Of a stretch of DNA of 34,177 nucleotides, positions 1 through 34,177 are shown in pieces. Numbering within the stretch: position 1 is the first letter of the stretch; the number at the start of each line of letters is the position of its first letter. The stretch spans positions 1-34,177 of the forward strand of contig SKYU01000083.1 of assembly GCA_007127715.1 (NCBI GenBank), written 5' to 3'. The notes under the pieces are model-generated. The model saw only the letters and a program-made list of their open reading frames with translations, was not told where the DNA came from and did no database searches. The position numbers and the translations under genes are program-made. This DNA comes from Gammaproteobacteria bacterium. Lineage in GTDB: Bacteria; Pseudomonadota; Gammaproteobacteria; Steroidobacterales; PWYM01.

Positions 1-488
1 CGGGTGATCGCGCGGAAGGCGAGACCAGAGGGCAGGCGGCGGGGACGGGCGCCGATGGCGATGTCCTCGCTGCCGCTCATCACCCGGGAGATGGCGTCCT
101 CGGGGTCTCCGGTGTGCAGCTTGATCTCGATCCCGGGATGGTCCTGGCGAAGCCGGGCGAGGAGGTCGTAGAGAAAGCTGTAGCTGGCCGTGACAGAGCA
201 GTACAGGCTGACCTCACCGTGCAGCCTGCCTGCCTCCCGGCGCAGGGTGTCGCGCAGACCCTCCAGGCTCTCCAGCATCTCGCGCGCCCAGTCCCGGCAC
301 CGGCGACCCTCGGCGGTGAGCTCCACGCGGCGACGGTCTCGATCGAACAGCGAAACACCGAGTTCCTGCTCCAGTTGCCGGATGGTTCGGCTGAGGGCCG
401 AGGGACTGACGTGCACCGCCTCGCTGGCCCGCCCGAAATGCAGGGTTTCGGCCAGCTGCAGAAAATGACCCAGCTGTCTGGTATCCAC
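1..488 (-). CDS. ilvY: IlvY, LysR-family activator of ilvC (partial, C-terminus beyond window)
   Basis: This is a LysR-type regulator expected to sense acetolactate/acetohydroxybutyrate and activate ilvC. It begins with GTG at 488-486; an in-frame TAG lies four codons upstream, so this is the earliest possible start. About 162 codons are visible. They cover the N-terminal winged helix-turn-helix (residues ~1-60, with FGRASEAVHVSPSALSRTI and EQELGVSLFDRD) and the start of the co-inducer domain. The stretch GEVSLYCSVTASYSFL, then IEIKLHTGDPEDAI, follows remembered E. coli IlvY closely along its length. It is divergent from ilvC across 120 bases, the classical IlvY arrangement. The remaining ~135 residues lie off the window. 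Only the exact start and the unseen C-terminus are uncertain. Confidence 0.9.
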   Translation of the reverse strand, partial: MDTRQLGHFLQLAETLHFGRASEAVHVSPSALSRTIRQLEQELGVSLFDRDRRRVELTAEGRRCRDWAREMLESLEGLRDTLRREAGRLHGEVSLYCSVTASYSFLYDLLARLRQDHPGIEIKLHTGDPEDAISRVMSGSEDIAIGARPRRLPSGLAFRAIT

Positions 489-1625
<1,137 letters not shown>

Positions 1626-1630
1626 TCACC

Positions 1631-1661
1631 TGCCCGGCGTCGCCGCGTGCGGCGCCGGGCA
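1631..1661. terminator. Hairpin between convergent ilvC and frdD
   Basis: A perfect 9-base inverted repeat, TGCCCGGCG (1631-1639) and CGCCGGGCA (1653-1661), starts 5 bases after the ilvC stop codon. Neither side has a long T-run, so intrinsic termination is plausible but not certain. Being symmetric, it could serve both converging transcripts. Confidence 0.5.
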
Positions 1662-1694
1662 GCTTCAGCGCTTCTCGACGAGTACGGTGCCTGC

Positions 1695-2069
1695 TCAGGG
1701 GTGGGGCAGCCCCATCACCAGGACCAAGCCGATCACCGACACCAGCGCGGCCGTGCCATAACAGGCCCATCTGAGCCCGGCACCGCCGCGCAGGCCGAGA
1801 TCATGGCAGAGGTGGTAGATCCGGTGGCAGGCATGCCAGGCGAGCAGGGCGATGAACCCGGCACAGGCCAGGCGTGCAATGGGCGTCGACAGCAGCGACA
1901 GCATCCGCGCATGCTCCAAAAGGCCAGAATCCCCGCATCGGCCGGACAGCGGCGCGATCAGCCCGGTGAACAACACCACGGCCGGCAGAATCAGGGCAGC
2001 GAGCAGCCCACCCGCGCCGAACAGCAGCCAGAACGGGGGCTCATGGGAGCGTCGCAGGCGACGGCTCAT
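1695..2069 (-). CDS. frdD: Fumarate reductase membrane anchor subunit D
   Basis: This is the second small hydrophobic subunit that anchors fumarate reductase in the inner membrane and forms the quinone site with FrdC. The start is ATG at 2069, overlapping the frdC stop in an ATGA. It gives 124 residues, close to the ~119 of E. coli FrdD. The N-terminus RRSHEPPFWLLFGAGG matches the FrdD signature (KRSDEPVFWGLFGAGG in E. coli, from memory). Three hydrophobic helices follow, with the conserved CHRIYHLCHDL in the middle, typical of FrdD (HRMHHAMHDL). A longer in-frame reading from 2126 exists but would overlap frdC by 61 bases and is not needed. It is the last gene of the frdABCD operon. Confidence 0.93.
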   Translation of the reverse strand: MSRRLRRSHEPPFWLLFGAGGLLAALILPAVVLFTGLIAPLSGRCGDSGLLEHARMLSLLSTPIARLACAGFIALLAWHACHRIYHLCHDLGLRGGAGLRWACYGTAALVSVIGLVLVMGLPHP

Positions 2070-2461
2070 GCGCCCCACACCAGCCAGCCCAGCACCCCTG
2101 CCGAGCAGATCAGACTGGCCGCCCACGCACCGACATGGAGTGTTCTGTCAGCGACACGGCGGCCGGGCGGGCCCAACGGCGGCAGGGTGAGCGGCATCAG
2201 CCGAAACCAGCTGACCGCGTGCAGCACGGCGGCGGCAAACACCACGGCCTGCAGCACAAGCCCGGGCGGCGACAGCACCCAGCGACACCATGCCGCCCAG
2301 GCCTGGGCGCCGAGCAGCAGGCAGCCGAGCCCAGCCAACAGCACCAGCACATACGCGCCGATGGCCAGGCTGGTCGCCTCGCGCAGCAGGTACTGACGAT
2401 AGGCGGGATCGCGCCGCCACCAGCCCCGCATGTCCGGCTGCCAGGTGCGCGGCCGGCTCAT
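2066..2461 (-). CDS. frdC: Fumarate reductase membrane anchor subunit C
   Basis: This is a 131-residue hydrophobic subunit of quinol:fumarate reductase. The N-terminus has the family pattern WWRRDPAYRQYLLREATS, followed by three membrane helices. E28 and H81 align with E. coli FrdC Glu29 and His82, residues reported to be important at the quinone site. Its ATG overlaps the frdB stop by four bases and its stop overlaps the frdD start by four bases, so translation of B, C and D is probably coupled. No heme ligands of the SdhC type are apparent, consistent with a heme-less type D complex. Confidence 0.92.
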   Translation of the reverse strand: MSRPRTWQPDMRGWWRRDPAYRQYLLREATSLAIGAYVLVLLAGLGCLLLGAQAWAAWCRWVLSPPGLVLQAVVFAAAVLHAVSWFRLMPLTLPPLGPPGRRVADRTLHVGAWAASLICSAGVLGWLVWGA

Positions 2462-3204
2462 CGGCGCCGCCCGGGCAGCAACAGATCCAGCAGGTAGTCC
2501 CGTGCGCTGGCGCCCTTGTTGCGGTTGATGGCCCGGGCGGGATCGACGCCCTGCGGACAGACCTCGGTGCAGTGCCCGACCAGGGTGCAGTCCCAGACGC
2601 CACTGGTGGCGTCTCGCGCCTCACGCCGCTCGGCCTGGCCGGCATCGCGCGAGTCGGCATCGTGACGGGCCATCAGGGCGAGCGCAGCCGGGCCCAGAAA
2701 ATCCGGCTTGAGTCCGTACTGGGGACAGGCTGAGTAACACAGCAGGCAGTTGATGCACTGAGCGAACTGCGCATATTCCGCCACCTGCGCGGGCGTCTGG
2801 CGCGAGGGCTCGGTCGCCGACGTGTCGTCTCCCGGCACCAGATAGGCCCCTGCCACAGGCAGCTTGTCCAGCACATCCTGCTGATCGATCACCAGATCGC
2901 GGATCACCGGAAAATGGGCGAGCGGCTCCACGCGCACCGGCCCAGGCGCCAGGTCGCCCATCAGCAGGTGGCAACTGAGTTCCGGCCGCCCGTCGACCAT
3001 GCACCCGCAGCTCCCGCAGATCGCCATGCGACAGGACCACCGGAAGGTCAGGCTGCCATCGAGTTCGTCCTTGATGTGCTGCAGAGCCTCGAGCAGGCTC
3101 TGGTCCTCGCGATACGGCAGTTCGAAGGCCTGCCACCACGGTGGCTGTTCGGCATCCGGATGCCAGCGCCGCACTTCGATGACGATGGTCGGACGTTCAC
3201 TCAT
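2458..3204 (-). CDS. frdB: Fumarate reductase iron-sulfur subunit
   Basis: FrdB passes electrons between the quinone site and the flavin of FrdA. The 248-residue protein starts at ATG 3204, 20 bases after the frdA stop, with GGAGCGAG upstream. An in-frame reading extends back to 3336 but lies inside frdA and was rejected. The [2Fe-2S] domain has C58, C63, C66 and C78. The C-terminal ferredoxin-like domain has C150-C153-C156 with C160-Pro, and C206, C212 and C216 for the [4Fe-4S] and [3Fe-4S] centres. The spacing matches E. coli FrdB almost residue for residue. All ligands for three clusters are present, so the subunit should be functional. Confidence 0.95.
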   Translation of the reverse strand: MSERPTIVIEVRRWHPDAEQPPWWQAFELPYREDQSLLEALQHIKDELDGSLTFRWSCRMAICGSCGCMVDGRPELSCHLLMGDLAPGPVRVEPLAHFPVIRDLVIDQQDVLDKLPVAGAYLVPGDDTSATEPSRQTPAQVAEYAQFAQCINCLLCYSACPQYGLKPDFLGPAALALMARHDADSRDAGQAERREARDATSGVWDCTLVGHCTEVCPQGVDPARAINRNKGASARDYLLDLLLPGRRR

Positions 3205-3224
3205 GGGCTCGCTCCAGAGCAGGG

Positions 3225-5024
3225 TCAGTCCAGCGCGACGCGCTCGCCGGCGCCACCATAGACGCGTTCGCGGGGCACACTGCGGGTCAGCTTCACCGGC
3301 GCGTGTTCGATGCGCGGCGGGCCGTCGGCGGCGCACCAGGCCAGGCTGTGGACCAGAAAGCCGGCGTCGTCGCGCGCGCGCCAGGCGTCCAGACGCTGGT
3401 GGGCCCCGCGGGATTCACGCCGCGCCAGCGCAGCATGGGCCATGACCTCGGCAAGCTGCAGCGAATGACCCAGTTCGATGGCCGAGAGCCACTCGGTATT
3501 GAAGGCGAGGCTGCGGTCATCGAGCGCGACACCATCACGATACGCCGCCCGCAGCCCGGCCAGGGCCTCGCACGCGCGCGCCATCCCCTCGGCATCACGG
3601 TAAATCCCGACCCCATCTTCCATGGCCGCGTGCATCGCATTTCGCAACGTCGCCACGCGGGGGCGTTCGGCCGCAGGCGCAGCCTCGAGCATCGCGTACC
3701 AGGGGGCCATACATGCCCGGGCCTCGGCGGCAAGGGCCTCGCCCGGCCGCGGCGCGCTGCGCGCCCTGACGGCCGCCGCCTCGCCTGCCGCGCGACCGAA
3801 GACCAGCAGCTCGGCCAGCGAGTTCGAGCCCAGCCGGTTGGCCCCGTGAATCCCCGCGCTGGCACATTCGCCGGCGGCATACAGCCCCGGCAGCGTGGTG
3901 CTGCCATCGAGATCCGTGGCCACGCCGCCCATCGTGTAATGCACGGCGGGGCGCACCGGGATCGGCGCCGTCACCGGATCGATACCCAGGAAACGACGGG
4001 CCACCTCGGAGATCATGGGCAGGCGTTCAGCCAGCCGCCGAGGGCCGAGGTGACGGAGGTCCAGCAGTACGGCGTTGCCCTGCGCAGTGGTGATCGTCCG
4101 ACCCGCCCGGTCCTCATGCCAGAATGCCTGGGAGAGCCGATCCCTTGGGCCGAGTTCCATGGCGCGCGGTCTCGGCCAGGGCTCCAGCGGCCCGAGGCCG
4201 TAGTCCTCGAGATAGCGCCGGCCCTCGGCATTGAGCAGCACACCACCCTCACCGCGACAGCCCTCGGTGATGAGAATGCCGCTGCCGGGCAGCGCGGTGG
4301 GGTGCCACTGGACGAATTCCATGTCGCGCAGGGCGACCCCGTGACGGGCCGCCAGTGCCATGCCCTCGCCGGTGACGATGCCGGCGTTGGTGTTGTGTGC
4401 ATACACACGCCCGGCTCCGCCGGTCGCCAGCACCGCAGCGCGGGCCCGATAGAGCACGGGGTGCCCGGTGGCAATGTCGATCCCCAGCACCCCGGCCAGT
4501 CCGTGCTCATCGACGAGCAGGTTGGTGCAGAAGAATTCGTCATGCCGGCGGATCGCCGGGTAACGCAGGGACGTCTGGAACAGCGTGTGCAGCATGTGGA
4601 AGCCGGTACGGTCCGCGGCAAACCAGGTGCGCTGCACGCGCATACCGCCGAAAAACCGCGTCTGTACCCGGCCATCATCGCGGCGGCTCCAGGGACAGCC
4701 CCAGCGCTCGAGCTGTGCCAGCTCGCGCGGGCAGGCCGCCACGAAAGCCTCGACCGCCGCCTGGTCGCAAAGCCACTCTCCGCCGCTGACGGTGTCCTCG
4801 AAGTGCTGCTCGAAGCTGTCGTCTTCCCGCAGCACCGCGGCAGCTCCGCCCTCGGCCGCCACGGTATGGCTGCGCATCGGCACCACCTTGGACACCAGCA
4901 CGATGTCCAGTGACGGGTCGGCCACGGTCGCGGCCAGCGCGGCGCGCAGACCGGCACCCCCTCCGCCGATCACCACGAGATCGCAGTCGATGACCCGGAG
5001 ATCGGGATGGCGCTGAGCGGTCAT
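3225..5024 (-). CDS. frdA: Fumarate reductase flavoprotein subunit
   Basis: This is the catalytic subunit that interconverts fumarate and succinate with covalent FAD on the cytoplasmic face. The chosen ATG at 5024 gives 599 residues (E. coli FrdA 602). Earlier in-frame starts add an unrelated tail. The dinucleotide-binding motif VVIGGGGAGLRAAL is at residues ~17-30. H53 in VPMRSHTVAAEGG is the covalent FAD histidine. WHPTALPGSGILITEGCRGEGG carries the active-site His and catalytic Arg, and HYTMGG and HGANRLGSNSLAEL provide the other substrate-binding residues. No strong ribosome binding site precedes the start. The frdABCD gene set marks it as a fumarate-reductase type, but such complexes also work as succinate dehydrogenase, and no sdh genes are in the window. 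Confidence 0.95.
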   Translation of the reverse strand: MTAQRHPDLRVIDCDLVVIGGGGAGLRAALAATVADPSLDIVLVSKVVPMRSHTVAAEGGAAAVLREDDSFEQHFEDTVSGGEWLCDQAAVEAFVAACPRELAQLERWGCPWSRRDDGRVQTRFFGGMRVQRTWFAADRTGFHMLHTLFQTSLRYPAIRRHDEFFCTNLLVDEHGLAGVLGIDIATGHPVLYRARAAVLATGGAGRVYAHNTNAGIVTGEGMALAARHGVALRDMEFVQWHPTALPGSGILITEGCRGEGGVLLNAEGRRYLEDYGLGPLEPWPRPRAMELGPRDRLSQAFWHEDRAGRTITTAQGNAVLLDLRHLGPRRLAERLPMISEVARRFLGIDPVTAPIPVRPAVHYTMGGVATDLDGSTTLPGLYAAGECASAGIHGANRLGSNSLAELLVFGRAAGEAAAVRARSAPRPGEALAAEARACMAPWYAMLEAAPAAERPRVATLRNAMHAAMEDGVGIYRDAEGMARACEALAGLRAAYRDGVALDDRSLAFNTEWLSAIELGHSLQLAEVMAHAALARRESRGAHQRLDAWRARDDAGFLVHSLAWCAADGPPRIEHAPVKLTRSVPRERVYGGAGERVALD

Positions 5025-5140
5025 GGGGCGCAAGCTTACCGATCGACGCCCCGCCGTGCAGCGCGGGTACATGGTCGCCCCGGCAGGCTTGGGGTAACTT
5101 AGGCGCCCGCAAACAGCCGGACAGGGGAGTGGCGGCATCC
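5025..5140. promoter_or_regulatory. frdA / P-loop gene divergent intergenic region
   Basis: This 116-base region between divergent starts must hold promoters in both directions. I see no convincing -35/-10 pair on either strand. The best -10-like box toward the right is TAACTT (5095-5100), without a good -35. No FNR-type TTGAT-N4-ATCAA dyad is visible, which is notable for a fumarate reductase operon. A purine-rich AGGGGAG (5123-5129) is the ribosome binding site for the rightward gene. Confidence 0.3.
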
Positions 5141-5986
5141 ATGCGCATGACCAAACGAGAATTCCTGGCATGGCCGAACAAGGCAATCACGCTGCTCGGC
5201 ATGTCCGGGGTCGGCAAGACCACGCTCGCCAATCGCCTGCCCAAGGATGACTGGTTTCATTTCTCGGGCGACTACCGCATCGGCACGCGCTATCTCGATG
5301 AGCCCATCCTGGACAACATCAAGCGCCAGGCGATGCAGGTGGATTTCCTGCGTGATCTGCTGCGCAGTGATTCGATCTACATCGCCAGCAATGTGACGGT
5401 CCACAATCTCGCACCGATTTCGAGCTTCCTTGGCAAACTCGGGCGGGAGGACCTCGGCGGGCTGCCGGTGGAGGAGTTCAAACGCCGCCAGCGGCTGCAT
5501 CGTGACGCCGAGATCTCGGCCATGAAGGACGTGCCCGACTTCATCGCCAAGTCGCGCGAGATCTATGGCTATGACAACTTCATCAACGATGCCGGGGGCA
5601 GCCTCTGCGAGCTCGACGACCCCGACGTCGAACGGGCCCTTGCCGAGCATACGCTGATCGTCTACCTCCGCCCCGATGCGCAGCTCGAGCAGGAACTTGT
5701 AACCCGCGCGGTCCGAAGCCCCAAGCCGATGTACTACCAGGAGGCGTTTCTCGACGAGAGCATTGCCCGCTATCTTGCCGAGCAGGGCCTGTCCGAGCCG
5801 GCACAGATCGAACCCGATGCGTTCGTGCGCTGGGTGTTTCCGGCGCTGCTCGCCCACCGCCGGCCGCGCTACCAGGCGCTGGCTGATCGCTGGGGCTACA
5901 CCATCGACGCCGCACGGGTGGGGGAGGTCGCCGACGAGGCCGATTTCCTGGCGCTGATCGGTGAGGCGCTGCACGGGCGGCACTAA
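5141..5986 (+). CDS. P-loop NTPase of unknown role, kinase-like
   Basis: I do not recognise a named family. The protein has an N-terminal Walker A motif GMSGVGKTT (residues 20-28 from the ATG at 5141), preceded by a short hydrophobic beta strand. It resembles small kinases or nucleotide-handling P-loop proteins. Charged helical regions follow (PVEEFKRRQRLHRDAEISAM), then a possible second core strand, HTLIVYLRPDA. It has no signal peptide or membrane helix, so it is cytoplasmic. The start at 5141 sits 11 bases after AGGGGAG. A GTG at 5129 overlaps that ribosome binding site and is unlikely, and 5147 is another option. It is a single gene between divergent frdA and the aco operon. Its substrate cannot be inferred from context. 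Confidence 0.8.
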   Translation: MRMTKREFLAWPNKAITLLGMSGVGKTTLANRLPKDDWFHFSGDYRIGTRYLDEPILDNIKRQAMQVDFLRDLLRSDSIYIASNVTVHNLAPISSFLGKLGREDLGGLPVEEFKRRQRLHRDAEISAMKDVPDFIAKSREIYGYDNFINDAGGSLCELDDPDVERALAEHTLIVYLRPDAQLEQELVTRAVRSPKPMYYQEAFLDESIARYLAEQGLSEPAQIEPDAFVRWVFPALLAHRRPRYQALADRWGYTIDAARVGEVADEADFLALIGEALHGRH

Positions 5987-6001
5987 AAAAAACCGTCACG
6001 C

Positions 6002-6070
6002 TTGTTTATTTGAAGACCGCGAATGGTATGCTTGCGCGGTCCGCAGCGAAGCCATCACGCAGTTGGGGGA
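6002..6070 (+). promoter_or_regulatory. acoABC promoter region with inverted-repeat operator
   Basis: A 7-base inverted repeat, GACCGCG (6015-6021) and CGCGGTC (6035-6041), brackets a -10-like TATGCT (6027-6032). TTGTTT at 6002-6007 (19-base spacer) or the overlapping TTTATT (16-base spacer) could serve as a weak -35. A dyad centred on the -10 box is where a repressor would act. The regulator is not in the window. GGGGGA at 6065-6070 is the ribosome binding site for the ATG at 6076. Confidence 0.4.
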
Positions 6071-6075
6071 GCATC

Positions 6076-7050
6076 ATGAGTCAGCCCTTGTCTGCCGAGC
6101 AGTTGCTCGGCGCCTGGCGCCGGATGGTCACTATCCGGGAATTCGAGGAACGCCTGCACCGCGAGATGCCCAAGGGCATGATCCCGGGCTTCACGCACCT
6201 GTACTCGGGCCAGGAGGCCGTCGCCGTGGGGGTCTGCGATACCCTCGAGCTCGACGACGTCATCGTCAGCACGCACCGGGGTCACGGCCACTGCCTGGCC
6301 AAGGGCTGCGAAGTCAAGCCGATGATGCAGGAGATCTACGGCCGGGCCGGGGGGCTGTGCGGGGGCAAGGGCGGCTCCATGCATATCGCGGATTTCTCCA
6401 AGGGCATGCTGGGCGCCAACGGCATCGTCGGCGGCGGCCCGCCACTGGCGACCGGTGCGGCGCTGGCGTTCCGCAACCTCGGCAACCGTCGGGTGTCGGT
6501 CAGCTTCGGCGGCGACGGCAGCTCCAATCAGGGTACGGTGCTGGAGGCCATGAACATGGCCGTGGTCCTGAAGGTGCCGACGCTGTTCGTCTACGAGAAC
6601 AACGGCTACTCGGAAAACACCGCAGCCGAGTACGCAATAGGCGCGAAGGACCTCGCCGAGCGGTGTGCGGCCTTCGGCATGCCCGCGGAAACCGGCGACG
6701 GCACCGATTTCTTCGACGTCTACGAGCGCACGCAGCGCGCCGTCGAGCGCGCACGCAACGGCGAGGGCCCCTCGTCGCTGGTGTTCACCTGCACCCGGTT
6801 CTTCGGCCACTTCGAGGGTGATCCCCAGAAATACCGCGCCGCGGACGAAGTCGAGACCTTCCGCCAGACCATGGACTGCCTGCGTAAATTCAGGGAGCGG
6901 GTCACCGCCGAGGGCTGGCTGGAGGAATCCGCCCTGCAGCAGGTGCACGAGGAAGTCCTTGCCCTGATCGAAGAGGCCGTGGAGGAGGCGATGGCTGCAC
7001 CGCTGCCGGATCTCTCCACCCTCACCACCGACGTCTACACAAGCTACTGA
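6076..7050 (+). CDS. acoA: Acetoin dehydrogenase-type E1 component, alpha subunit (TPP-dependent)
   Basis: This is the thiamine-diphosphate subunit of a 2-oxoacid dehydrogenase-type complex; in the AcoA branch the substrate is acetoin. ATG 6076 follows GGGGGA and gives 324 residues, typical for AcoA; an earlier in-frame start at 6010 lies in the promoter. The TPP/Mg signature begins at G146-D147-G148 and ends at N175-N176 (GDGSSNQG ... YENN). The regions MPKGMIPGFTHLYSGQEAVA and HRGHGHCLAKG are characteristic of AcoA/short E1 alpha proteins rather than branched-chain E1. The gene is followed 13 bases later by the beta subunit. Acetoin specificity is inferred from similarity; pyruvate or another 2-oxoacid cannot be excluded. 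Confidence 0.85.
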   Translation: MSQPLSAEQLLGAWRRMVTIREFEERLHREMPKGMIPGFTHLYSGQEAVAVGVCDTLELDDVIVSTHRGHGHCLAKGCEVKPMMQEIYGRAGGLCGGKGGSMHIADFSKGMLGANGIVGGGPPLATGAALAFRNLGNRRVSVSFGGDGSSNQGTVLEAMNMAVVLKVPTLFVYENNGYSENTAAEYAIGAKDLAERCAAFGMPAETGDGTDFFDVYERTQRAVERARNGEGPSSLVFTCTRFFGHFEGDPQKYRAADEVETFRQTMDCLRKFRERVTAEGWLEESALQQVHEEVLALIEEAVEEAMAAPLPDLSTLTTDVYTSY

Positions 7051-7063
7051 GGAGGCTGCGGTC

Positions 7064-8077
7064 ATGCCAGTGATGAGCTATCGCGAAGCGCTTACCGACG
7101 CCTACCGCCTGGCCATGCGCAAGGATCCACGTGTGTGCATCCTCGGTGAGGACGTGGCCGGCGGCGCCGGCGCCTCCGGCCAGCGCAACATCGGCGGCAT
7201 CTTCGGCCCCTGGCCGGATTTCCTGCCAGAGTTCGGTGAACAGCGCATGATCGACACGCCGATTTCCGAATCGGCCATCGTCGGCACCGCCGTGGGCGCT
7301 GCGCTGTGCGGTCTGCGACCGGTGGCCGAGATCATGTTCTCCGACTTCCTCGGGCTGTGCCTGGACCAGATCTGGAACCAGGCGGCCAAGTTCCGCTACA
7401 TGTTCGGCGGCCAGACGCACTGCCCGGTGGTGATCCGCGTGAACACCGGCGCCGGAATGTCGGCGGGCTCGCAGCATTCGCAGACCGGCTACGGGATGAT
7501 GACCAACATCCCGGGGCTCAAGGTGGTGGTGCCGGCCAGCGCGGCCGACGTCAAGGGCCTGGTGATGACCGCGATCGACGACCCTGACCCGGTCATCATC
7601 TTCGATCACAAGGCGCTGTTCACCGACAAGGGCGAGGTGCCCGAGGGCGAATTCTATCTGCCGTTCGGCGAGGCCGAGCTGGTGCGCGAGGGCGATGACT
7701 GCACGATCGTCGCGATCTCGCGCATGGTCAAGTTCTCCCAGAAGGCGGCGGACGCTCTCGAGAAGGACGGCATCACCGTCGACCTCGTCAATCCCCGGAC
7801 GCTCTCGCCGCTCGACGAGGAAACCATTCTCGAGAGTGTCGAGCACACGGGTCGCCTGGTCGTGGTCGACGAGTCCAACCCGCGCTGCTCGGCGGCTACC
7901 GACATCGCCGCGCTGGTGGCCTCCAAGGGCTTCGCCTCGCTCAAGGCGCCGATCGAACTGGTCACTGCACCGCATACCCCGCCGCCCTTTGCTCCGAACC
8001 TCGAGCGGGCCTATCTGCCGGGACCCAAGGACATCGAGGCGGCCGTGCGCCGCACCCTGAAAGGCCGGACGACATGA
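7064..8077 (+). CDS. acoB: Acetoin dehydrogenase-type E1 component, beta subunit
   Basis: The partner of the upstream alpha subunit completes the alpha2-beta2 E1 that decarboxylates substrate and reductively acylates E2 lipoate. The 337 residues include the transketolase pyrimidine-binding region (ILGEDVAGGAG ... DTPISESAIVGTAVGAAL, with the conserved Glu for TPP activation) and FSDFLGLCLDQIWNQAAKF. The C-terminal transketolase domain follows (VDLVNPRTLSPLDEETI, VVVDESNPRCSAATDI). GAGGAGG lies upstream of ATG 7064. The stop codon overlaps the E2 start by four bases, so stoichiometric coupled expression is expected. Confidence 0.88.
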   Translation: MPVMSYREALTDAYRLAMRKDPRVCILGEDVAGGAGASGQRNIGGIFGPWPDFLPEFGEQRMIDTPISESAIVGTAVGAALCGLRPVAEIMFSDFLGLCLDQIWNQAAKFRYMFGGQTHCPVVIRVNTGAGMSAGSQHSQTGYGMMTNIPGLKVVVPASAADVKGLVMTAIDDPDPVIIFDHKALFTDKGEVPEGEFYLPFGEAELVREGDDCTIVAISRMVKFSQKAADALEKDGITVDLVNPRTLSPLDEETILESVEHTGRLVVVDESNPRCSAATDIAALVASKGFASLKAPIELVTAPHTPPPFAPNLERAYLPGPKDIEAAVRRTLKGRTT

Positions 8078-9363
8078 GCAACATCAAACCGATCATCATG
8101 CCCCGTTGGGGCCTTGAGATGACCGAAGGCACCCTCAGTGCCTGGCACGTGGCCGTCGGCGACCGGGTCACCACAGGTCAGGTAATCATGGACGTCGAGA
8201 GCGAGAAGATCGCCAACGAAGTTGAGAGCGAGGCCGAGGGGGTGCTGCGGAAAATCGTCGTCGAGGCCGGCGATACGGTGGACATCGGTACGCTGCTCGC
8301 GGTGATCGCCGACGAACAGACCCCCGACGAGCAGATCGAGGCGTTCGTGCAGAGCTATCGTCCGGTGACCTTCACCGGTGAGGAGGCGGCCGAGGCGGAA
8401 CCCGCCCAGACGCCCGCCGCGTCGGCACCGGCCGCGTCCGAGCCTGCACGGGCGACGTCGACCTCGACGGGTGCCGGACGCGCCCAGGGTCGGGCCGAAG
8501 GCGAGGCGCATGCCTCTCCGACGGCGCGCCGGCTGGCGAGCCGGCTGGGGGTCGACCTGTCGCAGGTCCGCGGCAGCGGTCGCGGCGGGCGGATTTCGGC
8601 AGACGACGTGAAGGCGTTTGCAGCGGCCCAGGATGCCGGTGGCGCGGCTGGCGAACTGCCTGCCGAGCCCACCAGCCCCGACGCGGAGGGCGGGTTCACG
8701 GTGGTCAAGCTCACCACCATGCGCAAGACCATCGCCCGACGGCTCGTCGACTCGAAGCAGAACGTGCCGCACTTCTACCTGACGGTCGAACTGCACATGG
8801 ACGCGCTGCTCGAAGCGCGCGCCGGGCTGCGCAGCCAGGGCCAGGACGTCTCGGTCAACGACTGTCTGCTGAAAGCCTGTGCCCTGGCGCTGCAGGACGT
8901 CCCGGAGGCCAACGTGCAGTTCCACGACGATGTGCTGCACCGGTTCGAGCATTCGGATGTCGCCTTCGCGGTAGCGACCGACGGGGGGCTCATCACCCCT
9001 GTGGTGCGCGCTGCCGAGGGCAAGAGCGTGGCGGCCCTGGCGGCCGAGGTCCGCGACCTGGCGTCGCGCGGTCGCGCCGGCAAGCTGTCCGCGGAGGAAT
9101 TCCAGGGCGGCACGCTGACGCTGTCGAATCTCGGCATGTACGGAATCGATGCCTTTTCGGCCGTCATCAATCCGCCGCAGGCCGCAATCCTCGCCGTCGG
9201 GCGCGCCGCGGAGCGGGTGGTCGTGCGCGAAGGTCAGCCCGCGGTGGGCCGGGTCATGACCGCCACGCTGTCCTGCGATCACCGGGCGATCGACGGCGCC
9301 CTTGGGGCCCGCTGGCTGCAGGCCCTGCGCGAGCGTATCGAGCGCCCGCGCGACTGGTGCTGA
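8074..9363 (+). CDS. acoC: Dihydrolipoamide acetyltransferase (E2) of the acetoin/2-oxoacid dehydrogenase complex
   Basis: This is the core transacylase that carries the acyl group on lipoate to CoA. One N-terminal lipoyl domain (~1-80) has the lipoylated K45 in VESEKIANEV. An Ala/Pro-rich linker (~102-145) is followed by a peripheral subunit-binding domain (~147-185, SPTARRLASRLGVDLSQVRG). The catalytic domain runs from ~208 to 429, with the DHRxxDG motif at H403 and D407. The 429-residue length with a single lipoyl domain fits AcoC or small E2 proteins. No lipoamide dehydrogenase (E3) gene follows; an MFS transporter comes next. The complex must therefore borrow E3 encoded elsewhere. Confidence 0.88.
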   Translation: MSNIKPIIMPRWGLEMTEGTLSAWHVAVGDRVTTGQVIMDVESEKIANEVESEAEGVLRKIVVEAGDTVDIGTLLAVIADEQTPDEQIEAFVQSYRPVTFTGEEAAEAEPAQTPAASAPAASEPARATSTSTGAGRAQGRAEGEAHASPTARRLASRLGVDLSQVRGSGRGGRISADDVKAFAAAQDAGGAAGELPAEPTSPDAEGGFTVVKLTTMRKTIARRLVDSKQNVPHFYLTVELHMDALLEARAGLRSQGQDVSVNDCLLKACALALQDVPEANVQFHDDVLHRFEHSDVAFAVATDGGLITPVVRAAEGKSVAALAAEVRDLASRGRAGKLSAEEFQGGTLTLSNLGMYGIDAFSAVINPPQAAILAVGRAAERVVVREGQPAVGRVMTATLSCDHRAIDGALGARWLQALRERIERPRDWC

Positions 9364-9385
9364 GCGCACACACGCGGCTGCGGGG

Positions 9386-10594
9386 GTGACGCCCGCGCCG
9401 GTGCGTATTCCGGTGCCGGCGCTGGCGCTGATTTCCAGCGTCGGCGCCTTCGGCACCCACCTGCTGCTGCCGGCGCTGCCGGCCATTCGCGACGAGTTCG
9501 GGGTGACCAGCGGCCAGGTGCAGCTGGTAGTGAGCCTCTCGCTGCTGGCGCTGGCTGCCGGCGCTCTCCTCAATGGCCCGCTCTCCGACCGGTTCGGGCG
9601 GCGCCCGGTGGCGCTGGCGGGACTCGGGTTCTACATCCTCGGCAGTCTGCTGGCGTGGGCGGCCGAGCCGTTCGCCGGCGTGCTGGCAGGCCGGGTCGTC
9701 CAGGCGGTCGGCGGAGGCGCCGTGATCACGGTGATCCGGGCGGTGATCCGGGACGTCTACGATCGGGACACCGCAGCATCGATCTTCGGCTACATGGCAG
9801 CGTTCGTGCTCTTGGTGCCGCTGTTGGTGCCGCTGCTCGGTGGCCTGGTAGCCGAGCATCTGGGCTGGCGCAGCAACTTCCTGGTGGCGGTGGCGGTCGG
9901 CGCCGCTGTAGGCGCGTTCGTGTGGCTGCGGCTGCCGGAGACCAGGAACCCGGTGGCGGGGGACGACGCGCGCCTTGTCCCGGTCATGCTCTCGCTGCTG
10001 CGGCGCCGGGTCTTTCTGGGCTACGCATTGAACTATGCCTGCTCGATGGCTGCGCTGCAGGCCTTCATCGCCGGCGCCCCGTTGCTGCTGATTGGCAGCG
10101 TGGGGCTGAGCCCCAGCGAATATGGTGCCTGGTACATGCTGACCGCCGCGGCCTCGCTGACCGGCTTCGCTCTGGCGGGGCGGCTGTCGCGGCAGGCAGG
10201 CATCGCCCGGATGCTGCAGGTGGGGCTGGCCATCTCGGTCTCGGCCACCCTGCTGCTGCTGACCGTACAGGCGACGCTCGGTGTGCCGACCCCGCTGGCG
10301 TTCATGCTTCCGGCCATGGGGCACACCTTCGCCAACGCGCTGATGGCCCCCAGCGCCACCTCGGGGGCGATAGGCGAGCGCCCCGACCAGGCCGGGGCCG
10401 CCGCAGGGCTGCTGGGTTTCCTGCAGTTCCTGTTCGCAGCTGCCGCGGCGCAGCTCGCCGGACTCCTGCAGGACCGCACGGAACTCGGGGTTGCGCTGGT
10501 GATGGCGGTGGCATCGCTGGGCGCCGCGGCGGCCTACCTGCTGCTGGTCCGCCCCGCCACCGCTGGGCAGCCCGACGCGCGGCAGGCACAATAG
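9386..10594 (+). CDS. MFS multidrug exporter, Bcr/CflA type
   Basis: This is an inner-membrane proton antiporter of the major facilitator superfamily, probably 12 helices in ~402 residues. MFS motif A is seen as [12 protein letters not shown] at residues 64-75, between helices 2 and 3. The opening ([17 protein letters not shown]) and the [15 protein letters not shown] helix resemble Bcr/CflA drug-resistance transporters. The start is probably GTG 9386, 22 bases after the E2 stop; GTG 9401 is an alternative with GGGGGTG 12 bases upstream. An open frame from 9302 would overlap acoC by 62 bases and is rejected. It could be co-transcribed with acoABC. The substrate is unknown, and family membership alone does not establish drug export. 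Confidence 0.85.
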
Positions 10595-10623
10595 CGCCCC
10601 CGTCCGACACGCACCCGGTCCAC

Positions 10624-11298
10624 ATGGAACACCTGATTGCCCCCTCGATTCTGTCCGCCGACTTTGCCCGTCTGGGTGAAGACGTCGACGCCGTCCTCGC
10701 CGCCGGCGCCGACGTCGTGCATTTCGACGTGATGGACAACCACTACGTGCCCAACCTGACGGTTGGGCCCCTGGTCTGCGCAGCGCTGCGCAAGCATGGG
10801 ATCACCGCACCCATCGACGTGCACCTCATGGTCAAGCCGGTCGACCGGCTGATCCCGGACTTCGCCGAGGCCGGTGCAAGCTGGATCAGCGTGCACCCCG
10901 AGAGCACGGAGCACCTGGACCGGACGCTGCAGCTCATCCGTGACTGCGGCTGCAAGGCGGGCCTGGTGTTCAACCCGGCCACGCCACTCAGCTGGCTCGA
11001 TCATGTCCTCGACCGGATCGACCTGGTACTGCTGATGTCGGTCAACCCGGGATTCGGCGGGCAACGCTTCATCGAGTCCACGCTGGACAAGCTCGCGAGC
11101 GTACGCCGGCGTATCGATGCCTCCGGGCGTGCGATCCGCCTGGAAGTCGACGGCGGCGTCAAGATCGACAACATCCGAGCGATCGCCGAGGCGGGCGCCG
11201 ACACCTTCGTCGCCGGCTCGGCCATTTTCGGTGCCGACGACTATGCCGAGGCGATCGGGCGCATGCGTTCGGAACTCGCCGCGGCGCAGGGGAGGTGA
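10624..11298 (+). CDS. rpe: Ribulose-phosphate 3-epimerase
   Basis: Rpe interconverts ribulose 5-phosphate and xylulose 5-phosphate in the pentose phosphate and Calvin cycles. It is a 224-residue TIM barrel beginning [17 protein letters not shown]. The metal/catalytic residues H34 and D36 lie in [16 protein letters not shown], and H67 in DVHLMVKP. The second catalytic Asp is in [12 protein letters not shown], and the phosphate loop is NPGFGGQRF with a GSAIFG end. The ATG at 10624 has no clear ribosome binding site. It lies 29 bases after the transporter stop and overlaps gph by four bases (GTGA), the common rpe-gph pairing. Confidence 0.95.
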
Positions 11299-11966
11299 GC
11301 GCAACGCGCGGCGTGCTGTTCGACCTCGACGGCACGCTGGTCGACACTGCCCCGTCGATTGCGCGCGCGGTCAACCGTGTGCTGGTTGACCGGCGCCTGC
11401 CCGAGCAGCCGGAGATCATCGTGCGCGGCTGGATTGGTGGCGGTATGGAAACGCTGCTCCGGCGCAGCCTCGCCGCCCTGGGGATCGAGCACGCCGATTC
11501 CGCGGCCCTCGGGGACTTCGTCGCGGCGTTTCGTGTGCACTACCGCGACTGCCTGGGTGAGGGCGCCGCCCCGTATCCCGGAATGGTCGAGCTGCTCGAT
11601 CAGCTGCAGCGTAACGGGACCGTCCTCGCCATCGTCACCAACAAGCCTCGGGAGTTCGCCGAACCGCTCATGGCCAGGCTTGGCCTGGACGTGCGCTTCC
11701 GCGACATGATCTGCGGTGACGACCTGGCGCACAGCAAGCCCGATCCGCTACCGGTGACGACTCTGCTCGGTCGACTCGGGCTGGTCGCCGGCGACAGCTG
11801 GCTGGTCGGTGACTCGATTGCCGACATGCGCGCCGCACATGCCGCCGGGGTCCCGGCCGTGCTCATGGGCTATGGCTACGGCAGCGAGGATCCCGAGGCC
11901 CGGGCGCTGGCCACAGCGCAGGCCGATGACGTCGCGCAATTGCAGGCGATATTGACTCCACGGTAG
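11295..11966 (+). CDS. gph: Phosphoglycolate phosphatase (HAD superfamily)
   Basis: Gph hydrolyses 2-phosphoglycolate, from DNA repair or Rubisco oxygenation. The 223-residue HAD protein has motif [11 protein letters not shown] (nucleophile D10, acid/base D12), motif II IVTNKP, and motif III/IV SKPDPLP with [12 protein letters not shown]. The cap domain between ~15 and 80 is of the C1 type. It starts at GTG 11295 within GGAGGTGA and is translationally coupled to rpe. The pairing with rpe supports Gph over other HAD phosphatases. A role beside a Calvin cycle is possible but no other cbb genes are visible. Confidence 0.9.
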
Positions 11967-11986
11967 GCTTTCTCGGTTTTGGCTTC

Positions 11987-12005
11987 GGGTGCCGCGCGGG
12001 CGCCC
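11987..12005 (+). promoter_or_regulatory. Small hairpin ahead of thrA
   Basis: In the 67-base gph-thrA gap, GGGTGCC (11987-11993) pairs with GGCGCCC (11999-12005) around a five-base loop, with one G-T pair. It has no T-run and no room for a Thr/Ile-rich leader peptide, so the classical thr attenuator seems absent. A weak terminator or a chance GC stem are both possible. Confidence 0.25.
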
Positions 12006-12033
12006 TGGCTTCGCTCAGGAGACGGGCAACGGC

Positions 12034-14517
12034 ATGAACGAACATCCCTGGATCGTCCACAAGTTCGGCGGCAGCAGCCTTGCCACAGCCGAGCGTTTCC
12101 GGCGCGTGGGCGACATCATCGTTGCGCAGGCCCGGCCGCGCCTTGCGATCGTCGTCTCCGCCCTGGGCGGCTTCACGGATGCGCTGCTCTCTCTGGTGGC
12201 CGCGGCTTCGCGGGGCGACGAGCAACCCGACGCGGGCCTTGGCGCGCTGGCGACCCGCTACCGGGAAGCCGCCGAGGCGCTGCTCGGTGAGACGGCTCGC
12301 GCACAGCTGCTCGCCGCGTTCGAGCGCGACTGCGAAGACATCCGCCACGTGCTGCAGGCGCTGGTGCTGGTCCGGGCCGCCTCACCGCGCAGCCGTGACC
12401 TGGTCTCGGGTTATGGCGAGCTGTGGTCGGCGCGGCTGATGGCCGCCTATCTGGCCGAGCGGGCCGACCAGCCCCACCCCGTGGACTGGCTCGATGCCCG
12501 CCAGGTGCTGGTGGTGGAACCGGGCGAGATGGGACCCGCCGTGTGCTGGGAGGAGACCACACAGCGCCTGGCGGACCGGCAGCTCGGCGGGTTCGAGGGG
12601 GTGGTGGTCATCACCGGCTTCATCGCCAGCGACACCGAGGGCCTGCAGACCACGCTCGGGCGCGACGGCAGCGACTACTCCGCCTCGATCTTCGGGGCAC
12701 TGCTCGGTGCGGCGGAGATCAATATCTGGACCGATGTCCATGGTGTGATGAGCGGCGATCCGCGCCGCGTTCCCGAGGCGGCGGTCATCCATGACCTGTC
12801 ATACAGCGAGGCCATGGAACTGGCCTACTTCGGCGCCCGCGTGCTCCATCCCCAGACCATGGCGCCGGCCGTGCGCGACGGTATCCCGATCCGCATCCGC
12901 AGCACCTTCGACCCCGAGGGCGCGGGCACGCGGGTCGCAGCCGATCCGCCGCCGGGGCCGCAGGTCAAGGGCATCAGTGCCATCGACGGGGTCGCCCTGA
13001 TCAACCTCGAGGGCTCCGGCATGATCGGCGTGCCGGGCACGGCCGACCGGCTGTTCAGCGCCCTGCGCGCAGCCCGCGTATCCGTCATCCTGATCTCGCA
13101 GGGCAGTTCGGAACACTCCATCTGTTTCGCGGTTCCCGAGCCCGCTGCCGAGCAGGTACGCAGGGTGGTCGAGAAGGCCTTCGCGACGGAGCTGGCGCAG
13201 GGCCTGGTCAATCGCGTCGGCGTGACGCCAGGCTGCAGCATCCTCGCCGTGGTCGGGGACGGCATGGCCGGCCTGCCCGGCGTCGCTGGCCGCTTCTTCG
13301 GCACGCTGGGGCGCGCTGGCATCAATGTCCGCGCCATCGCCCAGGGCGCCTCGGAGCGCAACATCTCCGCCGTGGTGGATCGCGTGGACGCGGCGCGCGC
13401 GGTACGTGCGGTGCACTCGAGCTTCTACCTGTCGGCCAAGACGCTGTCGATCGGGCTGATCGGCCCCGGCACGGTCGGGGCGGCGTTTCTCGAGCAGCTG
13501 GCCGCCGAGCGGGCTCGACTGCGACAGGACTTCAACCTCGACCTCCGGGTACGCGGCATCGCCACCTCCGGTCGCATGCTGCTGGCCGGTCGCGATGCCG
13601 AGCTCCATCGCTGGCGCGAACTGCTCGAAGAAACCGGCGAGCCGACGGATCTCGAGGGGTTCGTCGACCATGTGCAGGCCGATCATCTGCCACATGCCGT
13701 CATCATCGACTGCACCGCCAGCGCCGCCGTCGCCAGCCGCTACGCCGACTGGCTGGCGCGAGGCATCCATGTCATCACCCCGAACAAGCGCGCGAACAGC
13801 GGGCCATTCAGCGATTACCGCGAGCTTCGGCGCCAGTGTCGTGAACACGGCAGCCATTATCTCTACGAAACCACGGTTGGCGCTGGACTGCCCGTCATCC
13901 AGACCCTGCGGGACCTGCGCGACACCGGGGATGAGATCCACAGCATCCAGGGCATCTTCTCCGGCACGCTCGCCTACCTGTTCAACCAGTATGACGGTAC
14001 ACGGCGCTTCTCTGAGATCGTGCGCGAGGCACGCGCCCGTGGCTTCACCGAGCCGGATCCGCGGGAGGACCTCTCGGGCATGGACGTGGCGCGCAAGACC
14101 ATCATCCTGGCCCGGGAAGCGGGTCTCGGGCTGGAGCTCTCGGAACTCGCCGTGCGCAGCCTGGTGCCGACCGGCCTGGAGACCGGCTCGGTCGACAGTT
14201 TCCTCGACCGTCTCGAGGCACATGACGAGGAGATGGGGGCACTGGTCCGCGAGGCTGACGCCGAGGGGCAGGTGCTTCGCTACGTGGGCACCCTGGATAT
14301 CGCCAACGGACGCGCCTCGGTCGAGCTGGCCCGCTTCGACCGCGACCATCCCTTCGCGCGGATCAACCTGACCGACAACATCGTGCAGTTCCAGACCCGT
14401 CGATACAGCGAGAACCCGCTGATCATCCAGGGACCGGGCGCGGGCCCGGAGGTTACCGCCGGGGGCGTGTTCGCCGATCTGCTGCGCTTGACCAGCGTCC
14501 TCGCTGGTCCGCTTTAG
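12034..14517 (+). CDS. thrA: Bifunctional aspartate kinase / homoserine dehydrogenase
   Basis: This fused enzyme catalyses the first and third steps from aspartate to threonine. The 827-residue length fits the ThrA/MetL fusion (~810-820). The N-terminal aspartokinase (1-~300) has KFGGSSLATAERF (residues 10-22), GRDGSDYSASI and IWTDVHGVMSGDPR. Two ACT regulatory modules (~315-460) contain VSVILISQGSSE and INVRAIAQGASERNI, the pattern of threonine-responsive enzymes. The homoserine dehydrogenase has the NAD(P) motif LIGPGTVGAAFLEQL (475-489), then NKRANSG, and the catalytic region TVGAGLPVI through EPDPREDLSGMDVARK. ATG 12034 follows CAGGAGA. Direct continuity with thrC favours thrA over metL. 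Confidence 0.93.
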   Translation: MNEHPWIVHKFGGSSLATAERFRRVGDIIVAQARPRLAIVVSALGGFTDALLSLVAAASRGDEQPDAGLGALATRYREAAEALLGETARAQLLAAFERDCEDIRHVLQALVLVRAASPRSRDLVSGYGELWSARLMAAYLAERADQPHPVDWLDARQVLVVEPGEMGPAVCWEETTQRLADRQLGGFEGVVVITGFIASDTEGLQTTLGRDGSDYSASIFGALLGAAEINIWTDVHGVMSGDPRRVPEAAVIHDLSYSEAMELAYFGARVLHPQTMAPAVRDGIPIRIRSTFDPEGAGTRVAADPPPGPQVKGISAIDGVALINLEGSGMIGVPGTADRLFSALRAARVSVILISQGSSEHSICFAVPEPAAEQVRRVVEKAFATELAQGLVNRVGVTPGCSILAVVGDGMAGLPGVAGRFFGTLGRAGINVRAIAQGASERNISAVVDRVDAARAVRAVHSSFYLSAKTLSIGLIGPGTVGAAFLEQLAAERARLRQDFNLDLRVRGIATSGRMLLAGRDAELHRWRELLEETGEPTDLEGFVDHVQADHLPHAVIIDCTASAAVASRYADWLARGIHVITPNKRANSGPFSDYRELRRQCREHGSHYLYETTVGAGLPVIQTLRDLRDTGDEIHSIQGIFSGTLAYLFNQYDGTRRFSEIVREARARGFTEPDPREDLSGMDVARKTIILAREAGLGLELSELAVRSLVPTGLETGSVDSFLDRLEAHDEEMGALVREADAEGQVLRYVGTLDIANGRASVELARFDRDHPFARINLTDNIVQFQTRRYSENPLIIQGPGAGPEVTAGGVFADLLRLTSVLAGPL

Positions 14518-14530
14518 GGGGGAAGGGCGG

Positions 14531-15835
14531 ATGAACTATCGCAGCACCCGCGGGGCGGGTCCGGTGGGACTGGATGAGGCGCTTCTGCGGGGGCTCGCAC
14601 CCGACGGCGGACTGTTCGTCCCGGCGGCGCTGCCGCGGTTCGACGAGACGGCGTTTGCCGGGCTGGACAACATCGTCGATATCGGTGTGCGGTTCCTGAC
14701 CCCGTTCGCTGCAGGCAGCCGCCTCGAGCCGGCGCTTGACGCCATCTGCCGCGACGCGTTTTCCTTTCCGATCCCGCTGCGCGATCTGCCCCCTACGCAG
14801 GCGCAGCTGGGCGTACTGGAGCTGTTCCACGGCCCCACAGCGGCCTTCAAGGATGTCGGTGCGCGGTTTCTGGCCGCCTGCATGCAGAGGCTGGACCGCG
14901 ACAGGGACGATCCGCGCCCGCTCACCATCCTCGTGGCCACCTCCGGCGATACCGGGGGCGCGGTGGCGGCCGCCTTTCATGGGCGGCCGGGGTTTCGTGT
15001 GGTGGTGCTGTACCCGGACGGCCAGGTCTCCCCGCGTCAGGCGCACCAGCTGGGCTGCTGGGGGGGCAACGTGCTGACACTGGCCGTCGACGGCCCCTTC
15101 GACGCCTGCCAGCAGCTCGTCAAGCAGGCGTTCGCGCACGCGCGCATCTCGCAGGAGCACCGCCTGTGTTCCGCCAACAGCATCAATATCGGCCGGCTGC
15201 TGCCGCAGGCCGTGTACTACGCGGCCGCCAGTCTCTGGCATCTGCGCCGGCACGCTCGCCCGGCGTCGTTCATCATTCCGACCGGCAACCTGGGAAACGC
15301 GCTGGCCTGTGTCCTTGCCCGCGAATGCGGTCTGCCCATCGCCGAGATCGTACTCGCCACCAACGCCAACCGCACCATCGTCGACTACCTCGGCTCCGGC
15401 GAGTACGCCGCACGTCCGAGCGTGCAGACGCTGGCCTCGGCCATGGACGTTGGCGACCCCTCCAACATGGAACGCCTGCGTCACCTGTTTCCCGCCTTCG
15501 CCACACTGAGCGACAAGGTCAGCGGATTCAGCGTCACTGACGAGGAGATCCGTGAGCAGATCCGCCTTGATGCGACCCGCCGCGGCGAGACCTGGTGCCC
15601 GCATACGGCCACGGCGGCGCGGGTACACGATCGCCTGCCCGCGGCGCAGGCCGCGCAACCCTGGGTACTGGTGGCCACGGCCCACCCCGCCAAGTTCCAC
15701 GAGATCGTGGAGCCCCTGGTGGGGGGGCCGGTTCCCGTGCCGCCGGCCCTGGCCGAACTGCTCGAGCGCCCGGCGAAGGCCGAGCGCATCCCGGCGGACC
15801 TCGACGCCCTGGCTGCGCAGCTCGCCGCACACTGA
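14531..15835 (+). CDS. thrC: Threonine synthase
   Basis: ThrC is a PLP enzyme converting O-phosphohomoserine to threonine. The 434 residues match the bacterial class (E. coli 428). N-terminal YRSTRG and LAPDGGLFVP are family signatures. The PLP lysine is K107 in GPTAAFKDVGARF, with ATSGDTGGAVAAAF and PTGNLGNALA forming the cofactor phosphate cup. AGGGGGGAAGG precedes ATG 14531, 13 bases after the thrA stop. Its substrate needs homoserine kinase, which is not encoded between thrA and thrC or elsewhere in the window. Two seven-base G runs (15060-15066, 15721-15727) lie in the gene. Confidence 0.94.
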   Translation: MNYRSTRGAGPVGLDEALLRGLAPDGGLFVPAALPRFDETAFAGLDNIVDIGVRFLTPFAAGSRLEPALDAICRDAFSFPIPLRDLPPTQAQLGVLELFHGPTAAFKDVGARFLAACMQRLDRDRDDPRPLTILVATSGDTGGAVAAAFHGRPGFRVVVLYPDGQVSPRQAHQLGCWGGNVLTLAVDGPFDACQQLVKQAFAHARISQEHRLCSANSINIGRLLPQAVYYAAASLWHLRRHARPASFIIPTGNLGNALACVLARECGLPIAEIVLATNANRTIVDYLGSGEYAARPSVQTLASAMDVGDPSNMERLRHLFPAFATLSDKVSGFSVTDEEIREQIRLDATRRGETWCPHTATAARVHDRLPAAQAAQPWVLVATAHPAKFHEIVEPLVGGPVPVPPALAELLERPAKAERIPADLDALAAQLAAH

Positions 15836-15849
15836 GCCCGTCGCCAGTC

Positions 15850-16443
15850 ATGCCCTCCCTTGCCTCGCCGGTGGTCCAGACCGCAGCCGTCCTGCTCGCT
15901 CTGGTACTGGCCGGACTGCTCGTCTGGAGGCTGCGCGCGCGGGCGCGGCGGCACCTCGGCGTGGCCCGGCTCTTCGCTCAGATTGCCGCGGCGCGGCTGG
16001 AGAACGTGCTGGTTCCCGATGGGGAAGGCGGGGAGCTGCATCTCGACCACGTGCTGCTGACCGACCGCGGCATCGTCGTGGTACTGGTCAAGCAGGTGTC
16101 CGGGACGGTCTTTGGCAGTGACCGGATGGACGACTGGACCGTGATCGACGGCGATCGTCGGCACACGTTCGCCAATCCCCAGGGGCCGCTTTACGACCGT
16201 GTCGCGGCCGTCAAGCGCATCGTCCGCGAAATCCCGGTAGAGGGCGCAGTCCTGTTTCCGGAGACGGCACGGTTCCAGGGCGGCACACCCCGCCATGTCG
16301 CCACGGCCGAGGCGTTCCGGACACGCTATGGTGGCAGCACCTCGTCGCCCGGTGCCAAGCGTATCGAGGCCTTCCAGCCCTATTGGCAGCGGCTCGCCGA
16401 CACGGTGATCGCGGCCAACCTCGACCGTCTGAAACGCCTGTAG
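15850..16443 (+). CDS. Membrane-anchored NERD-domain protein, probably catalytically dead
   Basis: The 197-residue protein has an N-terminal membrane helix (residues ~8-27, AAVLLALVLAGLLVW), a basic stretch, and then a nuclease-related (NERD) domain. The conserved opening LHLDHVLLTDRGIVVV is at ~63-78 with D66, and KQVSGTVFGS follows. NERD proteins normally have Glu-x-Lys (as in VIEVKNYSG); here the Glu position is L79 (codon CTG) before K81. The downstream FANPQGPLYDRVAAVK is typical of the family. Loss of the acidic residue suggests no nuclease activity. It starts 14 bases after thrC without a visible ribosome binding site, so may be co-translated from the thr transcript. Role unknown. Confidence 0.8.
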   Translation: MPSLASPVVQTAAVLLALVLAGLLVWRLRARARRHLGVARLFAQIAAARLENVLVPDGEGGELHLDHVLLTDRGIVVVLVKQVSGTVFGSDRMDDWTVIDGDRRHTFANPQGPLYDRVAAVKRIVREIPVEGAVLFPETARFQGGTPRHVATAEAFRTRYGGSTSSPGAKRIEAFQPYWQRLADTVIAANLDRLKRL

Positions 16444-16450
16444 CAGCCGC

Positions 16451-16477
16451 CGGACAAACGGGGTCCGTAGTTTCCCC
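16451..16477 (+). terminator. Possible weak terminator after the NERD gene
   Basis: CGGAC (16451-16455) pairs with GTCCG (16463-16467) around a seven-base loop, followed by TAGTTTCCCC. The stem is short and the T-run only three bases, so termination would be weak. Confidence 0.3.
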
Positions 16478-16541
16478 GATTGTGCATTGCAGCGTTGACC
16501 GCAACACTGGCCTGAGTCGGGGAAACCGCAGACTCAGGAGG
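16470..16541 (+). promoter_or_regulatory. Leader with two competing hairpins over the octaheme cytochrome ribosome binding site
   Basis: Stem A pairs GTTTCCCCGA (16470-16479) with TCGGGGAAAC (16517-16526), a perfect 10-base match. Stem B pairs CCTGAGTC (16511-16518) with GACTCAGG (16531-16538), a perfect 8-base match around 12 bases. The stems share bases 16517-16518 and interleave, so they should largely exclude each other. Stem B buries the first half of AGGAGG (16536-16541), the ribosome binding site of the next gene; stem A would leave it free. If the arms are single-stranded in the RNA this resembles a translational on/off switch. Alternatively stem A arms could be a DNA operator pair. 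No known riboswitch was recognised. Confidence 0.45.
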
Positions 16542-16549
16542 ACATCTTG

Positions 16550-18229
16550 GTGGCCAAGCCCTTGAGGACGATCGTCTTGACGGTCCTGCTCGCGGCGTGG
16601 GCCCTGCACGCCACAGCCGAGCTCCCTGCTGCTGATACCGAAAACCGTACCGGCGCGGCCGTACGCAGCACCACCACGGCCGACCACAGCAAGTTCGAGC
16701 AGCTCCAGGGGCCCTTCAGCTCCGGTCCGGAGGTGACCGAGGCCTGCCTGGGGTGCCACACCGAGGCGGCCACCCAGGTGCACGGCAGTGTCCACTGGAC
16801 CTGGCGATACGAGCATCCGACCACCGGTCAGACGCTGGGCAAACGCCACGCACTGAACAACCTCTGTCTTGGCATCGTCGGCAGCTACGAGCGCTGTTCC
16901 AGCTGCCACATCGGCTACGGCTGGGAAGACGAACACTTCGATTTCAGTGCCCAGTACAAGGTCGACTGCCTGGTGTGTCACGACCGCACCGGCACCTATG
17001 AGAAGTTCCCGACCGGCGCCGGTCACCCGGCCTACGAAGACACGATGTTCCGCGGACGGCTGTTCGAGGCGGTGGATCTCGCGCATGTGGCACAGAACGT
17101 GGGCCAGACCAGTCGCGCCACCTGCGGCAGCTGTCACTTTCACAGCGGCGGTGGCGATGCCGTGAAACATGGCGACCTCGACAGCAGCCTGCTCGCACCC
17201 TCGCAGGTCGTCGACGTGCACATGTCGCCCGAGGGACTCGACTTCAACTGTTCCACCTGCCACGAATTCTCCGGTCACGACCAGGCCGGCAGCCGGTACC
17301 TGGTCACCGCGGCACCGCAGCACGGCATTGCCGTACCCGGGCGTGAGAGCGATCGCCCGGCCTGCCAGTCCTGTCATGGCGACACGCCCCATGCGCGCAG
17401 CATCCATGACAAGCTGAACCAGCACGCGGAGTTCATCGCCTGCCAGACCTGCCACGTGCCCGAGATCGCGCGCGGCGGACTTGCGACCAAGACCCTCTGG
17501 GACTGGTCGACGGCCGGGCGTCGGAGCGAGGAGGGCATGCCTGTGGTCGAGCGCGACGCCGAAGGCCTTGTCCTCTACGACGGCATGAAGGGCGATTTCG
17601 CATGGCGCGAGAACTATCCGCCCGTCTACCGGTGGTTCGACGGCACCATGCGCTACACCGAACTCGGCGAGACCATCGATCCGTCCCGTCCCGTGGACAT
17701 CAACCGCCCCGAGGGCGAGGCACCGCGCAATGGCACGCGCAGCAACGGTGCGCGCATCTGGCCGTTCAAGGTGCTGGAGGGCCGTCAACCCTATGATGAT
17801 GTCCATCAACACCTGGTGGTACCGAGGCTCTTCGGCCGCGACGAGACCGCCTACTGGCGGGGGTACGACTGGACGCGGGCGATCGAGGCCGGAATGGCCG
17901 AGGCGCAGCGGACCGGGCAGACCGAGGCCGGATTCAGTGGCAGCCATGGGTTTGTGGAGACCCGGATGTACTGGCCGGTGACGCACATGGTGGCCCCGGC
18001 GGAGATGGCCCTCTCCTGCGAGGCCTGCCACAGCGCCGGTGGACGCCTCGAGGGCCTCGAGGGTGTCTACATCCCGGGCCGCGATCGCCATCCGCTGATC
18101 GAGGGCCTGGGCTGGGCGGCGGTGATGCTGACACTCGTGGGTGTCGTCGGCCACGGCCTGACCCGTGCCGTGATGGCACAGCGTCGGCGGCGCCTGCGCC
18201 TGGGTGACGATGCGGGAGACGCGTCATGA
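16550..18229 (+). CDS. Octaheme c-type cytochrome, tetrathionate-reductase (OTR) family, membrane-anchored
   Basis: This is an exported multiheme cytochrome with eight CXXCH motifs: CLGCH, CSSCH, CLVCH, CGSCH, CSTCH, CQSCH, CQTCH and CEACH, at residues ~67, 116, 140, 192, 234, 272, 298 and 490. A Sec signal peptide (~1-23, cleavage after HATA) directs it to the periplasm. The third motif is followed by DRTGTYEKFPTGAG; in Shewanella OTR a lysine after the matching motif ligates the active-site heme. OTR reduces tetrathionate, nitrite and hydroxylamine in vitro; its physiological substrate is uncertain. Unlike soluble OTR, this protein ends in a membrane helix (~519-543) and a basic tail. GTG 16550 is 8 bases after AGGAGG; TTG 16547 is an alternative. 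It overlaps the cytochrome b gene by four bases. Confidence 0.88.
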   Translation: MAKPLRTIVLTVLLAAWALHATAELPAADTENRTGAAVRSTTTADHSKFEQLQGPFSSGPEVTEACLGCHTEAATQVHGSVHWTWRYEHPTTGQTLGKRHALNNLCLGIVGSYERCSSCHIGYGWEDEHFDFSAQYKVDCLVCHDRTGTYEKFPTGAGHPAYEDTMFRGRLFEAVDLAHVAQNVGQTSRATCGSCHFHSGGGDAVKHGDLDSSLLAPSQVVDVHMSPEGLDFNCSTCHEFSGHDQAGSRYLVTAAPQHGIAVPGRESDRPACQSCHGDTPHARSIHDKLNQHAEFIACQTCHVPEIARGGLATKTLWDWSTAGRRSEEGMPVVERDAEGLVLYDGMKGDFAWRENYPPVYRWFDGTMRYTELGETIDPSRPVDINRPEGEAPRNGTRSNGARIWPFKVLEGRQPYDDVHQHLVVPRLFGRDETAYWRGYDWTRAIEAGMAEAQRTGQTEAGFSGSHGFVETRMYWPVTHMVAPAEMALSCEACHSAGGRLEGLEGVYIPGRDRHPLIEGLGWAAVMLTLVGVVGHGLTRAVMAQRRRRLRLGDDAGDAS

Positions 18230-18888
18230 GTCGCGAGCTGATCTTCACCCGCTTCGAGCGGTTCTGGCACTGGACCCAGGCTGTGCTGATTTTCGGCCTG
18301 CTGTTCAGCGGGTTCGCGCTGCATGGCACGCACCAGTGGATCGGCTATGACACTGCGCTGCGGGCGCACATCGTGCTCGCCCTGGGACTCATCGCCCTTT
18401 GGGCGTTCGCGATTTTCTGGCATCTCACCACTGGTGAATGGCGGCAATACGTGCCCACCGGCCGGGGGCTGCCCGCCGTGGCGCTGTATTACGCCTATGG
18501 CATCTTCTCGGGCGAGACCAAGCCCTTCGTCAGTACGCCCGCCGCCAAGCACAACCCGCTCCAGCGGATAGCCTATTTCGGGTTCAAGGTACTGCTCGCG
18601 CCGGCGTTGTGGATCTCGGGCCTGCTGCTGCTGTTCGCCGCCGCCTGGCGCTCCACCGCCCTCGGTGCCGTGCTGCCGCTGGCGTGGGTCGCCTATGTGC
18701 ACGTGGCTGCGGCGTTCGGTCTGCTGGTGTTCCTGATCGGCCATGTCTACATGGCGGCCACCACCGGCAAACCATGGTATGCCTATCTGAAGTCCATGGT
18801 CACGGGCTACCAGGAGTCCGACCAGGCACCGCCCGGCAGCGAGCGTGAGGTCTATACGCCGCAGGTCGAGCGGGGCTCGAAGTCCTGA
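18226..18888 (+). CDS. Cytochrome b subunit (FdnI/b561-like) partner of the octaheme cytochrome
   Basis: This 220-residue inner-membrane protein has four to five hydrophobic helices of the formate-dehydrogenase-gamma / Ni-Fe-hydrogenase cytochrome b type. Candidate heme ligands are H15 (RFWHW), H48 or H66, and the pair H159 and H173, spaced 14 residues as in FdnI. It probably holds two b hemes and exchanges electrons with the quinone pool. ATG 18226 overlaps the octaheme stop (ATGA), so the two are almost certainly made together, giving quinol to cytochrome b to periplasmic octaheme transfer. The hydrophilic C-terminus is encoded in a 37-base tail-to-tail overlap with tatD. Confidence 0.85.
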   Translation: MSRELIFTRFERFWHWTQAVLIFGLLFSGFALHGTHQWIGYDTALRAHIVLALGLIALWAFAIFWHLTTGEWRQYVPTGRGLPAVALYYAYGIFSGETKPFVSTPAAKHNPLQRIAYFGFKVLLAPALWISGLLLLFAAAWRSTALGAVLPLAWVAYVHVAAAFGLLVFLIGHVYMAATTGKPWYAYLKSMVTGYQESDQAPPGSEREVYTPQVERGSKS

Positions 18889-19706
18889 GTGCCGACAGCC
18901 GACGCGCTCACCGCCGGTTGCAGCCGGAAAAAGCGCTCTGCCGTGGCGGTCGTGCTGGCGGCCAGCGCCTCGGCGGTGGTCTGGCGGCAGGCGGCCACCT
19001 TGGCAAGCACATGCGGCAGATAGGCGGGCTCATTTCGGCGTGATTTGGGTCGCGGCCGCAGGTCGCGCGGGAGCAGGTAGGGCGCGTCCGTCTCCAGCAT
19101 CAGGCGGTCGGCCGGGATGTCGCGCACCAGCGTCTCCAGGTGGCTGCCGCGGCGTTCATCGCAGATCCACCCCGTGATGCCGATATGCAGGTCCAGGTCC
19201 AGATAGGCCCAGAGTTCCCGCTGACCTGCCGTGAAGCAATGCGCGACGGCCGGCCCGAGGTGGTCTCGAAAGTCCTTCAGGATTCCGAGAAACCGATCAT
19301 GCGCCTCGCGCTGGTGCAGGAATACCGGACGCTGCAGTTCCACGGCCAGCTCCAGCTGCGCGATGAAGGCCCGTTCCTGTTCCGCGGGGCTGGAGTAGTT
19401 GCGGAAATGATCCAGCCCACATTCGCCCACCGCAACCACACCCGGCAGGCCCGCCAGCGTTTTCAGCCGTGGCAGGTCCGCCGCGGCAAAGTCGCAGGCG
19501 TGGTGCGGATGAACGCCGACGGTGGCATGGAGCACGCCCGGGTGGGCAGCGGCCAGCGCCGCCGCCGCGGACGAGTGCTCGACCGTGCTGCCGGTGACCA
19601 CCATGCGCGTGACGCCGGCGTCCCGGGCGCGGGCGATCACCGCGTCGAGATCCCCCGCGAAACTTTCATGGGTCAGGTTGGCACCGATGTCGACCAGCTC
19701 GGACAT
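18852..19706 (-). CDS. tatD: TatD-family metal-dependent hydrolase
   Basis: TatD is a cytoplasmic TIM-barrel metallo-hydrolase; E. coli TatD is reported as a 3'-5' exonuclease in DNA repair. Here 284 residues start at ATG 19706. The N-terminus DIGANLTHESFAGDL matches TatD proper, which lacks the usual first HxH of the paralogues. Metal-site features are GVHPHH, GECGLDHFRNYSS (E95), FLHQREAH (H131), HCFTAG (H156) and ETDAPYLLPRD (D207). RRNEPAYLPHVL is diagnostic. About 20 residues beyond the usual end (~260) come from readthrough into the opposing cytochrome b gene. There is no ribosome binding site; see the adjacent promoter entry. Confidence 0.93.
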   Translation of the reverse strand: MSELVDIGANLTHESFAGDLDAVIARARDAGVTRMVVTGSTVEHSSAAAALAAAHPGVLHATVGVHPHHACDFAAADLPRLKTLAGLPGVVAVGECGLDHFRNYSSPAEQERAFIAQLELAVELQRPVFLHQREAHDRFLGILKDFRDHLGPAVAHCFTAGQRELWAYLDLDLHIGITGWICDERRGSHLETLVRDIPADRLMLETDAPYLLPRDLRPRPKSRRNEPAYLPHVLAKVAACRQTTAEALAASTTATAERFFRLQPAVSASAVGTQDFEPRSTCGV

Positions 19707-19713
19707 GGGCGCT

Positions 19714-19741
19714 AGTGTAGTGTGGCCGCGCCGGCGATCAA
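19714..19741 (-). promoter_or_regulatory. tatD promoter, start site predicted at or next to the ATG
   Basis: On the minus strand TTGATC (19741-19736), a 16-base spacer and TACACT (19719-19714) form a good sigma70-like promoter. Only seven bases separate the -10 box from ATG 19706, and no ribosome binding site is present. Transcription would begin at about the start codon, which predicts a leaderless mRNA. Confidence 0.45.
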
Positions 19742-19801
19742 GCCGGACGTGACCTCGGCGGCGGCCTGGCCCGTGACATCCTCCGCGCCGGAATTCCCGC
19801 G

Positions 19802-19807
19802 TATCAT
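19802..19807 (+). promoter_or_regulatory. -10-like box close to the YgjP-type start codon
   Basis: TATCAT (19802-19807) lies nine bases before ATG 19817. No -35 at the right distance and no ribosome binding site are seen. The arrangement resembles those at tatD and nudJ and would give a near-leaderless transcript. Confidence 0.3.
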
Positions 19808-19816
19808 TCCCGGACC

Positions 19817-20629
19817 ATGGGACGATCTTCCGCAGCGTCGGCCAGCACGGGCCACCACGCCACCCGCGCACGCACGGGGCAGCTCTCGCTGCCACTTGAA
19901 TCTGCACCGTCGGCGCCAGCCGCCGATACGCCGGCCCTGCCGCCCCTGGAGGTCCGGCACCACCCGAGAGCCCGGCGGCTGTCCATCCGGGTCCACCCCG
20001 GAGGCCGGGTGGTCGTGGTCACGCCGCCACGCACCGGACCGGAGACCGTAGCCCACTTCGTGCGGACGCATCGCGACTGGATCATTCGAACCGCGCGCGA
20101 ACTGGCCCCGGTCACGCCGCCCGCCTTGCCCGACCGCCTGGCGCTGCCCGCCGTCGGCGAGTCACTGCGCATCGAACTCGACTCCGCCGCGGGCGCGCGC
20201 GCACCACGCTGGCATAGACGGGGCGATAAGCTGGTGCTCAGGGCCGCTTCGAACTCGCCCGCAGGCGCCTTGCCGTTGCTGCGCGACTGGCTGCGCGAAC
20301 GCGCCCGCGAGACCGGCCCCGGCCTGGTCGCGGCACTCAGCGCGGAAACCGGGCTGGTGCCGAGCCGCCTGCAGTTCAGACTGCAACGCAGCCGCTGGGG
20401 GAGCTGCTCCAGCCGCGGGACGGTCAGCCTGAACGCCTGCATGCTGTTCCTCCAGCCACGCGAGCTCCGTTACCTGGTGCTGCATGAACTCTGTCACCTG
20501 AAACACATGCATCACGGGCCGGCGTTCTGGGCACTGGTGGCGCGCCACGAACCACACTGCCGGGAACTTGACCGCGGCCTCAACGCCGCCTGGCGCAGGG
20601 TGCCAGGCTGGGTATTCGCGCCGCCATGA
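19817..20629 (+). CDS. YgjP/DUF45-type zinc metallohydrolase (M48-like)
   Basis: This 270-residue cytoplasmic protein belongs to the DUF45/YgjP family, related to SprT and M48 peptidases. The zinc motif is HELCHLKH with H223, E224 and H227, and a third ligand H233 in HHGPAFW. Upstream is the family signature SRWGSCSSRG (~192-201) and an N-terminal RRLSIRVHPGGRVVVVTPP. E. coli YgjP has been reported to hydrolyse UTP, so protease activity should not be assumed. The first ~45 residues are a low-complexity Ala/Ser/Pro tail, so a later start is possible, though none is obvious. It is divergent from tatD and coupled by ATGA to the SGNH hydrolase. Confidence 0.85.
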   Translation: MGRSSAASASTGHHATRARTGQLSLPLESAPSAPAADTPALPPLEVRHHPRARRLSIRVHPGGRVVVVTPPRTGPETVAHFVRTHRDWIIRTARELAPVTPPALPDRLALPAVGESLRIELDSAAGARAPRWHRRGDKLVLRAASNSPAGALPLLRDWLRERARETGPGLVAALSAETGLVPSRLQFRLQRSRWGSCSSRGTVSLNACMLFLQPRELRYLVLHELCHLKHMHHGPAFWALVARHEPHCRELDRGLNAAWRRVPGWVFAPP

Positions 20630-21414
20630 TCCCACCGACCACCGGACCTGCGGCGACGCTGGGATTCTGGATACTGCTGATGCTGCTGCTGCCCGTGCTC
20701 GTCGTGCAGGCCCTGTGGACGGCATGGCGAACACCGCGTCTGCCGGAGGCCCCCGGCCCACGCGAAGGGTACGCGAATCGCGCAGGCGAGACTCGCAGCC
20801 CAGCGGGCGACGGGAGCGTCCAGTTGCTTGTGGTGGGTGAGTCGACCAGTGTCGGGGTGGGGGTGGCGAAGCTGGAACAGGGGATCGCCGCAGGCCTCTC
20901 GAGGGTGCTGGCCGCGCGCGGTGCTGGTACGGTGCACTGGCGGGTAGTGGGTGCGAACGGCGCCCGGGTCGCGGCGGCCGCGGCGCTGGTCGAGCGGGCG
21001 GAGCCACTCCCTACGCCGGATCTGGTGCTGGTGCCGATGGGTGTCAACGACACCGTGAAGCTGAGCAGCCTGGCGCAGTGGCGTAGCGGCCTCGGGACGA
21101 TGGCCCGGGCCCTGCGAGCGCGCGGGGCGACGCGCATCGCCTTCGCATCGGTGCCGCCGGTAGGCTGGTTCACGGCGCTGCCGCGTCCGCTACGCTGGGT
21201 GCTGGGCTGGCGCGCCCGACAACTGGACCGGGCCCTGCTCGAGTGGTGCGCGGAGGCAGGTCCGGACGTGCACTACCTGCCGATCCGCTTTCCCCCCTTG
21301 CCAGAGCTGCTTGCCGAGGATGGCTACCACCCGGGCGAGGAGGGCTATCGCCGCTGGGCGTCGCTGCTGGCCGATCAGCTTCTCGCGAACGGGCTGATCA
21401 CACCCGCCCCCTGA
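20626..21414 (+). CDS. SGNH/GDSL-family hydrolase with N-terminal membrane anchor
   Basis: This 262-residue protein has an N-terminal hydrophobic helix (~11-30) and then an SGNH hydrolase domain. Block I is LLVVGESTSVGVGV with nucleophile S73 (GES rather than GDS). Block II is VVGANGARV (G109, N111), block III is PMGVNDT (139-143), and block V is EDGYHPGEEGY with D232 and H235. All four catalytic positions are present, so it should be an active esterase or lipase-like hydrolase. The anchor suggests periplasmic placement, but a cytoplasm-facing orientation is possible. It overlaps the upstream metallohydrolase by four bases. The substrate cannot be told. Confidence 0.85.
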   Translation: MIPPTTGPAATLGFWILLMLLLPVLVVQALWTAWRTPRLPEAPGPREGYANRAGETRSPAGDGSVQLLVVGESTSVGVGVAKLEQGIAAGLSRVLAARGAGTVHWRVVGANGARVAAAAALVERAEPLPTPDLVLVPMGVNDTVKLSSLAQWRSGLGTMARALRARGATRIAFASVPPVGWFTALPRPLRWVLGWRARQLDRALLEWCAEAGPDVHYLPIRFPPLPELLAEDGYHPGEEGYRRWASLLADQLLANGLITPAP

Positions 21415-21482
21415 AGACAGCCACCGACGCGCGGGGGGGAGGGCGAGTCGGCAGCCGAAACCACGATCGCTGGTCGGCAGGC

Positions 21483-21514
21483 TCACCCGGCGCACCAGAG
21501 GGCACGCCGGGTGA
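21483..21514. terminator. Bidirectional hairpin between SGNH hydrolase and acnA
   Basis: TCACCCGGCG (21483-21492) pairs perfectly with CGCCGGGTGA (21505-21514) around a 12-base loop, in the 109-base gap between convergent stops. T-runs are absent on both sides. The rest of the gap shows no gene, apart from a seven-base G run near 21431. Confidence 0.5.
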
Positions 21515-21523
21515 TGACCGCGC

Positions 21524-24265
<2,742 letters not shown>

Positions 24266-24344
24266 GGGGATCCTCTCGTCGGGCTGTGATGAACGGCAGC
24301 CCCCGCGGGTGAGCGCCGGCTGCCTGAAATCTGGACAGCCCCTA

Positions 24345-24353
24345 AGTATATCA
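24345..24353 (-). promoter_or_regulatory. Extended -10 promoter for acnA overlapping the mnmA stop
   Basis: On the minus strand TGATATACT (24353-24345) is an extended -10 element (TG-N-TATACT); its TGA is also the mnmA stop codon. No good -35 is visible, which is tolerated for extended -10 promoters. It leaves about a 79-base leader before ATG 24265. Confidence 0.45.
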
Positions 24354-25490
24354 ACAGGCCGCCTGCCCCTGCAGCGCGGGCGGCGCCTCGGCCCGCGCCA
24401 TGGCCGCGGTGATGACGCCACCCCCAAGGCAGTACTCACCGTCGTACAGCACCACATACTGCCCGGGCGCCACGCCCCGCTGGGGCTGCCCGAACACCAC
24501 GTGCGCACGGGTCCCCGTCTCATCGAGGTGGATGCGCACGCCCTGCAGCGGCTGGCGGTGGCGGATACGCGCCTGCAGCAGCCTGCCAGCCTGGGCGGGC
24601 GGCGTGCCGGAAATCCAGTGCAGGCTGTCGGCCCACAGCGCCTGGCTGTACAACCGGGGATGATCGCGCCCCTGGACCACCACCAGCGTGTTGTCCCTGG
24701 TCCGCTTCGCCGCGACGTACCAGGGGGCCTCGGCAGCACCGGCCCGGCCGCCCAGACCGAGGCCGCCACGCTGACCAATGGTGTAGAACATCAGACCCTG
24801 GTGTTCGCCAATCACCTGGCCATGCTCGTCTTCGATCGGGCCGGGACGGGCCGCCAGGTGGGTCCCCAGAAATTCCCTGAACGGCCGCTCGCCGATGAAG
24901 CAGATGCCGGTGCTGTCGGGGCGATCCCAGTTGGCCAGCCCGAGTTCCCGCGCCATCGTCCGCACCTCCGCCTTGTGCAGGTCCCCGAGCGGGAACAGCG
25001 TGTGCGCCAGCGCCTCGGCGGAGATGGCGTGGAGGAAGTAGGTCTGGTCCTTGTCCGGGTCGGCGGCCAGTGCCAGGCGGGCCCCGTCGGGCGCGTGGCA
25101 TACGCGCGCATAGTGACCGGTTGCAAGAAACGAGCCGCCCAGGCGGCGGGCGTGGCGCAGGCATTCGCCGAACTTGATCTCGCGGTTGCAGAGCACGTCC
25201 GGATTAGGTGTTCGGCCAGCGGCATAGTCGTCGAGGAAGGACTGGAAGACGCGCGCACGGTAGGCGTCGGAGAAATTGACGAGATGAAGAGGGATGCCAA
25301 GCTGATCGGCGACCCGCCGGGCGGCTCGGAGGTCCTCGGCTGCAGTGCAGTAGGCCTCGTCATCTTCCCAGTTGGTCATGTGCAGACCCTGAACCTGCCA
25401 ACCCTGTTCCAGCAGGCGCCAGGCCGCCACCGCACTGTCGACACCGCCTGACAGCGCGACGATCGCCACACCGTCGCCGACCGTGCTCAC
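24351..25490 (-). CDS. mnmA: tRNA-uridine 2-sulfurtransferase
   Basis: MnmA thiolates U34 of Lys, Glu and Gln tRNAs, using ATP and a persulfide relayed by the Tus proteins. The 379-residue protein has the PP-loop SGGVDS (14-19). The catalytic cysteines are C101 ([12 protein letters not shown]) and C197 ([14 protein letters not shown]). The C-terminal beta-barrel contains [13 protein letters not shown] and [17 protein letters not shown]. The start is GTG 25490, 12 bases after the nudJ stop; an overlapping ATG at 25492 reads directly into TGA. The nudJ-mnmA order is the same as in E. coli, although hflD, which separates mnmA from purB there, is missing here. Confidence 0.95.
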
Positions 25491-25502
25491 ATCCGCGGGC
25501 TG

Positions 25503-25985
25503 TCAGCCGGCCGCGCTCAGCGCCTGCAGCGGGCTGGTGGTGTCGATCTGCGTCAGGCAATCCAGCGGGTAGCGGATCCCGGCGAGGTAGTCGTCGATGC
25601 AGCGCATCACCATGGGGCTGCGCAGGCGCATCGCCTGCGCATGGATCTCATCGCGACTGAGCCAGTGCGCGGCGATGATCCCGGTGTCGAGCTCACGTTC
25701 GGCATCGTGGCCACGACACTGGCCCGCGAACGCCACCCGCAGGAAGCTGCGGGACTGGTCGGGCGTCTGCCACAGGTAGATGCCGGTTACCGCCTCAGGC
25801 TCGAGCGCCCAGGCGGTCTCCTCCAGCGTTTCCCGGATGACGGCTTCCACCAGCGACTCGCCCGGCTCGAGGTGACCGGCAGGCTGGTTGATCACCGCCT
25901 GGCCGGCGACCTGTTCCTCGACCATCAGGAAGCGCCCGGAACGCTCGGTGATGGCGGCGACAGTGACATCGATACCCTGACTCAT
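25503..25985 (-). CDS. nudJ: Nudix hydrolase NudJ
   Basis: NudJ is a 160-residue Nudix phosphatase acting on nucleoside tri/diphosphates and thiamine-pathway pyrophosphates. The Nudix box runs G37-x5-E43-x7-R51-E52-x2-E55-E56. The usual Gly of the final EExGU is A58 (LEETAWAL), a mild deviation that leaves the metal-binding glutamates intact. VNDJ-type landmarks are VVEEQ-like MVEEQVAGQAVINQPAGHLEP, and RSPMVMRCIDDY with IRYPLD near the C-terminus, as in E. coli NudJ. The adjacent mnmA supports the name. ATG 25985 lacks a ribosome binding site and has a -10 box eight bases upstream. Confidence 0.9.
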   Translation of the reverse strand: MSQGIDVTVAAITERSGRFLMVEEQVAGQAVINQPAGHLEPGESLVEAVIRETLEETAWALEPEAVTGIYLWQTPDQSRSFLRVAFAGQCRGHDAERELDTGIIAAHWLSRDEIHAQAMRLRSPMVMRCIDDYLAGIRYPLDCLTQIDTTSPLQALSAAG

Positions 25986-25993
25986 GGGTGTCT

Positions 25994-25999
25994 AGTATA
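25994..25999 (-). promoter_or_regulatory. -10 box immediately ahead of nudJ
   Basis: TATACT (minus, 25999-25994) lies eight bases before ATG 25985, and the sequence around it (TATACTAGACACCCATG) is very like that at tatD (TACACTAGCGCCCATG). No -35 match was found. If used, the nudJ-mnmA transcript would be leaderless or nearly so. Confidence 0.4.
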
Positions 26000-26031
26000 C
26001 CGCGACCGCCGGCGGGCGGCTGCGGCGGGGC

Positions 26032-26535
26032 TCACACCCTGAGTTCGCGGAGCTCCCGGGCCGGCTCGCAGGCGGACCACAGCTCATCGAAGCGGCCGAG
26101 GTACTTGCGTGCCACGGCCGGCTCGAAGGTGTCGGAAAGGCCTTCCCAGCGTGTGGCATCGGCGCGGAACACCACGCCGGTGTCGTCGGCAATCAGATAA
26201 GCCTCGCGACGGGCGCCGAGTTCCGCGTCGAGATGTCGGAACTCGATGTAGCTGTTGAGGCGCCGGCCCATCGCCACGAAACGGTGACTCATCTTGATGG
26301 CACGCTGGGGATCGCCGATCAGCACCCGGACGCGCGCGAAACCGCGCGAGAGTACGAAGCGTTTGATGGCCTCGAGAAAATCCTCGTGGCCGTAGATCTG
26401 CGGCTCGAGATCATGGGTGAAGATGGACAGCATCCTGCCAGCGACCCCGGTGACCTCGACCACTGCGGCCCGAACGTCCTGCTGGCTGGCGAGGATGCGG
26501 CGCTGGCTGCGGCGAATGACGTGCTCGGGGCTCAC
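26032..26535 (-). CDS. Conserved protein of unknown function
   Basis: I recognise no named family with confidence. The 167-residue protein is soluble, without signal peptide or membrane helix. Its pattern (MLSIFTHDLEPQIYG, then HEDFLEAIKRFVLSR, then VRVLIGDPQRAIKMSHRFV) alternates beta strands and helices. It recalls phospholipase D-like folds but has no HKD motif. ATG 26535 overlaps the GNAT stop by four bases, so it is co-translated with the acetyltransferase and may be its partner. No predicted enzyme activity can be supported. It lies in the purB-roxA operon. Confidence 0.75.
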   Translation of the reverse strand: MSPEHVIRRSQRRILASQQDVRAAVVEVTGVAGRMLSIFTHDLEPQIYGHEDFLEAIKRFVLSRGFARVRVLIGDPQRAIKMSHRFVAMGRRLNSYIEFRHLDAELGARREAYLIADDTGVVFRADATRWEGLSDTFEPAVARKYLGRFDELWSACEPARELRELRV

Positions 26536-26972
26536 TTCAGCAGTTTCACCATTTCGACGTGGGCGATTCCAGCCTCGAGAAATTCTTCCCCGCGGGGCGT
26601 GAAACCCAGCCGACGGTAGAACTCGAGTGCCTGCACCTGCGCATGCAGCACCAGCCGCGCCAGCCCCAGCGCCCGAGCCACTGCAATGATTTCCAGCATG
26701 AGCGCATGTCCGACGCCGCGGCCCCGAAAGGCTGCGAGTACTGCAACGCGGCCCACTCTACCGGAGGGGTGCAGCCGCGCAGTGCCAACTGCGTCACGGT
26801 TTGTCGTCCAGGCGAGCAGGTGATGGCATACGGCATCGTGCTCGTCCCACTCCTCGTGTTCGTCCACACCCTGTTCATCGATGAACACGCTCCGCCGGAC
26901 CGCCTCCAGCGCCGCGCGGTCCCGCGACCAGTCGGCCGGACGGATGACGATATCCCGGGGCAGGCCGCTCAT
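26532..26972 (-). CDS. GNAT-family N-acetyltransferase (ElaA-like)
   Basis: This is a 146-residue acetyltransferase. The start at ATG 26972 overlaps the roxA stop (ATGA); an earlier in-frame start at 27014 lies within roxA. The N-terminus RRSVFIDEQGVDEHEEWDEHD is the ElaA/YjcF-type opening. The acetyl-CoA pyrophosphate loop is RGRGVGHALM (83-92), and motif B is LHAQVQALEFYRRLGF (109-124). The C-terminus EEFLEAGIAHVEMVKLL is typical. The acceptor is unknown. Coupling to RoxA and to the downstream unknown gene may hint at a translation-related target, but that is speculation. Confidence 0.88.
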   Translation of the reverse strand: MSGLPRDIVIRPADWSRDRAALEAVRRSVFIDEQGVDEHEEWDEHDAVCHHLLAWTTNRDAVGTARLHPSGRVGRVAVLAAFRGRGVGHALMLEIIAVARALGLARLVLHAQVQALEFYRRLGFTPRGEEFLEAGIAHVEMVKLLK

Positions 26973-28165
26973 GCCCGCACCAGATCCAGCAGCCCCTCGG
27001 CATACAGCGCGCACAGCACCGCCAGCGCCGCCTGCCGCGCCGCCTCACGACGCGGCAGCGCCTCGGCGCCCGCCATCCCTTCGGGACCGGCCAGCCCGGT
27101 AGCCAAGTGCCCGGCACCAGGCGGCAGGCCCCAGGACTTACCGTTCACGTAGAGTTCCACGCGGCCCCGCTCGGCGCGCAGCCAGGCCAACCGGGTGCCG
27201 GCGGCCGCGCGCAGGCGCTGACCACGGGCGAGCCGGCCAGCCAGCGCCGCCACCCCGAGTCCTCGACGACGGGGACTCGGGGCGAGCCAGGGCTTGACCT
27301 CGGTGGCCAGGCGCGCGAGCGCGCGGGCCAACGCGAGGCGGCGGTCCGGCAGGCTCTCGAGCAGCCGTTCCAGGCGTCTGACGGCGGGCGCGCCGATTTC
27401 GCCCCCGCCGGCCTCGGCGAGCGTCAGGCCGGTATCCCGGTACCTCGGGCGCTCACCGGTCGTGCCCGCCAGCGCATCGAGCTGGACCTCGAGCAGGGTC
27501 GCCGCCACCTCGCCGGCATCGGGTGCACGGAACCCGAGCGAGGCCGTGACGCAGAGCGCCTCGTCCTCCAGCGCAATGCCGTGATGTGGGATGCCTGGCG
27601 GAAGATAGAGCAGGTCGCCCGGCGACAGGCGCCAGCGGGCCGTCTCCTCTAATCCGGCCAGCAGTGCAAGTGGCACGTCCTCACGCAGCGCCACCGAGTC
27701 CGCGGGACGGCCCAGCCGCCACTCCCGCGAGCCCCGCGCCTGGAGGAGGAATACGTCGTACTGATCCACGTGCGGTCCGACCGTGCCGCCCGGTGCCGCG
27801 AGGCTGACCATCAGATCCTCGCGCCGCCAGGGCGCGATGAAGTTCACCAGGTCGAACAGCGCACGCGTATCGGGCAGGTGGCTGTCCACGTCCTGGAGCA
27901 GCAGGGTCCAGTCGCGGCGCGGAAGGCGGCGCAGGCGCGAGGGCGTGAACGGTCCGTGATCCAGCCGCCAGTGGTCACCGCCGCGATGTCGCACCAGCCG
28001 GGACTCCACCTCCGGGGAGAGCGCCAGGCCGGCGAGCGTATCGTCGTCGGGCAGCCGCAGGCTGGTGGGGTCGACGGCGGCGCGCAGCAGCAGGGGGGTA
28101 CGCTGCCAGTGACGGGCCAGGAAGCGTCGTGCGTCCAGGCCACGGGGCCAGCGCAGCGACGGCAT
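26969..28165 (-). CDS. roxA: Ribosomal protein L16 arginine hydroxylase (JmjC/cupin oxygenase)
   Basis: RoxA (YcfD) is a 2-oxoglutarate/Fe(II) oxygenase that hydroxylates an arginine of ribosomal protein L16. The 398-residue length and architecture fit: an N-terminal JmjC barrel, then a dimerisation and winged-helix C-terminal part. Iron ligands are H132 and D134 (VGPHVDQYDVFLLQ) and H194 (LPPGIPHHGIALE), the spacing seen in YcfD. SREWRLG and YLPPG flank the core as expected. It follows purB by seven bases in the same direction; in E. coli the gene is also in the purB-phoPQ neighbourhood. The C-terminal region is Arg/Ala-rich but remains alignable by eye. Confidence 0.9.
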   Translation of the reverse strand: MPSLRWPRGLDARRFLARHWQRTPLLLRAAVDPTSLRLPDDDTLAGLALSPEVESRLVRHRGGDHWRLDHGPFTPSRLRRLPRRDWTLLLQDVDSHLPDTRALFDLVNFIAPWRREDLMVSLAAPGGTVGPHVDQYDVFLLQARGSREWRLGRPADSVALREDVPLALLAGLEETARWRLSPGDLLYLPPGIPHHGIALEDEALCVTASLGFRAPDAGEVAATLLEVQLDALAGTTGERPRYRDTGLTLAEAGGGEIGAPAVRRLERLLESLPDRRLALARALARLATEVKPWLAPSPRRRGLGVAALAGRLARGQRLRAAAGTRLAWLRAERGRVELYVNGKSWGLPPGAGHLATGLAGPEGMAGAEALPRREAARQAALAVLCALYAEGLLDLVRA

Positions 28166-28172
28166 GACGGCC

Positions 28173-29661
<1,489 letters not shown>

Positions 29662-31050
29662 GTGGCGGACAAGGCATTTCGCGTCGAACGCGACAGCATG
29701 GGCGAGCTCCAGGTGCCAGCCGAGGCCCTGTGGGCGGCGCAGACCCAGCGCGCGGTCCAGAATTTTCCGATCAGCGGCCTGGCGATGCCCCGTGGCTTCA
29801 TCCGGGCGCTGGGTCTGGTGAAGTGGGCGGCGGCAGGCGCCAACCGCGATCTTGGACTGCTTGATACCGGGCTGGCCGATGCCATCCAGTCGGCTGCAGA
29901 GCAGGTCGCCGCGGGCGAGCATGACGCCCATTTCCCGGTGGACGTGTTCCAGACCGGCTCGGGCACCTCCTCGAACATGAACGCCAACGAGGTCATTGCT
30001 AACCTCGCGCGCCGCGCGGGCGCCGAGGCCGTACACCCCAACGACCACGTCAACATGGGCCAGAGCTCCAACGACGTGATTCCTACCTGCATACACGTGA
30101 GCGCAGCCCTGGGCCTGACCGAAGAGCTCCTGCCGGCCCTGGATCATCTCGCCGGGGTGATCGAGGCGCGCGCCGACGCGCTCGCCGCGGTCGTCAAGAC
30201 CGGGCGCACACACCTCATGGACGCCATGCCCGTGACCTTTGGACAGGAACTTGGCGGCTGGGCCGCGCAGATCCGCAGTGGGTACCAACGTGTCGCCGGG
30301 GTGCTGCCCAGGCTCTCGGCACTGGCGCAGGGGGGTACGGCCGTGGGCACCGGCATCAATGCGCATCCCGAATTTGGTGCCCGCGTGGCAGCGCTGCTGG
30401 CCGGGCGCACGGGCATCGCCTTCCGTCCTGCCGACGATGCCTTCGAGGCGCTGAGCAGCCAGGACACCGCAGTGGAACTCTCTGGCCAGCTCAAGACGGT
30501 GGCCGTCAGCCTCATGAAGATCGCCAACGATCTCCGCTGGATGAACTCCGGCCCCCTGGCCGGGCTCGGCGAGATCGCGCTGCCCGCGCTGCAGCCCGGC
30601 TCCAGCATCATGCCCGGCAAGGTCAACCCGGTGATTCCCGAGGCCGCCGCCATGGTGGCGGCCCAGGTCATCGGCAACGACACGACGGTGACCGTGGCGG
30701 GACAGTCCGGCAACTTCCAGCTGAACGTCATGCTCCCGGTAGTCGGCTACAACCTGCTGCAGAGCATCGGCCTGCTGGCCAACGCATCGCGGGCACTGGC
30801 CGACTCGGCGATCGGCGGCTTCACCGTGAACGAAGCGCGCCTGGAAGATGCGCTAGCGCGCAACCCGATCCTGGTGACCGCCCTGAACCCGGTCATCGGC
30901 TATGAAAAGGGCGCTGCGGTGGCCAAGAAGGCGTATGCCGAGGGGCGCCCCATCCTCGACGTGGCGGAGGCCGAAACCGGGCTGTCGCGAGAGGAACTGG
31001 CGGGCCTGCTGGATCCGACGGCGCTGACGGAAGGCGGCATCAAGGGCTGA
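29662..31050 (+). CDS. fumC: Class II fumarate hydratase
   Basis: FumC is the iron-independent, oxygen-stable fumarase of the TCA cycle. It has 462 residues (E. coli 467) and starts at GTG 29662, seven bases after AAGGAG. Signatures are GSGTSSNMNANEVIANLA, the VHPNDHVNMGQSSND region, GRTHLMDAMPVTFGQE with the catalytic His, and GSSIMPGKVNPVIPEA. It is followed by a Nudix gene after two bases and by mazG, so heads a three- or four-gene transcript. Fumarase joins acnA and frdABCD as the window's TCA set. Confidence 0.97.
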   Translation: MADKAFRVERDSMGELQVPAEALWAAQTQRAVQNFPISGLAMPRGFIRALGLVKWAAAGANRDLGLLDTGLADAIQSAAEQVAAGEHDAHFPVDVFQTGSGTSSNMNANEVIANLARRAGAEAVHPNDHVNMGQSSNDVIPTCIHVSAALGLTEELLPALDHLAGVIEARADALAAVVKTGRTHLMDAMPVTFGQELGGWAAQIRSGYQRVAGVLPRLSALAQGGTAVGTGINAHPEFGARVAALLAGRTGIAFRPADDAFEALSSQDTAVELSGQLKTVAVSLMKIANDLRWMNSGPLAGLGEIALPALQPGSSIMPGKVNPVIPEAAAMVAAQVIGNDTTVTVAGQSGNFQLNVMLPVVGYNLLQSIGLLANASRALADSAIGGFTVNEARLEDALARNPILVTALNPVIGYEKGAAVAKKAYAEGRPILDVAEAETGLSREELAGLLDPTALTEGGIKG

Positions 31051-31052
31051 TC

Positions 31053-31715
31053 TTGGGCGATGTGGTGGCACGCGCAGGACCCGACCGACACGCCGTCCTG
31101 GCGAGACTGCGGGATACCCGTCCGCCTGCAGACCCGACGCGCGGCGGACTGACGGGTCTCAGCTCACCGCTCTCGCCCCAGCTTGCCGCCCGGCTGTCGG
31201 CCCCGGCCATCCCGGCAGCGGTGCTGCTCCCGCTGCTGGAACGCAGCTGCGGCCGCCTTGACGTCGTGTTCACGGAACGCGCCGCGCATCTTCGTCGCCA
31301 CGCCGGCCAGATCAGTTTCCCCGGCGGGCGCATCGACCCGCATGATGGTGGCCCGGCCGCAGCGGCCCTGCGCGAAGCCGGGGAGGAGATCGGCCTGGCG
31401 CCGCAGTCGGTTCTGCTTGCCGGCTACCTGGACGCGCAGCTGACCCTGACCGGATTCGCGGTCACGCCGGTGGTGGGCGTCATCCCGGAGTCGGCGTACC
31501 GACCCCGCCCCGCGCCGGCCGAGGTGGCCTCCGTGTTCACCGCGCCGCTGACGTACTTCCTGGACCCAGGCAACCGCCAGGTCGGACGGCGTGAGGTCCA
31601 CGGCAGCTGTTTCGAGGTGGTGGAGTATCACTGGGAAGGTCACCGGATCTGGGGCGCCACCGCCGCCATGCTCATCCGCTTCGGAACAATCCTCGAAGGA
31701 ACAGTAGCTCAGTGA
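31053..31715 (+). CDS. NudL-like CoA pyrophosphatase (Nudix)
   Basis: This is a Nudix hydrolase of the NudL/UPF0035 type, expected to split CoA and acyl-CoA into 3',5'-ADP and phosphopantetheine. The specific motif LRRHAGQISFPGGRIDPHDG precedes the Nudix box and overlaps it; the box ends ALREAGEEIGL with all metal-binding glutamates. TGFAVTPVVGVIPES and the WGATAAMLIRF end also fit NudL. The start is uncertain: TTG 31053 (after AAGGG at 31042-31046), GTG 31062 and GTG 31065 are all possible. The first ~45 residues are poorly conserved. The stop overlaps mazG by four bases. Confidence 0.87.
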   Translation: MGDVVARAGPDRHAVLARLRDTRPPADPTRGGLTGLSSPLSPQLAARLSAPAIPAAVLLPLLERSCGRLDVVFTERAAHLRRHAGQISFPGGRIDPHDGGPAAAALREAGEEIGLAPQSVLLAGYLDAQLTLTGFAVTPVVGVIPESAYRPRPAPAEVASVFTAPLTYFLDPGNRQVGRREVHGSCFEVVEYHWEGHRIWGATAAMLIRFGTILEGTVAQ

Positions 31716-32497
31716 GTGATATCTCGAAATTACTTGACATCATGGAGCAGCTGCGCGACCCCGAACACGGCTGTCCCTGGGACCTGCGCCAGAGCTTCGC
31801 GACCATTGCACCCTACACCCTGGAGGAGGCCTACGAGGTCGTCGATGCCATCGAGCGCGGTGCCCTCGACGAGCTCCGGGAGGAACTCGGCGACCTCCTG
31901 CTGCAGGTGGTCTTCCACGCCCAGATGGCGCGGGAGGCGGGACTGTTCGAATTCAATGATGTGGTAGATGCCATATCAGACAAGCTGATACGACGACATC
32001 CTCATGTATTTTCCGATGAAAAGGCCGAGGACGGACATGCCGTCAACGCGCGCTGGGAAGCCGTCAAGCAGGCCGAGCGAATGGCGCGCGGTGGCTCGGC
32101 GGGACTCCTGGCGGATGTCCCGCGCGGGCTGCCAGCGCTGACGCAGGCGCTGAAACTCTCGAGACGCGCGGCCACGGTAGGGTTCGAGTGGCCGGATGTC
32201 GCGCAGGTCCGTGCGAAGGTCGACGAGGAGCTGGGAGAAGTCGATGAACTGCTGGCCCTCGGCCAAGGCGGCGAACGCCTCGAGGAGGAACTCGGCGACG
32301 CCCTGTTCGCGATGGTGAATCTGTGTCGTCAGGTCGGCGTGGACCCGGAGGCTGCGCTCCGCCGGTGCAATCGCAAGTTCACCCGCCGGTTCGCCCATGT
32401 CGAGCAGGCGGTCCAGGCCGAGGGCGGCACACTCACCGGAGCGCCCCTGGAGGCCCTCGAACGACACTGGCAGGCAGCCAAGACCAGGGGGCTCTGA
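31712..32497 (+). CDS. mazG: Nucleoside triphosphate pyrophosphohydrolase MazG
   Basis: MazG converts NTPs/dNTPs to NMPs and lowers ppGpp under starvation in E. coli. The 261-residue protein has the two tandem all-alpha MazG domains: ~1-115, with GCPWDLRQSF, TLEEAYEVVDAI and EELGDLLLQVVFHAQ, and ~130-255, with VDEELGEVDELL and EEELGDALFAMVNLCR. Metal-binding EExxE/ExxD sets are intact in both. It starts with GTG 31712 in a GTGA overlap with the Nudix gene. No toxin or antitoxin gene is adjacent, so it is the housekeeping form. Confidence 0.95.
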   Translation: MSDISKLLDIMEQLRDPEHGCPWDLRQSFATIAPYTLEEAYEVVDAIERGALDELREELGDLLLQVVFHAQMAREAGLFEFNDVVDAISDKLIRRHPHVFSDEKAEDGHAVNARWEAVKQAERMARGGSAGLLADVPRGLPALTQALKLSRRAATVGFEWPDVAQVRAKVDEELGEVDELLALGQGGERLEEELGDALFAMVNLCRQVGVDPEAALRRCNRKFTRRFAHVEQAVQAEGGTLTGAPLEALERHWQAAKTRGL

Positions 32498-32521
32498 GCA
32501 TCCCCACCGGGACGCATCCGC

Positions 32522-33883
32522 ATGCGCAGACGCAGAAACACCGACGCCTTTGTCAGGCGGCCAAGGCACCTGGTGGCCTGGGCCCTTGGTGCCATGGCAA
32601 GTGTGCTGTTCGCGCCGTTGCTCACCTACGCGCTTGCGCCGGGACCCTGGCGGAGTGCGGCGATCGAGGTGTCGGTCGGGCTGGGCTTCGCCGCGATGGC
32701 CCTGCTGTGTCTGCAGTTCGCCACGTCGGGCCGGTTCCTCTGGCTGGCCCGCCCGATCGGACAGCACGCGATGATGCGCCTGCATCGGCTGGTCGGTGTG
32801 CTCGCGGGCGTCCTGGTGCTGGCTCACGCCGCCGGAGTGATCCTCAGCAACCCGGGCTACCTGGCGTTTCTGGACCCGAGGGTCAACCTGCCGCGCGCCC
32901 TGGCACTGGGCGCCGTCACGCTTGCGCTGTTAGCGATCGTGGTGCTCTCACTGGCGCGCCGGGAGGTCGGCGTGTCCTACGAGATCTGGCGTCTTCTCCA
33001 CGGGGGGCTCGCAGCGATGATCGTGGTGGTTGGCGCCGCGCACATCTTCATGGTGGGCCACCATGCCGGGCCGCCGTGGCAGCGGGGACTGTGGATCGCG
33101 TTCGCAGGGCTCGCCCTCGCACTGCTGGTCTGGAGCAGGGGGGTGCGCCCCTGGCAGCAGCGGCGGCGCCCCTGGCGGGTTGTCGAGGTGCGCCCGGAGC
33201 ATGTCCGGACCTGCACCCTGGTGCTGATGCCCGAAGGGCATGCCGGCATGCCCTTCGAGACCGGTCAGCATGTCTGGTTGACGGTGGGTGACTCGAGCTT
33301 CAGCCTGCAACAGCACCCCTTCACCATCGCCTCCAGCGACGCGCGGCCCGATCGCATCGAACTCACCATCAAGGCACTAGGCGACTTCACGGCCAGCGTA
33401 CCCTCGATTCCCGTGGGCACGCGCGCATTCCTGGAAGGTCCCTACGGGGCACGCTGGCTGACGGGTTCGGCTGACACGCCCCTGGTCATGATAGGCGGGG
33501 GAATCGGCATCACGCCGTTTGCCAGCGCGCTTCGCAGCATGCGTGATCGGGGCATCCACCGGCGATTCGTGCTGTTCCATGGGGCCGCCGACCTCGCCCG
33601 CGCGACGTTTAATGCGGAATTGCGCCAGCTGACGATGGATCTGGGGGGGGATCTGGTCACAGTTCTGGAGTCTGCCCCGGACGAGGCCACCCCCGACAAG
33701 GACATCGTGGAGGGTCGGATCGACCGCCGGCTGCTGGCAGACAGGCTTGATCCGACGCTGCTCGGTCAGGCGAGATTCGTGCTCTGCGGTCCACCCCAGA
33801 TGCTGAGGCAGACAAAGACCGCGCTGCATGAGCTCGGGGTCCCCCGCTGGCACATCCACGTCGAAGATATCGCCATGGTCTGA
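32522..33883 (+). CDS. NOX/ferric-reductase-like flavocytochrome b
   Basis: This 453-residue membrane oxidoreductase combines a heme-binding six-helix domain with a cytoplasmic FAD/NAD(P)H dehydrogenase domain. The membrane part (~18-205) has two histidine pairs, H88/H102 and H160/H174, each spaced 14 residues, the bis-heme pattern of NOX and ferric reductases. The FAD motif is HPFTIASS (265-272). The NAD(P)H site has IGGGIGITPFAS (324-335) and CGPPQM (422-427). It resembles bacterial NOX-like proteins such as SpNOX in outline; ferric reduction is equally possible. ATG 32522 lacks a strong ribosome binding site, 24 bases after mazG. A G8 run lies at 33643-33650. Confidence 0.86.
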   Translation: MRRRRNTDAFVRRPRHLVAWALGAMASVLFAPLLTYALAPGPWRSAAIEVSVGLGFAAMALLCLQFATSGRFLWLARPIGQHAMMRLHRLVGVLAGVLVLAHAAGVILSNPGYLAFLDPRVNLPRALALGAVTLALLAIVVLSLARREVGVSYEIWRLLHGGLAAMIVVVGAAHIFMVGHHAGPPWQRGLWIAFAGLALALLVWSRGVRPWQQRRRPWRVVEVRPEHVRTCTLVLMPEGHAGMPFETGQHVWLTVGDSSFSLQQHPFTIASSDARPDRIELTIKALGDFTASVPSIPVGTRAFLEGPYGARWLTGSADTPLVMIGGGIGITPFASALRSMRDRGIHRRFVLFHGAADLARATFNAELRQLTMDLGGDLVTVLESAPDEATPDKDIVEGRIDRRLLADRLDPTLLGQARFVLCGPPQMLRQTKTALHELGVPRWHIHVEDIAMV

Positions 33884-33897
33884 CGCCCGTCTGACCC

Positions 33898-33925
33898 TTC
33901 GGTCACATTCAGTCGGGGTTCAGTC
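33898..33925 (+). promoter_or_regulatory. Tandem TTC(A/G)GTC repeats, response-regulator-type operator
   Basis: TTCGGTC (33898-33904), TTCAGTC (33908-33914) and TTCAGTC (33919-33925) repeat at 10- and 11-base periods in the same orientation. Head-to-tail half-sites one helical turn apart are the usual target of OmpR/PhoB-family regulators. The array ends about 68 bases before the next start codon. The last copy also sits in a small hairpin CGGGG-TTCAGT-CCCCG (33914-33929), which could end the upstream transcript instead. Confidence 0.45.
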
Positions 33926-33992
33926 CCCGTGCCCCATGCTGTGACGCAGGATCGCGGCAGGTGCTGCGGTCACCGCCAGAGGAGCCTCAGAC

Positions 33993-34177
33993 ATGAACCG
34001 AACCGGGCGATCTGTCATTTTGCCGTTGACCGCCGCTGCCCTGACACTTGCCATGGGCGCCGCACAGGCGCAGTCGCGCCATCTGCCCTCCGGGGGCGGG
34101 GGGGTATACGACTATGCCCCCGTCATCGATGTAACACCGATCGTGCGCACGGTCAGGGTCGAACAGCCCCGCCGCGA
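33993..34177 (+). CDS. Exported protein, probably glycine-zipper 2TM family (partial)
   Basis: The first 61 codons are visible. ATG 33993 follows AGAGGAG by eight bases. A clear Sec signal peptide (~1-27, with LPLTAAALTLAMGAAQAQ) is followed by a short Gly-rich stretch and then VYDYAPVIDVTPIVRTVRVE. This last motif is the usual opening of glycine-zipper 2TM (17-kDa surface antigen/SlyB-like) outer-membrane-associated proteins, which continue with a Cys-Trp region and a Gly zipper beyond the window. A G7 run (34098-34104) lies just after the signal peptide. The family name rests on this short motif only. Confidence 0.65.
   Translation, partial: MNRTGRSVILPLTAAALTLAMGAAQAQSRHLPSGGGGVYDYAPVIDVTPIVRTVRVEQPRR

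Follow-up and report, generated by a model that had tools for sequence, protein, structure and literature searches.

The octaheme cytochrome gene and the overlapping cytochrome b gene carried by the window (the whole 34,177-nt stretch of DNA that was analyzed, contig SKYU01000083.1 of GCA_007127715.1, forward strand, to which all coordinates refer) most likely encode a quinone-linked tetrathionate/nitrite reductase, whose substrate and direction in this organism are putative. Members of the OTR family are cited as tetrathionate/nitrite reductases with an unsettled physiological role and have been studied mainly as one soluble protein from Shewanella. Our survey shows that the membrane-anchored form paired with a cytochrome b is the usual one among OTR proteins, the exception being the soluble enzyme of Shewanella, whose structure is solved.

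Eleven CXXCH motifs occur in the six frames of the window, and eight of them lie within the octaheme open reading frame (codon starts at 16745, 16895, 16967, 17123, 17249, 17363, 17441, and 18017), so chance origin is not an issue. The GTG start is plausible, given the AGGAGG upstream and the signal peptide that follows, with TTG at 16547 as the alternative (Table 1). The product scored 596.6 bits against TIGR04315 (tetrathionate reductase family octaheme cytochrome; cut-off, 375) over positions 1 to 440 of the 440-position profile, and it matched PF11783 in Pfam. Its sole PDB relative by sequence was the Shewanella OTR, 1SP3 (phmmer, 1.9e-108), which was also the only significant match in a fold search with the AlphaFold model (pLDDT 87.9; E 5.6e-46; TM-score 0.90 on the target). 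Meanwhile, none of the eight motifs is the CXXCK looked for as a sign of NrfA, the pentaheme nitrite reductase, and profile searches returned no NrfA match. Sequence and model together place the octaheme fully within the OTR family, with a predicted OTR fold.

The catalytic heme of the Shewanella OTR is heme II (PMC4484225), which corresponds to the second CXXCH of the window protein. The equivalent of Lys153 in 1SP3 is Lys206, ten residues past the His of the fourth motif (CGSCH-FHSGGGDAVK), which is predicted by alignment to be the axial ligand of heme 2; the AlphaFold model itself holds no hemes. When its invariance was checked, Lys206 was present in 83/83 members of our first sequence set and 53/53 sequences of alignment A1, and the equivalent of Cys64 in 1SP3 was likewise invariant in all 83 of the first set. 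The preliminary description had pointed to a Lys shortly after the third motif. Such a residue exists (Lys152) and is likewise well conserved, but it is separate from the Lys153 equivalent, and the earlier reading probably had the wrong Lys in mind. Non-motif His residues are conserved at eight positions, each in 52 or 53 of the 53 sequences of the full alignment, and would thus provide enough distal ligands for seven bis-His hemes. A count of exactly seven distal His ligands, made in the region alignable to 1SP3, was dropped because the full alignment contains an eighth, His46.

Beyond the last heme, the octaheme ends in a hydrophobic segment (Kyte-Doolittle maximum of 1.86 in a 19-residue window) that AlphaFold models as part of an unbroken helix (pLDDT of about 85 to 97 for the greater part of it); a basic tail comes after the helix. 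Bearing on whether this anchor helix is genuine, two of its residues, His535 and Arg539, are invariant in helix-bearing members of the family (69/69). A G-x-x-x pattern ahead of His535 is similar to that at His275 of FdnH, a residue that presumably borders the menaquinone site, close to the inner heme, in formate dehydrogenase N.

The octaheme gene and the gene downstream of it have a 4-nt overlap, between the stop of the former and the ATG of the latter. The product of the downstream gene belongs to PF01292 (80.8 bits; gathering score, 30.1), and its model (pLDDT 90.4) found chain C of 1KQF, FdnI, as first fold match (E 9.2e-4; TM-score 0.63). A PDB search with the single sequence gave no match, and a profile search recovered HyaC, weakly. 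The closest NCBIfam models were those for the cytochrome b subunits of PhsC, hydrogenase, and formate dehydrogenase, all below cut-off; the best, NF011582/PRK15006 (PhsC), gave 94.8 bits against an equivalog cut-off of 204, and TIGR01583 (formate dehydrogenase gamma subunit) gave 29.8 against 115.85. The four heme-ligand His of FdnI and its Asn110 are all represented and were invariant among 77 homologues, nearly all of which adjoin OTR genes. Asn110 of FdnI presumably belongs to the same menaquinone site as His275 of FdnH, and its equivalent here, together with the anchor-helix His, suggests that the cytochrome b is quinone reactive, a putative assignment. Compared with E. coli formate dehydrogenase N, the window pair thus has the same FdnI fold, the same four His and Asn110, and a counterpart of the FdnH C-terminal helix with its His275; the difference lies in the partner, which is an iron-sulfur protein for FdnI and an octaheme cytochrome for the window cytochrome b. 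The main elements of the preliminary description, namely, an OTR-type protein with eight CXXCH motifs and a C-terminal membrane helix, encoded by a gene overlapping that of a di-heme FdnI-like cytochrome b, are all borne out by these searches.

Table 1. Features of the octaheme-cytochrome b pair in the window and loci of related arrangements in other genomes
Feature	Position	Strand	Remarks
Likely ribosome-binding site, AGGAGG	16536..16541	+	8 nt before GTG 16550; sequence reading
Octaheme c-type cytochrome gene (OTR family)	16550..18229	+	559 aa; stop TGA 18227-18229
N-terminal signal peptide (predicted)	16550..16621	+	About residues 1-24, ATA/EL; hydrophobic helix 4-20; sequence and model
Cys106, equivalent of Cys64 of 1SP3	16865..16867	+	Just before second CXXCH; alignment; family-invariant
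Second CXXCH (CSSCH), heme 2	16895..16909	+	Catalytic heme in Shewanella OTR; sequence; PMC4484225
Fourth CXXCH (CGSCH)	17123..17137	+	Ten residues before catalytic Lys; sequence
Lys206, equivalent of Lys153 of 1SP3	17165..17167	+	Predicted heme 2 axial ligand; alignment
C-terminal transmembrane helix of octaheme	18107..18178	+	Residues 520-543; model helix 515-556
His535 and Arg539 in anchor helix	18152..18166	+	Both invariant among helix-bearing OTRs, 69/69
Cytochrome b subunit gene (PF01292, FdnI-like)	18226..18888	+	220 aa; PF01292 1.4e-22
His15, equivalent of FdnI His18 (heme b ligand)	18268..18270	+	Invariant, 77/77
His48, equivalent of FdnI His57	18367..18369	+	Invariant, 77/77
Asn110, equivalent of FdnI Asn110	18553..18555	+	Invariant, 77/77
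His159, equivalent of FdnI His155	18700..18702	+	Invariant, 77/77
His173, equivalent of FdnI His169	18742..18744	+	Invariant, 77/77
Fusion ORFs in other genomes	L150:1842-4601; L152:2970-5834; L164:6676-9108	-; +; -	L164 5' truncated
Loci with upstream DUF302-like gene	L014, L100, L101, L106, L108, L110, L121		
Loci with receiver-domain cytochrome b	L145/L090, L146/L095, L147/L093, L148, L150, L152-L159, L161-L164		

We asked how regularly the two genes occur together among TIGR04315 matches in relatives of the window's organism, a class sample, a phylum sample, and species genomes. A first set of 88 ORFs with at least six CXXCH motifs was scored for a helix threshold and for a cytochrome b neighbor. 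The helix was present in 74 of these, and every one of the 74 had a cytochrome b gene 3' on the same strand, at a gap of -8 to +86 nt. Among the 14 ORFs below the helix threshold, that at L014 is broken by a contig end, and the cytochrome b matches near that at L019 (Chloroflexota) are weak. Full-length helix-less loci, comprising Shewanella-like members and a divergent group, had no cytochrome b in 11 cases out of 11. The remaining one of the 14, L043:1378-2991 (minus strand), has an apparent frameshift within its anchor helix but keeps an intact cytochrome b; the frameshift is either a sequencing error or a recent loss. A second set added 17 distinct helix-bearing loci, 16 of them with a cytochrome b. 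The one without is L160:8325-9980 (minus strand), an extra helix-bearing OTR paralogue whose next gene is sugar-phosphate-isomerase-like. After duplicates were removed, 88 distinct helix-bearing loci (71 plus 17) were left, with a cytochrome b directly downstream or fused in 87.

Three genomes carry a single ORF that runs from octaheme through helix and cytochrome b to a receiver domain, with Pfam and TIGR04315 matches all over cut-off. The PhsC profile (PRK15006) has an additional segment at its N terminus, and in these natural fusions its alignment extends without a break from the octaheme helix to the cytochrome b. Similarly, when the tail of the window octaheme was joined to its cytochrome b, the start of the PRK15006 match moved from position 57 to 19 and the score rose from 94.8 to 100.4 bits (+5.6). 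The basic tail and the fusions are consistent with a cytoplasmic location of both the octaheme C terminus and the cytochrome b N terminus. Furthermore, pairwise identities of octahemes and of cytochromes b were correlated (r = 0.81 over 65 loci), a value to which shared genome ancestry contributes. Altogether, the conserved neighborhood, which the preliminary description had left as a point on which its reading could fail, and the three natural fusions support its view of the pair as a two-subunit quinone-linked enzyme.

Besides cytochrome b, the only recurrent neighbors were a DUF302 gene upstream (seven loci) and genes of local synteny. The DUF302-like gene, confirmed as PF03625 in L100, is co-oriented with the OTR gene and lies about 1.1 kb upstream. 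GlnK/AmtB-like genes, so named from sequence, lie 3 to 5 kb from the OTR gene in L004, L005, L006, L113, and L114, a proximity that may be plain synteny in Ectothiorhodospira and its relatives. Within the phylum, one group of genomes has cytochrome b subunits with a C-terminal response-regulator receiver domain (PF00072 by hmmscan in eight), most copies of which keep the phospho-acceptor Asp; in L152, a hybrid histidine kinase gene lies just downstream. A receiver domain on a quinone-linked respiratory subunit is unusual. Directly upstream of the OTR pair in L157 (2319-5884, plus strand), a gene for an HAO-like multiheme cytochrome (PF13447) is followed by one ORF in which a cytochrome with nine CXXCH motifs is fused to a cytochrome b, and this locus thus holds a second multiheme-cytochrome b arrangement. 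Divergent octahemes from the window's own order (L026-L032) score just above the TIGR04315 cut-off, have neither helix nor cytochrome b, and carry altered residues at the conserved equivalents of H226 and M401.

In a tree of the family, the window octaheme is placed beside Ectothiorhodospira and Halorhodospira (100/100). The soluble sequences, six in number, fall in a single clade (99/96) that groups with helix-bearing sequences at moderate support (94/92 and 80/61), and the divergent helix-less group is distant, in a tree rooted by midpoint only. This topology fits a loss of helix and partner on the way to the Shewanella OTR, although it is not proof of it. A broader reading, which we offer tentatively and hold to be possible more than probable, is that OTR enzymes in general carry the helix and are coupled to a cytochrome b, with the Shewanella form derived, that His535 and Arg539 of the helix complete the quinone pocket much as the FdnH helix does, and that the receiver fusions combine respiratory and signaling roles.

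The window octaheme shares with the Shewanella oneidensis OTR (1SP3) its fold, eight CXXCH motifs, equivalents of Lys153 and Cys64, the set of non-motif His, and TIGR04315 membership. The Shewanella enzyme differs in being soluble and ending soon after the last heme, and, unlike the window gene, the Shewanella-like genes surveyed have no cytochrome b neighbor. The Shewanella OTR shows reductase activity with nitrite, hydroxylamine, and tetrathionate, and it has an interaction with STC, itself fed by CymA (PMC4484225). The paired arrangement is already described (PMC4911364; PMC6449678). For TDIS_1882/TDIS_1883 of Thermosulfurimonas dismutans, an octaheme linked to the membrane by the adjacent cytochrome b was proposed in 2016; we liken that pair to ours by description only, and the annotation given there, as far as it is available to us, reports no helix signature, fusion, or survey (PMC4911364). 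BOGUAY_2386 of a member of the Beggiatoaceae (2019) is an octaheme of the OTR family with helices predicted at both its N and C termini and a cytochrome b gene downstream, and it reduces nitrite and tetrathionate in vitro; its authors read the cytochrome b, here likened by its description, as one of several downstream sulfur-reduction genes (PMC6449678). PhsC resembles the window cytochrome b as its best NCBIfam profile and in its N-terminal segment, the counterpart of the octaheme helix in the fusions, but the score is below cut-off and the window locus has no molybdoenzyme partner. What we add is the near-universal coupling in helix-bearing members, the natural fusions, and the invariant His and Arg of the anchor helix.

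The genes flanking the window pair are housekeeping genes, and the pair stands alone. Upstream are an aspartate-kinase-like ORF (named from sequence) and threonine synthase, followed by a NERD-domain ORF; downstream are a TatD-like ORF on the other strand (also so named), a YgjP-like peptidase, a GDSL hydrolase, and aconitase. Genes of sulfur or nitrogen metabolism are absent from the immediate surroundings of the pair in the window. Among 369 sampled genomes of the class Gammaproteobacteria, with kinship ignored, dsrA (counted over cut-off) was found in 20 of 28 OTR carriers and 91 of 341 others (Fisher p = 3e-6), and soxB in 21 of 28 and 126 of 341, respectively (p = 2e-4); two more carriers have a fragmentary dsrA. 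This co-occurrence, phylogeny ignored, favors sulfur chemistry for the carriers. However, neither dsrA nor soxB was found in the window's genome or its four congeners, so the argument does not directly reach this organism. The window's genome (G000) encodes a heme-copper oxidase, and two records of its genus are environmental MAGs (T3Sed10 and DLM2).

We propose that the pair is probably one inner-membrane quinone-linked enzyme whose main activity is the reduction of an acceptor in the periplasm, foremost tetrathionate but possibly also nitrite and hydroxylamine. From the gene pair, the conserved ligands, the helix signature, and the fusions observed in other genomes, we infer the complex, its quinone site, its direction, and its substrate. 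The octaheme would be exported, loaded with eight c hemes, and kept at the periplasmic face by its C-terminal helix, which would pack on the four-helix, two-heme FdnI-type cytochrome b. A quinone site is expected near the inner b heme, formed in part by the cytochrome b residue Asn110 and probably also by the anchor-helix residue His535. Electrons would pass between the quinone pool, the two b hemes, the c-heme chain, and heme 2 with its Lys206 ligand, the presumed site of substrate turnover. Such a pair would do straight from quinol what the soluble Shewanella OTR does via CymA and STC, although the published in vitro activities were obtained with artificial electron donors. For tetrathionate as substrate, an otr transcript of marine Acidobacteriota is up 36-fold with tetrathionate (PMC8528874).

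If the quinone site lies near the cytoplasmic face, as in the FdnI type, periplasmic reduction would spend membrane potential and oxidation would build it, a consideration that would fit the oxidative direction better. The same complex would then oxidize a reduced sulfur (or nitrogen) compound at the octaheme, reduce quinone near the cytoplasmic face, and build potential. An FdnI-like cytochrome b with Asn110 and four His, combined with an anchor-helix His like His275 of FdnH, is the layout of a quinone-reducing half-loop; anoxygenic phototrophs of the Ectothiorhodospiraceae are among the carriers, and the association with dsrA and soxB points the same way. Nevertheless, we consider oxidation unlikely. 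The known activities of the OTR family are reductions, no oxidase activity of an OTR was found in the literature cited, and at +198 mV (cited in PMC8528874) the thiosulfate/tetrathionate couple has too high a potential for ubiquinone to be reduced against the membrane potential. Judged from established potentials, reduction should be comfortable from menaquinol and marginal from ubiquinol, and oxidation with ubiquinone is unlikely; the potentials thus make reduction the better guess, at modest odds.

It seems equally improbable that the pair is primarily a nitrite/hydroxylamine reductase, ammonium forming or detoxifying, instead of a sulfur enzyme. Nitrite reduction in vitro is known for both the Shewanella OTR and BOGUAY_2386, and the AmtB/GlnK-like genes lie near the pair in several close relatives. 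However, nitrogen genes are not recurrent beside the pair, and narG showed no association with OTR in the class sample (5/28 carriers and 57/341 others, counting narG and leaving Nap out). In the window's own genome, narG was not found, and the only PF00384 (molybdopterin-family) protein is NuoG-like, with no NarG or NapA seen. A very small chance attaches to an octaheme that works alone, with the helix as a mere anchor and the cytochrome b serving other partners. Helix-bearing BOGUAY_2386 was active when partially purified without cytochrome b (PMC6449678), and the L160 paralogue has no such neighbor, but the near-perfect pairing, the correlated divergence, and the single-chain fusions argue against this arrangement.

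The anchor-helix signature lets annotation separate the membrane and soluble forms of OTR, and the natural single-chain fusions offer a ready route to express and assay the intact complex. If most OTR members are quinone-coupled membrane enzymes, as we propose for the window pair, the Shewanella protein would be a poor guide to the energy gain of the family.
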